Both the position numbers and the translations under genes were made by a program. 64,000 nt of DNA from Lachnospiraceae bacterium (lineage in GTDB: Bacteria > Bacillota > Clostridia > Lachnospirales > Lachnospiraceae): NCBI GenBank assembly GCA_024403415.1, contig JAKSRY010000008.1:18486-82485 (forward strand). Direction: 5' to 3'. This document shows, one piece after another, positions 1 to 64,000 of this stretch (the stretch's first letter is position 1; each line of letters opens with the position of its first letter). Below the pieces are notes generated by a model. The model saw only the letters and a program-made list of their open reading frames with translations. It did not search any database and was not told where the DNA came from.

Positions 1-1
1 G

Positions 2-1018
2 AATGATATTGCCAATGTTGTATCGATGTGGACTAAAGTTCCGGTTAATAAATTAACGGAGAGGGAGTCTGACAGACTTCTGAAACTTGAGAAAGTTCTT
101 CATAAGAGGGTTATTGGACAAAATGAAGCAGTCGAGGCTGTAGCTAAGGCAATTAGAAGAGGAAGAGTAGGACTTCAGGATCCTAACAGACCTATCGGGT
201 CTTTTCTGTTCCTTGGACCAACCGGTGTCGGAAAGACTGAACTTAGTAAAGCATTGGCTGAAGCAGTATTTGGCTCTGAACAGGCACTTATCAGAGTAGA
301 TATGTCCGAATATATGGAAGGACATTCTGTTTCTAAAATGATTGGTTCTCCACCGGGATATGTTGGATTTGACGAGGGCGGACAACTTAGTGAAAAGATC
401 AGAAAGAATCCATATTCTGTTGTTCTTTTTGATGAGATAGAGAAGGCGCATCCGGATGTGTTTAATGTTCTTCTTCAGGTTTTGGATGATGGACATATTA
501 CTGACTCTAAAGGAAGAAAAGTTTCCTTTAAGAATACGATTCTGATTATGACATCCAATGCCGGTGCCCAGAGAATTGTAGCACCTAAAAATCTTGGTTT
601 TGTTTTTGATGCATCGGCAAAAGCTGATTATGAAAAAATGAAGTCAGGAGTTCTTGAAGAAGTAAAGAAGTTATTTAAGCCTGAGTTTATCAACAGAATA
701 GATGACATGATTGTATTCAGAACTCTTGATAAGTCTGAAATGCTTAAAATTGCAACACTTCTTTTAAGTATTATTGCTAAAAGGTGCAAGGAACGAATGG
801 ATATTAAAATATCTTTTTCGGCTTCACTTAAAAATTATATTGTAGATAAATATGCTGACTACAAGATGGGTGCAAGACCTATAAAGAGAGCTCTGCAAAG
901 TGTTGTAGAGGATGCGTTGGCAGAAGAAATTCTTCAGGGAAATATTAAGGCCGGAGATGTCGTTAATGTTACCATGAAGAATGAAAAGGTTATTTTTGAG
1001 AATAAGAGTATTGTCTGA
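2..1018 (+). CDS. clpC: ATP-dependent Clp protease ATP-binding subunit ClpC, C-terminal part
   Basis: AAA+ unfoldase that feeds substrates to the ClpP protease in the cytoplasm. The gene is cut by the left window edge: the frame is open from base 2, and the residues before the first internal ATG (NDIANVVSMWTKVPV) match the linker just before the second ATPase module of ClpC. What remains is the D2 module: Walker A GPTGVGKT, Walker B LFDEIEKAHPDV, the conserved EFINRID stretch and the GARPIKRALQ arginine-finger motif of the C-terminal small domain. The domain is intact to the stop. The N-terminal repeat domain and D1 lie outside the window, so ClpC is preferred over other Clp ATPases mainly on sequence style and on the radA neighbourhood typical of Firmicutes. 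Confidence 0.93.
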   Translation, partial: NDIANVVSMWTKVPVNKLTERESDRLLKLEKVLHKRVIGQNEAVEAVAKAIRRGRVGLQDPNRPIGSFLFLGPTGVGKTELSKALAEAVFGSEQALIRVDMSEYMEGHSVSKMIGSPPGYVGFDEGGQLSEKIRKNPYSVVLFDEIEKAHPDVFNVLLQVLDDGHITDSKGRKVSFKNTILIMTSNAGAQRIVAPKNLGFVFDASAKADYEKMKSGVLEEVKKLFKPEFINRIDDMIVFRTLDKSEMLKIATLLLSIIAKRCKERMDIKISFSASLKNYIVDKYADYKMGARPIKRALQSVVEDALAEEILQGNIKAGDVVNVTMKNEKVIFENKSIV

Positions 1019-1073
1019 TTCTTGTTAGGAGCAAAAGTATTTAGTAAAAATGTTGTTATAATGGGAGGTTTTT

Positions 1074-1484
1074 ATGGCATACGTAGAAGAGGTTCTTCGT
1101 AGTGAGGAAAATGGAAAGGTTAGTTTTGGAAATCACTCACTTCCTTCAAAGACAAAAGTAGAAAATTTCAAGGTGGGTAATGATATTCTTAAATGCAAGA
1201 GCTTTAAGGAAATGACCAGACTTGAGAAGAATGATTTGTTTGTATATGAATCAGAACCAGGTACATCAGTATTCAATTTTGCAGAGACAGATAAAGGAGT
1301 TTCCTTTGATGTATGTGCTGATGAAGATGTTCAGATTACTTTGGGACTTTGTGAGGATACAGAATATTCAGTTTATATAGATGATGTGAACACTGGAAAG
1401 ATGAAGACTAATTTGTCAGGTAAACTTAGTATTTCTGTAGAACTTTCATCAAATAAGACGGCATCTGTTAAGATTGTTAAGTAG
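1074..1484 (+). CDS. Small conserved protein between clpC and radA, function unknown
   Basis: A 136-residue acidic protein with no signal peptide or membrane segment. It has an N-terminal MAYVEEVLRSEENGKVSFGNHSL stretch and a C-terminal half rich in alternating hydrophobic residues, suggesting a beta-sandwich-like fold. The start has a good ribosome site (GGGAGG a few bases upstream). I recall similar short proteins in Lachnospiraceae being auto-labelled endosialidase; nothing here supports a sialidase (no Asp-box, far too short), so that name is not adopted. It sits 56 bases after clpC and one base before the radA start, so it probably belongs to the same transcript. Reality of the gene is well supported; function is not known. 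Confidence 0.8.
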   Translation: MAYVEEVLRSEENGKVSFGNHSLPSKTKVENFKVGNDILKCKSFKEMTRLEKNDLFVYESEPGTSVFNFAETDKGVSFDVCADEDVQITLGLCEDTEYSVYIDDVNTGKMKTNLSGKLSISVELSSNKTASVKIVK

Positions 1485-1485
1485 T

Positions 1486-2850
1486 ATGGCAAAAGGTAAA
1501 GATACTGTATTTTTTTGTAATAATTGTGGTCATGAATCTTCTAAATGGATGGGACAGTGCCCCGGATGCAAAGAATGGAACACATTTGTTGAAGAGAAAA
1601 AAATTAATGTGGGAAATAAGTCATCGTTGTTGTCCGGTAAAATCGTATCCAGACCAATGCAGATTAATGATATTTCTGTAGAAGCAGAAGACAGAATATC
1701 CACTAATATAGGTGAACTTGACCGAGTTTTGGGAGGCGGCCTGATGGCTGGCTCCTTAACTTTAGTAGGAGGAGATCCGGGTATAGGTAAATCAACTCTT
1801 TTGCTTCAGGTCTGCAGAAATCTTTCGCTCGCAAATCAAAAGGTTCTGTATATTTCCGGAGAAGAATCGCTTAAACAGATTAAACTTCGTGCGGACAGAA
1901 TAGGTTCTTTTGATGAAAATATGCTTTTGTTATGCGATACTTCGCTGGCTAATATTGCAGAGAATATAAAAGAAACAAAACCTGCAATTGTTGTTATTGA
2001 TTCCATCCAGACTATGTACGACGAGGAGATTTCTTCAGCACCGGGATCGGTTTCACAGGTCAGACAGGCCACTTCGGTTTTTCTTGAGCTTGCGAAAGGT
2101 ATGGGGATATCCATCTTTATTGTTGGGCATGTTACGAAAGAGGGAACTGTTGCAGGACCAAGAGTTCTTGAACATATGGTAGATACGGTTCTATACTTTG
2201 AAGGTGATCGTCATGCCTCATACAGAGTTCTGAGGGGTGTGAAAAACAGATTTGGATCAACCAATGAAATTGGTGTTTTCAGAATGGATAATGATGGACT
2301 TAAAGAGGTTACCAATCCGTCAGAATATATGTTAAGTGGAAAACCGGAAGATGCAGCGGGATCTGTGGTTGTGTGCTCTTTGGAAGGAACACGGCCGATG
2401 CTGGTGGAAATACAGGCACTTGTCTCAACTTCGGGTTTTGGAATTCCAAGAAGACAGGCAATCGGAACAGACCTCAATAAAGTTAATCTTTTGATAGCCG
2501 TACTTGAAAAAAGACTTGGACTTCAGATGACAAATTGCGATGCATATGTTAATATCGCAGGTGGACTTAAAATTAGTGAGCCGGGCATAGATATGGGAAT
2601 AGCTCTCAGCATTATCAGTAGTTTTAAGAATAAAGTTATTCCCGATGATATAGTATGTGTCGGAGAAATAGGCCTGAGTGGTGAAGTAAGGGCAGTAAGT
2701 ATGATTAATGAGAGGGTAAATGAAGCATTGAAACTTGGCTTCAAATGCTGTATTGTCCCGAAAGTCTGTGAGTCACAGATTAAAATCAAAAAAGATATAA
2801 AATTGATTTTTGTTTCTAATATATCAGATATTATGAGTTTAGATTTTTGA
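1486..2850 (+). CDS. radA: DNA repair protein RadA (Sms)
   Basis: RecA-like ATPase that promotes branch migration in recombinational repair. The protein is 454 residues, usual for the family. An N-terminal zinc finger uses Cys11, Cys14, Cys25 and Cys28. Walker A is GDPGIGKST around Lys102, the RadA-specific KNRFGS motif is at residues 253-258, and a Lon-protease-like C-terminal domain follows (around GLKISEPGIDMGIALS). The ATG at 1486 was chosen over an in-frame TTG four codons upstream because it gives the standard MAKGKDTVFFC start. It begins one base after the upstream stop, so translation is probably coupled. The clpC-radA association is common in Firmicutes. Confidence 0.97.
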   Translation: MAKGKDTVFFCNNCGHESSKWMGQCPGCKEWNTFVEEKKINVGNKSSLLSGKIVSRPMQINDISVEAEDRISTNIGELDRVLGGGLMAGSLTLVGGDPGIGKSTLLLQVCRNLSLANQKVLYISGEESLKQIKLRADRIGSFDENMLLLCDTSLANIAENIKETKPAIVVIDSIQTMYDEEISSAPGSVSQVRQATSVFLELAKGMGISIFIVGHVTKEGTVAGPRVLEHMVDTVLYFEGDRHASYRVLRGVKNRFGSTNEIGVFRMDNDGLKEVTNPSEYMLSGKPEDAAGSVVVCSLEGTRPMLVEIQALVSTSGFGIPRRQAIGTDLNKVNLLIAVLEKRLGLQMTNCDAYVNIAGGLKISEPGIDMGIALSIISSFKNKVIPDDIVCVGEIGLSGEVRAVSMINERVNEALKLGFKCCIVPKVCESQIKIKKDIKLIFVSNISDIMSLDF

Positions 2851-2851
2851 A

Positions 2852-4123
2852 ATGGATGAGAATAAAAAGGTAAGTGACAACAACATAAATATGGATCCTG
2901 CCGAAGGTACTGAGAAAAAAGAACAGAAGAACTTAAAAGAATCGGAAGGTACCACAAAAATAAAGAAGAGACATATATTCCTTTATGCGCTTGAAGGGAT
3001 TGTTTTTCTTGCGGTTCTTATTTGTACAATCTTTATTTTTAAGCTGACAAGAGCTGAAAAGCTTAATATAGCAAAATCAGAGATTAAGATTAATACAAAT
3101 TATTCAGGTGGAGAGGAGACAGATATTTCAGCTGAAGAAGAAAGCAATAGTGAGTCAGAAGGCGAGAAGACCCCCAAAAGAGCAGAAGAGGTTGAGGCAC
3201 AAAAACTAAAAGAAGCTGAGCAAAGAGCGCAGATTGAAAAAGAAATGTATGAAAAGTCCGGCGGAAAGTTTATGTTGGCTTTTTTTGGTGTTGATTCCAG
3301 AGAAGGAGACCTTGGTAAGGGAACACGTTCTGACTCTATGATGATATGTTCTATTGATATGGATACACATGAGGTCAGACTTGTTTCGATATACAGAGAT
3401 GCTTATCTTAACCTTGGAAACGGAAGTTATAATAAATGTAATGCAGCCTATGCAATCGGTGGACCGGTACAGGCTATGAGCATGATTAATGTTAATACCG
3501 ATTTATATGTCTCTGATTATGTGACAGTCGGGTTTGAGGGACTGGTTGACGCTATAGATGCGTTGGGAGGTGTCCCTATTGAAGTTACCGAAGAGGAGAT
3601 GTTTCATCTGAACAATTATCAGATGACTATGGCTGAACAGCTTGGTGTCGAATATAAGCCTGTAGTATTTCCTGGTATGCAGGTTTTGAATGGCCTTCAG
3701 GCAACTGCATATTGTAGAATCAGATATACAAAAGGATATGATTTCAAGAGAACCGAAAGACAAAGGACTGTCCTTACGGCAATGCTTGAACGTTGCTCGC
3801 ATGTATCTCTGTCAGCACTGACTTCTGCAATTACATCAATTATGCCAAACGTATCAACATCACTTAGTCTAAACGATATTATATCAATGCTTAGTCTTGC
3901 TTCGGACTATGAAGTTACTGTATCTGATGGATTTCCATTTACCGACAAGGTGCTGGGGGCTACAGTGGGAGAGAAAGGATCGTGTATAATTCCGAACGAT
4001 CTTACCACTAATGTTAAGAAATTGCATAAAGTTTTATTTGATGATGATAATTATGAGCCATCTGCAGAGGTTAAAAAATATAGTAATCAGATAAAGGAAA
4101 ATGTGGCAGAGTATATTCCGTAA
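2852..4123 (+). CDS. LytR-CpsA-Psr (LCP) family cell-wall glycopolymer ligase
   Basis: LCP enzymes transfer lipid-linked anionic polymers to peptidoglycan at the outer face of the membrane. The 423-residue protein has a charged cytoplasmic N-terminus, one membrane segment at about residues 41-64, an acidic Glu/Lys-rich spacer (about 85-130) and an LCP domain at about 140-345. The LCP signature is clear: FFGVDSREGDLGKGTRSDSM, the RLVSIYRDAYL strand, and the GLQATAYCRIRYTKGYDFKR/TERQR helix with the arginines that bind pyrophosphate. The ATG lies two bases after the radA stop, so it is likely the last gene of the clpC-radA transcript. Which polymer it attaches cannot be told from sequence. Confidence 0.92.
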   Translation: MDENKKVSDNNINMDPAEGTEKKEQKNLKESEGTTKIKKRHIFLYALEGIVFLAVLICTIFIFKLTRAEKLNIAKSEIKINTNYSGGEETDISAEEESNSESEGEKTPKRAEEVEAQKLKEAEQRAQIEKEMYEKSGGKFMLAFFGVDSREGDLGKGTRSDSMMICSIDMDTHEVRLVSIYRDAYLNLGNGSYNKCNAAYAIGGPVQAMSMINVNTDLYVSDYVTVGFEGLVDAIDALGGVPIEVTEEEMFHLNNYQMTMAEQLGVEYKPVVFPGMQVLNGLQATAYCRIRYTKGYDFKRTERQRTVLTAMLERCSHVSLSALTSAITSIMPNVSTSLSLNDIISMLSLASDYEVTVSDGFPFTDKVLGATVGEKGSCIIPNDLTTNVKKLHKVLFDDDNYEPSAEVKKYSNQIKENVAEYIP

Positions 4124-4178
4124 AACATGCATCTGATTTGATTAGTTCATTTAGTTGAAGTTATATATCAATTGGGTA

Positions 4179-4208
4179 TTGACAGATAAATATACAATAA
4201 TATATAAT
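4179..4208 (+). promoter_or_regulatory. Sigma-A type promoter for tRNA-Trp
   Basis: Perfect consensus TTGACA (4179-4184) and TATAAT (4203-4208) separated by 18 bases. The expected start near 4215 lies about 18 bases before the tRNA. This is one of the strongest-looking promoters in the window, as expected for a stable RNA. Confidence 0.85.
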
Positions 4209-4232
4209 TTCATTCGTTGATTAAATATGAAT

Positions 4233-4303
4233 AGGGGCATAGTTCAAAGGTAGAACAGTGGTCTCCAAAACCATCGATGTGGGTTCGATTCCTACTGCCC
4301 CTG
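4233..4303 (+). tRNA. tRNA-Trp (anticodon CCA)
   Basis: A 71-base cloverleaf can be drawn by hand. The 7-bp acceptor stem is AGGGGCA (4233-4239) with TGCCCCT (4296-4302), with discriminator G4303. The D-arm is GTTC/GAAC. The anticodon stem GTGGT/ACCAT encloses the loop CTCCAAA with anticodon CCA at 4265-4267. The T-arm is GTGGG/CCTAC with loop TTCGATT. The 3' CCA is not encoded (the DNA reads GCTA) and must be added after transcription. The gene is a single-gene unit with its own promoter and terminator. Confidence 0.96.
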
Positions 4304-4312
4304 CTAAAGTGC

Positions 4313-4339
4313 AAGATGACGTTTTCGTCATCTTTTTTT
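4313..4339 (+). terminator. Rho-independent terminator after tRNA-Trp
   Basis: Nine-base-pair stem AAGATGACG/CGTCATCTT with a TTTT loop (4322-4325), followed by a run of T to 4339. Confidence 0.9.
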
Positions 4340-4421
4340 GTTATACTCGATTTATGTTTCTCCATGTGTACTTTTTTTGATTTTAGTGCTAATATATTAT
4401 GGAATATGTGTAGGAGGATTT

Positions 4422-4883
4422 ATGGATACTCAAAAAGCTTATAGAAATAGTGTAATTGCAGATTATTTGGGAAAACTGGATCCACTGTTTAAGTATATTC
4501 CGTACTTGAAGAGCAAGGAAGGGGCACAGACCAGAAGTTTATATACCGGAGATAATAACAGCCTTAAGTCAATTGCTGTTCCCGTTTATGATTCAAATGT
4601 TTTGGCATTTGTAAAGGATGCTCAGAAAACAGGTTTAATGAACAGAAATTATATTTATGCATATCGTAAGGTTGGCATGAACACTCCGGATAACGAGAGA
4701 TTGTTTATTTCAGGAGCTACTTTTGAAGATCTTAGTGCAATTACGGATATTATTACACGATATGTTCTTGAGGGAATGAGCAGATCAACCATGTGGCAGA
4801 TAGCCGTTGAAGAGGGAGTTTGGCTTCATGCACTCCTTAAACTGAAAGAACTGCTTGAAATTCATGAAGGACCATTAGCTTAA
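4422..4883 (+). CDS. Small cytoplasmic protein of unknown function, possibly DUF6508-like
   Basis: A 153-residue soluble protein. The ATG was chosen because AGGAGG precedes it by six bases; the longer reading from 4338 would begin inside the tRNA terminator region. Visible blocks are FKYIPYLKSKEG, a central PVYDSNVLAFVKDAQKTGLM and a C-terminal ITRYVLEGMSRSTMWQIAVEEGVWLHALLKLKELLE. The order (a strand plus V-x-AF helix, then a helix with R-x-G-x-W, then LKxLKEL) resembles the DUF6508 family as I remember it; this is a weak pattern match, not a search result. No catalytic motif, signal peptide or membrane segment is visible. It sits between tRNA-Trp and the TetR gene. Confidence 0.78.
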   Translation: MDTQKAYRNSVIADYLGKLDPLFKYIPYLKSKEGAQTRSLYTGDNNSLKSIAVPVYDSNVLAFVKDAQKTGLMNRNYIYAYRKVGMNTPDNERLFISGATFEDLSAITDIITRYVLEGMSRSTMWQIAVEEGVWLHALLKLKELLEIHEGPLA

Positions 4884-4936
4884 TTGGTGATGGATTATTT
4901 GGTTTGTAGATAAGATTATTGACGGAGGAACTTTTT

Positions 4937-5518
4937 ATGGGAGAAAAATCTGCGAATAAGAGATTGATGATTCTTGAAAAAGCCAGAGATATTTTTTCAA
5001 AACAGGGATATTCACGGACGACGATGAATGATGTTGTCAGTGCATGTGAAATCAGCCGTGGAGGAGTGTATCTTTATTTTGATAATATTAAAGATCTTTT
5101 CGAGGCAGTTATGAACTATGAATATGATAATCAGGAAGATTTGTCAGAGAAGATTCCGGAGGATGCTTCTTTTGCAGATGTTCTGGCTCTTATCGTTAAG
5201 GAAAAGAAGAAAGAAATACTTGGTAAAAAGAATAATCTTTCGACTGCCATTTATGAATATTATTTTGAAAATAAAATTGCCGGCAAGAAAAATCTTCTTA
5301 AAAATGACTTTGATTCAACATTATATGTTTTGGAGCAGGTTATTCAGGGAGGAATTGATGCCGGAGAGTTTTATGATATAGATGCTCATCGTGCTGCAAG
5401 TAATCTTATGTATGTTTTTGAGGGATTGAAGATTTCTGCAAGAACCAGAAATATATCTGAGAGCGTAGTAGATGAAGAAATTATGTATGTAATGCAAGGA
5501 ATTATTGCGGAGGATTAA
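4937..5518 (+). CDS. TetR/AcrR family transcriptional regulator
   Basis: A 193-residue one-component repressor. The N-terminal TetR helix-turn-helix spans about residues 8-55 (LEKARDIFSKQGYSRTTMND and ISRGGVYLYFDNIKDLFEAV), followed by an all-helical ligand and dimer domain. The ATG was chosen over an in-frame upstream TTG because GGAGG precedes it by eight bases. The stop lies only five bases before purL, so the two are probably co-transcribed. Local TetR proteins usually control neighbours or themselves, but purL is normally under purine-specific control, so any regulation of purL is a guess. The ligand is unknown. Confidence 0.92.
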   Translation: MGEKSANKRLMILEKARDIFSKQGYSRTTMNDVVSACEISRGGVYLYFDNIKDLFEAVMNYEYDNQEDLSEKIPEDASFADVLALIVKEKKKEILGKKNNLSTAIYEYYFENKIAGKKNLLKNDFDSTLYVLEQVIQGGIDAGEFYDIDAHRAASNLMYVFEGLKISARTRNISESVVDEEIMYVMQGIIAED

Positions 5519-5523
5519 TTGTA

Positions 5524-8500
5524 ATGGAAAGTGTCAAACGTGTTTACGTAGAAAAGAAGGACCCTTACTCGGTCAAGGCTGCTGAGTTAAAGGAAGAGGT
5601 CAAGGGTTATCTTGGTATCAACGGGGTAACAAATGTAAGAATTTTTATCACATATGATGTTCAGAATCTTTCAGAGGCAACATTTAATGAAGCTCTTACT
5701 ACTGTTTTTTCTGAACCGCCGGTAGATAATTATTTTTTGGATAAAATTGATATTCCCGAAAATGACAGAGTATTTTCGGTTCAGTTTCTTCCCGGACAAT
5801 TTGACCAGAGAGCTGATTCAGCAGTCCAGTGTGTTAAATTCTTAAAGGCTGATGAGGATCCTGTAATACAGACTTCAACTACTTATGTGATTGAAGGAAA
5901 TATTACTGATGATGAGTTTGCACGTATTAAAGCATATTGTATTAATCCGGTTGACTCAAGAGAAATAGGACTTGAAGTACCGGAAACACTTATTATGGAT
6001 TATGAAGAGCCAAAGGATGTTATTATCTTTGATGGCTTTAAGGATTTGGAAGAGGATGAACTAAAGAAGTTATATGACAGTCTTGAACTTGCAATGACAT
6101 TTAAGGATTTCCTTCATATCCAGAATTATTTTAAGAATGATGAGAATCGTGATCCTTCAATGACTGAAATCAGAGTACTTGATACTTATTGGTCAGATCA
6201 CTGTCGTCACACTACATTTTCAACGGAGCTTGTTGATATCTCATTTGAGGATGGATATTACAGAACGCCTATTGAAACTGCTTTTGAAAGTTACAAAGAT
6301 ACACGTGAGGAGATATATAAGGACAGAGATGATAAGTTTATCTGCCTTATGGACCTTGCCCTCATGGGAATGAAAAAGTTAAAGTCAGCAGGAATGCTTG
6401 ATGATATGGAGCAGTCTGACGAGATTAATGCCTGCTCTGTAGTTGTCCCGGTTTCTATTGATTATGGCAATGGCCCTGAAAAGGAAGAATGGCTTGTATT
6501 CTTTAAGAATGAGACACATAATCATCCTACAGAAATAGAACCTTTTGGTGGTGCTGCTACATGTCTTGGAGGAGCAATCAGAGATCCGCTTTCAGGACGT
6601 GGATATGTATATCAGGCTATGCGTATCACAGGAGCAGCAGACCCTACAGTACCTGTAGCAGATACTATTAAGGGAAAACTCTCACAGAAGAAGCTTGTAA
6701 GAGGCGCCGCTTCCGGTTATTCATCATATGGTAACCAAATTGGTCTTGCAACAGGTTTTGTTAAGGAGATATATCATCCGAATTATGTTGCAAAGAGAAT
6801 GGAAATTGGTGCAGTAATGGGTGCGGCACCAAGAAAGAATGTTAAGAGACTTACTTCTGATCCCGGAGATATCATTATTCTTCTTGGTGGAAGAACAGGC
6901 CGTGATGGTTGTGGTGGTGCGACCGGTTCATCAAAAGTACACACAGAAAGCTCAATAGAAAAATGTGGTGCTGAAGTTCAGAAGGGTAATGCACCTACCG
7001 AAAGAAAGATACAGAGACTCTTCAGACGTGGCGAAGTCAGCAGACTTATTAAGAAGTGTAATGACTTTGGTGCGGGTGGTGTTTCAGTTGCAATCGGTGA
7101 ACTTGCAGACGGACTCGTAGTAGATTTGGATCTTGTACCTAAAAAGTATGCAGGTCTTGACGGAACTGAACTTGCTATTTCTGAATCACAGGAAAGAATG
7201 GCAGTGGTTGTAGATCCTTCAGATGTTGATGAATTCCTTAAATATGCTGCAGAGGAAAACCTTGAGGCTATTTCAGTTGCTACAGTAACAAAAGAACCCA
7301 GACTTGTCCTTAAATGGAGAGGTAAGGAAATTGTTAACTTAAAGAGAGCTTTCCTTGACACAAATGGTGCTCATCAGGAAACAGAAGTTGTAGTTGAAGT
7401 TCCAAGTGAAGAAGAAAACTACTTTAAGAAAAACGCAATCTCAAAGGTTAAAGAGGCACTTGATAATGGTGATGTTAAGAGTGCATTTGTAAATGAACTT
7501 GAGGACCTTAACGTATGTTCACAGAAGGGTCTTGTAGAAATGTTTGATGCATCAATCGGAGCAGGCTCGGTATTTATGCCATATGGTGGTGTTAATCAGC
7601 TTACCGAAACTCAGACCATGGTTGCCAAACTTCCTACACTTAAAGGAAAGACTGATGTTGTGACAATGATGAGTTATGGTTTTGATCCATATCTTTCTTC
7701 ATGGAGTCCATATCATGGAGCTATCTATGCTGTTACGGAATCAATGGCAAAGATTGTTGCTTCAGGTGGTTATCATAAAGGAATAAGATTTACTTTCCAG
7801 GAATATTTTAAGAGAATGACTCAGGATCCAAAGAGATGGTCACAGCCTTTCTCAGCACTTCTTGGTGCATATGATGCACAGATTGGTTTTGGACTTCCTT
7901 CTATTGGCGGTAAGGATTCAATGTCAGGAACCTTTAATGATATTGATGTTCCGCCTACACTTGTTTCATTTGCGGTTGATATTGCGGAAGGAAAGAATAT
8001 TATTACTCCTGAACTTAAGGAAGCAGGAGACAGCCTTGTTCAGTTCTGGTTTGATAAAGATGAATATGATGTGCCTGTATATAAGCATGCATCACATACA
8101 TTCACTTTCATTCATGAACTTATTAAGAGTGGAAAAGTAAAGGCTGCTTACGCACTTGATTCATACGGACTGTTCAAGGGGGCTGCAAAGATGGCATTCG
8201 GAAACGGTCTTGGAGTTGAATTTGATTCAAATCTTCAGGCTGCTGAACTTTTTGAAAATGCTCTTTGTGATATCGTGATTGAAGTTAGTGATATCTCAGT
8301 TATTGATGATATTGTTAAGGAGAATGAAGAGTATTCAGAACTCAATTACAGATTAGTTGGTAAGGTTACCAAAGAAGCTGTATTTAAGTATGCAGATGCT
8401 GTTCTGACAATGGAAGAAGCGCTTGCTTCTTGGAAGAAGCCTCTTGAAAAGGTATTTCCTACCAAAGCGTCAAAGGATACAACAAAGATTGATATGCCTT

Positions 8501-9342
8501 TGTATGATTCTAAAGACATATATATTTGCAAGAATAAAGTTGCAAGACCTAAGGTATTTATTCCTGTAATGCCGGGTACAAACTGTGAATATGATACGAC
8601 GAAGGCATTTGAGAGAGCGGGAGCAGATGTTGTAACAGGTATCTTTAGAAACAACTCTGTATCAGATATTGTTGATTCAGTTGATTTCTTTGTTAAGAAC
8701 ATTAATGATTCACAGATTATCATGTTCCCCGGTGGATTCTCAGCAGGTGATGAACCTGATGGATCAGCTAAATTCTTTGCAACTGCGTTCAGAAATGAAA
8801 AGCTTAAGGAAGCAGTAACTAAGTTGCTCAATGAGCGTGACGGACTTGCTCTTGGTATTTGTAATGGTTTCCAGGCACTTATAAAGCTTGGTCTTGTGCC
8901 ATATGGTGATATAGTAGGACAGAATAGTGATTCGCCTACACTTACATTCAATACCATAAATCGTCACATATCTAAGATGGCATATACGAAGGTTGTTTCA
9001 AATAAGTCACCATGGCTTAAGAAGGCAGAACTTGGAGCAACATACTGCAGTCCGGCATCTCATGGAGAAGGACGTTTCGTAGCACCGAAGGAGTGGCTCG
9101 ACAAGCTTGTAGCCAATGGTCAGGTTGCTACTGTATATGCAGATCCTGATGGTAATGTTTCAATGGATGAAGAGTGGAATATTAATGGCTCTTATATGTC
9201 AATTGAAGGTATTACTTCACCTGATGGAAGAGTGCTTGGAAAGATGGCACACGCAGAAAGAAGAGATGATCTTGTTGCTATGAATATATATGGTGAGCAG
9301 GATCTTAAGATATTTGAAGCAGGCGTTGAATATTTCCTGTAA
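5524..9342 (+). CDS. purL: Phosphoribosylformylglycinamidine synthase, single-chain (PurL-PurQ type)
   Basis: Catalyses the ATP- and glutamine-dependent conversion of FGAR to FGAM, step four of purine synthesis. At 1272 residues this is the large type, with synthase and glutaminase in one chain, rather than the PurS/PurQ/PurL set of Bacillus. The FGAM synthase core shows DTYWSDHCRHTTF, the ETHNHPTEIEPFGGAATC motif and a second AIRS-type half. The C-terminal glutamine amidotransferase domain carries nucleophile Cys1113 in GICNGFQALI, with His1180 and Glu1182 in SHGEGRF. All catalytic residues appear intact. It ends in a bidirectional terminator shared with the convergent DUF342 gene. No other purine genes are nearby. 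Confidence 0.97.
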   Translation: MESVKRVYVEKKDPYSVKAAELKEEVKGYLGINGVTNVRIFITYDVQNLSEATFNEALTTVFSEPPVDNYFLDKIDIPENDRVFSVQFLPGQFDQRADSAVQCVKFLKADEDPVIQTSTTYVIEGNITDDEFARIKAYCINPVDSREIGLEVPETLIMDYEEPKDVIIFDGFKDLEEDELKKLYDSLELAMTFKDFLHIQNYFKNDENRDPSMTEIRVLDTYWSDHCRHTTFSTELVDISFEDGYYRTPIETAFESYKDTREEIYKDRDDKFICLMDLALMGMKKLKSAGMLDDMEQSDEINACSVVVPVSIDYGNGPEKEEWLVFFKNETHNHPTEIEPFGGAATCLGGAIRDPLSGRGYVYQAMRITGAADPTVPVADTIKGKLSQKKLVRGAASGYSSYGNQIGLATGFVKEIYHPNYVAKRMEIGAVMGAAPRKNVKRLTSDPGDIIILLGGRTGRDGCGGATGSSKVHTESSIEKCGAEVQKGNAPTERKIQRLFRRGEVSRLIKKCNDFGAGGVSVAIGELADGLVVDLDLVPKKYAGLDGTELAISESQERMAVVVDPSDVDEFLKYAAEENLEAISVATVTKEPRLVLKWRGKEIVNLKRAFLDTNGAHQETEVVVEVPSEEENYFKKNAISKVKEALDNGDVKSAFVNELEDLNVCSQKGLVEMFDASIGAGSVFMPYGGVNQLTETQTMVAKLPTLKGKTDVVTMMSYGFDPYLSSWSPYHGAIYAVTESMAKIVASGGYHKGIRFTFQEYFKRMTQDPKRWSQPFSALLGAYDAQIGFGLPSIGGKDSMSGTFNDIDVPPTLVSFAVDIAEGKNIITPELKEAGDSLVQFWFDKDEYDVPVYKHASHTFTFIHELIKSGKVKAAYALDSYGLFKGAAKMAFGNGLGVEFDSNLQAAELFENALCDIVIEVSDISVIDDIVKENEEYSELNYRLVGKVTKEAVFKYADAVLTMEEALASWKKPLEKVFPTKASKDTTKIDMPLYDSKDIYICKNKVARPKVFIPVMPGTNCEYDTTKAFERAGADVVTGIFRNNSVSDIVDSVDFFVKNINDSQIIMFPGGFSAGDEPDGSAKFFATAFRNEKLKEAVTKLLNERDGLALGICNGFQALIKLGLVPYGDIVGQNSDSPTLTFNTINRHISKMAYTKVVSNKSPWLKKAELGATYCSPASHGEGRFVAPKEWLDKLVANGQVATVYADPDGNVSMDEEWNINGSYMSIEGITSPDGRVLGKMAHAERRDDLVAMNIYGEQDLKIFEAGVEYFL

Positions 9343-9362
9343 TAGAGTATCTGACGAATATA

Positions 9363-9390
9363 AAAAAGGCATCAGTAATGATGCCTTTTT
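9363..9390. terminator. Bidirectional terminator between purL and the DUF342 gene
   Basis: Twelve-base-pair perfect stem AAAAAGGCATCA/TGATGCCTTTTT with a GTAA loop. The A tract on one side and T tract on the other serve both convergent genes. Confidence 0.9.
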
Positions 9391-9396
9391 ATTATT

Positions 9397-10791
9397 TTAT
9401 TCGGATAACGATTCAACAATTATTTCGTTATTATGGATTCTGAAGGTAACTTCTTTGACAGCTTCCGTAACAAGGTATGGTATAGAGCCGATGTATATTC
9501 GTACATTATCGTATACGGTTCCTGTTATATTAATAAATGAGTTGGTTCTGTCGGCTTTGATTTTTTCATTCAGAACAGACAATTCATCTGAATATTCCTT
9601 TCTTGATGAGGAAAGCACAATTTTTGCCCGGGTAATCTGCATTTTGGTGTCATTGTACTTTTCCGGGTCCGAGGCCATGGCTGATTCAAGTGTTTCGAGA
9701 TGATGATTAAAAGAATTAATCTTTTGGTCTATTTCCTGAATCGCTTTGGTAAGTTCATTTGCTCTTAAGTAATATTCATGTGGGAGACCCGTACGAAGAA
9801 GAGTAGGTGTTCCAACATTATTTCCGGCTTCTTTTACAATCACACCGCACATGCCATAGACTTCACTGTTTACTACATTTCCCACCTTTGATGTTACGAT
9901 TATCTGATTTTCGGCAATTAATGTGGAATCCAGAACAGAATCAGCATATATATTACCCGCAGAATTAATCTTGCATCTTTCAACAAATTTGCAGGCAACA
10001 TTTTCACCGGCTTTTATTTCACAGGAATCTTTTCCCTGTACTCCTTTTTCGATTGTTATGCATTTGCCGGCCTCAAGTTTGCAGGCACCAACATGGCCAT
10101 GTATATAGATGTTGCCGGTGGTTATTATTTCAAGACCGCTTCTTACATCTCCCGATACGTCAACGTCGCCGTCAAAATGTATATTACCTGTTTCCAAATC
10201 AAGGTCGCCGTTAATCTGATACAGCTTTTCGATGGATATTCTGGAGCCATCCATTACAATATGCCCACTGAATTCGGCATAATAATTTATTTTGGAATCA
10301 TCACTTTTAATACCCTTGCCGCGAAGAGGCATTAATTCTTTGCCGCGACCTAAAGCCGGCTGGATTTTACCATATATATCAATTCCGGGCTTTCCTTCTG
10401 TGGGTGGGATATAGGTAGCCAGAAGTTCTCCTTCCTTCACAAGGGCAAGACTTAGTGAATTTTTGTAATCCACTGAACCATCTGCATTAATCAGAGGTTT
10501 CTTTTTCATGTCATGCATATCTTTTTTGAAATCATAATAACCATTTTCGCCACGAGTGGCTGCGGTTCCTTTTGCAACACAGACATACTGCTCATACATG
10601 ACATGCTCAATCATGGCATTTATTGCAACCTGACTTATTCCGGATGTGATTTTTTGTGACGTGAGGAACTCCATGACCATATTTTCCGTAATGAGATGAT
10701 CTTCATCCTGATCTGAGGCATGAAGACACATAAGCGCATGCATTCCGCTGTTATCAACTTTTAGAGTGCACCAGCTACAGTCAATTGTCAT
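9397..10791 (-). CDS. FapA/DUF342 family polymer-like beta-helix protein
   Basis: A 464-residue protein of the DUF342 (flagellar assembly protein A) family. The N-terminal part contains a conserved hydrophobic domain and the TYIPPTEGKPGIDIYG motif (about residues 125-140). The middle is a right-handed beta-helix of short repeats (IHFDGDVDVSGDVRSG, GNIYIHGHVGACKLEAG, AGNIYADSVLDSTLIAENQI). A coiled-coil stretch (about 345-405) and a short beta end follow. It is cytoplasmic: there is no signal peptide. AAGGAGGG lies seven bases before the ATG. No flagellar genes are near, so a flagellar role is not implied; DUF342 proteins are widespread in Firmicutes with unclear function. Confidence 0.9.
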   Translation of the reverse strand: MTIDCSWCTLKVDNSGMHALMCLHASDQDEDHLITENMVMEFLTSQKITSGISQVAINAMIEHVMYEQYVCVAKGTAATRGENGYYDFKKDMHDMKKKPLINADGSVDYKNSLSLALVKEGELLATYIPPTEGKPGIDIYGKIQPALGRGKELMPLRGKGIKSDDSKINYYAEFSGHIVMDGSRISIEKLYQINGDLDLETGNIHFDGDVDVSGDVRSGLEIITTGNIYIHGHVGACKLEAGKCITIEKGVQGKDSCEIKAGENVACKFVERCKINSAGNIYADSVLDSTLIAENQIIVTSKVGNVVNSEVYGMCGVIVKEAGNNVGTPTLLRTGLPHEYYLRANELTKAIQEIDQKINSFNHHLETLESAMASDPEKYNDTKMQITRAKIVLSSSRKEYSDELSVLNEKIKADRTNSFINITGTVYDNVRIYIGSIPYLVTEAVKEVTFRIHNNEIIVESLSE

Positions 10792-10835
10792 AGCAATCCC
10801 TCCTTATAGAATATATATCGGTTTGAATTACTGAA

Positions 10836-11147
10836 TTATTTATCGCCTAAAGACCGACGATTATGCTGCCTGTCTGAAAGCCAGATTAATACGAAGGCCA
10901 CAACAGGGACAACCAGAGTAAGATAGATGCACATCATAAACATGCTATCTTTATAGGATGCTCCGAGTAAAGCTATAATCAGTGTAGAAAGATATAGAAG
11001 CACTAATAAAGCAAGGGACACCCAGGCAACTATTTTTTTGAATAAACGGTTGCTTTTGGCGGGAGCAGAAACGGTTTCACATCCTGACATTTCGTTGGTA
11101 TCAGGAATGTTTACATTGTTATTTTCATTTTCATTTATCTTTGGCAT
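10836..11147 (-). CDS. Small two-pass membrane protein of unknown function
   Basis: A 103-residue protein with a polar, Asn-rich N-terminal tail of about 38 residues, two membrane segments (about 39-62 and 70-92) and a short basic end ([11 protein letters not shown]). The ribosome site AGGGG lies eight bases before the ATG. It lies upstream of the DUF342 gene on the same strand, 44 bases away, and probably shares its transcript. The positive C-terminus suggests both ends are cytoplasmic. I do not recognise the family. Confidence 0.75.
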
Positions 11148-11171
11148 ATATTTTCCCCTGTTGCTTTATTA

Positions 11172-11200
11172 TTGAAAGTTTCTTATAAATGCATTATACT
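11172..11200 (+). promoter_or_regulatory. Sigma-A type promoter for the SEC-C gene and thrS
   Basis: TTGAAA (11172-11177) and TATACT (11195-11200) with a 17-base spacer. The expected start near 11207 gives a leader of about 55 bases. The leader is too short for a T-box, which is notable since thrS follows. Confidence 0.7.
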
Positions 11201-11261
11201 AAATAATATTGTTTTGGACACTACTATTTTAAAATATAGGTTTGAAAGGAGTATTATTACT

Positions 11262-11765
11262 ATGGCTTTACTTGAACAGTGGCGCGATATGGCGTATTCA
11301 GATAAAGTTCCTCAGCAGAAATTACAGAAATTATGGCAGGACTATTTTGCTAAAGAAAAGGAAATTTATGAGCAGTTACTTGAGAACCCTACTGAGGTTG
11401 TAACAGGTACAGTTAAGGAACTTGCTGACAAATATAAAGTTGATATTATGACAATGACAGGTTTCCTTGATGGAATCAATGATTCTCTTAAGGAAGCAAA
11501 TCCCATTGAAGAGATGGAAGAAGATACCAAGGTAAATCTTGGATTTGAATTAGAACTTCTTTACAAGAACATGGTTGCCGCTGATGCTGACTGGCTCTAT
11601 GGACTTACTCAGTGGGAAAAGATTTTTGATGAAGAAAAGCGTAAGGCTCTTTATACAGAACAGAAGAGATCTTCAATTATTGTTAAAGAAGCTAAAGTTT
11701 ATCCCAACGATCCCTGCCCATGTGGTTCAGGAAAAAAATATAAAAAATGTTGTGGTAAAAAATAA
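11262..11765 (+). CDS. SEC-C motif protein
   Basis: A 167-residue soluble protein ending in a textbook SEC-C zinc motif, [17 protein letters not shown], the same small metal-binding module found at the end of SecA. The preceding 145 residues are mostly helical ([55 protein letters not shown]) and look like the DUF3810/SEC-C helper proteins common in Clostridia, but I cannot name the domain securely. The ATG was chosen for the AAAGGAG site 10 bases upstream; a longer reading would start inside the promoter. It is 22 bases before thrS and shares its promoter. A role in secretion or ribosome binding is possible but unproven. Confidence 0.88.
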
Positions 11766-11787
11766 GAATTAAGAAAGGGAAAGAATC

Positions 11788-13755
11788 ATGAAAGTAACAT
11801 TGAAGGACGGAAGTAGTAAAGAATACGCGTCTGCCATGAGTATTTATGATATCGCTATGGATATTAGCGAAGGTCTTGCTCGTGTTGCAGTTGCAGGTGA
11901 AGTTGATGGAGAAGTTAAGGATCTTCGAACTACCCTGACTACAGACTGTACCTTGAATATACTTACAGCCAACGATCAGGAAGGTCTCAGAGTATTAAGA
12001 CATACATGCTCGCATGTTCTTGCAGAAGCCGTTAAGGTGCTTCGCCCAAATGCAAAGCTTGCAATTGGACCGGCTATTGATGAAGGCTTTTATTATGATT
12101 TTGATACAGAACCTTTTTCACGCGAGGATTTGGATGCCATTGAAGCCGAAATGAAGAAAATCATTAAGGCCGGTAACAGATTAGAGCGTTTCGAACTTCC
12201 ACGAGCAGAAGCGATTAAGTTTATGGCAGACAGAGAGGAGCCTTATAAGGTTGAACTTATTGAGGACCTCCCCGAGGATGCGATTATTTCATTCTATTCA
12301 CAGGGCGATGCCTTTACAGATTTGTGTGCAGGTCCGCACCTTATGAATACTAAGGGAATTAAGGCATTTAAGCTTACATCAAGTTCAATGGCATACTGGA
12401 GAGGAGATTCCAATAAAGCTCGTCTTCAGAGAATATATGGATCGGCTTTTGCAAATAAAGATGATTTGAATGCATATCTTGCACATCTTGAAGATATTAA
12501 GATGCGTGATCATAATAAGCTCGGAAGAGAAATGAAATTATTCCTTACAGCTGACGTTATCGGACAGGGATTGCCTTTGTTTACCCCTAAGGGAACAAAG
12601 ATGATCATGAAACTTCAGCGCTGGATAGAAGATCTTGAAGATAATGAGTGGGGTTATGTACGTACCAGAACTCCTCTTATGGCTAAATCAGATCTTTATA
12701 AGATTTCAGGACACTGGGATCATTACCAGGATGGTATGTTTATACTTAATGAAGGTAATGAAGATAAGGAAGTTATGGCACTTCGTCCAATGACATGTCC
12801 GTTCCAGTATTATGTATATATGAATGAACAGCATTCATACAGAGATCTTCCATACAGAATGGCAGAGACATCTACACTCTTCAGAAATGAAGATTCCGGA
12901 GAAATGCATGGACTTACAAGAGTTCGTCAGTTCACAATTACAGAGGCTCATATTATATTGAGACCTGACCAGGCAGAAGAAGAGCTTACGAAGTGTGTTG
13001 AACTTTGTAATTATGTTATGAAGACTCTCGGAATTGATGGAGATGTAACATACAGACTCTCAAAATGGGATCCCAATAATAAGACAAAGTACCTCGGTGA
13101 TGATAAATACTGGGATGAAACCCAGGCATATCTCAGAAATGTAATGCAGAAGAACAATATTACATTTACAGAAGCCGATGGAGAAGCTGCATTCTATGGA
13201 CCAAAGATTGATATACAGGCTAAGAATGTATACGGTAAGGAAGATACAATGGTTACAATTCAGCTTGACTGTGCTGCAGCAGAAAAGTTTGGAATGTATT
13301 ATATTGATGAAAATGGTGAAAAGGTCAGACCATGGATTATTCATAGAACATCAATGGGATGCTATGAAAGAACACTTGCCTGGCTTATTGAGCATTATGC
13401 AGGTAAGTTCCCTACATGGATGTGCGCGGAGCAGGTTAGAATTCTTCCTATTTCGGACAAATATATCGATTATGCAAATAAGGTAGCTGCTGCTTTGAAG
13501 AAGGCAAAGGTTGATGTGACTGTTGATTCAAGATCTGAAAAGATTGGTTACAAGATTAGAGAGGCACGACTTGATAAGCTTCCATATATGTTAGTTGTAG
13601 GTGAAAAGGAGGAAGCTGATTCAACTGTTTCTGTAAGAAGCCGTTTCGCCGGTGATGAAGGTATCAAGACACTCGATGAATTTGTTGCTCAGATTGTAGA
13701 AGAAATCGAAAACAAGACAATCCGTGAGGAGATTCCCGAGGATGAGCGTAAGTAA
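11788..13755 (+). CDS. thrS: Threonine--tRNA ligase
   Basis: Class II synthetase that charges tRNA-Thr. The 655-residue chain has the full bacterial architecture: N-terminal TGS domain (about 1-60), editing domain with His72, His76, Cys180 and His184 (the HxxxH and CxxxH sites that hydrolyse Ser-tRNA), catalytic core with motif 2-3 elements (LRPMTCPFQYYVY, MHGLTRVRQF, PWIIHRTSMGCYERTLA) and an anticodon-binding domain (about 545-640). All editing residues are intact. No T-box leader is seen: the SEC-C gene lies only 22 bases upstream. The 3' end overlaps the next gene by 14 bases. Confidence 0.98.
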   Translation: MKVTLKDGSSKEYASAMSIYDIAMDISEGLARVAVAGEVDGEVKDLRTTLTTDCTLNILTANDQEGLRVLRHTCSHVLAEAVKVLRPNAKLAIGPAIDEGFYYDFDTEPFSREDLDAIEAEMKKIIKAGNRLERFELPRAEAIKFMADREEPYKVELIEDLPEDAIISFYSQGDAFTDLCAGPHLMNTKGIKAFKLTSSSMAYWRGDSNKARLQRIYGSAFANKDDLNAYLAHLEDIKMRDHNKLGREMKLFLTADVIGQGLPLFTPKGTKMIMKLQRWIEDLEDNEWGYVRTRTPLMAKSDLYKISGHWDHYQDGMFILNEGNEDKEVMALRPMTCPFQYYVYMNEQHSYRDLPYRMAETSTLFRNEDSGEMHGLTRVRQFTITEAHIILRPDQAEEELTKCVELCNYVMKTLGIDGDVTYRLSKWDPNNKTKYLGDDKYWDETQAYLRNVMQKNNITFTEADGEAAFYGPKIDIQAKNVYGKEDTMVTIQLDCAAAEKFGMYYIDENGEKVRPWIIHRTSMGCYERTLAWLIEHYAGKFPTWMCAEQVRILPISDKYIDYANKVAAALKKAKVDVTVDSRSEKIGYKIREARLDKLPYMLVVGEKEEADSTVSVRSRFAGDEGIKTLDEFVAQIVEEIENKTIREEIPEDERK

Positions 13756-14374
13756 ATTTAAGAACGTAATTATTATGATTGCCGTTACCGTTATGGTAGC
13801 GGCAATTACAATAGGATGTAGTGAAAAGCATACAACTGTTGCCGATAATATTAAAGATGCGACATCTGCAGATGATTATATTGAAATTGGTCATTTTCAG
13901 GTTAAGAGCTCCGAAAAGAATGATAACGAGGAAATTGATTATTGTGCAATAATGATTCCGGAAGGATATCATAAAATTGAAGGCAACAATGGAATGTATG
14001 TGAGTGATATTTATCCTTTAGATGCCTCGAATGTATATTATACGATTCAGGAATTATCAGAGGGCGGAACAGTTAGCGATGATTTGAACCGGGATGACTA
14101 TAAGCAGACAGTTGAGAACGCCTATTCAGAGATGGGTAAGAATATATCACTTATAATCGATGATTTCCAAAAAGAAGATATGCAGGGCGTCCCTGTATAC
14201 AGAATAAGAAGTCACTATTCGTATGAAAATAATGAGGTTCAGCAGTTAGCATATATTATTAAAGCAAAGCAGACACATGTTATTACGTATACGCAGCTGA
14301 ATGATGATGATTTATTTGCAGATTTTGAGACTTTCGAAGGTAATATCAGACTTGTCAGAAAAGCTTCATATTAA
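13742..14374 (+). CDS. Probable lipoprotein of unknown function
   Basis: A 210-residue exported protein. The N-terminus has a basic start (MSVSKFKN), a hydrophobic segment (about residues 8-25) and a Cys in ITIGCSEKH that could be lipidated, although the lipobox is imperfect (Thr at -3 instead of Leu). The mature part is acidic, with a motif DYCAIMIPEGYHKIEGNNG resembling domains that follow a membrane anchor in Clostridial surface proteins; no named family is recognised. The ATG at 13742 lies inside the end of thrS and uses AGGAGA a few bases upstream; a GTG six codons earlier is less likely because it adds a charged extension before the signal. Translation is probably coupled to thrS. Confidence 0.8.
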   Translation: MSVSKFKNVIIMIAVTVMVAAITIGCSEKHTTVADNIKDATSADDYIEIGHFQVKSSEKNDNEEIDYCAIMIPEGYHKIEGNNGMYVSDIYPLDASNVYYTIQELSEGGTVSDDLNRDDYKQTVENAYSEMGKNISLIIDDFQKEDMQGVPVYRIRSHYSYENNEVQQLAYIIKAKQTHVITYTQLNDDDLFADFETFEGNIRLVRKASY

Positions 14375-14391
14375 TATTTGATGTAAATGTG

Positions 14392-14420
14392 TTGACACTA
14401 TAGTATTTTAATGATATTCT
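14392..14420 (+). promoter_or_regulatory. Sigma-A type promoter of the infC operon
   Basis: Consensus TTGACA (14392-14397), a 17-base spacer and TATTCT (14415-14420). The expected start is near 14427, just before the structured leader. Confidence 0.8.
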
Positions 14421-14437
14421 ATACAAGGTTTATGAGT

Positions 14438-14511
14438 AAAGAAAGTAGAGTATCCACTCTCACCTTACAGCGATTGGGCTCGTAAGTGTTAATACTTATA
14501 ACACTTTCTTT
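14438..14511 (+). ncRNA. Probable ribosomal protein L20 leader (infC operon)
   Basis: A structured leader lies between a promoter and infC-rpmI-rplT. A closing 9-bp perfect helix, AAAGAAAGT (14438-14446) with ACTTTCTTT (14503-14511), encloses an AGAGT/ACTCT hairpin (14447-14460), a CTTAC/GTAAG hairpin (14464-14486) and a GTGTT/AACAC hairpin (14486-14504) that would compete with the closing helix. In Firmicutes, L20 binds such a leader and represses its own operon by attenuation. The operon context and downstream terminator fit; I have not compared it to the Rfam L20 leader model. Confidence 0.62.
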
Positions 14512-14530
14512 GATTGTGTTTGTGTATGTT

Positions 14531-14561
14531 GGTGGATTGCGTATGCTTTCCACCTTTTTTT
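14531..14561 (+). terminator. Attenuator (intrinsic terminator) upstream of infC
   Basis: Stem GGTGGA (14531-14536) with TCCACC (14549-14554), followed by seven T (14555-14561), ending only 19 bases before the infC start. The leader segment TATCCACTCTCACC (14451-14464) contains TCCAC, which could pair with the left arm of this stem and act as antiterminator. Confidence 0.75.
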
Positions 14562-14580
14562 GATTTTGGAGGGTACGGAG

Positions 14581-15087
14581 ATTAGCGACTTATTAATTAA
14601 TGAGGAAATTAAAGACAAGGAAGTCAGAGTTATTGGCGAAGATGGCGAGCAGCTTGGAATTATGTCTGTGAAAGAAGCACTGGCATTAGCTGATGAAGCC
14701 GGAGTAGATTTAGTTAAGATTGCACCTACTGCTAAACCACCGGTGTGCAGAATAGTTGATTATGGCAAGCTTAAGTATGAACAGACAAGAAAAGAAAAAG
14801 AAGCTAAGAAAAAGCAGCATGTTGTCGAAGTAAAAGAAATTAGACTTACACCTAATATTGATACTAATGATATTAATACAAAGGCCAATTCTGCAAGAAA
14901 GTTCCTTCAGAAGGGTGACAGAGTTAAGGTAACACTTCGTTTCAGAGGACGTGAGATGGCGCATATGGCAGCTTCCAAGCATATCCTTGATGATTTTGCC
15001 GAGATGCTTTCTGATTGTGCTGTTGTTGATAAGGCTCCTAAAGTTGAAGGAAGAGCAATGACAATGTTTTTGACTGAGAAGAAATAA
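14581..15087 (+). CDS. infC: Translation initiation factor IF-3
   Basis: IF-3 binds the 30S subunit and proofreads the start codon. The 168-residue product has the IF3 N-domain (INEEIKDKEVRVIGEDGEQL, then PVCRIVDYGKLKYEQ), a lysine-rich linker and the C-domain (VKEIRLTPNID, GDRVKVTLRFRGREM). The start is placed at ATT 14581: GGAGGG (14568-14573) precedes it by seven bases, no ATG or GTG is available, and the only in-frame TTG options (14560, 14566) lie in or next to the attenuator T run and the ribosome site. An AUU start is a known trait of infC and allows IF-3 to repress its own translation. First gene of infC-rpmI-rplT. Confidence 0.95.
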   Translation: MSDLLINEEIKDKEVRVIGEDGEQLGIMSVKEALALADEAGVDLVKIAPTAKPPVCRIVDYGKLKYEQTRKEKEAKKKQHVVEVKEIRLTPNIDTNDINTKANSARKFLQKGDRVKVTLRFRGREMAHMAASKHILDDFAEMLSDCAVVDKAPKVEGRAMTMFLTEKK

Positions 15088-15137
15088 ATTCAAATTCAGT
15101 TAAGATAAATATTTGAGAGAACCAGGAGGAAATTGTT

Positions 15138-15335
15138 ATGCCAAAAATGAAAACAAACAGATCCGCTGCAAAGCGTTTCACAAAGACCGGTACAGGTAAG
15201 TTAAAGAGAAATAAGGCTAATAAGTCACACATCTTGACAAAGAAAACTACTAAGAGAAAACGTAATCTTCGTCAGAGCGCTATGACTGATTTGACAAACG
15301 AGAAGAACATGAAGAAGATTATGCCTTACATCTAA
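15138..15335 (+). CDS. rpmI: 50S ribosomal protein L35
   Basis: A 65-residue, strongly basic protein of normal length for L35. The start [20 protein letters not shown] and the central [17 protein letters not shown] are diagnostic. An AGGAGG site lies ahead of the ATG. It is the middle gene of the infC-rpmI-rplT operon, so it should be subject to L20 autoregulation through the leader upstream of infC. Confidence 0.98.
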
Positions 15336-15359
15336 GGTGCTTTGTAGGAGGAAATTGAA

Positions 15360-15716
15360 ATGGCTAGAATTAAAGGTGGCTTAAATGCCAAGAAAAAGCA
15401 TAATAGAGTATTAAAGTTAGCAAAAGGTTACAGAGGAGCTCGTTCTAAGCAGTATAGAGTTGCTAAGCAGTCAGTTATGAGAGCACTTGCTTCTGCATAT
15501 GCAGGACGTAAGGAAAGAAAGCGTCAGATGAGACAGCTTTGGATTGCTCGTATCAATGCAGCTGCCAGACTTAATGGTCTTTCATACAGCAAATTTATGT
15601 ATGGACTTAAGCTTGCAGAAGTAACACTTAACAGAAAGATGCTTGCTGAAATGGCAGTTAATGATGCTGCTGGTTTTGCAGCTCTTGCAGAAATCGCTAA
15701 GTCTAAGCTTGCTTAA
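15360..15716 (+). CDS. rplT: 50S ribosomal protein L20
   Basis: A 118-residue protein of standard length. It has the basic N-terminal extension that threads into 23S rRNA ([20 protein letters not shown], then [16 protein letters not shown]) and the globular C-terminal half ([34 protein letters not shown]). An AGGAGG site precedes the ATG. L20 is needed early in 50S assembly and in Firmicutes represses its own operon by binding the infC leader. It is the last gene of the operon and is followed by a strong terminator. Confidence 0.98.
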
Positions 15717-15760
15717 TAAGTAGTACTTTGATTTAGAAATTGAATTATAATTTTGTTATT

Positions 15761-15791
15761 AAAGACCGGGAACATTAATCCCGGTCTTTTT
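15761..15791 (+). terminator. Rho-independent terminator after rplT
   Basis: Ten-base-pair stem AAAGACCGGG/CCCGGTCTTT around a short AT-rich loop, followed by a T run. Confidence 0.9.
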
Positions 15792-15814
15792 AAGAATAAT
15801 ATGGAAAAGTTGCT

Positions 15815-16567
15815 ATGAAAAATGATATTGAATTGAGACATATTTTAGATCTTGCAGAAAAATCCTACAGGAACAATCAATACACTTTTACCGATTTTCT
15901 GAATACAGCACAATTATCGGATTTTTATGATAATCTATCAAATATTCCACCTTGCGGTTTTGCTGTTTTTGGTGGCTATGACGGCGCTGAAAGAGTATTA
16001 ATCAGATTTGGAAAAGAAGAGGATCTTGGATATGTTGAAGATTTTCCTATAACATACGTAAATATCCGTCCCGTTGCTGAAAAATTCGCTGATTCACTGA
16101 ATCATAGAGATGTTTTGGGAACCATAATGAATCTGGGAATGGATAGAGAAAAACTTGGTGACATTCTTATAAAAGATAATAAGATATGGATTATAGCAAC
16201 TAAAACACTGGCTGAACTGATAGTAAGCGAAATAACCCGAATTAAGCACACAACTGTGATATGCCAAATAGAAGATACGATGCCTGAGATGTTAAAAGCC
16301 GAATTTGAAACACTGATAATTCAGGCTTCCAGCGAGAGAATTGATGGTGTTGTTGCAAAAGTATGCAAACTTTCAAGAAATGAAGTCGCCAAAATGTTTG
16401 TCGAGGGCAAAATTGCAATTAACGGACGCAGTATGTCAAATCACAGTTATACTCTGAAGGATAACGATATAATATCGGTCAGAGGATATGGCAAATATCT
16501 TTATCGCGGTGTAGATAGAACAACGAAAAAAGGAAAACTTAATATAGTAGTAGATAAGTACGTCTAA
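15815..16567 (+). CDS. ylmH: S4-domain RNA-binding protein, YlmH family
   Basis: A 250-residue protein with the YlmH layout: an N-terminal domain (FTDFLNTAQLSDFYDNL, then FAVFGGYDGAERVLIRFG), a middle ribosomal-L30-like domain (LNHRDVLGTIMNLGMDREKLGDI) and a C-terminal S4 RNA-binding domain (LSRNEVAKMFVEGKIAINGR, then LKDNDIISVRGYGKYLYRG). In Bacillus subtilis, YlmH binds ribosomes and has been linked to ribosome-associated quality control. It usually lies by divIVA and the sepF cluster; here it follows the rplT terminator and faces the GTPase-nuclease fusion, the two stop codons overlapping by two bases. The ribosome site is weak (GGAA). Assignment to the family is firm. Confidence 0.9.
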   Translation: MKNDIELRHILDLAEKSYRNNQYTFTDFLNTAQLSDFYDNLSNIPPCGFAVFGGYDGAERVLIRFGKEEDLGYVEDFPITYVNIRPVAEKFADSLNHRDVLGTIMNLGMDREKLGDILIKDNKIWIIATKTLAELIVSEITRIKHTTVICQIEDTMPEMLKAEFETLIIQASSERIDGVVAKVCKLSRNEVAKMFVEGKIAINGRSMSNHSYTLKDNDIISVRGYGKYLYRGVDRTTKKGKLNIVVDKYV

Positions 16568-19230
16568 TATTCTTCTTGGACATTATGTCTTTCATTGAAA
16601 TCTTTGAAACATCTTGAAACTTCTGCGTGAAATTCGCGTGAGGATATTATGTGTCCTCCATTACCGAGAACCACAACCTGTTCAAGCCCATCCGAAGTGA
16701 TAACAGTTATATCATATTTTTTAGAATTGTCGTGAGCATATTTTTCGATATACCGGTCTGCGGTCTGAGCTTCTTTTGTATAGACTACGGTAATATTGTT
16801 AAAAGGAATTATTTCTGTGGAGTGTCCCTTGACTTTATAGGCATCATAGACAACCATTATTGGAATATCGACAATTGCCTGATAACTGCAGATAATATCA
16901 TTAAGTCGTCCTGCAGCACCATCCAGAGTGACACCGGCTATATCATTTAATTCATCCCATGCATGTATAAGATTGTACCCATCTATAAGTATATATTTTG
17001 GTTTTGAAGCAGTACCCTTATATTCTGTTTTAGTAGAAGCAGAGAGGTTCTGATTACGTCTGTATTCTCTCATTGAGGCTGAAATTCCTTTGAAAGAACC
17101 TTGCCTGCCTTTTTCGTTTGCATGAGTGGAAGCATGCAGAATGTTATCAATTTCTTCAAGTGAAATTGAAATGTCTGAAGATGATTCACGAAGTCGCCTT
17201 ATGCGATTCGCATTATTTATTTCTGTCTCCTCGAGTTTTGACGATAAGTCAGATATTTCCGAATAATCAGTACCAAGAGCTCCTTCTGAAGAGGCATATG
17301 AAATGTGCATATATTCCGGGACCGCATCCCAGGGAATAACCGTTCCGGCACCATGAGAGCAGAAGACGGACGAGGAAGGATTTCTGACATCAGCATCAGG
17401 ATCATAGTATGAACCAAGAAGAACCTCTTCTTCATTATGACAAAAATCATATCCTGCCAAAGTATAGGACAATTGTCCTAATCCTCTTGTATATGCATTA
17501 ACTTCCTTAATGTAACCATTCATGGTAGAAACGGGAGCTTTTCCACATAAAACAGTAAGATTATTGGAATTATCTGTTTCGGTTATCTCGCAACTTCCTG
17601 ATAACTGATTTATATCGGTCATAGCTCTTCCGACATATTCACTTGGAAGGATAAGTGTATAGTTATAATATGGTTCCAAAAGTCTGCAGGCACCAATTTC
17701 CCGAAGGGTCATAAGGCCCTGGCGGATAGATCTGTAAGTAGCCTGCCTGAAATCACCGCCTTCAGTGTGCTTGTTATGTGCACGACCGGATACAAGAGTA
17801 TATTTAATATCAGTTAATGGAGCACCGGTCAAAACACCTCTGTGTGAACGTTCCATGAGGTGGGTTAAAATCAGTCGCTGCCAGTTTTTTGCAAGCAAAT
17901 CTTCACTAATATTACATTCATATTGGATGCCGGAACCTGTTTCTAATGGTTCCATTTTTATATGTACTTCAGAATAATGTCTTAATGGCTCAAAATGACC
18001 AACGCCTTCAACCTGATGAGAGATTGTCTCTTTATAAACTACTTTGCCATCAGTGAATTTGACAGGAACATTATATTTTTCTCTGAGAGTACGCTGGAGA
18101 ACCTCTGCCTGAATATCACCCATGAGAGAAATCTGTATCTCTTTTGTCTGTTCATTAAAGCTGACATTAAGTGATGGATCTTCATCCTCGAGCTTTTTTA
18201 GTATATCAAGCACAGTGTTGTTATCAAAGTCACGCGTGAAATGAACCGCATAATTAAGTGCCGGAGTGAGAAAAGACGAGAGAGACTTTGAGGCATTTCC
18301 GAAAGTATCCTTAATATGTGTATCATTTAATCCGGCAACTATACATAAGTCACCGGCCTGAACGGAATTAACACTTGCATATTTGTCTCCGGAATATATT
18401 CTTATATCATTTACTTTTTCTTCCCCAATATAATCTTTTATATTTAAAGTCCCAGACATGATTTTAAGGTGGGTAAGCCTTTTGCCCAGCTCATCATATG
18501 AAATCTTATAGGAAAAGGCACCAAAAGGCCCATTGGGGTCATGAGAGATGACAGGAAGATATTTTTGAAGTCCGGAGGTAAATTCAATTATTCCTTCGTT
18601 TTTTAATGCAGATCCAAAGTAAACAGGAAAAAGCTCCCTGGTTTGGATTGAATCGGATATTTTATCAGCAGTAATAAATTCATTTTCAAGAAAATCGTTA
18701 AGAAAGTCTTCTTTTACTGTTGCAATGTTTTCATAAAAATCTTTTTGGTTATCCGCAGTAAAATCAATGGCATTGTCTGAAAAAACAGATTTTATACTTT
18801 TCAAAAGAACATTTTTATCGCAATCAGGCATATCCATCTTGTTAACAAATATAAAAACCGGAATATTATATCTTTTTAATAATGACCAAAGGGTTTTTGT
18901 ATGTGACTGAATTCCTGAACTGCCGCTTATAAGAAGAACAGCTATATCAAGGATAGGAAGGACTCTTTCCATTTCCGTAGAAAAATCTACATGACCCGGA
19001 GTGTCTACCAGTATAATTTCCTTGTCACCCAGATGGAAACGAGCATCTTTAGAATATATTGTTATTCCTCGTTCTTTTTCAAAAGAATCTGTATCAAGAA
19101 AGGTATCTTTTGAATCTACACGACCTATTTTTTTAATGGCACCGCTGTTATATAGAACACTTTCAGATAAAGTTGTTTTGCCGGTATCAACATGGGCAAC
19201 AAAACCCATGACAAGTTTATTATTATGCAT
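16564..19230 (-). CDS. TetM/EF-G-like translational GTPase fused to a YacP/Rae1 (NYN) nuclease domain
   Basis: An 888-residue fusion. Residues 1-650 are a ribosomal-protection-type GTPase: G1 AHVDTGKTT, G2 ERGITI, G3 DTPGH, G4 NKMD, G5 FGSAL, then domains II-V (DPSLNVSFNEQTKEIQIS of domain III and the GAPLTDIKYTLVSGRAH region of domain IV). A linker of about 90 residues (650-743), partly helical and basic, leads to a YacP-type NYN domain at about 744-888 with the acidic residues in YILIDGYNLIHAWDEL, VVYDAYKVKG, TADRYIE and VITSDGLEQ. YacP in Bacillus is Rae1, which cuts mRNA in the ribosomal A site. The ATG two codons inside the first TTG is chosen to match the TetM start. Tetracycline resistance is not implied. 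The pairing of domains is seen directly; the joint function is inferred. Confidence 0.9.
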   Translation of the reverse strand: MHNNKLVMGFVAHVDTGKTTLSESVLYNSGAIKKIGRVDSKDTFLDTDSFEKERGITIYSKDARFHLGDKEIILVDTPGHVDFSTEMERVLPILDIAVLLISGSSGIQSHTKTLWSLLKRYNIPVFIFVNKMDMPDCDKNVLLKSIKSVFSDNAIDFTADNQKDFYENIATVKEDFLNDFLENEFITADKISDSIQTRELFPVYFGSALKNEGIIEFTSGLQKYLPVISHDPNGPFGAFSYKISYDELGKRLTHLKIMSGTLNIKDYIGEEKVNDIRIYSGDKYASVNSVQAGDLCIVAGLNDTHIKDTFGNASKSLSSFLTPALNYAVHFTRDFDNNTVLDILKKLEDEDPSLNVSFNEQTKEIQISLMGDIQAEVLQRTLREKYNVPVKFTDGKVVYKETISHQVEGVGHFEPLRHYSEVHIKMEPLETGSGIQYECNISEDLLAKNWQRLILTHLMERSHRGVLTGAPLTDIKYTLVSGRAHNKHTEGGDFRQATYRSIRQGLMTLREIGACRLLEPYYNYTLILPSEYVGRAMTDINQLSGSCEITETDNSNNLTVLCGKAPVSTMNGYIKEVNAYTRGLGQLSYTLAGYDFCHNEEEVLLGSYYDPDADVRNPSSSVFCSHGAGTVIPWDAVPEYMHISYASSEGALGTDYSEISDLSSKLEETEINNANRIRRLRESSSDISISLEEIDNILHASTHANEKGRQGSFKGISASMREYRRNQNLSASTKTEYKGTASKPKYILIDGYNLIHAWDELNDIAGVTLDGAAGRLNDIICSYQAIVDIPIMVVYDAYKVKGHSTEIIPFNNITVVYTKEAQTADRYIEKYAHDNSKKYDITVITSDGLEQVVVLGNGGHIISSREFHAEVSRCFKDFNERHNVQEEY

Positions 19231-19305
19231 AAACAATTCTTTCTAATAATTAAAAATCAGATTAACAATTTTTATATTCTGCATTGATTTTGTATTGCTT
19301 TCTTA

Positions 19306-19334
19306 AGTATAACAAAATGGCAGACAGCTATCAA
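19306..19334 (-). promoter_or_regulatory. Sigma-A type promoter for the GTPase-Rae1 fusion gene
   Basis: On the minus strand TTGATA (19334-19329), a 17-base spacer and TATACT (19311-19306). The expected start near 19299 gives a leader of about 70 bases. Confidence 0.7.
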
Positions 19335-19405
19335 ATTTAGAAAAATAGTATAGGATAAATTAGTGTATGAAATTGTTGAAAATTGAAGTAAATTAGTGGT
19401 TTGAA

Positions 19406-19434
19406 TTGAAGTTTTTATTATAAAGTGATAGTAT
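19406..19434 (+). promoter_or_regulatory. Probable sigma-A promoter for the exported protein gene
   Basis: TTGAAG (19406-19411), a 17-base spacer and TAGTAT (19429-19434). The region between the two divergent genes (19231-19508) is AT-rich and shows nothing else recognisable. Confidence 0.55.
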
Positions 19435-19508
19435 AAACGTAATAGTGATAAGTAATACTCTTTTTACAGAAATTTGTGTATTTTGGATATTTATTAGTAG
19501 GTGGTAAA

Positions 19509-20135
19509 ATGAAAAATGTATTAAAATATGCGGTTGCAGTTATAATTATGTCTGCATTAATCATATGTCTTCCGGAATTGTCTTTTACAGCCAAGGCAGA
19601 TTCTTCTCCATCTGCAAATACTATTTCAGGAAACGAAGCATACAATGCTATGATTGCAGAGGGCTCAAAGCCTGAAAGAAGGACTGTATGTGGATTCAGA
19701 TCAGTAGTGCCGGGTTTATATTTTGAAAAGAAGGTTGCAGGAGTGGGATTCTATAATCTTCCGGGAACTAAAATTACTGATACCAAAGTTAAGGTCTATG
19801 ATGCTGATAATGTAAACTGCCCATATGCACTTGCAGTAGCTAATTATGTTGCCCTTACAGAAAAAAGAATCGTTGGTCCATGCATCAATGTAATGTTCAA
19901 TAAGATGAATGATCAGAAGGGTAATCTTAATGAAATATTTACAATGTGTATCGGTCTTCCCGAAGGGCTGAAGGTTGACGGAATTAAATATGGCGTTATA
20001 GCAGTTATGCCGGGCGGAGCATTTAAGTATATTGCTGACACAGGAATCCTTCCCGGAGCAGTAACAATACCATTAGAGAGTCTTAAAAATTATGATACTT
20101 CTTCAGTGTTCTTTGCTATTGTAATGAATGTGTAA
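19509..20135 (+). CDS. Exported protein of unknown function
   Basis: A 208-residue protein with a clear Sec signal peptide: basic MKNVLKYA, a hydrophobic core (about residues 8-25) and a likely cleavage after AKA (about residue 34). The mature part of about 175 residues has no lipobox, no membrane anchor and no sortase motif, so it is probably secreted or loosely surface-bound. Blocks such as NAMIAEGSKPERRTVCGFRS and VYDADNVNCPYALAVANYVA suggest a compact beta-rich domain with two or three cysteines; no family is recognised. The ATG follows AGGTGG by four bases, preferred over an upstream TTG that would put residues before the signal. It heads a same-strand group with two zinc-ribbon proteins. 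Confidence 0.8.
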   Translation: MKNVLKYAVAVIIMSALIICLPELSFTAKADSSPSANTISGNEAYNAMIAEGSKPERRTVCGFRSVVPGLYFEKKVAGVGFYNLPGTKITDTKVKVYDADNVNCPYALAVANYVALTEKRIVGPCINVMFNKMNDQKGNLNEIFTMCIGLPEGLKVDGIKYGVIAVMPGGAFKYIADTGILPGAVTIPLESLKNYDTSSVFFAIVMNV

Positions 20136-20205
20136 GAAGGGATGATTATAAGTTGAATTATGGCGTTTATAAAACGCATAATATATTTATTAGGAGGTTA
20201 TTAAA

Positions 20206-20871
20206 ATGATTTGTAAAAATTGTGGAACAGAGATGGGAAATAATGTTTTCTGCCCAAACTGTGGAGCTAAAGCAGAGGGCGCAGCACCACAGCAGGCGCC
20301 TTTTCAGCAGGCACCACAGCAGGCACCTTTTCAGCAGGCACCACAGCAGGCACCTTATCAGCAGATGCCACCGCAGGGAGGATATCAGCAGCCACCAGTA
20401 TATACTCCACAGCCTGCAGGACCACCTGCACATACCTTTAAGTCTAAAATCGGCGTTTCTACAGGTATGTTTCTTGGATTAATTTATTTAATCTTTTTAA
20501 TTGGTTCATCTTTAGGACCTGTAGTATGTTATATCCCTGCAGTTCTTATTGCTGGATATGTGCTTATTAAGGAAGAAGACAGATGGCTTAGAATCAATGC
20601 TCTTAAGGCAATTCTTGTTGTAGGTACAATTGATTTTGTTGTAGCAGTAATCAACTTTTTACCTCATTTTATTGTTGACTGGATTGATTATGGTTTTGTT
20701 AACGCATTTAGTCATCCATTTGGTGTAGGAGTATTTACCTCAGTAATCAACATCTTTACAACAGGTATTGATTTAGCTAAGGAAATTATTCTTATTATCT
20801 TAATTATTATGTCTCTTATGCATAAGTCACTTTTCAACGGTCTTGACAGAAAAATTGACAAGCACGTTTAA
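20206..20871 (+). CDS. Zinc-ribbon membrane protein with Gln/Pro-rich spacer
   Basis: A 221-residue protein. The N-terminal zinc ribbon is CKNCGTEMGNNVFCPNCG (two CxxC knuckles, residues 3-20). Next is a low-complexity spacer rich in Gln, Pro and Ala (about 24-75) that includes three copies of a nine-residue repeat. The C-terminal part has three to four membrane segments (about 88-122, 131-152 and 172-205) with a basic end. Such zinc-ribbon-plus-membrane proteins are common in Clostridia and have no agreed function; the ribbon should be cytoplasmic. AGGAGG lies eight bases before the ATG. A small palindrome GCGTTT-ATA-AAACGC (20163-20177) lies in the leader. Confidence 0.85.
   Translation: MICKNCGTEMGNNVFCPNCGAKAEGAAPQQAPFQQAPQQAPFQQAPQQAPYQQMPPQGGYQQPPVYTPQPAGPPAHTFKSKIGVSTGMFLGLIYLIFLIGSSLGPVVCYIPAVLIAGYVLIKEEDRWLRINALKAILVVGTIDFVVAVINFLPHFIVDWIDYGFVNAFSHPFGVGVFTSVINIFTTGIDLAKEIILIILIIMSLMHKSLFNGLDRKIDKHV
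20284..20364 (+). repeat. Three 27-bp in-frame tandem repeats
   Basis: Three consecutive units (20284-20310, 20311-20337, 20338-20364) each encode a nine-residue APQQAPFQQ-type unit, the last with Tyr for Phe. Differences are single bases (gcg/gca, ttt/tat). Such arrays change copy number by slippage without breaking the frame. Confidence 0.9.
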
Positions 20872-20912
20872 TTGCAGAATAAGTAGTATATTTAATTAAT
20901 AATATGTAATGC

Positions 20913-20951
20913 ATTCATCCGACAGTACTCTATTGGTATTGTCGGATGAAT
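20913..20951. other. Inverted repeat between the two zinc-ribbon genes
   Basis: Perfect 12-bp arms ATTCATCCGACA (20913-20924) and TGTCGGATGAAT (20940-20951) around a 15-base loop. No T run follows on either strand, so it is not a standard terminator; a processing site or leader hairpin is possible. Confidence 0.6.
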
Positions 20952-20988
20952 TGCGTAATCAGTATGAAATTATTAAAGGAGAAAACAC

Positions 20989-22617
20989 ATGTACTGTACA
21001 AAATGTGGTACTCAAATTGATGGAAAATTCTGTTATATCTGTGGAACAAAGATTGACGATGCGGATAATGTAGCGAATGCAAAAACTGCAAAAGATAATT
21101 CAGATGTATCTGCAAATGTAACTTCTTCAATCACTAAAATTGATGAAGATAATCCGGATAATACTTCAACCAATGGACAAACAACTGATAAAAGTGCAAG
21201 GGATACCACATCCACCATGCCAACAGCAGGTGGAGCAGTAAATGCTGAGTCAAATGCTGAAGATGACGCTGAAGGTACCACTCCGGATGAAAATGATCTT
21301 GAAGGAAAAGCTTATCTTAAAAGTAAGCTTAAGGAAATAGTAGCATTATTAAAGAAACCAAAGGTTCTCCTTATTACAATAGGAGCGTTTCTTGCTATTG
21401 TTATCGTTTCTCTTTTAATAATTTTTTACAAGCCATCCATTAAACTTGACAAATATGTTCAATGTAAGTTTTCCGGTTATGATTTAGTCGGCAGTGCAAA
21501 AATTGTATTTGATTATGATGCTTTTAACGAAGAATACAAAGAGACCATTGCTAAGCATATTGATGAATCAGAACTGAAAAAGAAGTTTGAGACTGAAAAT
21601 AAAGATTCAGATAAAGACACTGCAGCCGAGGTGGAATTTTTAAAGTTTAAGGAAGACTGTGCAAGAGAACTCCTTAGATATATTGCAGGCAGTCTGGATA
21701 AAACAGAATATTTAAGCAATGGAGATGAAATTGTCTATGAGTGGAAGATTGATGAAGAGTTTATAGATGACTGTTTCGATATTAAACTTAAATATGATGA
21801 AGACGGAATTAAATTTGAGGTCGAAGGTCTCAAAGAGGTTTCTTCTTTCAATCCTTTTGAAGGAGTAGAACTTGTATTTAAGGGAGTGGCTCCGGAAGGA
21901 AGAGCTTCATTTAAGTTTAATAATAATATCCCTGAATTATATGCATTAAACTATGCACTTGATGTTTCAGAAGACCTTAGTAATGGAGATGTCATTACGG
22001 CAACGGTTACTATAAGTGGTTCACCGACCAATTTCGTTGAAGAATTTGGCAGAGCACCATCACCATGTACGAAGAGTTTTACGGTAAACAGTCTTGAAAA
22101 TGTTGTTGAATCAATGAATAATGCGCCAAAGGCTTTGATTGATGAAATTGACAGGAAAGCTGTGAAGAGAATTAATGATGATATGATGGCATATCTTCCG
22201 GGAAATCAGCAGGTGGTCGACGTGGCTTATCTTGGTAATGTTTTCCTGAATAAGAAAAAGGACAGTGATAGTGATGGAAGCAAAACCATATGCTTTATGG
22301 TATATGAACTTACAATATCATCTTCATTGAAAACCGACGAAGAAGGCTGGGTTAAAGATGAATCGAAGGTCTACACCTATGTTCAGTTTAATGATCTGTC
22401 ATATAAAGATAATGGTGGTATTCAGATTAGTGTCGGGGAGACTAAAGTTCCCAATGAGACATTTGAAATTGATTCCAAATATAAAGATCCAGACAGATGG
22501 TTTGGCGGAAAATATGAATTAAAATTCAAGGGATATGAGAAGGCAGAAAGTATATATGATAATGTTATCAAAGCTTTCTATGATGACTATGATTACGAGG
22601 AGAACCTTAATAAATAA
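20989..22617 (+). CDS. Zinc-ribbon protein with one membrane segment and large extracytoplasmic domain
   Basis: A 542-residue protein that begins with a zinc ribbon (CTKCGTQIDGKFCYICG, residues 3-19). A Ser/Thr/Asp-rich acidic spacer (about 20-105) is followed by a Lys-rich stretch and one membrane segment at about 128-148 (VLLITIGAFLAIVIVSLLII). The remaining 390 residues would lie outside the cell and are acidic and beta-rich, with repeated FKFNNN/ELYALNYALDVSEDLSNGD-like strands. The topology matches zinc-ribbon proteins of Bacillus and Clostridia with extracytoplasmic DUF domains; I do not recognise the domain. AAAGGAG precedes the ATG. A close partner, the preceding zinc-ribbon gene, lies 117 bases away. 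Confidence 0.82.
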   Translation: MYCTKCGTQIDGKFCYICGTKIDDADNVANAKTAKDNSDVSANVTSSITKIDEDNPDNTSTNGQTTDKSARDTTSTMPTAGGAVNAESNAEDDAEGTTPDENDLEGKAYLKSKLKEIVALLKKPKVLLITIGAFLAIVIVSLLIIFYKPSIKLDKYVQCKFSGYDLVGSAKIVFDYDAFNEEYKETIAKHIDESELKKKFETENKDSDKDTAAEVEFLKFKEDCARELLRYIAGSLDKTEYLSNGDEIVYEWKIDEEFIDDCFDIKLKYDEDGIKFEVEGLKEVSSFNPFEGVELVFKGVAPEGRASFKFNNNIPELYALNYALDVSEDLSNGDVITATVTISGSPTNFVEEFGRAPSPCTKSFTVNSLENVVESMNNAPKALIDEIDRKAVKRINDDMMAYLPGNQQVVDVAYLGNVFLNKKKDSDSDGSKTICFMVYELTISSSLKTDEEGWVKDESKVYTYVQFNDLSYKDNGGIQISVGETKVPNETFEIDSKYKDPDRWFGGKYELKFKGYEKAESIYDNVIKAFYDDYDYEENLNK

Positions 22618-22632
22618 CGGAGTTTTTTATTT

Positions 22633-24066
22633 ATGAAAACATATATGGACTATTTTGAACAACTGTGTAAAATTCCGCATGGATCAGGAAATACAAAAAG
22701 AATCAGCGATTTTTTGAAAAAGTTTGCCGAAGAAAGAAATCTTTATAGTCGACAGGATGCCATGAACAATGTTGTCATTATTAAAGAAGCCAGTCAGGGA
22801 TATGAAAATCATGAACCGGTTATTCTGCAGGGACATATGGACATGGTTGCTGTAAAAACTTCTAAATGCAATAAAAACATGCAGGAAGAAGGCCTGGATC
22901 TGTTTGTAGAAGATAACTGTCTAAAAGCTCGAAATACTTCTCTTGGCGGAGATGATGGGATTGCTGTTGCCTATATTATGGCTATTATGGATTCGGATGT
23001 TAAAGCGCCGAGGATAGAAGCTGTTATCACTGTTGACGAAGAAGTTGGTATGCTTGGTGCAAGCGGTATCGAAGTGAATGATATAACTGCTAAGAGAATG
23101 ATAAATATTGACCAGGAAGAAGAGGGCGTTTTTGTTGTAAGCTGTGCCGGTGGTGCGGGCATTGATTTTAATATTCCTGTCAGAAGAAAAGAGCAGGAAG
23201 GTCACGTATTCAGAATTGAACTATCAGGCTTAAAAGGTGGTCATTCAGGCGTTGATATTAATAAAAACAGAGGAAATGCCATTAAACTTATGGCAGAAGT
23301 TCTATCAGAAATATATAAAGAGACAGGTTTTTCTCTTATCTCATTTGATGGTGGTGATGCAGATAATGCCATTCCTAACAGAGTAACTTCTGAAATAATG
23401 GTAATTAACGGTTCTGCAAGTGAATGTAATGATATTAATGAAAAAATCAAAGAAATGCTTGATGGAAGAAGGGTATTTCTTGATGATGGAATAAACACAG
23501 ATGAAGGAATATTTAGTGTTTGCTCTATAGGATATGAAAAAAGATCTGTGTTTGATAAAAAATCAACAGAATGCCTCCTGGCCTTACTAAACAGACATAG
23601 GTACGGAATTGTTGCCATGGATGAAGCTAATCCTGATTTTGTAAAAACATCACTCAATCCCGGTAAGATAACCACTACTGAAAACGAAGTGGTTCTGCTT
23701 TCGTCAGTTAGAAGCAGTAATTCAGCCGAAAAACAGAATCTAATAGAAGAATTATGTGATTTAGCTAAAGAACTTGAGATAGATTACAAAGTAAGTGGTG
23801 TTTATGACGGATGGGATTATGATCCAGATTCCAAACTTAGAGAACTAATGGTTTCTGCTTATGAAGATATGTTCAATAAGAAACCTGAGCTGGAAGCAAT
23901 TCATGCCGGTCTCGAGTGCGGAGTGTTTGCATCAAAAATAGAAGGTCTTGACTGTATATCGATTGGTCCTGATATTATTAATATTCATAGTGTAAATGAG
24001 TATTTGCCGATTGATTCAGCTCAAAGAACCTATGAATACTTATTAAAAGTACTTGAAATATTGTGA
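22633..24066 (+). CDS. pepD: Cytosolic dipeptidase PepD (aminoacyl-histidine dipeptidase, M20 family)
   Basis: A 477-residue zinc metallopeptidase that hydrolyses dipeptides, including Xaa-His, in the cytoplasm. The start YFEQLCKIPHGSGNTKRISD is typical of PepD. Metal ligands are visible: His68 in LQGHMDMV, Asp107 in GGDDGIAVAY, Glu136-Glu137 in DEEVGM and the C-terminal HAGLECG histidine. The length matches the family and both catalytic and dimerisation parts are present. An ACGGAG site lies upstream. It starts 15 bases after the zinc-ribbon gene and ends in a strong terminator, so it may be read from the same transcript. Confidence 0.94.
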   Translation: MKTYMDYFEQLCKIPHGSGNTKRISDFLKKFAEERNLYSRQDAMNNVVIIKEASQGYENHEPVILQGHMDMVAVKTSKCNKNMQEEGLDLFVEDNCLKARNTSLGGDDGIAVAYIMAIMDSDVKAPRIEAVITVDEEVGMLGASGIEVNDITAKRMINIDQEEEGVFVVSCAGGAGIDFNIPVRRKEQEGHVFRIELSGLKGGHSGVDINKNRGNAIKLMAEVLSEIYKETGFSLISFDGGDADNAIPNRVTSEIMVINGSASECNDINEKIKEMLDGRRVFLDDGINTDEGIFSVCSIGYEKRSVFDKKSTECLLALLNRHRYGIVAMDEANPDFVKTSLNPGKITTTENEVVLLSSVRSSNSAEKQNLIEELCDLAKELEIDYKVSGVYDGWDYDPDSKLRELMVSAYEDMFNKKPELEAIHAGLECGVFASKIEGLDCISIGPDIINIHSVNEYLPIDSAQRTYEYLLKVLEIL

Positions 24067-24076
24067 TTTTTCACAC

Positions 24077-24102
24077 AAAAAGCCCTGTTAAGGGCTTTTT
24101 TT
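24077..24102 (+). terminator. Rho-independent terminator after pepD
   Basis: Stem AAAAAGCCCT/AGGGCTTTTT with a GTTA loop, continuing into further T. Confidence 0.92.
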
Positions 24103-24103
24103 C

Positions 24104-24132
24104 TTGTCTTATGCAGGACTCTTTAGTACAAT
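24104..24132 (+). promoter_or_regulatory. Probable sigma-A promoter of putP
   Basis: TTGTCT (24104-24109), a 17-base spacer and TACAAT (24127-24132), placed directly after the pepD terminator and about 40 bases before the putP start. Confidence 0.6.
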
Positions 24133-24175
24133 AAAGCAGTATTGTGTTATTAAATCAAAGTGAGGAGAGAGAAAA

Positions 24176-25717
24176 ATGAATACAATTACCTTTTGTATTG
24201 TGGCAGCGATTGTAGTATATCTTCTTGTTATGCTAGCCATAGGTTTTGTTTTTAGCTTTAAGAATGAAAGCAGTTCCGATTTCTATCTGGGTGGAAGAAA
24301 GATGGGACCGATAGTAACTGCTATGTCAGCCGAGGCTTCGGATATGTCCAGCTGGCTATTAATGGGACTTCCGGGTGTTGCATATCTTTCAGGTCTTGCT
24401 GATGCAGCATGGACAGCGATAGGACTTGGTGTTGGAACATATTTGAACTGGTTGTTTGTTTCAAAGAGACTTCGCAGATATTCAAGTCATTTGAATGCGA
24501 TTACTGTGCCTGAATTCTTTTCTAAGAGATTCAATGATAAAAAGTATATTTTGTCAGCAGTGGCAGGTATTGTAATAGTTATTTTCTTTATACCATATAC
24601 TGCATCAGGATTTGCAGCATGTGGTAAGTTATTTAATACATTATTTGATGTGGATTATACAACTGCCATGATTATCGCAGCAGTTATTATTTCAGCATAT
24701 ACCATCCTGGGTGGATTTAAGGCTGTATGTACTACAGACCTTATCCAGAGTATTGTTATGACGATTGCTCTTGTCGTTATCGTTGTGTTTGGTATCTCTC
24801 AGGCAGGAGGTGTTGATGCCGTTATTGACAACGCAAAGGAATTACCGGGGTACCTTGCCATGTCAGCTACGCATAATGCTGAAACCGGAGCATCTGCTCC
24901 ATATGGATTTATTACCATTATTTCAACAGCAGCGTGGGGCCTTGGATATTTTGGTATGCCACATATTTTGTTAAGATTTATGGCTATCAAAGATGAAAAG
25001 AAGCTTGTTCTTTCAAGAAGAATAGCAACAGTATGGGTATTTATAGCTATGTTTGTTGCTATATTTATCGGAATTATTGGCTCTGCGATGACTAAAGCAG
25101 GAAATCTTGAAAACTTAGAGGATTCTGAAACAATTATTGTTAAGATAGCAGATATTATCAGCCAGAACGGAATTCTCGCAGCTCTTCTTGCCGGAGTTAT
25201 TCTTGCGGGAATCCTGGCAGCTACAATGTCAACAGCTGACTCACAGATGCTTGCAGCAGCATCAGGAATTTCACAGAATGTATTGGTTGAATTCTTTGGA
25301 ATTAAGCTTTCCAAGAAGATGAATGTATTGATTGCAAGATTAACAATACTTGCTATTAGTACAATAGCAGTATTCCTTGCATTAAATCCTGAATCAAGTG
25401 TATTTAAGATTGTTTCATTTGCATGGGCAGGTTTTGGAGGTGCATTTGGTGCAGTTGTAATTCTTGCATTATTCTGGAAGAGAATGAATCTTGCAGGTGC
25501 TATTGCAGGAATGGTTTCAGGTGGTGCTATGGTATTCATATGGAAATTCGTAGTAAGACCATTAGGTGGTTCATGGGATATATATGAACTGCTTCCGGCA
25601 TTTATAGTTTCATTTATTATTTCTGTCGTTGTAAGTCTTCTTACAAAAGCTCCTGATAAGGAGATAGTTGATACATTCGAAGCAGTTAAGACAGGGAAGT
25701 TAGAAGTAACTGAATAA
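24176..25717 (+). CDS. putP: Sodium/proline symporter (SSS family)
   Basis: A 513-residue sodium:solute symporter with about 13 membrane segments. Family marks include SDFYLGGRKMGPIVTAMSAEAS near residues 35-56, the SSWLLMGLPG segment, a GFKAVCTTDLIQ motif and the ATMSTADSQMLAA segment that carries sodium-site residues. PutP is the best match within the family because of the N-terminal block; substrate (proline versus pantothenate or another solute) is inferred. GAGGAGAG precedes the ATG. It is a single-gene unit with its own promoter and terminator, consistent with uptake as a nutrient or osmoprotectant route. Confidence 0.92.
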   Translation: MNTITFCIVAAIVVYLLVMLAIGFVFSFKNESSSDFYLGGRKMGPIVTAMSAEASDMSSWLLMGLPGVAYLSGLADAAWTAIGLGVGTYLNWLFVSKRLRRYSSHLNAITVPEFFSKRFNDKKYILSAVAGIVIVIFFIPYTASGFAACGKLFNTLFDVDYTTAMIIAAVIISAYTILGGFKAVCTTDLIQSIVMTIALVVIVVFGISQAGGVDAVIDNAKELPGYLAMSATHNAETGASAPYGFITIISTAAWGLGYFGMPHILLRFMAIKDEKKLVLSRRIATVWVFIAMFVAIFIGIIGSAMTKAGNLENLEDSETIIVKIADIISQNGILAALLAGVILAGILAATMSTADSQMLAAASGISQNVLVEFFGIKLSKKMNVLIARLTILAISTIAVFLALNPESSVFKIVSFAWAGFGGAFGAVVILALFWKRMNLAGAIAGMVSGGAMVFIWKFVVRPLGGSWDIYELLPAFIVSFIISVVVSLLTKAPDKEIVDTFEAVKTGKLEVTE

Positions 25718-25754
25718 GAAAATACTTAATGATTTATTAAGATTTGATTAAATT

Positions 25755-25786
25755 AGAGCTTAAGGGTTTGACCTTAAGCTCTTTTT
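25755..25786 (+). terminator. Rho-independent terminator after putP
   Basis: Eleven-base-pair stem AGAGCTTAAGG/CCTTAAGCTCT around a six-base loop, followed by TTTT. Confidence 0.85.
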
Positions 25787-25796
25787 GGCATAATAT
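25768..25796 (+). promoter_or_regulatory. Candidate promoter giving a leaderless VanZ-like transcript
   Basis: TTGACC (25768-25773) lies in the loop and right arm of the putP terminator; a 17-base spacer leads to TAATAT (25791-25796). The expected start at 25803-25804 coincides with the ATG of the next gene, which lacks a ribosome site. Confidence 0.5.
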
Positions 25797-25803
25797 TACC
25801 TTT

Positions 25804-26313
25804 ATGAAAAAAGGATTTATCGCTTTGGCAATTATATTATGGATTTTGTTTTTGGGATGTCTGGGGGCTGTTTTTTACCTTTCATTTCAGGACGGGGAGG
25901 CAGCTAAAGAATTCGGTTCTGATATTATTAAAAGTACTGCAAAATGGTACTATGGAACTGAAGATATAGCGCCTGATATAATGCTTGAATTTACATATAG
26001 GTTTAGACAGATAGGAAGAATTTTAATCTTCACCCTGCTTGGAATAATCGGTACGGCAACAATCCATGCGACTTTTTACAGACTTCATTGGGTTTTCAGG
26101 ACACTGATATCCATAACTTTACTAATTTTAGTGGCAGTATTTACAGAAAGATATAAAGTATATCTGCCCACAAGACATTTCAGTGAACGGGAAATGCTAT
26201 ACAGTATTTATGGAGTTCTTATCGGATTTGGAATAGTATCGATTATAACCAGTATATATACATTTGCCCACTATCTTAGTGGTAGAATTGCTAATACTAA
26301 AGTAAATGCATAA
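25804..26313 (+). CDS. VanZ-like membrane protein
   Basis: A 169-residue protein with four membrane segments (about 5-26, 68-90, 98-116 and 137-163). The pattern of a short extracytoplasmic region after segment one (FQDGEAAKEFGSDIIKSTA), the RQIGRILIFTLLGIIGTA segment and the TERYKVYLPTRHFSEREM turn before the last segment matches VanZ-like proteins, in which this turn is usually DExxQxFVPGRxFxxxD. Key residues are only partly kept, so the assignment is moderate. VanZ-like proteins are linked to glycopeptide resistance only in VanZ itself; that is not implied here. No Shine-Dalgarno sequence precedes the ATG. A longer reading from 25744 would span the putP terminator. Confidence 0.72.
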   Translation: MKKGFIALAIILWILFLGCLGAVFYLSFQDGEAAKEFGSDIIKSTAKWYYGTEDIAPDIMLEFTYRFRQIGRILIFTLLGIIGTATIHATFYRLHWVFRTLISITLLILVAVFTERYKVYLPTRHFSEREMLYSIYGVLIGFGIVSIITSIYTFAHYLSGRIANTKVNA

Positions 26314-26354
26314 AGAGTTAAAGATGAACCGATAATTCAATGATGTACCGAAGT

Positions 26355-26391
26355 TACCAGTGAAAGGCATAGAAAGACAGATTAACTGGTA
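26355..26391. other. Inverted repeat with TACCAGT arms
   Basis: Arms TACCAGT (26355-26361) and ACTGGTA (26385-26391) with a 23-base loop. The same TACCAGT core forms the middle of the long terminator 20 bases further on, so the two hairpins could exchange arms. Confidence 0.5.
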
Positions 26392-26410
26392 TATATAAAA
26401 TATATAAATT

Positions 26411-26459
26411 AAAAAATACCAGTAGAAAGCCATGAATGGAAAATCTACTGGTATTTTTT
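26411..26459. terminator. Bidirectional terminator between the VanZ-like gene and pyrI
   Basis: Sixteen-base-pair perfect stem (26411-26426 with 26444-26459, arms AAAAAATACCAGTAGA and its complement) with a 17-base loop and flanking A and T tracts. It serves the convergent VanZ-like and pyrBI units. The rest of 26314-26531 shows only the shorter related hairpin. Confidence 0.88.
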
Positions 26460-26531
26460 TGATAATGATGTGAATAATTACCTGTGATTCTAGAGTTTTT
26501 GATTCGATGCATGGCAATGATTCAATGGTAA

Positions 26532-26963
26532 TTATTTTATTTCTGAATATTTCTCTTCACAATACTTACATCTGTAAATCTCTTTTTCTTCATCAGCAAG
26601 GACAAAGACATGTGGTAAGCCCTGCTCGATAGATGTTATACAACGGGGGTTCTTACAGTGTATGACATTTTTAATTTCCTTTGGAAGGAATAAATCCTTC
26701 TTATCTACTATTTCTCCATCTTTAATTACATTAACGGTTATATTGTGATCAATAAATGCAAGTACATCGAGGTCTAACTGGTTGATGTCACATTCAACCT
26801 TGAGGATGTCCTTCTTACCCATCTTATTTGATTTTGCGTTTCGTATGATTGCAACTGTACAGTCAAGTTTATCAAGGCCAAGATGATGATATATCTGCAT
26901 TGATTTTCCGGCTTTAATATGATCAAGTACAAAGCCTTCTTCGATTTTTCCTATATTAAGCAT
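26532..26963 (-). CDS. pyrI: Aspartate carbamoyltransferase regulatory subunit
   Basis: A 143-residue regulatory chain of aspartate transcarbamoylase, which binds nucleotide effectors and tunes the catalytic trimer. The N-terminal allosteric domain is present (IEEGFVLDHIKAGKSMQIYH) and the C-terminal zinc domain has four cysteines in CKNPRC and CKYCEEKY. The protein is slightly shorter than the enterobacterial form, as in other Clostridia. It lies 26 bases downstream of pyrB on the same strand and has an AAGGA site, so the two are co-transcribed. The presence of pyrI indicates an allosteric dodecameric enzyme, unlike that of Bacillus. Confidence 0.95.
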   Translation of the reverse strand: MLNIGKIEEGFVLDHIKAGKSMQIYHHLGLDKLDCTVAIIRNAKSNKMGKKDILKVECDINQLDLDVLAFIDHNITVNVIKDGEIVDKKDLFLPKEIKNVIHCKNPRCITSIEQGLPHVFVLADEEKEIYRCKYCEEKYSEIK

Positions 26964-26989
26964 TTTGAGTCCTTTCTATTTTGTGCTAA

Positions 26990-27904
26990 TTAAACCTCTA
27001 TTTCTAATAAAGTAAGTATTAATGCCATTCGAACATATACCCCGTACTGAACCTGCTTGAAATATGCTGCACGGGGGTCTTCATCTACTTCAACAGAGAT
27101 TTCGTTTACTCTCGGAAGAGGGTGGAGCACAAGCATATCTTTCTTTGCATTTTCCATTTTGTTTTTGTCGAGAATATAGAAATCTTTTAATCTTACATAG
27201 TCCTCTTCATTAAAGAAACGTTCTCTTTGAACTCGTGTCATATATAGGAAATCAAGTTCAGGCATTACCTCATCAAGAGAAATGACCTGTTTATAAGGAA
27301 TTTTACGTTCCTTTAACTGCTCCTTAATATAACTTGGAACCTTCAATTCCGGAGGTGAGATAAATACGAAGTTGATATTTGGATATCTCATCAATGCATT
27401 TATGAGAGAATGAACTGTTCGGCCGAATTTAAGGTCACCGCAGAGACCGATTGTGAAATCTTTAATGTCTCCTTTAAGGGATCTGATGGTCATTAGGTCA
27501 GTAAGCGTCTGGGTCGGATGCTGATGCCCTCCGTCACCGGCATTGATTACTGGAATCGACGATTTACTGGCAGCTACCATAGGTGCACCTTCTTTTGGAT
27601 GTCTCATGGCACATATATTTGCAAAACAGGAAATGACTCTTATTGTATCTGAAACGCTTTCACCCTTTGAAGCAGAAGAGGAGTTGGCATCAGAAAAACC
27701 AATAACACTTCCACCCAGATTCAGCATGGCACTTTCAAAAGATAAACGAGTTCTTGTACTAGGTTCATAAAAACAGGTGGCAAGAATTTTTCCTTTGCAG
27801 GCATTGGCATATTTGGGCATGTTATGTTCAATGTCTGTGGCAAGAGTAAAAAGCTGTTCAAGCTCTTCGGTAGTAAAGTCCAAAGGACTCATCAAATGTC
27901 TCAT
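26990..27904 (-). CDS. pyrB: Aspartate carbamoyltransferase catalytic subunit
   Basis: Makes N-carbamoyl-aspartate, the committed step of pyrimidine synthesis. The 304-residue chain is of usual length. The carbamoyl-phosphate loop [16 protein letters not shown], the [15 protein letters not shown] loop and the C-terminal [10 protein letters not shown] motif are intact. GGAGG precedes the ATG. It is the first gene of the pyrBI operon; the 5' region (27905-28045) has a short inverted repeat but no clear PyrR-binding or UTP-sensing leader. No other pyr genes are nearby. Confidence 0.97.
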
Positions 27905-27930
27905 AGAAGACCTCCTTTATTTATAGTCAT

Positions 27931-27960
27931 GCAGTTAATTTAATAATTTATAATAACTGC
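27931..27960. other. Inverted repeat in the pyrBI upstream region
   Basis: Arms GCAGTTA (27931-27937) and TAACTGC (27954-27960) around a 16-base AT-only spacer, about 27 bases upstream of the pyrB start. It could be an operator or a leader hairpin. The rest of 27905-28045 shows only weak promoter-like elements on the minus strand. Confidence 0.4.
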
Positions 27961-28045
27961 CAATATTAATTATCGATAAAATAGCACCGTTTCAAATCTA
28001 TTTATTTACGAAAAGGAAGAAAAAGATACCTGATGGTATTTCCTT

Positions 28046-28072
28046 AAAAAAAGGACGAGTAAATACTCGTCC
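28046..28072 (-). terminator. Rho-independent terminator after the nitroreductase gene
   Basis: On the minus strand GGACGAGTA/TACTCGTCC form a nine-base-pair stem with a two-base gap, followed by seven T (28052-28046). Confidence 0.88.
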
Positions 28073-28079
28073 CTTGGAA

Positions 28080-28619
28080 TTATTTAAATGTAAGTAAATC
28101 AGAAACTTCTTTACGTTTTGGAGCAGTAGGTGCTTCGTCAGGATATCCAATAGGAATAAGACAAGCGACCTCTTGAGTGTCAGGAATTTCGAGAATAGAA
28201 GAAACAACAGCATCATCAAATATTCCCATAATAACTGTTCCAAGACCGGCTTCGTGAGCTGCAAGAGTAAAACTCTGAGTTGCTATGCCGGTATCAAACA
28301 TTTGCCAACCATCTTTTTTATTTGTTGTATATGAACCATCTCTTTCAAAACCAGAACGGGATTTTACGAAAGCCATAACAACAAGCATTGGCGCCTGCTT
28401 AATAATTTCTCCGTTATGAGGAAAGGCTAATGTGCTTTCAGAAGCAACTTTGTCTTTTAAATCACCTTCAACAATATAATATCTTGCGATCTGGGTATTT
28501 TTCCATGATGGTGAAAATGAAGCTGCTTCAACAATATTTTCAATAATGGAATGATCTACCGCAACCGGCTTAAACTTACGAATACTGCGTCTGCCCTTAA
28601 TACATTCAATTGCTTCCAT
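28080..28619 (-). CDS. Nitroreductase family flavoprotein
   Basis: A 179-residue FMN-dependent oxidoreductase of the NfsA/NfsB-like superfamily. The N-terminal CIKGRRSIRKFKPVAVD motif contacts FMN phosphate; the SFSPSWKNTQIARYYIV segment and the glycine-rich AAHEAGLGTVIMGIF stretch complete the fold. Length is typical for the short type. AGGAGG lies upstream of the ATG. It forms a single-gene unit with a strong terminator. The physiological substrate (nitroaromatics, quinones or another oxidant) cannot be read from sequence. Confidence 0.92.
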   Translation of the reverse strand: MEAIECIKGRRSIRKFKPVAVDHSIIENIVEAASFSPSWKNTQIARYYIVEGDLKDKVASESTLAFPHNGEIIKQAPMLVVMAFVKSRSGFERDGSYTTNKKDGWQMFDTGIATQSFTLAAHEAGLGTVIMGIFDDAVVSSILEIPDTQEVACLIPIGYPDEAPTAPKRKEVSDLLTFK

Positions 28620-28668
28620 AAGTACACCTCCTAAATTTTTAATAATTTTATCATACCCCTAAATGAGT

Positions 28669-28697
28669 TTGCAATAGGGATTCGTTTTTAGTATACT
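28669..28697 (+). promoter_or_regulatory. Probable sigma-A promoter of the PH-domain gene
   Basis: TTGCAA (28669-28674), a 17-base spacer and TATACT (28692-28697), about 45 bases upstream of the start codon, which has an AAAGGAG site. Confidence 0.65.
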
Positions 28698-28741
28698 TTA
28701 TTATAGTTATTAATGAATCTAACTCTGAAAGGAGCAAACAT

Positions 28742-29152
28742 ATGAAGAAAGAAGATGCAGTATATTTTGAAAGAAAAAGATGGGGATTTTTTGGATTGCC
28801 ATTTACTTTTACAACCTATCTGATTAACGAAGAGTTTCTGACTGTGGATAAAGGTTTTTTTAATAGAATTGAAGATGACTGTTATCTTTATAAAATTCAG
28901 GATGTAAAGCTTAAGAGAACCTTTTGGAACAGATTATTCAAGATAGGTTCAGTCATCTGTTATACAGGTGATTTTACAGATAATACACTGATTATTAAAA
29001 ATGTTAAGCGTTCAAGAGAAATTAAGGATTATATTTTAGTTAAATCAGAGGAATGCAGACTTAAAAGAAGAACACTTAATACACAGAATATCGGTATACA
29101 TCCGGATATGTTTGAGGAATTGGATTCTGATGGAATTCCGGAGGATATTTAA
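28742..29152 (+). CDS. Bacterial PH-domain protein
   Basis: A 136-residue protein. Residues 8-100 match the bacterial pleckstrin-homology fold of the DUF304 type: ERKRWGFFGLPFTFTTYLIN, the TVDKGFFNRIEDDCYLYKIQDVK strand pair, and TLIIKNVKRSREIKDYIL as the C-terminal helix. Unlike membrane-bound relatives it has no clear hydrophobic span, so it should be cytoplasmic or peripheral. The C-terminal 35 residues are acidic (IHPDMFEELDSDGIPEDI) and may be disordered. It stands alone behind its own promoter. Fold assignment is moderately sure; function is unknown. Confidence 0.78.
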   Translation: MKKEDAVYFERKRWGFFGLPFTFTTYLINEEFLTVDKGFFNRIEDDCYLYKIQDVKLKRTFWNRLFKIGSVICYTGDFTDNTLIIKNVKRSREIKDYILVKSEECRLKRRTLNTQNIGIHPDMFEELDSDGIPEDI

Positions 29153-29170
29153 TTAAATAGTTTTATGGCT

Positions 29171-29193
29171 ATGGGCGTGTGATGCACGCCCAT
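29171..29193 (+). terminator. Hairpin after the PH-domain gene, probable weak terminator
   Basis: Nine-base-pair stem ATGGGCGTG/CACGCCCAT with a five-base loop. Only a short T-rich tail follows, so termination may be partial and allow readthrough into folC. Confidence 0.5.
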
Positions 29194-29224
29194 TTACTAT
29201 GATTATAGTAATATAGGTGATATC

Positions 29225-30463
29225 GTGATAAGACTTGGTTTGGAGAGCATAGCCAATTTATGCGAACAACTAAATAATCCCCAGAATAATTTACAGTTTA
29301 TACATGTTGCCGGGACTAATGGAAAAGGCTCTACTTGCGCTTTTATTGAAAGCATATTGAAGGAGGCAGGGATCAAGGTTGGTGTATTTACATCGCCGGC
29401 TGTGTTTTCGAGAGAAGAAGTCATTAGAATAAATAAGCACCCAATAACAAAGGCAAGGTACGATAAAGAATATGATATAGTTATGCATGCCTGTGATGAA
29501 ATTGTCAAAAAAGGCGCATACAGACCTACAGAATTTGAAATAGAAACTGCGCTTGCATTAAATTATTTTAATGAAGAAGGCTGTGAAGTTGTTGTAATTG
29601 AATGTGGAATGGGTGGGGAAACTGATGCCACGAATGTAATCAGTAATACCGGAGTTTGTGTGTTTACATCCATATCGATTGACCATACGGATTATCTTGG
29701 AGCGACCATTGAAGATATAGCTAAAATTAAAGCGGGGATAATTAAACATAATTCAAGAGTAGTTATTTCTGAAAATAATAAGAATGCAATATCTGTAATT
29801 AAAGAAAAAGCAGAAGACAACGAAAGTCACGTTATAATATCAAAAGTTCGTTCTTTTAAGAAAGGAGAGCTTGGGTTAACGGGAATCTGTCAAAATGAAA
29901 ATGCTTCGTTAGCTTTTGATGCAGTTAATGCATTTGTTTCATATGCTAAAGGTAATTTGAAAAAGATTAATCCTGTATTGGTCGAAAAATTAACTGCTAT
30001 AGATGATAAGATAATTAGAAAAGGATTAAAGAATACACAAAATCCCGGAAGATTTGAGAAAATCTGGGATAAGCCAGTTGTTATTATTGATGGAGCACAT
30101 AACAAAGGGGCAGCTATTGCACTTAAAGATAATTTATTGAAGTATTATGCCGGAAAAGATATATATATGATAAGCGGTATGCTGGTAAATAAAGATCATA
30201 AAAGTGTTATGGAAGAACTTGCTCCACTTGCTAAAAATTTATTTACTGTATCAACGTCCGGTGGCAGGTGCTATGGTGCAGAAGAACTGGCCAGAGATGT
30301 TCTTGAATATAACCATAATGTTACAGCAATAGGCGGCGTGGAGGAAGCGCTGGAATTGTCGTTAGTGCTTGCCAATAAAAGTGGTGTTATAGTGGTTTTT
30401 GGAACATTCACAATTCTTGAAAAGGTTAAGAAAAAGATAAAATTATGGAAAAATATGAAGTAA
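29225..30463 (+). CDS. folC: Folylpolyglutamate synthase / dihydrofolate synthase family
   Basis: Adds glutamate to folates (and to dihydropteroate). The 412-residue protein has the Mur-ligase-like P-loop IHVAGTNGKGSTCAF, the GMGGETDATNVI and SIDHTDYLG motifs and a C-terminal domain (VVIIDGAHNKGAAIALKDNL, NKDHKSVMEEL). It starts with GTG behind an AGGTG site; the N-terminus is some 15-20 residues shorter than many homologues but keeps the GLESIANLCEQLNNPQ helix. No better start exists, since an in-frame stop lies 45 bases upstream. First gene of a folate group; its end overlaps the next gene by 19 bases. Confidence 0.92.
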   Translation: MIRLGLESIANLCEQLNNPQNNLQFIHVAGTNGKGSTCAFIESILKEAGIKVGVFTSPAVFSREEVIRINKHPITKARYDKEYDIVMHACDEIVKKGAYRPTEFEIETALALNYFNEEGCEVVVIECGMGGETDATNVISNTGVCVFTSISIDHTDYLGATIEDIAKIKAGIIKHNSRVVISENNKNAISVIKEKAEDNESHVIISKVRSFKKGELGLTGICQNENASLAFDAVNAFVSYAKGNLKKINPVLVEKLTAIDDKIIRKGLKNTQNPGRFEKIWDKPVVIIDGAHNKGAAIALKDNLLKYYAGKDIYMISGMLVNKDHKSVMEELAPLAKNLFTVSTSGGRCYGAEELARDVLEYNHNVTAIGGVEEALELSLVLANKSGVIVVFGTFTILEKVKKKIKLWKNMK

Positions 30464-30927
30464 TATTAAAAGATGCTGAATATATTGAGCATATAAGAAG
30501 AATAGAAGAGCTTGAGGCTGAAAGGATATTTGACAGGCATAATATAAGCCATTTTCTTGATGTTGCAAGAATTGGAATGTTAATAAATCTAACAGAAGAA
30601 TATGGTATCGAAAAAGATATGATATATGCAGCGGCATTACTTCATGATGTCGGCCGTGATGTGCAGTATATTGATGGCACTCCTCATGAAAAGGCCTCAG
30701 TACCTATTGCAAAAGAAATTCTTTCAAGAACTGAGTACTCGACTAAAGAAATTGAACTGATACTGAAAGCAATAAATGATCACAGAACTAAAGAGATTAA
30801 AGACGAAAAATCACTCTCAGGACTTATTTATCGAGCTGACAAGATGTCCAGACCGTGCTACCTGTGTAATGTCGAGAAGGACTGCAACTGGACAGATGAA
30901 AAGAAAAATAAGAGATTGATTTGGTAA
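30445..30927 (+). CDS. HD-domain phosphohydrolase in the folate gene cluster
   Basis: A 160-residue HD-superfamily protein. Metal ligands expected of the family are seen: His32/His36 in DRHNISHFLDV, the HD pair His67-Asp68 in LLHDVGRDV and Asp in YRADKMSRPC. The C-terminus has a cysteine cluster CYLCNVEKDC that may bind a metal. It overlaps folC and precedes folP, so it is probably translated with them. HD proteins in folate clusters have been suspected to act on phosphorylated pterins; here that is an inference, since no Nudix-type dihydroneopterin triphosphatase and no folE are in view. Substrate is unknown. Confidence 0.85.
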   Translation: MEKYEVILKDAEYIEHIRRIEELEAERIFDRHNISHFLDVARIGMLINLTEEYGIEKDMIYAAALLHDVGRDVQYIDGTPHEKASVPIAKEILSRTEYSTKEIELILKAINDHRTKEIKDEKSLSGLIYRADKMSRPCYLCNVEKDCNWTDEKKNKRLIW

Positions 30928-30991
30928 GCTATTTGTGCCGCAGCTTGCATACTACATGAAAATTAGTACGAAAAATATAATGGAGATAAGT

Positions 30992-31765
30992 ATGAAAACA
31001 TCTATAATGGGAATTTTGAATGTCACTCCGGATTCATTTTCAGATGGTGGCAAATATGAAAATAAAAGTGGTTTACTGGATATTGATATTGCTCTTAAAC
31101 ATGTCGAAAGAATGATAGCAGATGGAGCCGCAATAATCGATGTTGGAGGTGAGTCCACTCGTCCGGGATTTACTATCGTTGAAGCCGAAGATGAGATGCA
31201 AAGAGTATTACCCGTGATTGAAGCGATAAAACAACGTTTTGATATCAAGATTTCAATCGATACATATAAACCGCAGGTTGCGGTTGCAGCTGTCAGAGCA
31301 GGGGCAGATATCATCAATGATGTGAGAATTAATGGATTTGATATCGAAATGGCTAAAGCAATTAGTGAAACTGGGGCAGAATATATTCTTACGCATAATA
31401 GCCCTTCATATCAAAATTTAAATGTTGATATACTTGAGACAACTAATATGTATATAAATGCCGGCGTGGACAAAAATAAAATTATCCTTGATCCGGGCAT
31501 AGGATTTAATAAGTCTTATGAGCAAAATATAGAAGCACTTCGTGAACTTAATAGCTTTTGCAATTTAGGTTATCCAGTATTACTTGGAACATCTAATAAA
31601 TCTGTTATTGGTAATGCTCTTGATTTGCCTGTGGGAGAGCGCCTTGAGGGTACAATTGCAACATCAGTTCTTGCTGTTAAGGCTGGAGTTAAATATATAA
31701 GAGTGCATGATGTGAAAGCAAACTATAGGGCTGTTAAAATGGCAGAAGCTATTTTATTTAGTTAG
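30992..31765 (+). CDS. folP: Dihydropteroate synthase
   Basis: Condenses p-aminobenzoate with hydroxymethyl-dihydropterin diphosphate; target of sulfonamides. The 257-residue TIM-barrel shows MGILNVTPDSFSDGGKY, DVGGESTRPG, SIDTYKPQVA, NDVR and the LDPGIGFNKS phosphate site. The ATG is chosen for GGAG six bases upstream; an upstream TTG at 30935 would add 19 unlikely residues before the conserved start. It lies 64 bases after the HD gene. No sulfonamide-resistance insertion is apparent near the conserved loops. Confidence 0.96.
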   Translation: MKTSIMGILNVTPDSFSDGGKYENKSGLLDIDIALKHVERMIADGAAIIDVGGESTRPGFTIVEAEDEMQRVLPVIEAIKQRFDIKISIDTYKPQVAVAAVRAGADIINDVRINGFDIEMAKAISETGAEYILTHNSPSYQNLNVDILETTNMYINAGVDKNKIILDPGIGFNKSYEQNIEALRELNSFCNLGYPVLLGTSNKSVIGNALDLPVGERLEGTIATSVLAVKAGVKYIRVHDVKANYRAVKMAEAILFS

Positions 31766-31865
31766 TTCCAAAATGCAATTGTTGTGCTGAAATAGTCGAT
31801 TAACATTTATAAATGGCATTACTTGTTAAAACTATAGATGGTTGTTTTTCTCAAAGGAGAAGAAA

Positions 31866-33281
31866 ATGAAAAGGAATATTATTAAAATTATAAAAAGAAG
31901 CTTTGTTACAGCTATTATGAGCGTAGTGATAATTGGCACTGGTGTTATTAACAGTACTGTAGTAACTTATGCATCAACCTCACTACCAATCAGCGATATA
32001 TCTGAGAATGCAAAAAATACTTCAAAAAACAATAATTCTAAAAAGAAATCTGAAGATGATGTGTTCAAAGCTGAATACTTTGTGGATGATAATTTTCGCC
32101 AGTTAAATGTTGCTGTTTATGTTCCTGAACTTTATGCCTTAAACTCTTTTAAGAGAGAAGTAAAAGCTACTGGTAAATATACCGCATATGATAATTCTGT
32201 GGATCTTTCTCATATCGAAACAGCTTATATTGCTCCAGTGCTAAAGGATGGCACGACATATATGTCAATCTATGACTATACCTATATATATTCAGATGAT
32301 AATATGACGGCTGCATTCATGGATTTATTAGCTAAAAATTCTGCTATCAGAAAAAAACTTATGCCTGATTCAGAATATAAAGAGCTGGTCGAAGTGTATG
32401 ATAAATATCGAAATAGTGAATATGATGTAAACGCATATGTTTATCATTATATTGCTGATTATCTTGACTTAAAGTATGGTAAAATGCTTTTTGACTATGA
32501 TTTCTATTGTGAAACATATCCTATACTTGCTCTTTTATTCAATTATGATGAAGAAGCTTTAAAGCAGCATTTCTATAGTATCGGTATGTTTGAAGGCCGT
32601 CAGGGTTCAAAATTATTCAATGTAGATAACTACAATACAAGTGATGATGATACTGATTTAGCTTCATACTATATCGAATACATTACTAGTGCGCCAACAT
32701 TTAAGCCCCCTGTAAGAACTGATGCTGATAGAGTTCAGGTCAAATTATATGACCCTGCTTTTGAATCATATGTTCTTGATGTAACACCTGACCATCATGC
32801 ACCAGCTTTTGAACATCATTTACCTTCAGCTTATGTTCAAAGTGAGCTTAATGCAGTTGCATGTGCTAGAGCACGTTATGAACTTGGATCTTATGACGTT
32901 GTTGCACATGAATTAATGTGTGAATTCACAGATACTTATTTGAATAAAGTCATTGATGCTCATGATTATATTATTAATCATTATGGTGAATGTAAATATA
33001 CAGCATCTAGTTATATTGACATTAATTCACTTAACAATGCACGTATTCAAAAAGAATCTGACACTATGATTGCTTGGAGACAATGCGAAAGTCATTATAA
33101 AATGTCTACTAATGCAAGGTGGTTGTATGTAGGTCAAGGACATGTTTATACAGACTATAATCCAACAGCATCTTCACCTATAAAGTGTAAGGCGAGTAAG
33201 ATGTATACTATGACATTCGCCCTTTACTGGGACGAAAATTCATATTTTGATATCTTCAATAAGGAGCATAAAGGATTCTAA
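31866..33281 (+). CDS. Secreted protein with possible degenerate CAP domain
   Basis: A 471-residue exported protein. The signal peptide has a basic start (MKRNIIKIIKRS), a hydrophobic core and a likely cleavage after TYA (about residue 35). A Ser/Asn/Lys-rich linker follows. Around residues 205-260 is FDYDFYCETYPILALLFNYD followed by HFYSIGMFEGRQGSKLFN, a repeat-like motif seen in Lachnospiraceae surface proteins (Y-x-x-x-NPDL ... HF-x-x-GMxEGRQGS). The C-terminal 180 residues (LNAVACARARYELG, then MIAWRQCESHYKMSTNARW) loosely resemble a CAP/SCP domain. GGAG lies just upstream of the ATG. It splits the folate genes and has no evident link to folate. Confidence 0.78.
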   Translation: MKRNIIKIIKRSFVTAIMSVVIIGTGVINSTVVTYASTSLPISDISENAKNTSKNNNSKKKSEDDVFKAEYFVDDNFRQLNVAVYVPELYALNSFKREVKATGKYTAYDNSVDLSHIETAYIAPVLKDGTTYMSIYDYTYIYSDDNMTAAFMDLLAKNSAIRKKLMPDSEYKELVEVYDKYRNSEYDVNAYVYHYIADYLDLKYGKMLFDYDFYCETYPILALLFNYDEEALKQHFYSIGMFEGRQGSKLFNVDNYNTSDDDTDLASYYIEYITSAPTFKPPVRTDADRVQVKLYDPAFESYVLDVTPDHHAPAFEHHLPSAYVQSELNAVACARARYELGSYDVVAHELMCEFTDTYLNKVIDAHDYIINHYGECKYTASSYIDINSLNNARIQKESDTMIAWRQCESHYKMSTNARWLYVGQGHVYTDYNPTASSPIKCKASKMYTMTFALYWDENSYFDIFNKEHKGF

Positions 33282-33311
33282 GTTTACACTTTGGGATAGG
33301 AATTATTAAAT

Positions 33312-34145
33312 ATGAGAAATGATTTTATAGAATTAAATGGATTAACTGTATTTGCAAATCATGGGGTTCTTGATGAAGAAAAGAAGAATGGCCAGAATTT
33401 TTTTGTAGATATCAGAATGTATTTTGATCTTAGTAAAGCTGGAAAATCAGACGATTTGAATAAAACAGTCAACTATGCTGAACTTGCAGTATTAGTTAAT
33501 GACTTTATGAAGAATAATACATTTAATCTCATTGAAACAGTTGCTGAAAAGCTGGCCGATGAGATACTTCACAAATATTCATTGATTGAAAAAGTAGATC
33601 TTTCTATTCATAAGCCAGAGGCTCCAATTCCACTTGAGTTTGGAGATGTATCGGTTAACATAACAAGACAATGGAGTGAGGTTTATTTAAGTGTAGGTTC
33701 CAATATCGGTGATAAGGAAAAATATATTAGGGAAGCAGTATCTAAATTAGCAGAATGTAAGGATATCAGAGATGTAGTCTGCTCTAATCTTATTACTACC
33801 AAACCTTATGGTGGAGTAGAGCAGGATGACTTTGTAAATGGTGCAATAGCTCTTAAAACCTTGTATTCGCCATATGAACTGCTCGACTTTTTGCATGAGA
33901 TAGAAAAGGAAGCTAAAAGAGAACGTAAGATTCACTGGGGACCGAGAACACTTGATATTGATATAGTATTTTATGATGATCTGGTAATGAGTAAAAAAGA
34001 TCTTACAGTTCCACATATAGATATGCAGAATCGTAATTTCGTATTAGAACCACTTAAGGAATTATGTCCTTATTATATTCATCCAGTCTTAGGGAAGAGT
34101 GTATTGAGTCTGTATAACGAACTGGACTCAAAACAGCTAAAATGA
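33312..34145 (+). CDS. folBK: Bifunctional dihydroneopterin aldolase / HPPK (FolB-FolK fusion)
   Basis: A 277-residue fusion of two consecutive folate enzymes. Residues 1-118 are dihydroneopterin aldolase (DFIELNGLTVFANHGVLDEE, VNYAELAVLVNDF, LSIHKPEAPI). Residues 122-277 are hydroxymethyl-dihydropterin pyrophosphokinase (VYLSVGSNIGDKEKYI, RKIHWGPRTLDIDIVFYDD and VPHIDMQNRNFVLEPL). Key residues of both look intact. The fusion joins the steps that make the folP substrate. It lies downstream of folP but is separated from it by a secreted-protein gene. Confidence 0.95.
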   Translation: MRNDFIELNGLTVFANHGVLDEEKKNGQNFFVDIRMYFDLSKAGKSDDLNKTVNYAELAVLVNDFMKNNTFNLIETVAEKLADEILHKYSLIEKVDLSIHKPEAPIPLEFGDVSVNITRQWSEVYLSVGSNIGDKEKYIREAVSKLAECKDIRDVVCSNLITTKPYGGVEQDDFVNGAIALKTLYSPYELLDFLHEIEKEAKRERKIHWGPRTLDIDIVFYDDLVMSKKDLTVPHIDMQNRNFVLEPLKELCPYYIHPVLGKSVLSLYNELDSKQLK

Positions 34146-34209
34146 TACTTGCAGATAATGATAAAAGTGAAAAGGTGAATGATGAATGATGAATGACTAT
34201 AAAGGATAG

Positions 34210-34383
34210 CTACATTTGGTGTCTTACTACAAGATATTCATCTCCTGGGATGTAGTACGGACAATCACTAAAAGAATATGACATAAATTTTGCCATTTCG
34301 TCTTCATCCAGGTCCATTTCGCAGCAGTATTCTTCATAATCTTCATCATATACATAGTAATTACAGTCTTCACATCTGCTCAT
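34210..34383 (-). CDS. Small Cys- and acid-rich protein, DUF6472-like
   Basis: A 57-residue protein: MSRCEDCNYYVYDEDYEEYC then CEMDLDEDEMAKF and DCPYYIPGDEYLVVRHQM. Four to five cysteines (CxxC, CC, and one near the end) suggest a small zinc fold. The C-terminal PYYxPGDEYxxVRxQM is a pattern I recall from short Lachnospiraceae proteins placed in DUF6472. The internal ATG is preferred over one nine codons upstream because GGAG precedes it by five bases. Function is unknown. Confidence 0.78.
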   Translation of the reverse strand: MSRCEDCNYYVYDEDYEEYCCEMDLDEDEMAKFMSYSFSDCPYYIPGDEYLVVRHQM

Positions 34384-34457
34384 ATTATCTCCATTCTGTG
34401 AGTAAGCCATAGCACAAATACTGCTTAAAGGTTAATATTCCTTCACGCTAATCTCAA

Positions 34458-34480
34458 TAAAAGGTGGCGACATTAGCCAC
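34458..34480 (-). terminator. Probable weak terminator after the DUF5050 gene
   Basis: On the minus strand GTGGC/GCCAC form a five-base-pair stem with a seven-base loop, followed by CTTTTATT. Confidence 0.5.
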
Positions 34481-34495
34481 ATTATATTTTTATCA

Positions 34496-35527
34496 TTACT
34501 TTTCAACAGCATCTTTTGCACTTGTGAATTCGGATACATTGACTGATCCGTATACCGGTGTTCTGAACATTCTTGCATCGTCATCGAAAGGCATAAAGTA
34601 ACAATATTCACTGGTTAAATTGATATTTTTATAAATTCCGGTTGCAACAACTTCAGGGTTTGAACCATCAAGCTCGATACGCATAAGAGCAGGGGAAGAT
34701 GAACTGCTCTTTTGGTAATAAATATATTTTTGACCGACGTTATAGCAGTCAAGGCGGTCTTTTGTAAGTATTTCGACTGAATTATTACTCAAGTTGTAGC
34801 GGCACAGTCTATAGTTTGATGAAACATCCATAAAATAGACAAATCCATTGGAATACTGAGGATACCAGATATCACCCTTGTATATTGTACTTATATTGCC
34901 GGACGCTGTGTCGTAACAGTAGAGGTAATGATCTTTTTCGGTTCCGTTAAAGTAGATTTTTCCGTTATATGCACAGTTAGGACTGATAAGAACTTCGGAA
35001 GCCTGTCCATTATCGGTTTTATCCGTTTTGATTTTATAGAATTGAGTGAAGTCCTTATTTGTGTAACGAAGATAATAGATATAGTCACCCAAAAGCTGCA
35101 TGGCAACTGATGCATCCTTTTCAATACACACAGCATTGGAGCCATTTGTCTTATATCTGTATATTCCGTAGGTCTTTCTAACATATCCAAGTCCCTTGCC
35201 ACCGCTTCCGGTATCAATATAGCAGTATATGTTATCACCACCACACAGAATTGATGATGATGGAGTTCCGGTAACCTTTTTAATGTCGCCTTCGTTTGGA
35301 TTCATGGAATACAGACAGCCATTATCATATATGTTTGAAAAATAAACACGTCCGTCAGCAGGATTTTCAGCAAAAAGCCCAGAATTATCCAAATTTCCGG
35401 CAGTATTGCCAATAGTATCGGGTGGGTTTGGAGCTACACGTGAACCGATAACGGAATAAATGCTCACACCTGCAATGATAAGCACAATTGATATAAGAAC
35501 AATAATTGTTTTAATGTTTTTCTTCAT
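34496..35527 (-). CDS. Membrane-anchored DUF5050 beta-propeller-like protein
   Basis: A 343-residue protein with an N-terminal signal-anchor (KKNIKTIIVLISIVLII, about residues 2-26) and an extracytoplasmic domain made of six or so short repeats of the type GDxIYYxxxxNxxxLYxxxxDGxxxxxL, such as GRVYFSNIYDNGCLYSMNPN, DKTDNG, GKIYFNGTEKDHYLYCYD and GQKYIYYQKSSSSSPALMRI. This matches DUF5050, a propeller-type domain common on Clostridial surface proteins. The ATG was chosen because GGAG lies six bases upstream; an ATG four codons earlier overlaps that site. No catalytic residues are evident; a binding or sensing role is plausible. Confidence 0.85.
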   Translation of the reverse strand: MKKNIKTIIVLISIVLIIAGVSIYSVIGSRVAPNPPDTIGNTAGNLDNSGLFAENPADGRVYFSNIYDNGCLYSMNPNEGDIKKVTGTPSSSILCGGDNIYCYIDTGSGGKGLGYVRKTYGIYRYKTNGSNAVCIEKDASVAMQLLGDYIYYLRYTNKDFTQFYKIKTDKTDNGQASEVLISPNCAYNGKIYFNGTEKDHYLYCYDTASGNISTIYKGDIWYPQYSNGFVYFMDVSSNYRLCRYNLSNNSVEILTKDRLDCYNVGQKYIYYQKSSSSSPALMRIELDGSNPEVVATGIYKNINLTSEYCYFMPFDDDARMFRTPVYGSVNVSEFTSAKDAVEK

Positions 35528-35772
35528 ATAAATCTCCATCCTATATACGGACGACAGCGCAAAAAGTAATGAAGGCCCTGTTTTTTACATTAAATGTTAT
35601 TAAAAACATTTGAGTTACGTATGATATTTTAGCATTTTGGAATATCTTTCTCAAGGCGAACAAATGAAGGAGAAGGGGAAGCGCATACAGACGAAATTTT
35701 GAACGATTTATGCTGTATGTTTTTGTACATTTTGGTACCAATATTTGCATAAAAATGATAAAATAAATATTT

Positions 35773-36240
35773 ATGGAAGACTATATATTTGTATTTATCA
35801 TAATAGGAATAATTGTAGTTCTTGCAGGAATAATTGCCTTTATTTTTTTACGAAGAGCTAATACTAAAAGACAAGGACTAGATATAATTGAAGGACACGA
35901 ATTTGAACATTTTTGTGCAGAACTTTTGATGGACAGAGGTTTCATTGAAGTCGAGGTTACACCCGGGAGTGGAGATTATGGTGTAGATGTTCTTGCGGAA
36001 AAGGATGGTGTTACTTATGCGATTCAGTGTAAAGCTTATTCAACACCTGTTGGCGTTAAGGCAGTGCAGGAAGCGTATGCCGGGCGTGATTATTATGACA
36101 GAATGGTCGGAGTTGTGATGACTAACCAGTATTTTACAAGACCGGCTGTTGATGCTGCCAAAAAGTTAAAAATACTTCTTTGGGACAGAGGCTATCTTGA
36201 TGAAATGATAGCGGAGGGTAACAAAGAATATAAATATTAG
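35773..36240 (+). CDS. Membrane-anchored Mrr-like restriction endonuclease-fold protein
   Basis: A 155-residue protein with one N-terminal membrane segment (about residues 5-26) and a cytoplasmic PD-(D/E)xK domain of the Mrr_cat type. The catalytic pattern is visible: Glu45 in GHEFEHFCAELL, Asp72 in GDYGVDVLAEKDG and Gln85-x-Lys87 in YAIQCKAYS. The VKAVQEAYAGRDYY and ARRMVGVVMTNQYF-like strands complete the fold. Membrane tethering of such nucleases is seen in Firmicutes; their role (DNA uptake, defence or turnover) is unclear. No methyltransferase is near. No Shine-Dalgarno sequence precedes the ATG. It is followed 26 bases later by a DUF815 ATPase. Confidence 0.85.
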   Translation: MEDYIFVFIIIGIIVVLAGIIAFIFLRRANTKRQGLDIIEGHEFEHFCAELLMDRGFIEVEVTPGSGDYGVDVLAEKDGVTYAIQCKAYSTPVGVKAVQEAYAGRDYYDRMVGVVMTNQYFTRPAVDAAKKLKILLWDRGYLDEMIAEGNKEYKY

Positions 36241-36252
36241 GAGGAGGCGCAA

Positions 36253-36270
36253 ATGCGCGAACAAATATGA
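36253..36270 (+). CDS. Possible five-codon leader peptide overlapping the DUF815 start
   Basis: ATG CGC GAA CAA ATA TGA lies five bases after AGGAGGAGG (36240-36248), while the DUF815 ATG at 36267 is 18 bases from it. The mini-ORF stop overlaps that ATG as ATGA, an arrangement typical of translational coupling. A GCGC/GCGC hairpin spans the same bases. Confidence 0.35.
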   Translation: MREQI

Positions 36271-37562
36271 GAGATACGGAACTGATAGTATATAAGGATT
36301 TTCAGGAAGAAGGACAGCTTTTATTTGATATGTCATGGCTCATGGAGCATTATGATGATTCTTTTTACATGAAAGAAGATTTGAGTGCACTAATGTATGA
36401 GAATATTCATAAGCTTCTTGAACTTGCAGGCAATCATGGATTTTATGGTAATCTGTGGCATTGTTATCTTGCAAATCTTCTTGTTAACAATGAGAATGCA
36501 TACTCAAGAGCCTGTGAAGTAAAAGGAGCAGTTGAAGGTTCAATCAATGATGCTGTTTTACATGACATAGTTATCATAAAAGAATTTTTTGATTATGATT
36601 TTAAAAATATAATTGATGAACTTAATATAAGCGGATTTGAAATTATAGAAAATTACATACCTACTGATTCTGAATCGAAGGTTTATAATACAAGAATTTG
36701 TCAGAGAATCTGTGAACTTGCAAAAGATTTCACAAAAGACAATTCTCCAAAAGAAATGAAGGATACTTTGACTGAATTCTATAAGGATTACGGGGTTGGA
36801 AAGTTTGGTCTGCATAAGGCTTTCAGAATTGAATATAACGAGGAAACAGGAACTGAGATTACACCAATTCTGAACATAGCACATGTGAAACTCGATGATC
36901 TTGTCGGATATGAAATTCCAAAGAAAAAGCTCACGGAAAATACGGATGCTTTCGTAAAGGGTAAAAAAGCAAACAACTGTCTGTTATACGGAGATGCAGG
37001 AACAGGAAAATCAAGTTCCATTAAAGCTATTGCCAATGAATATTATGGTGAAGGACTTAGAATAATTGAAGTATACAAGCATCAGTTCCAGTATCTTAAT
37101 GATGTAATTTCACAGATTAAGAACAGAAATTATAAATTTATTATTTACATGGATGATTTGAGCTTTGAAGATTTTGAGATTGAATACAAGTACCTGAAGG
37201 CTGTTATTGAGGGAGGTCTTGAAAAGAAACCAAAGAATGTTCTTATCTACGCAACTTCCAACAGACGTCATCTTGTAAGAGAGAGATTTTCGGACAAGGA
37301 AGACAGAGATGATGATCTTCATACAAATGATACTGTTCAGGAAAAATTGTCTTTATCAAGCAGATTTGGTGTCAGCATCTATTTTGAGTCACCAAGCAAG
37401 AAGGAATTCAATGAAATAGTAAAAGCGCTTGCGAAACGAAACGATATTAATATGACAGAGGATGAACTGGTGCTTGAAGCCAATAAATGGGAACTTTCTC
37501 ATGGAGGACTGTCAGGAAGAACAGCACAACAGTTCATAGATCATCTGCTGAGTATTAATTAG
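36267..37562 (+). CDS. DUF815 family AAA ATPase
   Basis: A 431-residue soluble ATPase of the DUF815 family. The N-terminal half (about 1-210) is helical and variable; the AAA core follows with Walker A GDAGTGKSS around Lys248, Walker B FIIYMDDLSFEDFE, sensor-like LIYATSNRRHLVRERF and a C-terminal lid domain (GGLSGRTAQQFIDHLL). Family members are widespread in Firmicutes and Proteobacteria with no settled function; the resemblance to DnaA/RuvB-type helpers suggests action on nucleic acid or protein complexes. The start is supported by the conserved N-terminal pattern; its ribosome site is distant (18 bases), see the leader peptide entry. Confidence 0.88.
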   Translation: MRDTELIVYKDFQEEGQLLFDMSWLMEHYDDSFYMKEDLSALMYENIHKLLELAGNHGFYGNLWHCYLANLLVNNENAYSRACEVKGAVEGSINDAVLHDIVIIKEFFDYDFKNIIDELNISGFEIIENYIPTDSESKVYNTRICQRICELAKDFTKDNSPKEMKDTLTEFYKDYGVGKFGLHKAFRIEYNEETGTEITPILNIAHVKLDDLVGYEIPKKKLTENTDAFVKGKKANNCLLYGDAGTGKSSSIKAIANEYYGEGLRIIEVYKHQFQYLNDVISQIKNRNYKFIIYMDDLSFEDFEIEYKYLKAVIEGGLEKKPKNVLIYATSNRRHLVRERFSDKEDRDDDLHTNDTVQEKLSLSSRFGVSIYFESPSKKEFNEIVKALAKRNDINMTEDELVLEANKWELSHGGLSGRTAQQFIDHLLSIN

Positions 37563-37653
37563 AAGAGTTCAATGAGTGGACAAGTTAATTTTTTGACGCT
37601 TGCGTCACAATATGGCAACAAAATGACTAAAAAGAGTATTGGGTGGAAAATAT

Positions 37654-39198
37654 ATGGTATATAAAACATTTGCTGCAATTGATGTAGGTTCGTTTGAAGT
37701 ATCAATGAAAATATTTGAAATGTCGCCAAGAAACGGAATAAGACAGCTTGAATATTTGTCCCGCGGAATAGATATGGGAACAGATACATATTCAGATGGC
37801 AAACTTAACAGAACACATATCGAGGAATTATGCGTCATTCTTAAGGAATATGCAAAAATCATGAAGACTTATAAGGTTGTAGATTATAAGGCATGTGGAA
37901 CAAGTGCAATCAGAGAAGCTCAAAACAGCGGAATACTAATTGACCTTGTAGAACAGAAGACAGGAATTAAAATTGATGTTATCAGTAACTCAGAGCAACG
38001 TTTTCTTGATTATAAATCAATTGCATTGCAGGGTGAAAAGTTTGAAAGATATATTGAAAAGCATACAGCCATTCTGGATATAGGCGGCGGAAGCATTCAG
38101 ATGTCTTTGTTTAATAAAGATACACTTGTGTCGACACAGAATATGAAGCTTGGTGTTTTGAGACTCCTGGACAGAATGAACACGATTGGCGCAAGCTTCA
38201 GAAAGTATGAAACGCTCGTCTCTGAACTTTGTCATTCGCAATTTCATACATATTCAAAAATGTATCTTAAGGATATGCAGATAGAAAACCTGATACTTGT
38301 GGATGATTATATATCTCTTGTAATTAATCGTGATTATTTTCAAAAACATAATAAGGAAAGCGTTGAACTTGATTATATTGAAAATCTGATTGAGTATGGC
38401 AAAAAGAATAGTCAGAAAGAAATGGCGCTTAAATTTGGAGTATCCGAGGATGCGGTTCCGATGCTTTTTATTTCAGCAATTCTTCTTAAAGAAGTTATGC
38501 AGACAATAGGTGCTACATCAGTATGGGCACCGGGAGTTGTACTTTGCGACGGTATAGCTTTTGAATACGCAGATCAGAAGGGGTTAATTAAATCAAATCA
38601 CAATTTCGAAGATGATATAAGAGCCTGCGCATTACAGATATCAAAAAGATATAACGGATCAAGAAAAAGGTCTGAGACGATAGAACATATTGCACTTTCG
38701 ATTTTTGATGAAATCGGACAGCTTCACGGACTTGACAAAAGAGACAGACTTCTGCTCCAAATCGCAGCTATTTTGCATGACTGCGGTAAATATATAAGTA
38801 TGGCTAATCTTGCGGAATGCTCCTATAACATAATTAAATATACGGAAATAATTGGAATGTCACACAGAGAGAGAATGATAATTGCCAATGTAGTTAAATA
38901 CAATCAGTCATCATTTGATTATTTCGATGATTTTTCAGAGATAGAGAATCTTGATATCAAAGACCATATGAAAATCGCAAAGCTTACAGCAATTATCAGA
39001 CTTGCCAATGGTCTTGACAGATCTCACAAAATGAAATTCAAAGATATAAAGGTTCAAACGGTCGGAGATGAATTAATTATTACTGTAGTAACAGATGAGG
39101 ATATATCTTTGGAAAAGGGTCTGTTTGGAAACAGATCAGCATTCTTTGAAGAAACATATAATCTGCTTCCTGTTATTAAACAGATACGTTCATTCTAA
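37654..39198 (+). CDS. ppx: Exopolyphosphatase / GppA family phosphatase with C-terminal HD domain
   Basis: A 514-residue Ppx/GppA-type enzyme that removes phosphate from polyphosphate or pppGpp. The actin-like ATPase fold is seen in FAAIDVGSFEVSMKIFEM, the ACGTSAIREAQN strand and the AILDIGGGSIQMSLF glycine-rich loop. A C-terminal HD-like domain (about 330-500) includes LLQIAAILHDCGKYISMAN and NGLDRSHKMKF. The ATG is preferred over an upstream TTG because GGGTGG precedes it by seven bases. It lies 17 bases before ppk1; the pair would control polyphosphate levels together. Ppx versus GppA activity cannot be told apart by eye, but the ppk partner favours polyphosphate. Confidence 0.9.
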   Translation: MVYKTFAAIDVGSFEVSMKIFEMSPRNGIRQLEYLSRGIDMGTDTYSDGKLNRTHIEELCVILKEYAKIMKTYKVVDYKACGTSAIREAQNSGILIDLVEQKTGIKIDVISNSEQRFLDYKSIALQGEKFERYIEKHTAILDIGGGSIQMSLFNKDTLVSTQNMKLGVLRLLDRMNTIGASFRKYETLVSELCHSQFHTYSKMYLKDMQIENLILVDDYISLVINRDYFQKHNKESVELDYIENLIEYGKKNSQKEMALKFGVSEDAVPMLFISAILLKEVMQTIGATSVWAPGVVLCDGIAFEYADQKGLIKSNHNFEDDIRACALQISKRYNGSRKRSETIEHIALSIFDEIGQLHGLDKRDRLLLQIAAILHDCGKYISMANLAECSYNIIKYTEIIGMSHRERMIIANVVKYNQSSFDYFDDFSEIENLDIKDHMKIAKLTAIIRLANGLDRSHKMKFKDIKVQTVGDELIITVVTDEDISLEKGLFGNRSAFFEETYNLLPVIKQIRSF

Positions 39199-39215
39199 AT
39201 CGAAAGAGGAAATTT

Positions 39216-41363
39216 ATGAGAGAAATAGACTATTCTAAAAGTAAATATTATGAAAACCGTGAATTAAGCTGGCTTAAGTTCAATGACAGAGTTTTATCCG
39301 AAGCACTTGACGATGATAATCCATTGTTTGAAAGACTTAAATTTCTTTCAATTACAGCTTCTAATCTGGATGAATTTATTATGGTCAGAGTAGCTTCGCT
39401 GATTGAGATGAGAGATTCAGGAGTTGAAAAAGAAGATATAGCGGGAATGAATCCAAGAGAACAGCTTAAACTGATAAACGGAGCGGTTCGTGAACAGGTA
39501 AAAACTCAATATCGCACATACAATGATATATGTAAGCTTCTTGAAATAGAAGGAATTCGTATTATTTCTCATCATGAAGACTTGACAAAAAGTGAGGCAG
39601 AATTTGTCGATGCTTTCTTTGTGGAAGAGGTTTATCCGGTACTTACTCCAATGGCGGTGGATTCTTCAAGACCTTTTCCTCTTATAAGAAATAAGTCACT
39701 TAATATAGGTGCACTTGTTACAAAAAAGGATGACAAGGATGGAGATGTTTTATTTGCAACTGTCCAGGTTCCTCAAGGTATTAAAAGAGTTCTTGAAATT
39801 CCAAATGATGGGGATGAAAGAGTATTCATTCTGTTAGAGGAAGTTATCGAAAGAAATATTGATAAATTGTTCCTTAATATGAATGTCATTACATCAACAC
39901 CGTACAGAGTAATGAGAAGTGCCGGAATGAGCATTGAAGAAGACGAAACAGACGACCTTCTTAAAGAAATTGAAAGACAGATTAAAATGCGTCAGTGGGG
40001 AAAGGCCATCCGACTTGAAGTTGAAAAGGGTATGGACAGACGGCTTCTTGATATTATCCAGAAAGAACTCATGGTTACTGATGTAGTTCTCTTTGAAAAT
40101 ACAGGCGCTCTGGATCTTACTTATCTTATGCAGGTATATGGTCTTGATGGCTGTGATAAATATAAAGAACACAGATATCTAAAACCATTGGAATTCCCGG
40201 CATTGTATGCCAAGGAGAATATTTTTGAAGCAATAAAAGAAGGTGACCATCTGTTGTATCACCCATATCATTCTTTTATGCCGGTGGTAGATTTCATTAA
40301 ACAGGCCGCAGAGGATGACAAGGTTCTTGCTATTAAGCAGACTTTATACAGAGTGTCAGGTAATTCGCCGATAGTTGCAGCGCTTGCAGAGGCAGCGGAT
40401 AAAGGCAAACAGGTTACGGTTCTTGTAGAATTAAAAGCCAGATTCGATGAGGAAAATAATATTATCTGGGCAAGAAGACTTGAACGTGCCGGATGTCATG
40501 TAATTTATGGTCTTGTCGGTCTTAAGACACACTCGAAGATTACTCTTGTTGTAAGAAGAGAAGAAGATGGTATTCGAAGATATGTTCATTTGGGAACAGG
40601 TAACTATAATGACAGTACAGCAAAATTATATACAGACCTGGGATTATTTACTGCTGACGAAGCTATAGGCGAAGATGCAACAGCTGTATTTAATATGCTG
40701 AGTGGATATAGTGAACCCAAAATTTGGAATAGCTTGTCATTGGCACCCTTATGGTTAAAGGATAGATTCCTGTTTCTTATTAACAGAGAAAAGGAAAATG
40801 CTAAGAATGGAATCAAGGCTCATATTATTGCCAAGATGAACAGCCTGTGTGATCCGGATGTTATCAGAGCCTTATATGAGGCTGCTCATGAAGGCGTTAA
40901 AATTGAACTGATTATAAGAGGTATCTGTTGTATTAAAACTGATGTTCCCGGAACAAATAATAATATCACAGTCAGATCGATTGTGGGCAATTTCCTTGAG
41001 CATGCAAGAATATATTATTTTGAAAATGCAGGAAAGCCGGAGTATTATTGTTCTTCTGCAGACTGGATGCCACGAAATCTTGAAAGACGTGTCGAGATTC
41101 TATTCCCGATTAAGGATGAGACTAATGCAATGCATCTTAAGGATGTTCTTGCAATCCAGTTAGAAGATAATGAAAAGGCACATCTTCTTATGGCTGATGG
41201 TACTTATGCAAGAACAAAAGATATAAGGAAACAGAACAGGTCAGATGAGGAGATAATGAATTCTCAACTTGAGACAGGAATAAGAATAGAGAAAGACCTT
41301 GAAATTCGAAGTGAAAAACCTACTAGCAGAGTTTTTACACCTAAAACTGCACCTGAAAATTAA
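39216..41363 (+). CDS. ppk1: Polyphosphate kinase 1
   Basis: Reversibly polymerises the terminal phosphate of ATP into polyphosphate. The 715-residue chain has all four PPK1 domains: N-domain (YYENRELSWLKFNDRVLSEA), the head domain, and two C-domains with the phosphohistidine His439 in GLKTHSKITLVVRR and the RYVHLGTGNYNDSTAKLYTD motif. The ATG follows AGAGGAAA. Co-operonic with the exopolyphosphatase upstream, so synthesis and breakdown are encoded together. The last 50 residues are charged and probably flexible. Confidence 0.97.
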   Translation: MREIDYSKSKYYENRELSWLKFNDRVLSEALDDDNPLFERLKFLSITASNLDEFIMVRVASLIEMRDSGVEKEDIAGMNPREQLKLINGAVREQVKTQYRTYNDICKLLEIEGIRIISHHEDLTKSEAEFVDAFFVEEVYPVLTPMAVDSSRPFPLIRNKSLNIGALVTKKDDKDGDVLFATVQVPQGIKRVLEIPNDGDERVFILLEEVIERNIDKLFLNMNVITSTPYRVMRSAGMSIEEDETDDLLKEIERQIKMRQWGKAIRLEVEKGMDRRLLDIIQKELMVTDVVLFENTGALDLTYLMQVYGLDGCDKYKEHRYLKPLEFPALYAKENIFEAIKEGDHLLYHPYHSFMPVVDFIKQAAEDDKVLAIKQTLYRVSGNSPIVAALAEAADKGKQVTVLVELKARFDEENNIIWARRLERAGCHVIYGLVGLKTHSKITLVVRREEDGIRRYVHLGTGNYNDSTAKLYTDLGLFTADEAIGEDATAVFNMLSGYSEPKIWNSLSLAPLWLKDRFLFLINREKENAKNGIKAHIIAKMNSLCDPDVIRALYEAAHEGVKIELIIRGICCIKTDVPGTNNNITVRSIVGNFLEHARIYYFENAGKPEYYCSSADWMPRNLERRVEILFPIKDETNAMHLKDVLAIQLEDNEKAHLLMADGTYARTKDIRKQNRSDEEIMNSQLETGIRIEKDLEIRSEKPTSRVFTPKTAPEN

Positions 41364-41433
41364 ATTGGATAGAATACAGCTTGAAAACAGCTGAATTTGA
41401 AATAATTGTATTGAATATATTAGAGGGGGAAAT

Positions 41434-42855
41434 ATGTTAAGAGTAGCAAAAACAGAAAACGGAATGGTAAGAGGGCTTCCGCTTGCCGATAACCAGATTA
41501 CCGGATTTAAGGGAATTCCATTTGCTAAACCGCCGGTTGGAGAAAATCGTTGGAGAGCTCCGCAGCCTGCGGATAATTGGGAAGGAATCAGAGAGTGCTA
41601 TGAATTTGCACCGATTTCAGTCCAGGACAGACCGGGAATGGGAACCGATATTTACTGCAGAGAATGGCATGTTGATAAAGATATTCCTATGGGAGAGGAT
41701 TGCCTGTATCTAAATGTTTTTACTCCGGCTAATTCAACAGACGATAAATTACCTGTTTTTGTCTGGTTCTTCGGTGGAGGATTTCAGTGGGGATACACAG
41801 TTGAACGAGAATTTGATGCTGAAAGAATTGCAAGAAGAGGCATGATAGTTGTTACGGTGAATTACCGAGTTGCCGTTATGGGATTTTTAGCTCATCCTGA
41901 ATTGACTAAAAATCAGCCTGATGCGCCGACTAATTTCGGATCGCTTGACCAGCAGGCAGGATTGCACTGGGTTAAGAGAAATATTGCTAACTTTGGTGGT
42001 GATCCTGATAATATTACCATAGCAGGCCAGTCTGCAGGCGGTGCAAGTGTACTGCATCAGCTTACCAATAAAGATAATGCAAATTGTATTAATAAGGCTA
42101 TTGTTTTAAGTGGTTTTATTTGTGATCCGTTTATTAAGGATCCGATAATAGCACCAATGACTCTTGAAGCATCAGAATTAAACGGAGTGGAATTCTTAAG
42201 GTTTATTGGGGCTTCAAATATTGAGGAAGCCAGAAAATTAGATGCATTTTATGTGAGAGACAAATATGCAGAATTTGCAAATAATCATTTGAGGTTTGCG
42301 CCTGTAGTAGATGGTAAATTCTGTATTGATAATCCATATAATCTGATTATGGAAGGAAAGTATCCTGATATACCGATTATGGCAGGAAATACATCGGATG
42401 AATTTATGGGAAAGACGCCGGAAGAGTCATACAATGGTCTTCCGGAAAATGAACCGTTTAGTGTTATTGAATATTCTGTTAAAAACATATTCAGTAAGCT
42501 GTCTTCGCTTAATAAGCCCAATAACTATTATTATTGCTTTGAACCTGATATTCCGGGTGAAGATAACCCCGGAACCTTCCATTCGGTTGATTTGTGGTTT
42601 TTCTTTGAGACTCTTATGAAGTCATGGAGAACCTTTGAAGGCAGACATTTTGATTTGGCAAGACAGATGTGTAATTATATGACTAATTTTGCCAAAACAG
42701 GAAATCCGAACGGAGATGACTGTAATGGAAGAAAACTGCCGGAATGGAAACCATATGGCAAAGATGAGCATAACAATATGCATTTCACCTCAGAAGGTGC
42801 CAGAACCTCTGTTGGGAATACAGAACTTATTGACATGCTTATCGAAAAACTATAG
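41434..42855 (+). CDS. Type-B carboxylesterase
   Basis: A 473-residue alpha/beta-hydrolase of the carboxylesterase/cholinesterase family. The nucleophile is Ser200 in AGQSAGGAS, the acid Glu323 in GNTSDEF and the base His383 in FHSVDLWFFF. The oxyanion loop reads FGGGF instead of the usual HGGGF. The GIPFAKPPVGENRWRAPQP motif near the N-terminus and the GEDCLYLNVF motif are classic. No signal peptide, so it is cytoplasmic. GAGGGGG lies close upstream of the ATG. Substrate is unknown; acyl or aryl esters of plant material are a reasonable guess for a gut or rumen organism. Confidence 0.93.
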   Translation: MLRVAKTENGMVRGLPLADNQITGFKGIPFAKPPVGENRWRAPQPADNWEGIRECYEFAPISVQDRPGMGTDIYCREWHVDKDIPMGEDCLYLNVFTPANSTDDKLPVFVWFFGGGFQWGYTVEREFDAERIARRGMIVVTVNYRVAVMGFLAHPELTKNQPDAPTNFGSLDQQAGLHWVKRNIANFGGDPDNITIAGQSAGGASVLHQLTNKDNANCINKAIVLSGFICDPFIKDPIIAPMTLEASELNGVEFLRFIGASNIEEARKLDAFYVRDKYAEFANNHLRFAPVVDGKFCIDNPYNLIMEGKYPDIPIMAGNTSDEFMGKTPEESYNGLPENEPFSVIEYSVKNIFSKLSSLNKPNNYYYCFEPDIPGEDNPGTFHSVDLWFFFETLMKSWRTFEGRHFDLARQMCNYMTNFAKTGNPNGDDCNGRKLPEWKPYGKDEHNNMHFTSEGARTSVGNTELIDMLIEKL

Positions 42856-43041
42856 TCATTAGTTGAGTGCATACTTTTTTTGAAGAAAAATGTATATATG
42901 CAAAAATTAGTATCATTTATGCATTATACAGAGTATAATATTATATTGAGCATTTTGCGGGTGAGTTACCTTAAGAATCTCATTATATCTATGTACATAA
43001 GGTTATAAGTGATTATTTATTAATTGATAATGGAGGAAAAT

Positions 43042-44031
43042 ATGAGTAACGGAATCAGTGTTACCAAAGAAGAGGTACAAAGAAGTCTGGATATCATAAA
43101 GAATATTCAGGGATATTATTATCAGAGAATGGTAGGACAGCAGCATCTTGGAATGTCATTGCTTGTTACTGTAATGTGTAACGGACATATTCTTCTTGAG
43201 TCGGTGCCTGGTCTTGCAAAAACTACTGCAGCGAAAACAATGACAGAAGCAGTTAATGGATCTTTTTCACGAATTCAGTGTACTCCTGACCTACTGCCAA
43301 GTGATATTATCGGAACTCAGATTTTTAACTATTCAACAAATTCATTTGATACTAAGCTGGGGCCTGTATATGCAAATTTTGTTCTTCTTGATGAGGTTAA
43401 CAGATCGAGTGCAAAAACACAAAGTGCTATGCTTGAAGTCATGCAGGAATATCAGACAACTATCGGTGGTGAAAACTACAGAATGCCTGATATCTTTACT
43501 GTTATTGCCACTCAGAATCCTATCGAACAGGAAGGTACATACCTTCTTTCGGAAGCTCAGCTTGACAGATTTCTTATAAAAGAAGTTATTACGTATCCTT
43601 CGGCTGAAGAAGAGTGTGAAATCTTAAACAGAATCGAAAATTCCGTATTCACCAAGGGAGACTGTGTTGCCAATCTTGAAGACCTGAAGTTTTTACAAGA
43701 AACAACCAAGAAAGTATTTATTGCTGATGCAGTCAAGAATTATATAGTATCGATTGTTGATGCAACAAGACATGTGGATCAGGTTCTTCCATCAAATCTA
43801 GCCCAGTACGTTGAAATGGGTGCAAGTATCAGAGGATCAATCTGTCTTATGGAAACATCAAAGGCAGTTGCGCTTATGAGCGGAAGAAATTATGTTACAC
43901 CTGAGGATGTAAGAAGGATGATTCATGGTGTATTGAGACACAGAATTTCATTGAATTTTGCAGCAGTTGCCGATGGAGTAAAAGAAGAAGATATTATTAA
44001 TGCAATAGTAGGAGCTATCCCGACACCATGA
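43042..44031 (+). CDS. MoxR family AAA ATPase
   Basis: A 329-residue MoxR-type AAA+ ATPase, thought to act as a chaperone that loads VWA-domain partners. Walker A is ESVPGLAKTTAAKTM (the MoxR form GxPGxAKT), Walker B NFVLLDEVNRSSAKTQSAML, and sensor motifs IATQNPIEQEGTYLLSEAQL and DRF follow. The ATG was chosen for GGAGG five bases upstream; a TTG six codons earlier is less likely. It is the first gene of a six-gene block whose members overlap by four bases or more (moxR-DUF58-unknown-VWA-VWA-TPR), a well-known arrangement. The upstream stretch 42856-43041 contains TATAAT at 42934 but no convincing -35. Confidence 0.93.
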   Translation: MSNGISVTKEEVQRSLDIIKNIQGYYYQRMVGQQHLGMSLLVTVMCNGHILLESVPGLAKTTAAKTMTEAVNGSFSRIQCTPDLLPSDIIGTQIFNYSTNSFDTKLGPVYANFVLLDEVNRSSAKTQSAMLEVMQEYQTTIGGENYRMPDIFTVIATQNPIEQEGTYLLSEAQLDRFLIKEVITYPSAEEECEILNRIENSVFTKGDCVANLEDLKFLQETTKKVFIADAVKNYIVSIVDATRHVDQVLPSNLAQYVEMGASIRGSICLMETSKAVALMSGRNYVTPEDVRRMIHGVLRHRISLNFAAVADGVKEEDIINAIVGAIPTP

Positions 44032-44903
44032 GAAAAGGATATGTTAACAGAATAAAAGTTAATATGGGAATATATGCGACTAAAAAGTCTGCAAATCTTT
44101 TTGATGGATCGTATAAATCTGTTTTTAAGGGAACCAGCCTTAATTTTGAGGATTTACGTGAATATCTGCCCGGCGACAGCGTAAGAGATATTGACTGGAA
44201 AGCATCTTCCAGAAACAGAAACCTTCTTGTAAGAAGATATATTGCAGAAAAGAAGCATAACATAATGTTAATCTTTGACAGCGGAAGCAAGATGAGTGCA
44301 TCAACGGCTTCGGGAATGCTCAAAAAAGAACTGGCAATTTTGGCGGGCGGAACGGTTGGATACCTTGCTGCCAAGAACGGAGATTATGTTGGAGCTCTGT
44401 ATAGTAATAATGGTCTTGTTCATTTTGAACCGTTTCGACTTGGAATAAATAATCTGGAGTATACACTTGCATCTTATGATGGAGGAAATAACCTTACGGG
44501 TCATCCCGATATTAATAAGACAATAGATTTTCTGATTGAAAATATTAACAGAAAAATGGTTGTGTTCTTTATAACAGACTCAAAGGGGATTTCATCAATA
44601 AGTGAGAATACAATAGAAAAACTTCAGTACAAGAACGATTTATTGTTTATTAGCGTTACCGATACTTTGATGACAGCAGGTACTTCCTATGATGTTGATA
44701 ACGACATATATGTACCTGAATTTATTTCAAAAAATAAAGCATTGAAACGTATGGAGCAGTCTGTTAAAGATGAAACTCACAGGTTAAATTTTGAGAAGCT
44801 TAAAAAGCATGGAGTAGTTGAAGTTACTGTTAGTGAGGAATCAGAAGTAGTTCCCAAGATAATTGAGTTATTGGAGAAACATAAAAATGCTAACATCGGT
44901 TAA
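44028..44903 (+). CDS. DUF58 domain protein
   Basis: A 291-residue protein whose ATG overlaps the moxR stop as ATGA. The DUF58 signature is clear: GTSLNFEDLREYLPGDSVRD then DWKASSRNRNLLVRRY. A VWA-like region with IMLIFDSGSKMSAS follows. Unlike many relatives there is no N-terminal membrane pair, so the protein is probably cytoplasmic or peripheral. In MoxR systems the DUF58 protein is a standard partner of the ATPase and VWA proteins. Its 3' end overlaps the next gene by 17 bases. Confidence 0.9.
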   Translation: MRKGYVNRIKVNMGIYATKKSANLFDGSYKSVFKGTSLNFEDLREYLPGDSVRDIDWKASSRNRNLLVRRYIAEKKHNIMLIFDSGSKMSASTASGMLKKELAILAGGTVGYLAAKNGDYVGALYSNNGLVHFEPFRLGINNLEYTLASYDGGNNLTGHPDINKTIDFLIENINRKMVVFFITDSKGISSISENTIEKLQYKNDLLFISVTDTLMTAGTSYDVDNDIYVPEFISKNKALKRMEQSVKDETHRLNFEKLKKHGVVEVTVSEESEVVPKIIELLEKHKNANIG

Positions 44904-45369
44904 ACTTCAGGGTATGTTTTCATACTCTGTATACTGGTTTTTGGTTTTGGAAATAGGTTTCATTTTTTTGCTTAGTGTCGGCCTGTATATTTTTATAAAA
45001 CACAGACTGTCGAAAAAACCTAAGAAGCGCGTTAAGGTTAAGAAAGCAGTATTCGGAGAGGAACTGGCAAAGGCAAAAAATAAATATTTAAAAGCGTTAA
45101 ACCGGTTACGCAAAAAATACCATGACAAAAATATGAAGGATCGAAAAGCTTATGAGCAGCTCAGCAGAGTTATTCGTCGATTTGTATATGAAGTTACGGG
45201 TATAAATGTTACAAATTACACACTTGAAGAAATTAGACCTTTAAATATGGATCAGCTTACAATGCTTGTGGAATTATGCTATCCTCCTGAATTTGGACCT
45301 CAGGAAGATGGATACAATTTCGAAAATTCTATTGATATGGCTGAAATGGTGGTACAAAGATGGAATTAG
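44887..45369 (+). CDS. Single-pass membrane protein of the MoxR/VWA operon
   Basis: A 160-residue protein with one membrane segment at about residues 14-37 and a basic cytoplasmic part (KHRLSKKPKKRVKVKKA, then a helical stretch to the end: RKAYEQLSRVIRRFVYEVTG). The ATG was chosen because GGAG lies nine bases upstream and because it sits inside the end of the DUF58 gene like the other overlaps in the block; a longer reading would add an N-terminal extension. Its place between DUF58 and the first VWA gene matches the DUF4381-like small protein often found in these operons; that identity is tentative. Confidence 0.82.
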   Translation: MLTSVKLQGMFSYSVYWFLVLEIGFIFLLSVGLYIFIKHRLSKKPKKRVKVKKAVFGEELAKAKNKYLKALNRLRKKYHDKNMKDRKAYEQLSRVIRRFVYEVTGINVTNYTLEEIRPLNMDQLTMLVELCYPPEFGPQEDGYNFENSIDMAEMVVQRWN

Positions 45370-46364
45370 CTTACCCATGGGTGCTGTTGGTCGCGGTTGT
45401 TGTAGCTTTTATTTTGGTTCTGGTTAAAGTTAAACCATTTAAGTTTAAGCAGGGAAATAAAGTTGCCAATACTGATGATGTTACCTTGACAGCAACATAT
45501 AAAAAATTATTCACGAAATACAAAATTTACAGAAGCATTATGCTTGTGAGTCTTTTGCTGGCTCTTGCAAGCGGATTTGTTTTGGGTGCAAGAATTATTT
45601 CTGTAGATACGATATATCCTAAAATTCATAACAGAGATATATTCCTTTGCCTTGATGTCTCAAACTCGGTTGATGATCTGAATTTGCAGATAGTAGATGA
45701 GTATATCGAACTTGTCAAAAAAATGGATGGTGAAAGATTTGGTATTACTATATTTAATGCAAGGCCAATTCTTCAGGTTCCGCTTACAATGGACTACGAT
45801 TATGTAATCGAACAGCTTGAACTTGCCAAAAGAGCATTTAAGAAAAGTTCGGACCTCGCAAGACGAAAAAAGGATTTTTCAAGAGATATAGATCCGGAAC
45901 TATATTCATTTAAGTATGATGGAACTTTGGCCGTTGGCGGAAGCTCTTATATCGGAGACGGATTGTATTCGTCGCTTACACATTTTGGTGAACTAAAGGG
46001 AAATACAAGATCAAAAATTATTATTCTTGCTACAGATAACTGGGTTAACGGAAGTCCCAATATTACTATAGAAGAGGCTACCGAATACTGTAAGCGAAAT
46101 AATGTCAAAGTATATGGTATTGCGCCAAAAGAGGTTGTGGAAGAAGAGCAGTTTAAGAAGGGTGTCGAAAGCACAGGCGGTAAATATTATCATGTAGAGG
46201 ATACCGGAGCGGTTAAAGATATTATTAGGGAAATTGAAAAAACACAGAAATCTGATTTAAGTATTCCTCAGACATTGATAACTGATTATCCCAAGGCTCC
46301 TTTCTTCTGTTTGATTGTCTTTATGGGCATTTATTTTTGGATTTCGAAAAGGATTAGACTATGA
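45360..46364 (+). CDS. VWA-domain membrane protein (BatA-like)
   Basis: A 334-residue protein with membrane segments at about 5-23, 58-80 and 311-330 and a von Willebrand A domain in between. The MIDAS metal site is DVSNS (Asp99, Ser101, Ser103), followed by GERFGITIFNARPILQVPLT and a loop with IILATDNWVNGS. The layout (two N-terminal membrane spans, VWA, one C-terminal span) is that of BatA. It overlaps the preceding gene by 10 bases and the next by four. In MoxR systems such proteins act at the membrane, and their metal binding may be driven by the ATPase. Confidence 0.9.
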   Translation: MELAYPWVLLVAVVVAFILVLVKVKPFKFKQGNKVANTDDVTLTATYKKLFTKYKIYRSIMLVSLLLALASGFVLGARIISVDTIYPKIHNRDIFLCLDVSNSVDDLNLQIVDEYIELVKKMDGERFGITIFNARPILQVPLTMDYDYVIEQLELAKRAFKKSSDLARRKKDFSRDIDPELYSFKYDGTLAVGGSSYIGDGLYSSLTHFGELKGNTRSKIIILATDNWVNGSPNITIEEATEYCKRNNVKVYGIAPKEVVEEEQFKKGVESTGGKYYHVEDTGAVKDIIREIEKTQKSDLSIPQTLITDYPKAPFFCLIVFMGIYFWISKRIRL

Positions 46365-47329
46365 GCAATATGTCATTCAATCCCATTATTCCGATATGGG
46401 CCATGATTATAATATGTGTGGCTTTACTGGTTCCGTTTAGGAAAGGGATTTTCAATTATATAAGACAGATTTTTATTGTGGTTCTTATCTTTGCAATTAA
46501 CTTAAGGCCTATGTTGCCAAATGGTGAAGTGGTGGAAGTTGTAAGAGATTACAATGTTTTATTTGTTGTAGATAATACAATCAGTATGTTTGCTGAGGAT
46601 TATTCAGATTCTGAAGGTACAATAACCAGAATGGATCAGGCACGTAAAGATATCGAATATATAATGGATAAACTTAAAGGTGCCTCATTTTCTGTAATGA
46701 AATTTGACAATGATGTAAGAACTATGATTCCGTTTAGTACAGACAGATCTGCTACCATGATGGCGGTCAATACGCTTGGTGGGCAGGCTGCAAGGTATGC
46801 TAACGGAACTACATTAAATATTTTGTGTGATCCTTTGTATAATATAGCAAAGCTTAAGAAAGACGATTGTCTTATAGTATTTATTATTTCAGATGGTGAA
46901 ATCACAAATAAAAAAGATAAAGGCAATCTGGACTCTTTTGAATCAATAGGAATGTTCGTAGACGGAGGTGCTGTTCTCGGTTATGGAACTGAAGAAGGCG
47001 GTAATATGAAGGCCTACGATTTTACCCTCGGAGAAGAAACTGAATATGTTATGGACAGATCAACAGGAGATCTTGCTGTATCAGTCATTGATGAAGATAA
47101 TCTTAAAAAAATTGCCTCTGATTTGTCAGTAGACTATGTACATGTTAAGAAATCATCAGATATAGATTCTGTAATAAAAAAGGTTGAATTAGTTGTTGCA
47201 GATATTCAGGCCACCCCAAAAACCAAGAGTATAGGGTTTGTTGATGAATATTATTGGCTTGCAATTCCGCTTGTGTTGCTACTGATTTATGATTTTATTT
47301 ATTATAAGAAAAAGAGTGGTGTTAAATGA
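46361..47329 (+). CDS. Second VWA-domain membrane protein (BatB-like)
   Basis: A 322-residue protein with two N-terminal membrane segments (about 10-27 and 33-50), a VWA domain and a C-terminal segment (about 295-315). The MIDAS motif is DNTIS (Asp71, Thr73, Ser75), an allowed variant of DxSxS. The SFSVMKFDNDVRTMIPFS and DCLIVFIISDGEI segments are typical VWA strands. It overlaps the gene before and after by four bases each. Paralogue of the preceding VWA protein in layout though not closely similar in sequence; together they may form a hetero-complex. Confidence 0.9.
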   Translation: MSNMSFNPIIPIWAMIIICVALLVPFRKGIFNYIRQIFIVVLIFAINLRPMLPNGEVVEVVRDYNVLFVVDNTISMFAEDYSDSEGTITRMDQARKDIEYIMDKLKGASFSVMKFDNDVRTMIPFSTDRSATMMAVNTLGGQAARYANGTTLNILCDPLYNIAKLKKDDCLIVFIISDGEITNKKDKGNLDSFESIGMFVDGGAVLGYGTEEGGNMKAYDFTLGEETEYVMDRSTGDLAVSVIDEDNLKKIASDLSVDYVHVKKSSDIDSVIKKVELVVADIQATPKTKSIGFVDEYYWLAIPLVLLLIYDFIYYKKKSGVK

Positions 47330-48033
47330 AAAAGAGACATGTAATGCTTATTATTGCATCTGTTCTGTTTATTGGAATAGCTGTTTTATGTTTTAATGCT
47401 GTGTACAATTTCTTCCTTGTAAGGGATTATCTTGGAGATGAACCAACTATGAGCGCGGAACCTCTTCAGGCCTTAAATCTTTATCAGGAGTATGTTGCGC
47501 ACTATAATGCCGGAAATGTTGCTTATTCAGAGGGTAATTTTAAAGAAGCCATTGACAGCTTTAGAAAGGCACTTACTTTAGACCACCCGGAAGAAAAAGA
47601 TTGTGATATAAGAGTAAATCTTGTATTGGCTTCTATTAATCAGTATGAGGGCATGCTTGGGAAAAAGAATTTTCCGGCTGATGAATTCAGACAGACCCTT
47701 CTGGAAGGAAGAGATATACTTTTAGCTGACGGATGTGCAACAGATAATAATGATGGACATGATAAGGATGCTCAGCAACTTAAAAACGATATCGATAAAT
47801 TACTTGAGATGATGAATCAGTCCGGTGGAGGCGGTTCAGATGACGGATCTTCCGGAGGTGGTTCAGACGATGGTCAGTCGGGCGATGATGGCCAGGATAA
47901 CAGTGATGTCGAAGATGATTTGGAAGAAAAATTAAAAGACTTTGAACAGGAATCCGCTAATGAAAGAGAAAATTCCGGTCAGAATGATGAAAATGATAAG
48001 AATGGCTATGGTAACGGAGGAGATATTTGGTAA
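47326..48033 (+). CDS. TPR-containing membrane-anchored protein (BatC-like)
   Basis: A 235-residue protein with an N-terminal signal-anchor (about residues 5-25), a TPR pair (about 62-115: NAGNVAYSEGNFKEAIDSFR then KALTLDHPEEKDCDIRVNLVLA) and a long low-complexity tail rich in Gly, Ser, Asp and Glu. The combination of TPR and acidic tail is typical of the last gene in MoxR/VWA operons (BatC). It overlaps the preceding VWA gene by four bases and the deoB ATG follows its stop directly. Confidence 0.88.
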   Translation: MKKRHVMLIIASVLFIGIAVLCFNAVYNFFLVRDYLGDEPTMSAEPLQALNLYQEYVAHYNAGNVAYSEGNFKEAIDSFRKALTLDHPEEKDCDIRVNLVLASINQYEGMLGKKNFPADEFRQTLLEGRDILLADGCATDNNDGHDKDAQQLKNDIDKLLEMMNQSGGGGSDDGSSGGGSDDGQSGDDGQDNSDVEDDLEEKLKDFEQESANERENSGQNDENDKNGYGNGGDIW

Positions 48034-49194
48034 ATGTCAAAAAGAGTCTTTTTAATTGTACTTGACAGTTTTGGGATTGGTGAGGAACCGGATGCAGATC
48101 TTTTTGGAGATGTTGGTTCAAATACTTTCAAAAGCTGTTATTCAAGTAAATATCTGAATATTCCCAATATGAAGAAATTGGGTTTGTGCAATATTGATGG
48201 TGTCAAAGAATGGGCCAAACCTGAAGCAGAACCTGAGGGAGCTTTTGCCAGATTAAGGGAAAAGTCAATGGGAAAGGATACTACAATCGGTCATTGGGAA
48301 ATTGCAGGACTTGTTTCGCCCAATCCATTACCTACCTATCCAAATGGGTTTCCAAAGGAAGTACTGGACAAATTTAGTGAGATGACAGGGCGTGGTGTAT
48401 TATGCAATAAACCATATTCTGGTACAGAGGTAATCAAGGATTATGGTGATGAACATGTAAAGACAGGAAAACTTATTGTTTATACCTCTGCAGATTCAGT
48501 TTTTCAGATTGCAGCGCATGAGGATGTGGTTCCTGTAAAAGAATTGTATGAATATTGTAAGATTGCAAGAAACTTATTAATAGGAGAACATGGTGTCGGA
48601 AGAGTAATAGCAAGACCCTTTATTGGATCTGACGGTAATTATTTGAGAACTCCCAGAAGACATGATTTTTCACTTGTTCCACCACAAAGGACAATGCTTG
48701 ACTGTCTGAAGGAATCAGGTAAGGTTGTTATGGCTGTCGGGAAAATACGTGATATTTTTGCAGGAGCCGGCCTGACAGGCTTTGTTTATACTAAAAATAA
48801 CGAAGATGGAATTGATAGAACGCTTGAATATCTGGATTGGGATTTTGAAGGATTATGTTTTGTAAATCTTGTTGATTATGACATGTTATATGGTCATAGG
48901 AGAGATGTTGATGGATATGCCAAGGCTCTGACTTATTTTGATCAGAAGCTTCCTGAAATCATGTCTAAAATGAAGGATGATGACATCCTTATGATTACTG
49001 CCGATCATGGATGTGATCCCGCATTTACAAAAACAACTGATCATACAAGAGAATATATTCCATTACTTATGTATGGTAAAAATATAGTGCCGAAGGATTA
49101 TGGTACAAGAGAAACTTTTTCAGATATTGCAGCTACAATATTAAAGTATTTTAATGTTAAGGGAGATATTAGTGGAACTCCTTTAGATATTTAA
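48034..49194 (+). CDS. deoB: Phosphopentomutase
   Basis: Interconverts (deoxy)ribose 1- and 5-phosphates in nucleoside salvage. The 386-residue chain belongs to the alkaline-phosphatase-like superfamily, with manganese ligands in LIVLDSFGIGEEPDA, DDILMITADHGCDPAF and TDHTREYIPLL and the catalytic-loop MGKDTTIGHWEIAG. Its ATG follows the BatC-like stop with no gap, so it may be translated by coupling with an otherwise unrelated operon. No nucleoside phosphorylase or deoxyribose-phosphate aldolase is near. Confidence 0.97.
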   Translation: MSKRVFLIVLDSFGIGEEPDADLFGDVGSNTFKSCYSSKYLNIPNMKKLGLCNIDGVKEWAKPEAEPEGAFARLREKSMGKDTTIGHWEIAGLVSPNPLPTYPNGFPKEVLDKFSEMTGRGVLCNKPYSGTEVIKDYGDEHVKTGKLIVYTSADSVFQIAAHEDVVPVKELYEYCKIARNLLIGEHGVGRVIARPFIGSDGNYLRTPRRHDFSLVPPQRTMLDCLKESGKVVMAVGKIRDIFAGAGLTGFVYTKNNEDGIDRTLEYLDWDFEGLCFVNLVDYDMLYGHRRDVDGYAKALTYFDQKLPEIMSKMKDDDILMITADHGCDPAFTKTTDHTREYIPLLMYGKNIVPKDYGTRETFSDIAATILKYFNVKGDISGTPLDI

Positions 49195-49251
49195 TACATG
49201 GTTAGCTTTATTGATAGATTATAGAATAATTAATAAGGATAAATTTGTTTT

Positions 49252-50844
49252 ATGGGAAATTATGACAAAGAGATAAATCGAAGACGTACATTTGCGATTA
49301 TTTCGCATCCGGATGCCGGTAAAACTACGCTTACAGAAAAATTTCTGTTATATGGAGGTGCAATCAATCTTGCCGGATCGGTTAAAGGAAAGGCAACAGC
49401 AAGGCATGCGGTTTCAGACTGGATGGAAATCGAAAAGGAAAGAGGTATTTCAGTTACCAGTTCAGTACTGCAGTTTGAATATGGCGGTTTTTGTATAAAT
49501 ATTCTGGATACTCCTGGACATCAGGATTTCTCAGAAGATACATACAGAACTCTGATGGCTGCAGATTCTGCGGTTATGGTCATAGATGCCTCAAAAGGTG
49601 TAGAGGCTCAGACAAGAAAATTGTTTAAGGTATGTAGTATGAGAGGCATTCCTATTTTTACCTTCATCAATAAGCTGGATAGAGATGCCAACGATACCTT
49701 TGAGTTGCTTGATGAAGTTGAAAAAGAACTTGGAATCGCTACTTGTCCGATAAACTGGCCCATAGGATCAGGAAAAGCCTTTAAGGGTGTATATGACAGA
49801 AAAAGAGAATGTATTATTACATATTCTGATACAGAAAAAGGTACCAAGGAAGGTGAAACTCACGAAATACCTGTAAACAGTAGGGAAGAACTGGAAAAGG
49901 CCATAGGAGAAAGTGCCGCTTCTCAGCTGATGGATGAAATCGAGTTACTTGATGGCGCCAGTGCTGAATTTGATATCACCGAAGTTCAAAACGGAAAACT
50001 TACCCCGGTATTCTTTGGCTCAGCACTGACAAATTTTGGTGTGGAGTTTTTCCTGCAGCATTTCCTTGAGATGACAACCACACCACTTCCAAGAAAAGCA
50101 GATACCGGTGTGATTTCTCCTACGGAAAATGATTTTTCAGCTTTCGTATTTAAGATTCAGGCAAATATGAACAAAGCTCACAGGGACAGAATTGCTTTTA
50201 TGCGAATATGTTCCGGCAGATATGATGCACAGATGGAAGTAAGGCATGTACAGGGAAATAAAGTTATGCGTCTTTCTCAGCCGCAGCAGATTATGGCAGA
50301 TGAAAGAAAAATTCTTGATGAAGCATACGCAGGTGATATTATAGGTGTTTTTGATCCCGGTGTATTTAGCATCGGAGATACTATCTGTATACCTAAAGAC
50401 AAATTTACATATGAAGGTATACCAACATTTGCTCCTGAGCATTTTGCAAGAGTACGACAGATTGACACCATGAAGAGAAAACAGTTTGTTAAAGGTATTG
50501 AACAGATAGCTCAGGAAGGCGCAATACAGATTTTCCGTGAATTTAATACCGGTATGGAAGAAATCATAGTAGGTGTTGTTGGTGTATTGCAGTTTGATGT
50601 TTTGAAATACAGACTTAATAATGAATATAATGTCGAAATCAAACTCGAGCCATTACCATATGAACATATAAGATGGGTTGAGAATAAAGGACTTGATCTG
50701 AATAAACTGGTAGGTACTTCAGATATGAAGAAGGTTACAGATCTCAAGGGAAATCCGTTGCTTCTGTTTATTAATCCATGGTCAGTAGGAATGGTTCTTG
50801 ATAGAAATGAGGGATTAATATTATCAGAGTTTGGAAGAGAATAA
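49252..50844 (+). CDS. prfC: Peptide chain release factor 3
   Basis: Translational GTPase that recycles RF1/RF2 after termination. The 530-residue protein shows G1 SHPDAGKTTLTEKFLLYGGAI, G2 ERGISVTSS, G3 DTPGHQDF, G4 NKLDRDAND and the RF3-specific PINWPIGSGKAFKGVYDR block. Length and domains II-III are typical. The ATG has a weak AAGGAT site. Its end lies inside the 5' part of the following lipoprotein gene. With the GTPase-nuclease fusion at 16.6-19.2 kb it makes two EF-G-superfamily genes in the window. Confidence 0.96.
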   Translation: MGNYDKEINRRRTFAIISHPDAGKTTLTEKFLLYGGAINLAGSVKGKATARHAVSDWMEIEKERGISVTSSVLQFEYGGFCINILDTPGHQDFSEDTYRTLMAADSAVMVIDASKGVEAQTRKLFKVCSMRGIPIFTFINKLDRDANDTFELLDEVEKELGIATCPINWPIGSGKAFKGVYDRKRECIITYSDTEKGTKEGETHEIPVNSREELEKAIGESAASQLMDEIELLDGASAEFDITEVQNGKLTPVFFGSALTNFGVEFFLQHFLEMTTTPLPRKADTGVISPTENDFSAFVFKIQANMNKAHRDRIAFMRICSGRYDAQMEVRHVQGNKVMRLSQPQQIMADERKILDEAYAGDIIGVFDPGVFSIGDTICIPKDKFTYEGIPTFAPEHFARVRQIDTMKRKQFVKGIEQIAQEGAIQIFREFNTGMEEIIVGVVGVLQFDVLKYRLNNEYNVEIKLEPLPYEHIRWVENKGLDLNKLVGTSDMKKVTDLKGNPLLLFINPWSVGMVLDRNEGLILSEFGRE

Positions 50845-52058
50845 TAAGTTTTATATTTATCCTTTTATGTGCAGGTGTTTTTGCTTCCTGCAGCCTGATT
50901 ACGAAGGATAGAGGTGAATCAGTCTTTGATGAACTGTTTTCAGATTTAAAAAATTTTCAATACATTGAATCCGATGAAAAAGAGGCCGAAATTCTGGGTA
51001 AAGACAAGGTTTCAAAATTCATGGATTCTTTTGAGGGAATGTATTATTATGACAGACTTTCTGAAGAAGAAAAGACAGTATATGCGGAAATATACTATTA
51101 TCTGATTAATAGGATTGACGAAGGAAGATTATCTTCAACTGATATTAATCAGATAGAAAAGGTCTACAATTATCTGATAAATGATCATCCGGAAATATTT
51201 TATGTATCCGGATATACATATAGGGCATACAGTAGCGGAGATACAATAGTATATATTACATTTTCGGGATCATATACAATGGATGAAAATGAGGTTATCA
51301 CATATGAGGATGCCATAAGCAATTACCTTGGTTCCTGTATGAGATATGTAGAAGATAATTCAGAGTCATCTGATGAGTATGGGACAATAAAAGCAGTATA
51401 TGATTTTATTATTAAAAATACCGAGTACAATATCGATTCTAAATATAATCAGAGCATTGTATCGGTAGCTGCTTTTGGAGAGAGTGTATGTCGTGGATAT
51501 GCCAAGATGTTCCAGTATATTCTGAATAAGTGTTATGGTATCGAAGTAACATCTGTGACCGGGCGTATTAAGGATGGAACGGGGCATGAGTGGAATCTTG
51601 TTCGACTGGGAGAGAATTACTACTATGTTGATCCGACATGGGGTGATGATTCCTTCTCTGAGGATGATTTTTCTTTTCTTGGAAATGTATCAAAGGATAT
51701 GATACCACAGGTTTCGTATTTCTTTTTTATGGTACCTGAAAGAATAATAGAGGAGACTCATGAATTTGATAACAAAGAAATAATGCCTGTATGTGACAAT
51801 ATAGAGGAATTTTATTTTTATAAAACAGGTGCATATTTCACAGATGTCGATGACACTCAGTTAAAAACACTTTTTGACAAGGCATATGAGAACAAAGATA
51901 AGTACATTATTCTAATGATGGATTCCGACAGTACTTATAAAAAGATGCGTAAGTATCTTCTTGACAATCAGAAGATTTTTGGTTTCCTGGACAAGGATTC
52001 GGTAACAGTTAATTATGCTGAATGTCCGGATAGGTATTATATTTTATTTTGGTTATAG
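50820..52058 (+). CDS. Transglutaminase-like lipoprotein with a non-canonical start
   Basis: A protein of about 412 residues with a clear lipoprotein signal if read from ATT 50820: basic IIRVWKRI, a hydrophobic core FIFILLCAGVFA and Cys23 in FASCSL. The frame is open from 50811 but contains no ATG, GTG or TTG before 51021, where the signal would be lost. GAGGG (50809-50813) lies six bases before ATT 50820. The C-terminal half is a transglutaminase-like domain with Cys224 in ESVCRGYAKMF, His256 in GTGHEWNLV and Asp271 in VDPTWGDD, the expected Cys-His-Asp triad. Such domains on surface proteins act as proteases or crosslinkers. The domain assignment is firm; the start is not. Confidence 0.75.
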   Translation: MIRVWKRIISFIFILLCAGVFASCSLITKDRGESVFDELFSDLKNFQYIESDEKEAEILGKDKVSKFMDSFEGMYYYDRLSEEEKTVYAEIYYYLINRIDEGRLSSTDINQIEKVYNYLINDHPEIFYVSGYTYRAYSSGDTIVYITFSGSYTMDENEVITYEDAISNYLGSCMRYVEDNSESSDEYGTIKAVYDFIIKNTEYNIDSKYNQSIVSVAAFGESVCRGYAKMFQYILNKCYGIEVTSVTGRIKDGTGHEWNLVRLGENYYYVDPTWGDDSFSEDDFSFLGNVSKDMIPQVSYFFFMVPERIIEETHEFDNKEIMPVCDNIEEFYFYKTGAYFTDVDDTQLKTLFDKAYENKDKYIILMMDSDSTYKKMRKYLLDNQKIFGFLDKDSVTVNYAECPDRYYILFWL

Positions 52059-52070
52059 AAGGAGGCAGTT

Positions 52071-52454
52071 ATGGATAAAAAAATTATGCATTCAGGCTTT
52101 GCTTATGAAGAAAAAACAGGTTCGGGTTCTGTTAAAATAGCAAACGATGTTGTTGCTAAAATAGCAAGTCGTGCAACATTGGAGGTTGAAGGTGTTGCAG
52201 CAATGGGAAAAAGTGTAGGCAACAGTATAAAATCCATGGTCGGCGGTTTTAGCACTTCTAAGGGAGTCAAGTTTGAAATTAATGACAAGGAAGCAGTAAT
52301 AGAAATCTCTGTTATTGTTGAGATGGGATACAATATACCAAAGGTTTCGGCTAAAATTCAGGAAAAAGTTGGCCAGGCAATCGAAACTATGACAGGTATT
52401 AAAGTAACTGACGTTAATGTCAGAATTGTAGGAGTTAAAATTCAGGAAAAATAG
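52071..52454 (+). CDS. Asp23/Gls24 family envelope stress protein
   Basis: A 127-residue protein with the Asp23 fold: [20 protein letters not shown] then EVEGVAAMG, a central glycine stretch, [20 protein letters not shown] and the end [18 protein letters not shown]. Asp23 proteins line the membrane and relate to cell-wall stress. Placement directly before nusB is common in Clostridia and Bacillus (yqhY-nusB). AAGGAGG precedes the ATG. It is the first gene of a run that continues to recN. Confidence 0.95.
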
Positions 52455-52462
52455 GTATTGAT

Positions 52463-52858
52463 ATGACCAGAAGAAAAATTAGAGAAAGCATTTTTCAGAT
52501 GCTTTTCAGAGTAGAATTTAATGACATTGAAGAAATGCCGGAGCAGATTGATATTTATATAAATGATCTTATGGATGCTGAGGATGGGGACAGAGAGGAA
52601 TTAAAAACAAGAATTCTTGATATTCTTAGTAAACTTGAAGACATTGACAATCAACTGAATGAAAAAGTAACGGGATGGAACACAGAGAGAATAGGTAAGG
52701 TAGAACTTTCAATTCTCCGTCTTGCAGTATATGAAATAAAGTACGATGACAGTATTCCAACCGGTGTTGCAATTAATGAAGCAGTAGAATTAGCAAAGAA
52801 ATATGGACAGGACAGTTCGGCAGCTTTCATCAATGGTGTTCTTGCTAAATTTGCATAG
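52463..52858 (+). CDS. nusB: Transcription antitermination factor NusB
   Basis: A 131-residue all-helical RNA-binding protein that joins NusE on BoxA RNA for rRNA antitermination. Recognisable blocks are [20 protein letters not shown] near the start, [20 protein letters not shown] and [20 protein letters not shown] with [20 protein letters not shown] at the end. It lies eight bases after the Asp23 gene and six before xseA, so it is part of the same transcript. Confidence 0.97.
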
Positions 52859-52863
52859 TTTAT

Positions 52864-54093
52864 ATGGACAAAAAAGAAAAAATTTATTCAGTCAGCAAAA
52901 TAAGCAGCCTTATCCAAGGATTATTTGAACAGGAGCCCATGTTTCAGAACATAAGTGTAAAGGGCGAGGTTGGAACCTTAAGGCCATGGAATTATGGGAT
53001 TGTATATCTAAACCTAAAAGAAGGCGATTCGGTTTTGCCGTGCATGCTTACGTCAGGATGTACATCAAAAGCCGGATTTCAGTTAAAAGAGGGAATGACC
53101 CTGACGCTCACGGGCTTTATTGTTACAAACCCCAAAAAAGGGTCCTATTATCTAAAAGCTGTATCGATGAGTAATGGAGATAGTCTGGGTGATTCACTTA
53201 GGAAGCTTTTGGAATTGAAAAAAGAACTGGAAGAGCAGGGCTTATTTGATCCACAATATAAAATGCCTATACCGGGGACAATAAAAAGGCTTGGCGTTGT
53301 TTCATCAGAAACGGGAGCGGTTATTAACGATATTATTAATGTTACAAGGAGAAGAAATCCATACGTGGAGATAATTCTTGCCCCAAGTCTTGTGTCAGGA
53401 GAGGGCGCAACACCGGGGATAGTCAGAGGAATCAAAAAACTTGAGGCATATGGCTGTGATGTTATTATTGTAGGGCGTGGTGGCGGCTCATCCGAAGATC
53501 TATGGGTGTATAATAATCGCAAAATAGCTGAGGCTGTATTTGAATGTTCGGTACCCATAGTATCTGCTGTAGGGCATGAGATTGATTATACGATACTTGA
53601 TCTCGTAGCAGATGCAAGAGCGTCGACACCATCGCAGGCGGCAGAAATTGCTGTTAATGACATAAATATTATATTTGACAAAATAGATAACTATAAAGAA
53701 AGAATAGGAAAGGCAATGCGCTCGAAACTATTACTTTCAAAGTCGAAGCTGGATGCATGCCGTGCATTGATTAAAGCTAAAAGTCCTCAACATAAAATTC
53801 AGAATACAAAACAAAGAAGAATTATCATTGAGGAAAGAATTAGAAAATCCATGCATGAAAATCTGTTAAAGAAAAGGCATGTATTGAATATTTATATTGA
53901 ACGATTTAAGGGTTTATCACCTTTGGAGAAACTGAATCAGGGTTATGCATATGCTGAAGTGAACGGAAAAACACTGAATTCAATCAGAAATGTTAATAAG
54001 GGTGATGAGGTAAATGTATATATAAGAGATGGTTTAGTAAAAACCTGTGTAGTGGATACAGAAGATATTAGTTATCCTGTGTCTGAGGGCTGA
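52864..54093 (+). CDS. xseA: Exodeoxyribonuclease VII large subunit
   Basis: Large subunit of ExoVII, which degrades single-stranded DNA from both ends. The 409-residue protein has an N-terminal OB-fold (YSVSKISSLIQGLFEQEPMF, then SVKGEVGTLRPWNYG), the catalytic domain with GVVSSETGAVINDIINV, DVIIVGRGGGSSEDLWVYN and SAVGHEIDYTILDLVADARA, and a C-terminal coiled coil. The start is six bases after nusB. It is paired with xseB 40 bases downstream. Confidence 0.97.
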   Translation: MDKKEKIYSVSKISSLIQGLFEQEPMFQNISVKGEVGTLRPWNYGIVYLNLKEGDSVLPCMLTSGCTSKAGFQLKEGMTLTLTGFIVTNPKKGSYYLKAVSMSNGDSLGDSLRKLLELKKELEEQGLFDPQYKMPIPGTIKRLGVVSSETGAVINDIINVTRRRNPYVEIILAPSLVSGEGATPGIVRGIKKLEAYGCDVIIVGRGGGSSEDLWVYNNRKIAEAVFECSVPIVSAVGHEIDYTILDLVADARASTPSQAAEIAVNDINIIFDKIDNYKERIGKAMRSKLLLSKSKLDACRALIKAKSPQHKIQNTKQRRIIIEERIRKSMHENLLKKRHVLNIYIERFKGLSPLEKLNQGYAYAEVNGKTLNSIRNVNKGDEVNVYIRDGLVKTCVVDTEDISYPVSEG

Positions 54094-54133
54094 TAAAGAT
54101 TCATTTCAGCAATTGCAGATAAACGGAGATATT

Positions 54134-54352
54134 ATGGCTGAAGAATTTAATTTGGAAAAATCATTAGAGGAGCTTGAGTTAAAAGCAAGGGCTCTTGAAG
54201 ATGAAAATATAAGTTTGGAAGATTCCTTCAAATTGTACAGTGAAAGTATGGAATTGCTTAAAAAATGTAGCGATTCCATAGATGCTGTGGAAAAAAAGGT
54301 TTTGGTATTAGAGGAGAATGGTATAACTCATGAATTTCAACGAAAGTCTTGA
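54134..54352 (+). CDS. xseB: Exodeoxyribonuclease VII small subunit
   Basis: A 72-residue helical protein of normal length for XseB, with the family pattern FNLEKSLEELELKARALEDE followed by ISLEDSFKLYSESMELLKKC. The ATG was chosen for GGAG a few bases upstream; a TTG seven codons earlier is unlikely. Several small subunits wrap each XseA. Its 3' end overlaps ispA by 23 bases, so ispA translation is probably coupled. Confidence 0.95.
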   Translation: MAEEFNLEKSLEELELKARALEDENISLEDSFKLYSESMELLKKCSDSIDAVEKKVLVLEENGITHEFQRKS

Positions 54353-55241
54353 TATAAAAAGAAACTATGCCGAGGGTGTTCTTAATTCATATCTACCGAC
54401 TGTTGAAGGCTATCAGGAAACAGTTCTTGAAGCAATGCATTATTCTGCAATGGCAGGCGGCAAACGATTACGCCCAGTCCTGATGAATGAGTGTTTTAAG
54501 TTATTCGATGGAAAAAGCAGATTTATTGAACCCTTTATGGCAGCCATTGAGATGATTCACACATATTCTCTGGTACACGATGATCTTCCAGCTATGGACA
54601 ATGACGAATTAAGAAGAGGGAAACTCACTACCTGGAAGAAATATAACGAAGCCATTGCTATTCTTGCAGGTGACGGATTGCTTAATTTTGCATTTGAAAC
54701 AGCTGTAAAAGCCTTTGATATGGCTAAAACAAAAGATGATTATGAAATCATAGCCAGAGCACTTAAAGTTCTTTCTTCAAAAGCCGGAGTGTATGGAATG
54801 ATTGGAGGTCAGACAGCAGATGTCCTCCATGAAAATGATTCTGAAATCACAGAAGATGTCATTAACTATATAAACAAGAATAAAACAGCAGCTCTCATCG
54901 AGGCATCCATGATGATAGGAGCAATTCTTGCCGGGGCTGATGAAAAAGACATAATGGATATTGAGAATGCTGCTTTCAATATTGGAATTGCTTTTCAGAT
55001 ACAGGATGACATTCTTGATATTATCAGTACTACAGAAGAACTTGGTAAGCCGGTTCATTCAGATGAAAAGAATAATAAATCAACATACGTTTCAATATAT
55101 GGTATGGATAAGGCTCATCAAAAAGTAAAGGATTTGTCTGAACAGGCGATAGGAATTCTTCAAGATATTGCTGATGAAAACAGAGTTGATGGAAGCTTTC
55201 TTATGACACTTGTCGAGACATTTATAAACAGAAGAAAATAG
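54330..55241 (+). CDS. ispA: Farnesyl (geranyl) diphosphate synthase
   Basis: Short-chain trans-prenyltransferase that condenses IPP with DMAPP and GPP. The 303-residue chain has the first Asp-rich motif DDLPAMDNDELRRG, the second DDILD in FQIQDDILDII, and the conserved GGKRLRPVL near the N-terminus. The residues upstream of the first DDxxD fit a C15 product. The start overlaps the end of xseB. The xseB-ispA-dxs order is widespread in Firmicutes and places isoprenoid synthesis next to DNA repair. Confidence 0.95.
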   Translation: MNFNESLDIKRNYAEGVLNSYLPTVEGYQETVLEAMHYSAMAGGKRLRPVLMNECFKLFDGKSRFIEPFMAAIEMIHTYSLVHDDLPAMDNDELRRGKLTTWKKYNEAIAILAGDGLLNFAFETAVKAFDMAKTKDDYEIIARALKVLSSKAGVYGMIGGQTADVLHENDSEITEDVINYINKNKTAALIEASMMIGAILAGADEKDIMDIENAAFNIGIAFQIQDDILDIISTTEELGKPVHSDEKNNKSTYVSIYGMDKAHQKVKDLSEQAIGILQDIADENRVDGSFLMTLVETFINRRK

Positions 55242-55252
55242 AGGAATCAAAA

Positions 55253-57109
55253 ATGATTCTTGATAAGATAAATGATGTAAATGATATAAAGAAAATAGAT
55301 CCAAAGGATTACCCGGAACTTGCAGAGGAAATAAGAACATTTCTTATAGATAAGATTTCAAAGACAGGCGGACATCTTGGATCCAATCTTGGTGCAGTCG
55401 AACTGACAATGGGACTTCATCTTGCATTAAATCTTCCGCAGGACAAGATTATTTGGGATGTAGGTCACCAGTCATATACTCATAAATTACTTACAGGTCG
55501 AAAGTCCGGATTTGATAATCTCAGAAGTTATGGTGGTATGGCGGGTTTTCCTAAGACCGGTGAAAGTGATTGTGACTCCTTCAATACAGGACATAGTTCA
55601 ACGTCTGTATCTGCAGGGCTCGGAATGGTTGCTGCAAGAGACTTAAATGGGACAGGCGAAACAATCGTGTCAGTCATCGGTGATGGATCAATGACCGGTG
55701 GAATGGCATATGAGGCGTTAAATAATGCTTCTAAATTAGAAACTAATTTTATCATTGTGCTTAATGACAATAATATGTCTATTTCTGAAAATGTAGGTGG
55801 TGTAAGCAAGTATCTTAATACGATAAGAACCTCAAATACCTATATGGATATCAAAGATGGTATCTATTATAAGATTAAGGAATTAAAATCAGGTGATAAG
55901 ATCGTTAACACAGTTAGAAGAACTAAAAGCTCACTTAAACATCTGGTTGTACCAGGGATGTTCTTCGAAGATATGGGAATAACATATCTTGGACCTGTTG
56001 ACGGACATGATGTTCTTGCCGTTAAGAAGGCAATCGAAGAAGCAAAAAAAAGAAAGATGGCAGTGCTTGTTCATATTATTACTCAAAAAGGCAGAGGATA
56101 TGAACCGGCAATAAAGCACCCTGCAAGATTTCACGGAACAAGCCCGTTTGATGTTAAAACAGGAATACCATTGAGTCAGTCTAAGGCTTCATATACAGAT
56201 ATCTTTTCAACTGTGATGACTAAACTTGGTGCGAGGGATTCAAAGGTATGTGCAATAACAGCCGCAATGCCTGATGGAACAGGTCTTAAAAGATTTAAGA
56301 ATATGTATCCTTCAAGGTTTTTTGATGTTGGAATAGCTGAACAGCATGCAGTTACTTTTGCTGCCGGTCTTGCAGTATCAGGGCTTAAACCGGTTGTTGC
56401 GATATACTCATCATTTTTACAAAGAGCATATGATCAGATTCTGCATGATGTCTGTATTCAGAATCTTCCTGTTATATTTGCTGTAGACAGGGCGGGACTG
56501 GTTGGAGCTGATGGAGAAACTCATCAGGGAATATTCGATCTTAGCTATTTAAGTTCAATTCCAAATATGACTGTTTTGGCTCCCAAAAATAAGTGGGAAT
56601 TATCGGACATGATGAAATATGCCGTTTCATTCGGAAAACCGATAGCAATAAGATATCCAAGAGCGGAAGCTTATGCTGGACTTGAAGAATTCAGAGCTCC
56701 GATAGAATATTCAAAGGCAGAACTGATTTATGCAGAAGGAGATGTCTGTATTATGGCAGTCGGAAGTATGGTAAAAACTGCCGAGGAAGTACGAGATCTT
56801 CTTAACGAATACGGATTAAAATGTAGTATTGTTAACGCAAGATTTATTAAGCCGGTAGATGAATTTGCTATTGAATGGGCTGCTAAAAATCATAAACTTG
56901 TGGTGACACTTGAAGAAAACGTGTTAAGCGGAGGCTATGGCGAAAAAGTAAGAGAAGTATTTGATGATATAGAAGAAAAAACTTCAGAACTTGTTACCAT
57001 CGCATTGCCCGATGAATATGTTGAACATGGTAATGTAGATATATTGAAGAAAGAATTAATGATAGATTCGAAAGGAATTACAGATACTATCCTGAGTAGA
57101 TTACAGTAA
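55253..57109 (+). CDS. dxs: 1-deoxy-D-xylulose-5-phosphate synthase
   Basis: Thiamine-diphosphate enzyme that makes DXP from pyruvate and glyceraldehyde 3-phosphate, the first step of the MEP pathway. The 618-residue protein shows GGHLGSNLGAVELTMGLH, WDVGHQSYTHKLLTGR, the TPP motif GDGSMTGGMAYEALNNA, GPVDGHD and the C-terminal DRAGLVGADGETHQG. The ATG follows AGAGGAA and lies 11 bases after ispA. Enzyme length and motifs are complete. Confidence 0.97.
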   Translation: MILDKINDVNDIKKIDPKDYPELAEEIRTFLIDKISKTGGHLGSNLGAVELTMGLHLALNLPQDKIIWDVGHQSYTHKLLTGRKSGFDNLRSYGGMAGFPKTGESDCDSFNTGHSSTSVSAGLGMVAARDLNGTGETIVSVIGDGSMTGGMAYEALNNASKLETNFIIVLNDNNMSISENVGGVSKYLNTIRTSNTYMDIKDGIYYKIKELKSGDKIVNTVRRTKSSLKHLVVPGMFFEDMGITYLGPVDGHDVLAVKKAIEEAKKRKMAVLVHIITQKGRGYEPAIKHPARFHGTSPFDVKTGIPLSQSKASYTDIFSTVMTKLGARDSKVCAITAAMPDGTGLKRFKNMYPSRFFDVGIAEQHAVTFAAGLAVSGLKPVVAIYSSFLQRAYDQILHDVCIQNLPVIFAVDRAGLVGADGETHQGIFDLSYLSSIPNMTVLAPKNKWELSDMMKYAVSFGKPIAIRYPRAEAYAGLEEFRAPIEYSKAELIYAEGDVCIMAVGSMVKTAEEVRDLLNEYGLKCSIVNARFIKPVDEFAIEWAAKNHKLVVTLEENVLSGGYGEKVREVFDDIEEKTSELVTIALPDEYVEHGNVDILKKELMIDSKGITDTILSRLQ

Positions 57110-57159
57110 GATTTAAATAATAATCGGTTACAGGATTTTATTTTAGGATTATATATAAA

Positions 57160-57987
57160 GTGAAAGAACGTTTAGATGTTATCTTAGTGAAAAAGAATCT
57201 TGCTCCATCAAGAGAAAAGGCCAAAGCCATTATTATGGCAGGCATTGTATATGTTGATGGCCAAAAAGAAGACAAGGCAGGCTCTACTTTTGAAGAGGAA
57301 GGGATAAATATAGAAGTCAGAGGAAATACATTGCGTTATGTAAGCAGGGGTGGACTAAAACTTGAAAAAGCACTTAAAGTATTTCCTATAAATCTTGAAG
57401 CAAAGGTATGTATGGATATTGGAGCTTCTACCGGAGGTTTTACTGACTGCATGCTTCAAAATGGGGCAATCAAAGTATTTTCGGTCGATGTAGGGCATGG
57501 GCAGCTTGATTGGAAACTACGAAATGACGAACGTGTCATATGCATGGAGAAAACAAATTTTAGATATACAACAGTAGAGGATATAGGAGAACAGGTTGAT
57601 TTTGCATCCTGTGATGTGTCATTTATTTCATTATCCAAGATATTGGGACCGGCCTACAATATTATAAAAGAGGATGGCCAAATGGTTTGTCTGATTAAAC
57701 CTCAGTTTGAGGCCGGAAGAAACGAGGTTGGCAAGAAAGGGGTTGTCAAGGACCCTAAAGTTCATGCAAGAGTAATTGAGAATGTCATTGGATACGCAAG
57801 AGGTGAGAACTTTTCAGTTCTTGACCTTGCAGGCAGCCCGATCAAAGGACCTGAAGGAAATATTGAATATCTGATATATTTGTCAAAGAATCCAAAAGAA
57901 GACAGATCAGAGGAACTGATAACAACCATTGATAAACTGGTAGGAGACACCAATGAAGAATTTCTTCGTAATAGCGAACAAATCTAA
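57160..57987 (+). CDS. tlyA: TlyA family rRNA 2'-O-methyltransferase
   Basis: A 275-residue protein with an N-terminal S4 RNA-binding domain (KERLDVILVKKNLAPSREKA then IMAGIVYVDGQ) and a FtsJ-type methyltransferase domain with the SAM loop VCMDIGASTGGFTDCML, SVDVGHGQLDWKLR and DVSFISLSKILG. TlyA methylates 16S/23S rRNA in mycobacteria; the Firmicute form is assumed to act on rRNA too. The start is GTG with only a distant AGGA. The gene overlaps nadK by 35 bases. The dxs-tlyA-nadK-argR-recN order is standard. Confidence 0.93.
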   Translation: MKERLDVILVKKNLAPSREKAKAIIMAGIVYVDGQKEDKAGSTFEEEGINIEVRGNTLRYVSRGGLKLEKALKVFPINLEAKVCMDIGASTGGFTDCMLQNGAIKVFSVDVGHGQLDWKLRNDERVICMEKTNFRYTTVEDIGEQVDFASCDVSFISLSKILGPAYNIIKEDGQMVCLIKPQFEAGRNEVGKKGVVKDPKVHARVIENVIGYARGENFSVLDLAGSPIKGPEGNIEYLIYLSKNPKEDRSEELITTIDKLVGDTNEEFLRNSEQI

Positions 57988-58804
57988 AAAGGAAGCAATC
58001 GACCTTCAGGACAGGTTATCTGAGTATATTATAGATAAGGGTGGGGTATGTGCTATTGACGAGAGTCCTGATGGACATACTGATGTTAATGGAATACCTT
58101 CAAATACAGAAGGAATTCTGGTTCTTGGAGGTGACGGAACCATGCTTCGTGTAAGTCACGAACTTGGAGGCCTGGATCTGCCATTGCTTGGAATTAACAC
58201 AGGAAATATTGGTTATTTAACTGCTGTTGACAAGAATGAGGCATTTGGAGCCATTGACAGAATGTTTTCTGACGATTATGTGACAGAACCAAGAATGATG
58301 GTTAGTTCAATTATCATTAAACAGGACGGGGCAGCTGTAAATAATCTTGAAAATAAAGCCTTAAATGAGATTGTTATTAAAGGAAATAAACCAATGCAGT
58401 TACTGGTGGTTTCCGTCTATATTAATGATCAGTTCTTAAAAACATATGAAGCAGATGGAATTATTATTTCAACACCTACCGGATCAACTGGATATAACCT
58501 GTCAGCTGGGGGACCTGTGCTTAATCCATCTGCAGACATGATGATTCTAACGCCTATCTGTCCACATTCAATGAATAGCAGAAGTCTTGTTTTTTCATCG
58601 AAAGACACTATTAGAATTATAATCGAAAAGGGAAGGTCTGAAGGTATTCAGGGGGCAGAGGTCTATTATGATGCGACTGATATGGAAGCACTTGTTACCG
58701 GTGATGAAATCGTTGTAAAGAAAGCAGAACAGGTTTCAAAAATTGTCAAACTAACGCAGGAAAGTTTTCTCGAGACTTTACAGAAAAAACTTAGAGATAA
58801 TTAA
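57953..58804 (+). CDS. nadK: NAD kinase
   Basis: Phosphorylates NAD to NADP. The 283-residue chain has the diagnostic GGDGTMLRVSHELG, LGINTGNIGYLTAVD, the ADGIIISTPTGSTGYNLSAG stretch and ICPHSMNSRSLVFS. Length is usual. GGAG lies six bases before the ATG, and translation starts inside tlyA. No fusion or truncation is seen. Confidence 0.96.
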   Translation: MKNFFVIANKSKKEAIDLQDRLSEYIIDKGGVCAIDESPDGHTDVNGIPSNTEGILVLGGDGTMLRVSHELGGLDLPLLGINTGNIGYLTAVDKNEAFGAIDRMFSDDYVTEPRMMVSSIIIKQDGAAVNNLENKALNEIVIKGNKPMQLLVVSVYINDQFLKTYEADGIIISTPTGSTGYNLSAGGPVLNPSADMMILTPICPHSMNSRSLVFSSKDTIRIIIEKGRSEGIQGAEVYYDATDMEALVTGDEIVVKKAEQVSKIVKLTQESFLETLQKKLRDN

Positions 58805-58849
58805 CATTAAGCTGTTATTATTTTTAGCCATATATACGGAGATGTATTA

Positions 58850-59302
58850 ATGAAAAAAGACAGGTTGACTAAAATTAAAGAATTAGTTGAAAACTTTGAA
58901 ATAGAAACACAAGAAGAACTTGCTAAAAAATTGAATGATGAAGGGTTTGCTGTAACACAGGCCACTGTTTCAAGAGATATAAGGCAAATGAAACTGACTA
59001 AAATTCCAAAGAGTGGAGGCGGTTTTAAGTATGCCATTCTGGTTGAATCAGAGCATTATCTTTCAGACAAGTATCTGAGAGTTTTGCAGGATGGATTTAT
59101 GTCATCAGATGTTGCACAGAATATTCTTGTTGTTAAAACAGTTTCCGGCATGGCTATGGCAGTTGCAGCAGCAATCGATGCAATGAAATTTAAGGAAATT
59201 GTCGGGTCTATTGCCGGCGATGATACAATTATGATGGTATTAAAAAATAATCAGGATGCTGAAAAGGTAAACGCGCAGATACTGGCGATAATGGAGGATT
59301 AA
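58850..59302 (+). CDS. argR: Arginine repressor ArgR (AhrC)
   Basis: A 150-residue regulator with an N-terminal winged helix (RLTKIKELVENFEIETQEEL then NDEGFAVTQATVSRDIRQMK) and a C-terminal arginine-binding hexamerisation domain (VVKTVSGMAMAVAAAIDAMK then IVGSIAGDDTIMMVLKN). In its usual role it represses arginine synthesis and activates catabolism with arginine as corepressor. CGGAG precedes the ATG. It sits between nadK and recN as in many Firmicutes. Confidence 0.96.
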   Translation: MKKDRLTKIKELVENFEIETQEELAKKLNDEGFAVTQATVSRDIRQMKLTKIPKSGGGFKYAILVESEHYLSDKYLRVLQDGFMSSDVAQNILVVKTVSGMAMAVAAAIDAMKFKEIVGSIAGDDTIMMVLKNNQDAEKVNAQILAIMED

Positions 59303-59336
59303 CTTATTTCTTTGAGAGAGAGATAAGGAGGATAAA

Positions 59337-61022
59337 ATGTTAGAAACTCTGCATGTTAGGGATTTGGCCCTTGTTAAAGAAATAGAAATAGACTTTAAGG
59401 ATGGGTTTAATGTTCTTACAGGTGAAACTGGTGCCGGAAAGTCTATAATCTTAGGTTCGGTTAATCTTGCACTTGGTGGTAAAGCCTCGGCAGATCTTAT
59501 TAGAAATGGTGCTGAATCTGCACTGATAGAACTTGTTTTCAGATTAAATCAGAAAGAACTTTTAAAAGTTAAGGAACTGGATTTTGATGTTGAGGACGAT
59601 GGTGTTGTTATTCTTCAAAGAAAAATCACACCACAAAAAACAGTATCCAGAATGAATGGACAGACTGTCTCAGTATCTCAGCTCAAGCAGTTATCAGAAA
59701 TTCTGATGGATGTCTATGGACAGCATGATTATCAGTCATTGTTAAAGGCTTCATCATATATAAGTATGATAGATGATTTTGCTGGAGATGATATATCTGA
59801 TTTGCTTGGAAACTTAAAAGCCGAGTATTCAAATTACAGAGATTTGTTAAAAAAGCGTGAGAACGAAAATTCAGATGAAAGTGTCAGAAACAGAGAGATA
59901 GAACTTCTGAAATATGAAATCGAAGAGATTGAAAAAGCTAATCTGGAAGTCGGTGAGGATGAAGAACTCGAAAACCGCTTTAGATTTTTAACTAATATCA
60001 GGAAGATAATGGAAGCTGTATCCGGTGCACAGATGGCAATTGATGGAGATGAAGCATCTGCAATTGAGATGATTGGTTTTGCAGGAAACAGGCTTAAGTC
60101 GGTTGAAGGATATGATGAAGATGTTCGGAATATAGCTGAATCTGTTGCAGAGGCAGAAAGCCTTCTTTTTGATATTAAAAGGGCGTTAAAATCATATGAA
60201 GACAAACTGGAATTCGATGGAGAAGAGTTTTCTGTAATTGAAGAAAGACTTAATATTATTAATCATCTTAAAGATAAATATTCACCTTCAATAGAAAAAA
60301 TATTACTGGTATGTCAGGAAAAGAGTGAAGATCTTAATCGATTAATGAATTATGAGGATTATCTTCAAAAACTTGAAAATGATATTAATATTTCAAAGAA
60401 ATTACTTCTTCAAATGTGTGAAAAGATTTCCGGTATAAGGAAAGTTGCAGCACTAAATCTTGAAAAGAAACTTATTGAGGCATTGAAATCACTTAATTTT
60501 CTTAATACAGAGCTTAAAATTATGATTAACTCTGATTTGGAAAAAATAACTGCAACCGGATATGATAATGTTGAATTTCTAATTTCTACCAATCCGGGAG
60601 AAAAATTGAAACCTATGCATCAGATTGCCTCAGGCGGTGAATTGAGCAGAATAATGTTAGCGATTAAGAGTATATTTGCCGATAAGGAAGATGTTTCTAC
60701 ATTACTGTTTGACGAAATAGATTCAGGCATAAGCGGAACAACCGCTTATAAGGTCGCTGAAATGATGAATGGACTTTCCGATAATCATCAGCTCATTGCG
60801 ATTACTCATTTACCGCAGATTGCGGCAATGGGTGGCGCTCATTATATGATATCAAAGAAAGTTATTGATGACAGAACCGTCACAACTATCGAAATGCTGG
60901 ACGAGTTCGGTTCTATAAATGAACTTGCAAGAATGCTTGGAGCTGATGAAATAACAGAAACAGCTATCGAAAATGCCAAGGAACTAAAAAATAGAAGAAC
61001 TGAAAAGAGAAATATTTCATGA
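59337..61022 (+). CDS. recN: DNA repair protein RecN
   Basis: SMC-like ATPase that helps early double-strand-break repair. The 561-residue chain has Walker A LTGETGAGKSIILGSVNLAL, a shortened coiled coil (about residues 155-400), and the ABC signature QIASGGELSRIMLAIKSIFA with Walker B TLLFDEIDSGISG. AAGGAGG precedes the ATG. The end overlaps the S66 peptidase start as ATGA, so those two are coupled. Confidence 0.97.
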   Translation: MLETLHVRDLALVKEIEIDFKDGFNVLTGETGAGKSIILGSVNLALGGKASADLIRNGAESALIELVFRLNQKELLKVKELDFDVEDDGVVILQRKITPQKTVSRMNGQTVSVSQLKQLSEILMDVYGQHDYQSLLKASSYISMIDDFAGDDISDLLGNLKAEYSNYRDLLKKRENENSDESVRNREIELLKYEIEEIEKANLEVGEDEELENRFRFLTNIRKIMEAVSGAQMAIDGDEASAIEMIGFAGNRLKSVEGYDEDVRNIAESVAEAESLLFDIKRALKSYEDKLEFDGEEFSVIEERLNIINHLKDKYSPSIEKILLVCQEKSEDLNRLMNYEDYLQKLENDINISKKLLLQMCEKISGIRKVAALNLEKKLIEALKSLNFLNTELKIMINSDLEKITATGYDNVEFLISTNPGEKLKPMHQIASGGELSRIMLAIKSIFADKEDVSTLLFDEIDSGISGTTAYKVAEMMNGLSDNHQLIAITHLPQIAAMGGAHYMISKKVIDDRTVTTIEMLDEFGSINELARMLGADEITETAIENAKELKNRRTEKRNIS

Positions 61023-62140
61023 AATATCCTGATTTCTTAAAAGACGGTGGAAAAATTGGATTTATTGCTCCTTCATTTGGATGTGCAACAGAACCGTATA
61101 GTTCATGTTTTAATAGTGCATTAACTAAATTTGAAGAGCTTGGTTATACAAATGTTCTGGGGCCAAATTGTTACAAAGGAGATGGTGTAGGTATAAGTAC
61201 CGATCCGGTAGCAACTGCTTTAGAATTGAATGATTTTTATTCAAGTGATGAGAATGATGTACTTATCACCTGTGGCGGTGGCGAACTTATGTGTGAAACC
61301 ATCTCCAAAGTTGACTTTGATAAAATCAAGTATAGTAAACCTAAATGGATATTGGGGTACTCTGATATAACGAATATCTCATTTTTGCTTACTACAATGT
61401 GTGATGTTGCATCAATTTATGGTTATTGTGCCGGCACCTTTGGTATGGATATCTGGCATAAGTCTGTTAGTGACACACTGGAAGTTCTTAAAGGGACAAA
61501 ACTTTGTGTTTCAAATTATGATAAGTATCAGGTTGAATCATTAAAAGATGAAAATAATCCACTGGCTTCGTTTAACTGCACAGAGAAAACTGATATAAAG
61601 GCATATCTTCCGGAGAAGGGAATAAATACTTTAATGGCAAATTCCATAATCTGTGATAACGCGGAGTTTGGAAATGCTTATAAAGTAAAGAAAGGTAAAA
61701 TAACCTTTGAAGGAAGATTAATTGGCGGGTGCATTGATGTTTTGGCAAATCTTATAGGAACAAGATTTGATTTCGTTAAGGAATTTAATGAGAAATATAA
61801 AAAAGATGGTATTATCTGGTATCTGGAAGCATGTGAACTGAATGTTTTCAGTATCAGAAGAACCTTGTGGGCAATGAAGGAGGCAGGCTGGTTCCAATAC
61901 GTTAAGGGATTTATATTTGGCAGACCGATGACGGGTGATGATATAATGAACCTTGACAGAGTAAAGGCTGTTGTTCCTGTTTTGACAGAGGAATTTCAGG
62001 TTCCGATTATTATTGATGCTGATATTGGGCATGTGGCTCCGATGATGCCGATAATCAATGGCTCGGTTGCTACGGTGTCTTATGTAAGAATTGCAGATTC
62101 GGAACCGGTTGAACTCAATGTTAAAATGGAGTTGCTCTAA
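61019..62140 (+). CDS. S66 family serine peptidase (LD-carboxypeptidase / MccF-like)
   Basis: A 373-residue peptidase of family S66. The catalytic triad can be placed: Ser115 in LGYSDITNIS, Glu270 in WYLEACELN and His338 in IGHVAPMMP. The N-terminal GKIGFIAPSFGC and the glycine-rich LITCGGGELMCETI fit the family. Two branches exist: LD-carboxypeptidases that trim peptidoglycan tetrapeptides and MccF proteins that cleave microcin C-type nucleotide peptides; the longer length and insertion around residues 160-220 favour the MccF-like branch. No signal peptide. Its start overlaps recN by four bases. Confidence 0.9.
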   Translation: MKYPDFLKDGGKIGFIAPSFGCATEPYSSCFNSALTKFEELGYTNVLGPNCYKGDGVGISTDPVATALELNDFYSSDENDVLITCGGGELMCETISKVDFDKIKYSKPKWILGYSDITNISFLLTTMCDVASIYGYCAGTFGMDIWHKSVSDTLEVLKGTKLCVSNYDKYQVESLKDENNPLASFNCTEKTDIKAYLPEKGINTLMANSIICDNAEFGNAYKVKKGKITFEGRLIGGCIDVLANLIGTRFDFVKEFNEKYKKDGIIWYLEACELNVFSIRRTLWAMKEAGWFQYVKGFIFGRPMTGDDIMNLDRVKAVVPVLTEEFQVPIIIDADIGHVAPMMPIINGSVATVSYVRIADSEPVELNVKMELL

Positions 62141-62161
62141 TAGTATATAAAAAGGTATAAT
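62132..62161 (+). promoter_or_regulatory. Probable sigma-A promoter of glgA
   Basis: TTGCTC (62132-62137), an 18-base spacer and TATAAT (62156-62161). The -35 box overlaps the end of the S66 peptidase gene, and the start codon lies about 35 bases downstream of the -10. Confidence 0.6.
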
Positions 62162-62195
62162 TATTTTTAAAGTAATTAACATTCGGAGGGATTTA

Positions 62196-63644
62196 ATGAA
62201 AAACATTTTATTTGTTGCATCAGAAGGCGTTCCTTTTATTAAAACAGGTGGTTTGGCAGATGTTGTCGGATCTTTGCCTAAGTGCATTGATTCTAAATAT
62301 TATGATGTGAGAGTAATACTTCCCAAATATGTTTGCATGAAGCAGCAATGGAAAGATAAGTTAGAATATGTTACTCATTTTTATATGGATTTTAACTGGA
62401 AAAATGAGTATGTTGGTGTTCTTAAAGCTGAAATAGATGGAGTTAAATATTATTTTATTGACAATGAAATGATGTTTGGTGGTCCAACAGTATACACCTC
62501 AGATGCTTTGTTTGAAATCAGAAGATATGCATTCTTCTCAAAGGCCGCATTGTCAGTCTTACCATTAATTGATTTCAGACCTGATGTTATTCACTGTCAT
62601 GATTGGCAGACCGGTTTGATTCCTGTTTATTTGAAGGAAAGATTTCAGGGTAATGAATTTTTCAGAGGAATTAAATCTGTTATGACGATCCATAACCTGA
62701 AGTTCCAGGGTAAGTGGAGTGTTAATGATGTTAAGGATATAACAGGACTTCCTGATTATTTCTTTACTTCTGATAAGCTTGAAGCATTTAAGGATGCAAA
62801 CCTTCTTAAAGGAGGTCTTGTATATGCTGATGCGATTACTACTGTATCTAAGACTTATGCTGATGAAATTAAGACAGAATTTTACGGCGAAAATCTTGAT
62901 GGACTTCTTAGAGCAAGATCACATGATCTTCGTGGTATTGTAAACGGAATAGATTATACGGATTTCAATCCTGAAACAGATAAAAATATTAAATATCCAT
63001 ACAATGCAATTAATTTCCGTAAGGAAAAGATTAAGAATAAGAAAGCACTCCAGCAGGAACTTGGACTTGAAGTCGATGAAAAGAAGATGATGATTGGTAT
63101 TGTTTCTCGTCTTACAGACCAGAAGGGATTCGATCTTATAGCTTATATTATGGATGAACTTTGTCGTGATGATGCCGTGCAGATTGTTGTACTTGGAACA
63201 GGTGAAGAGCAGTATGAGAACATGTTCCGTCATTTTGACTGGAAGTACAATGATAAGGTTTCTGCAAACATATATTATTCAGAAGAATTATCACATAAGA
63301 TTTATGCCGCATCAGATGCATTCCTTATGCCTTCTTTATTTGAGCCATGCGGACTGTCACAGCTTATGAGTTTAAGATATGGTACTATTCCGATTGTCAG
63401 AGAAACAGGAGGACTTAAGGATACAGTTGAACCATATAACGAATATGAGTCTAAGGGAACAGGATTCAGCTTCACTAACTACAATGCACATGAAATGCTT
63501 GCAACCATTCGTTATGCTGAAAAGATTTACTATGATAAACGTCGTGAATGGAACAAGATGATTGACAGAGCTATGGCTGCAGATTTTAGCTGGGAAGTAT
63601 CTGCTAAAGCCTATCAGGAGATGTACGACTGGTTGATTGGCTAA
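62196..63644 (+). CDS. glgA: Glycogen synthase (ADP-glucose)
   Basis: GT5 glycosyltransferase that extends glycogen from ADP-glucose. The 482-residue chain begins with ASEGVPFIKTGGLADVVGSL (the KxGGL motif that binds ADP-glucose), then VIHCHDWQTGLIPVYL, TIHNLKFQG, GIVNGIDYTDFNPETD, VSRLTDQKGFD and the C-terminal PSLFEPCGLSQLMSLRYGTI with the ETGGLKDTVEPYN motif. CGGAGGG precedes the ATG. It stands alone: no other glg genes are within view, and the region downstream is a repeat array. Confidence 0.97.
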   Translation: MKNILFVASEGVPFIKTGGLADVVGSLPKCIDSKYYDVRVILPKYVCMKQQWKDKLEYVTHFYMDFNWKNEYVGVLKAEIDGVKYYFIDNEMMFGGPTVYTSDALFEIRRYAFFSKAALSVLPLIDFRPDVIHCHDWQTGLIPVYLKERFQGNEFFRGIKSVMTIHNLKFQGKWSVNDVKDITGLPDYFFTSDKLEAFKDANLLKGGLVYADAITTVSKTYADEIKTEFYGENLDGLLRARSHDLRGIVNGIDYTDFNPETDKNIKYPYNAINFRKEKIKNKKALQQELGLEVDEKKMMIGIVSRLTDQKGFDLIAYIMDELCRDDAVQIVVLGTGEEQYENMFRHFDWKYNDKVSANIYYSEELSHKIYAASDAFLMPSLFEPCGLSQLMSLRYGTIPIVRETGGLKDTVEPYNEYESKGTGFSFTNYNAHEMLATIRYAEKIYYDKRREWNKMIDRAMAADFSWEVSAKAYQEMYDWLIG

Positions 63645-63704
63645 GCAGTATTGCAACCAATGTTCGATTTGCTCATATAAGGCTAAACCTTAATTTACTT
63701 TCAT

Positions 63705-63737
63705 TGCCGGGATTTGTAAAAATTACCAAACCCGGCA
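63705..63737. other. Inverted repeat at the entry of the 63-bp array
   Basis: Arms TGCCGGG (63705-63711) and CCCGGCA (63731-63737) with a 19-base AT-rich loop. The right arm is part of the first repeat unit. No T run follows, so a terminator for glgA is not obvious. Confidence 0.5.
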
Positions 63738-64000
63738 ACGGGAGTCATGGAGACGGCATACACATAATGCCGAAAATCAGAAAAAATCTAAAACCCGGCA
63801 ACGGGAGTCATAAAGACGGCATACAGTTAATGCCGAAAATCAGAAAAAATCTAAAACCCGGCAACGGGAGTCATGAAGATGGCATACAGTTAATGCCGAA
63901 AATCAGAAAAAATCTAAAACCCGGCAACGGGAGTTATGAAGACGGCATACACATAATGCCGAAAATCAGAAAAAATCTAAAACCCGGCAACGGGAGTCAT
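63728..64000. repeat. 63-bp direct tandem repeat array (four full units plus a partial, running off the window)
   Basis: Units start at 63728, 63791, 63854, 63917 and 63980, with an exact 63-base period and no indels. Copies differ at only a few positions. Each unit can form a CCCG-GCAA-CGGG hairpin (a 4-bp stem with a GNRA-type loop) and a CGGCAT/ATGCCG hairpin with a seven-base loop. The third unit has T in place of the first C, which still pairs as a wobble in RNA. One forward frame is open through all units, with units of the form KPGNGSH...MPKIRKNL, but the period is a multiple of three, so this follows from one open unit. The stretch 63645-63727 shows no gene with a normal start. Confidence 0.93.

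Follow-up and report, generated by a model that had tools for sequence, protein, structure and literature searches.

A translational GTPase fused to a Rae1/YacP-type NYN nuclease in Lachnospiraceae

Few nucleases, among them Rae1 (YacP), are known to act on mRNA within the ribosome, and to our knowledge the way in which Rae1 selects its ribosomes is an open question. Domain IV of EF-G and TetM is the part that reaches into the decoding centre, and the C-terminal extension of TetM ends near that centre. In the sections of two papers considered here (PMC12320835, PMC6613710), Rae1 of Bacillus subtilis is said to be capable of attacking mRNA at the A site of the ribosome; the second of them gives rae1 as a separate gene, co-transcribed with yacO/rlmB, and has R166P, in the C-terminal region, among the loss-of-function rae1 mutations. 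The fusion of such a nuclease to a translational GTPase is already known. According to the passages of Atkinson 2015 (BMC Genomics 16:78, PMC4342817) available to us, the Tet proteins of ten clostridial species carry a YacP-like NYN domain, which was read as a possible resistance mechanism via RNase activity, before Rae1 had been characterised. On the strength of those passages the proteins very probably have the same architecture as the fusion described here, and this is the earliest description in print that we found. The initial annotation knew of no experimental description of such a fusion. This stands for experiments, none with the fusion protein having been found in the literature searched (coverage that leaves aside the Rae1 papers, including the one on its distribution), but the architecture itself has been in print since 2015. 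New with respect to the same passages are the distribution of the fusion, the displacement of yacP, the unfused partner and the comparison of loops.

The window, a 64,000-nucleotide stretch of a Lachnospiraceae bacterium genome, carries one fused gene of this kind (Table 1). It had been read as a single continuous frame joining a GTPase to a NYN nuclease, and the frame is indeed without a break; from a TTG start 6 bases upstream of the ATG it runs from 16564 to 19236 as a continuous translation of 890 aa, the form to which all residue numbers refer. Both domain identities are borne out by Pfam profile matches. The families proposed for checking (PF00009, PF03764, PF00679 and PF05991) were all matched above their cut-offs, as was EFG_III, and EF-G_D2 falls slightly under its own. 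The five G motifs are readable in the translation as AHVDTGKT, RGIT, DTPGH, NKMD and GSAL, and the G1-G5 consensus is conserved across the 90 fused frames compared. With G1-G5 and domains I-V present, the window protein belongs to the EF2/EF-G family of translational GTPases.

Table 1. Features of the fused gene and its upstream region (positions in the window; residues in the 890-aa form)
Feature	Residues	Position	Strand	Evidence
Fused GTPase-NYN gene, from ATG	888 aa	16564..19230	-	frame and Pfam
Domain I, translational GTPase G domain, G1-G5	9-228	18553..19212	-	PF00009 (GTP_EFTU), 162.7 bits
Domain II	240-312	18301..18519	-	PF22042 (EF-G_D2), 23.2 bits, under cut-off 27; folded in model
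Domain III	324-394	18055..18267	-	PF14492 (EFG_III), 50.4 bits
Domain IV	397-509	17710..18048	-	PF03764 (EFG_IV), 62.5 bits; fold matched by EF-G and TetM on the ribosome
Domain IV tip loop I, GVGHFEPLRHYSEV, subfamily signature	411-424	17965..18006	-	
Domain IV tip loop III, AHNKHTEGGDFR, subfamily signature	486-497	17746..17781	-	
Domain V	518-602	17431..17685	-	PF00679 (EFG_C), 66.8 bits
C-terminal extension, SVFCSHGAG hairpin and short helix	616-645	17302..17391	-	model, alignment
Flexible linker	646-745	17002..17301	-	AlphaFold pLDDT block means 35-58 over 651-740
NYN_YacP (Rae1-type) nuclease domain	746-885	16582..17001	-	PF05991, 138 bits
Promoter-like site, TG before -10, ~75 bases upstream of ATG		19306..19334	-	consensus match only

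That an assembly or frameshift error merged two genes is a negligible possibility. Frames are interrupted near the linker or domain V in two other genomes (G148 and G408, the latter having the GTPase and NYN parts in two frames that overlap), and nothing of the sort was seen for the window gene. One frame of more than 800 aa matching both the GTPase and the NYN profiles is kept in all 80 of the 80 best named loci; in a sample of the family (Lachnospiraceae), in which 120 of 130 genomes carry PF05991, the frame around the NYN match is at least 500 aa long in 112 of the 120 and at least 800 aa in 109. These counts exclude a fusion by sequencing error and refute that explanation.

Promoter-like sites in the region number 16, against 12.7 (sd 3.3) in shuffles, and thus give no evidence that the one upstream of the gene functions. 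A conserved operon partner was rejected, as no family of neighbours was seen repeatedly at one set position in 87 contexts; the largest neighbour cluster (26 loci, ABC transporters by eye) lies at scattered positions. For the same reason the convergent ylmH neighbour is probably a local feature. None of the PADLOC anti-phage defence models was matched and a reading as a defence system was set aside, with the proviso that absence from that library proves nothing. The fusion is found on two 'Bacteriophage sp.' records, but L221, the record inspected, has the appearance of bacterial chromosome (rsmH, feoB, gltX and glpK by eye), and a phage origin was rejected. A plasmid origin was likewise rejected, a single one of 901 matching plasmid records, a 252-kb Agathobacter rectalis plasmid, covering at least 80% of the query.

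The PF05991 match (cut-off 24.6) places the nuclease part in the NYN_YacP family, and its similarity to B. subtilis YacP (Rae1), structures 5mq8/5mq9, has E=1.4e-16. DGYN752-755, D798, T825-A-D827 and S848-D849 do not vary across 62 aligned fusions, these being the window protein and 61 picked from the 80 best named loci; a diverged fusion outside that alignment (L199) is without the DGYN motif. Residues D752, D798, D827 and D849 align with acids of YacP 5mq9 and are conserved in stand-alone copies too. We take these four to be the catalytic acids. The initial annotation called the domain complete, with its conserved acidic residues. The acids are intact and the domain scores as NYN_YacP, but the final part of the profile is absent, the match covering profile positions 1-139 of 166. 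Some 25 profile positions are thus missing at the C-terminus, an observation that, together with the B. subtilis R166P mutation in that region, counts against the reading favoured below. From DGYN to the end the window protein has 139 residues, against at least 162 in 35 of 37 stand-alone rows (the other two are views of one broken G159 stretch). Once duplicate or cut rows had been removed, a C-terminally shortened NYN domain was counted in 32 of 87 fusions, the window protein included, while the 35 intact stand-alone rows that were measured include no such case. Such shortening would be expected if ribosome docking had passed to the GTPase.

The description of the GTPase part as of ribosomal-protection type holds for its EF-G/Tet fold, but not for its score, which is below the NCBI cut-off, nor for its domain IV tip, which is unlike that of TetM. 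The best NCBIfam model is NF012153 tet_protect with 413.7 bits against a cut-off of 775; the TetM/W model gives 301.4 bits against 1100, and the EF-G model TIGR00484 286.1 bits against 659.4. Only two EFG_IV proteins are encoded in the whole genome, the fusion and a 714-aa frame, strongly matched by EFG_IV, which is presumably its EF-G. Loop III of the tip reads exactly AHxKHTEGGDFR in 79 of the 90 fused frames; of the remaining 11, ten have a close GGDF variant and L146 has none. Ribosome protection from tetracycline with an added RNase step, as the Atkinson 2015 passages (PMC4342817) suggested, would accord with TetM and TetO being the best PDB sequence matches, with tet_protect being the best model, and with plasmid records that label relatives as TetM/TetW/TetO/TetS family. 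We nevertheless hold it to be very unlikely, given the score under the curated cut-off, a GGDF-type loop in place of TetM loop III in 89 of the 90 fused frames (L146 has neither), common single-copy occurrence in the family with no neighbour conserved, and displacement of the housekeeping yacP. No tetracycline phenotype of the unfused Ligilactobacillus salivarius member was found in the literature searched. As the window protein lies under the resistance cut-off and has no TetM tip loop, while some of its plasmid relatives are labelled tetracycline resistance, resistance genes may be overcounted.

A stand-alone yacP had been noted as missing from the window, and none was found in the whole genome (87% complete), where the single PF05991 match is the fused gene. 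The proposed survey of fused against separate forms found a second YacP to be rare in fused genomes. Nine genomes in the genome survey have two PF05991 matches; two full copies are found only in G171 and G197, and the others hold relics, fragments or split frames. At the rlmB-sigH locus (gene names assigned by eye), G050 carries, in addition to its fusion, a yacP pseudogene broken by internal stop codons and by a deletion, and G021, also with a fusion, has a 27-residue yacP fragment; in G171 and G197, which belong to the genus of G050, an intact stand-alone yacP still sits there. The latter two genomes, holding both forms, are 5-6% contaminated. Because yacP has decayed at its native locus in two fusion-bearing genomes, the fusion seems, from these sequence comparisons, to displace stand-alone Rae1/YacP.

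In five of six family genomes examined, stand-alone yacP adjoins the rRNA methylase gene rlmB (names by eye). This position, together with an older proposal for NYN-domain proteins cited in the Atkinson 2015 passages (PMC4342817), would suit a factor for ribosome assembly or rRNA processing, in which the GTPase binds 30S or 70S and the NYN domain trims rRNA. Such a role appears decidedly improbable, since the B. subtilis papers (sections considered of PMC12320835 and PMC6613710) present Rae1 as an endonuclease acting on mRNA in the A site and the NYN domain is absent from 10 of 130 family genomes. PF05991 and the subfamily GTPase are both absent from those 10 and from 13 family genomes in the genome survey, so the function of the fusion is dispensable. 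Two genomes (G394, G422) have a stand-alone YacP without the subfamily GTPase, from which it follows that YacP does not need the GTPase. Both points weigh against the reading favoured below.

An unfused GTPase of the subfamily is present in 34 of 40 genomes, hand-picked for a GTPase score under about 800 bits or a visibly unfused gene, and 32 of these 34 also carry a stand-alone YacP; the two in which no YacP was found are 77% and 61% complete. Six of the 40 were not counted as unfused (four fused, G159 at a contig edge and G164 with a broken frame), and the 34 include a contig-edge piece (G296), a frame with an internal stop (G351) and one without the C-terminal motif (G014). In a 392-genome sample of the order, PF05991 is found in 188 of the 192 genomes that have the GTPase and in 150 of the 200 that do not, without correction for kinship. 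The unfused GTPases are mostly 641-687 aa long (e.g. L156-L167, L180, L181, L185, L187). Of 17 unfused frames, 16 have HxKHT[ES]GGDFR, and every one except L170 has a C-terminal extension of the S[VI]FC type; 15 of the 17 are in group C, where four of the 19 rows (L112, L113, L114, L116) are fused genes in truncated view, and two in group B. The looser unfused member from L. salivarius (L220, pHN3) shares loop I and SVFC but has ASNVHTVGGDFR.

In the GTPase tree the 38 fused rows represent one label change, and with two unfused rows they form a 40-row branch with an SH-aLRT of 100; the fused group by itself has a weak 24. The NYN tree, with four label changes, adds little, because L142 (a split gene) and L143 (at a contig edge) are labelled as stand-alone and L146 has a very long branch. 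For both trees one named fused row in three was used and duplicate views were left out, and the truncated L168 and L169/L198 were left out of the GTPase tree.

Since the unfused pairs are separate genes, both parts might act on the ribosome independently, with the fusion fixing expression or local concentration and cutting not coupled to GTP. The two overlapping frames of G408 would fit this arrangement, as would a linker that is long and variable, measuring 84-228 residues from the C-terminal motif to DGYN in 86 fusions. We consider it unlikely, however, because the shortened NYN C-terminus suggests dependence on the GTPase and because 109 to 112 of the 120 family genomes keep the single long frame. 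In the window protein a linker of about 90 residues had been described; it is present, but is about 100 residues long and follows a folded C-terminal hairpin. This C-terminal extension is common to the unfused GTPases and aligns on that of TetM, the structure search carrying the model's alignment with TetM as far as residue 638. The match is not peculiar to TetM, as EF-2 and U5 snRNP rows reach residues 621-642, mostly at ~10 A rmsd. The AlphaFold model has a pTM of 0.61, and domain orientation was left out of the argument.

The sequences show GTPase and nuclease both intact, no YacP other than the fused one in most cases, and decay of stand-alone yacP in two fusion-bearing genomes; these observations favour the reading that the fusion is the genome's own Rae1/YacP, permanently attached to a Rae1-associated translational GTPase that takes the nuclease to the A site. 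We give this somewhat better than even chances, and infer from it mRNA cleavage and GTP coupling. The GTPase part would dock on the ribosome at the usual site of translational GTPases, and domain IV, with its own His/Lys-rich tip, would enter the decoding centre. The flexible linker would keep the nuclease beside the A site, if the C-terminal extension, like that of TetM, comes to its end close to the decoding centre. On GTP hydrolysis domain IV would leave and the NYN domain would occupy the A site and cut the A-site codon, on paused ribosomes or particular messages, whereupon ordinary non-stop rescue systems would clear the cut ribosome. The hand-over of the A site from domain IV to the nuclease is a guess, as a Rae1 docked there and domain IV would both need the same place.

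More tentatively, and with chances a little short of even, the protein may be a self-contained GTP-driven mRNA-cutting factor, in which the tip senses an empty or blocked A site and hydrolysis passes the site to the tethered Rae1. The tip motif concerned is GHFEPLRHY / AHxKHTEGGDF, unlike TetM or EF-G. If this were true, a translational GTPase would choose which ribosome loses its message, and the unfused pair of other Clostridia would be a two-component form of the same system. In a common gut family the Rae1 nuclease is tied to and kept together with the kind of GTPase that binds the same site, and the question of how Rae1 chooses ribosomes becomes testable with one protein.

Compared with Rae1/YacP of B. 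subtilis, the window protein has a homologous NYN domain with aligned acids, yet its nuclease is fused to a GTPase and is missing its C-terminal part. With TetM/TetO (PDB 3j9y, 4v6v) it has in common the five-domain fold of translational GTPases and the C-terminal extension, whereas its tip loops GHFEPLRHYAEV and AHxKHTEGGDFR replace the TetM loops. The domain order I-V is that of EF-G, from which it differs in the domain IV tip and the C-terminal extension. At loop III, AHNKHTEGGDFR in the window protein stands against YYSPVSTPADFR in TetM, a type absent here, and SYHDVDSSEMAF in EF-G. The unfused GTPases of the subfamily differ from it in being without the NYN domain, nearly all of their genomes keeping YacP as a separate gene.

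The initial annotation described one gene of the window as a ribosomal-protection-type GTPase joined in one continuous frame to a YacP-type NYN nuclease, and profile searches of the translation confirm this fusion. GTP_EFTU, domain II (its match slightly under the profile cut-off), EFG_III, EFG_IV, EFG_C and NYN_YacP (PF05991) were all identified, and the nuclease part matched the Bacillus subtilis YacP (Rae1) structures 5mq8 and 5mq9 (E=1.4e-16). In an alignment of 62 fusions, comprising the window protein and 61 others picked among the 80 best-matching named loci, the G motifs hardly vary and the acidic residues D752, D798, D827 and D849 of the NYN domain do not vary at all. DGYN is absent from L199, a diverged fusion (genome G407) that was not part of this alignment. 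With the same alignment AlphaFold gave a mean pLDDT of 85.7, the GTPase being well folded to residue ~645 and the NYN domain from 746 to 885. The linker, first put at about 90 residues, does exist, and the low-confidence stretch spans residues 646-745.

Coordinates of the fused gene and its neighbour within the window
Feature	Start	End	Strand	Remarks
Fused GTPase-NYN gene	16564	19230	-	Unbroken frame; TTG six bases upstream gives 890 aa
YlmH-type gene	15815	16567	+	PF17774, 62 bits

The ylmH-type gene is convergent with the fused gene, overlaps the 3' end of the latter by 4 bases and lies downstream of infC and rplT. In B. subtilis, YlmH contributes to ribosome quality control (PMC11317155, in excerpt). 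No conserved neighbourhood of the fused gene was found among the contexts of its relatives.

A scan of named genomes matched at least 599 stretches, 597 of these 599 encoding relatives. In all of the best 80, which were kept, both parts occur in a single frame longer than 800 aa, with no break indicating two merged genes. By record name the carriers are mainly Lachnospiraceae, with Clostridium punense, Fusibacter, Anaerovorax and Desulfosporosinus also present. Within the window's family PF05991 is present in 120 of 130 sampled genomes, surrounded by a frame of at least 500 aa in 112 of them and at least 800 aa in 109, so the fusion is common there. The remaining family genomes with PF05991 comprise six stand-alone genes, one case of overlapping frames (G408) and one cut by a contig end (G440); an rlmB-like gene (named by eye) directly adjoins five of the six stand-alone genes, G358 being the exception. 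A sequencing or assembly artefact joining two genes is ruled out by the named loci and the 112 family genomes. Judged by frame length, 13 of the 110 PF05991-positive genomes among 199 sampled from the phylum carry a fusion. Atkinson (2015, PMC4342817, in excerpt) records the gain of a YacP-like NYN domain by the Tet proteins of ten clostridial species and puts forward a resistance mechanism. The literature searched yielded no experiment on the fusion, and earlier notice in the original or later Rae1 papers, including Condon 2018, is possible.

Several loci depart from the common form. In L142 (G408) and L188 (G148) a break near the linker or domain V leaves the GTPase and the NYN domain encoded in frames that are separate or overlap, either by natural fission or by assembly error. 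L146 (G280), L145 (G312), L199 (G407) and L147 (G461) encode strongly diverged fused proteins; that of G280 has lost the domain IV tip motifs and scores just 328 bits on the subfamily GTPase profile. The fusion L107, from a bin titled Thermoflexaceae (Chloroflexota), groups with Lachnospiraceae rows in the GTPase tree, and the bin is probably mis-titled.

The strongest new evidence is evolutionary: yacP remnants, a GTPase that is almost always accompanied by YacP, and a shortened nuclease in a number of fusions. In the window's genome (87% complete) PF05991 is matched once, within the fusion, and in the order sample the domain occurs in 338 of 392 genomes, as a single match in all except nine. 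A survey of fused genomes for stand-alone yacP, proposed in the initial annotation, found it to be rare: among these nine, a full copy accompanies the fusion solely in G171 and G197 (contamination 5-6%; 1% in G050), where it lies between rlmB and sigH in the gene order of G050, of the same genus. G050, a fusion carrier, has a decayed yacP at this site, where tblastn with the G197 protein aligned residues 4-114 and residues 140-173 and revealed internal stops and a gap of 30 residues. In G021, also a fusion carrier, the rlmB-sigH interval keeps just ~27 N-terminal residues of yacP. Such relics would be expected had the separate nuclease become superfluous once the fused protein was present, and the fusion thus appears to have displaced Rae1.

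Searches with a profile (A2) built from 17 GTPase parts of fused or split loci recovered unfused relatives, mostly of 641-687 aa, which have the same tip loops and, except in G014, an S[VI]FC-type C-terminal motif in the frames compared. Among 40 hand-picked order-level genomes 34 carry an unfused GTPase, in one case as a contig-edge piece and in another with an internal stop. A stand-alone YacP is present in 32 of the 34, the other two being 77% and 61% complete. In the order sample, which was picked by neither part, the GTPase was found at E<=1e-150 in 192 of 392 genomes; PF05991 is present in 188 of these 192 versus 150 of the 200 without the GTPase (raw counts, kinship ignored), so that the GTPase hardly ever occurs without YacP, while YacP often occurs without the GTPase. 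The four exceptions are two GTPase genes ending at a contig edge and the two incomplete genomes. Most unfused forms fall outside the fused group in the GTPase tree, where 38 fused rows lie on one side of a weak branch (SH-aLRT 24); a strong branch (SH-aLRT 100) takes in two unfused rows beside these 38. In G351 the frame of the unfused GTPase (L169/L198) is short and interrupted by a TAG, although the stand-alone yacP of this genome is intact; the GTPase gene is possibly a decaying partner.

According to a TetM structure paper, the C-terminal extension of TetM reportedly contacts the decoding centre. If the fused GTPase makes a similar contact, the linker would begin beside the A site and keep the nuclease within reach. 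Rae1 has been described as able to attack mRNA in that site (PMC12320835; PMC6613710, both in excerpt). As domain IV would be in competition with Rae1 for one site, we propose sequential use, in which the protein would dock, hydrolyse GTP, withdraw and cut. GTP-driven A-site cutting is plausible but hypothetical; a fusion serving co-expression, with no GTP coupling, and a role in rRNA processing are both still live alternatives. As a supporting detail for the A-site proposal, 32 of 87 fused nucleases lack the C-terminal part, as if docking had been taken over by the GTPase. The window's is among them; counted from DGYN to its end it has 139 residues, whereas 35 of 37 stand-alone rows have at least 162 (both remaining rows cover the same broken stretch of G159). 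However, R166P, in that C-terminal part, is among the loss-of-function mutations of B. subtilis rae1 (PMC6613710, in excerpt), which points in the opposite direction: the shortened forms might not be fully equivalent.

TetM and TetO are the nearest solved relatives of the GTPase by sequence. In structure comparison with VIA-align EF-G ranked first by Z (41.3; TetM 32.4). TetM can be aligned as far as residue 638, with the C-terminal extension included, whereas EF-G rows stop by 615; some rows of EF-2 and U5 snRNP likewise extend to 621-642, mostly at ~10 A rmsd. The fused protein scored 413.7 bits on the NCBI tet_protect model (cut-off 775) and 286 on the EF-G model (cut-off 659). Of note, two members are annotated as TetM/TetW/TetO/TetS family resistance proteins, one fused (L222, Agathobacter rectalis plasmid NZ_CP143948.1) and one unfused (L220, L. 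salivarius pHN3, NC_017499.1, adjoining rpsN); other records read 'translation factor GTPase family protein'. The fusion also occurs in two 'Bacteriophage sp.' records, L221 (MT835514.1) and MT835563.1, the former resembling a bacterial chromosome and probably mislabelled as phage.

The domain IV tip loops of the subfamily are GVGHFEPLRHYAEV and AHxKHTEGGDFR. Of 90 fused frames, 79 match the latter exactly, 10 have a close variant and one (L146) has lost it, and HxKHT[ES]GGDFR is found in 16 of 17 unfused frames. Given scores below both cut-offs and tip loops of its own, the window GTPase is best regarded as belonging to an uncharacterised subfamily with the Tet fold rather than as a resistance protein. 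In TetM, both loop III, suggested as the drug-displacing part, and the C-terminal helix, important to its function, have been singled out (PMC4750697, in excerpt). At this second tip loop TetM has YYSPVSTPADFR and EF-G has SYHDVDSSEMAF, in contrast to the AHxKHTEGGDFR of the subfamily.
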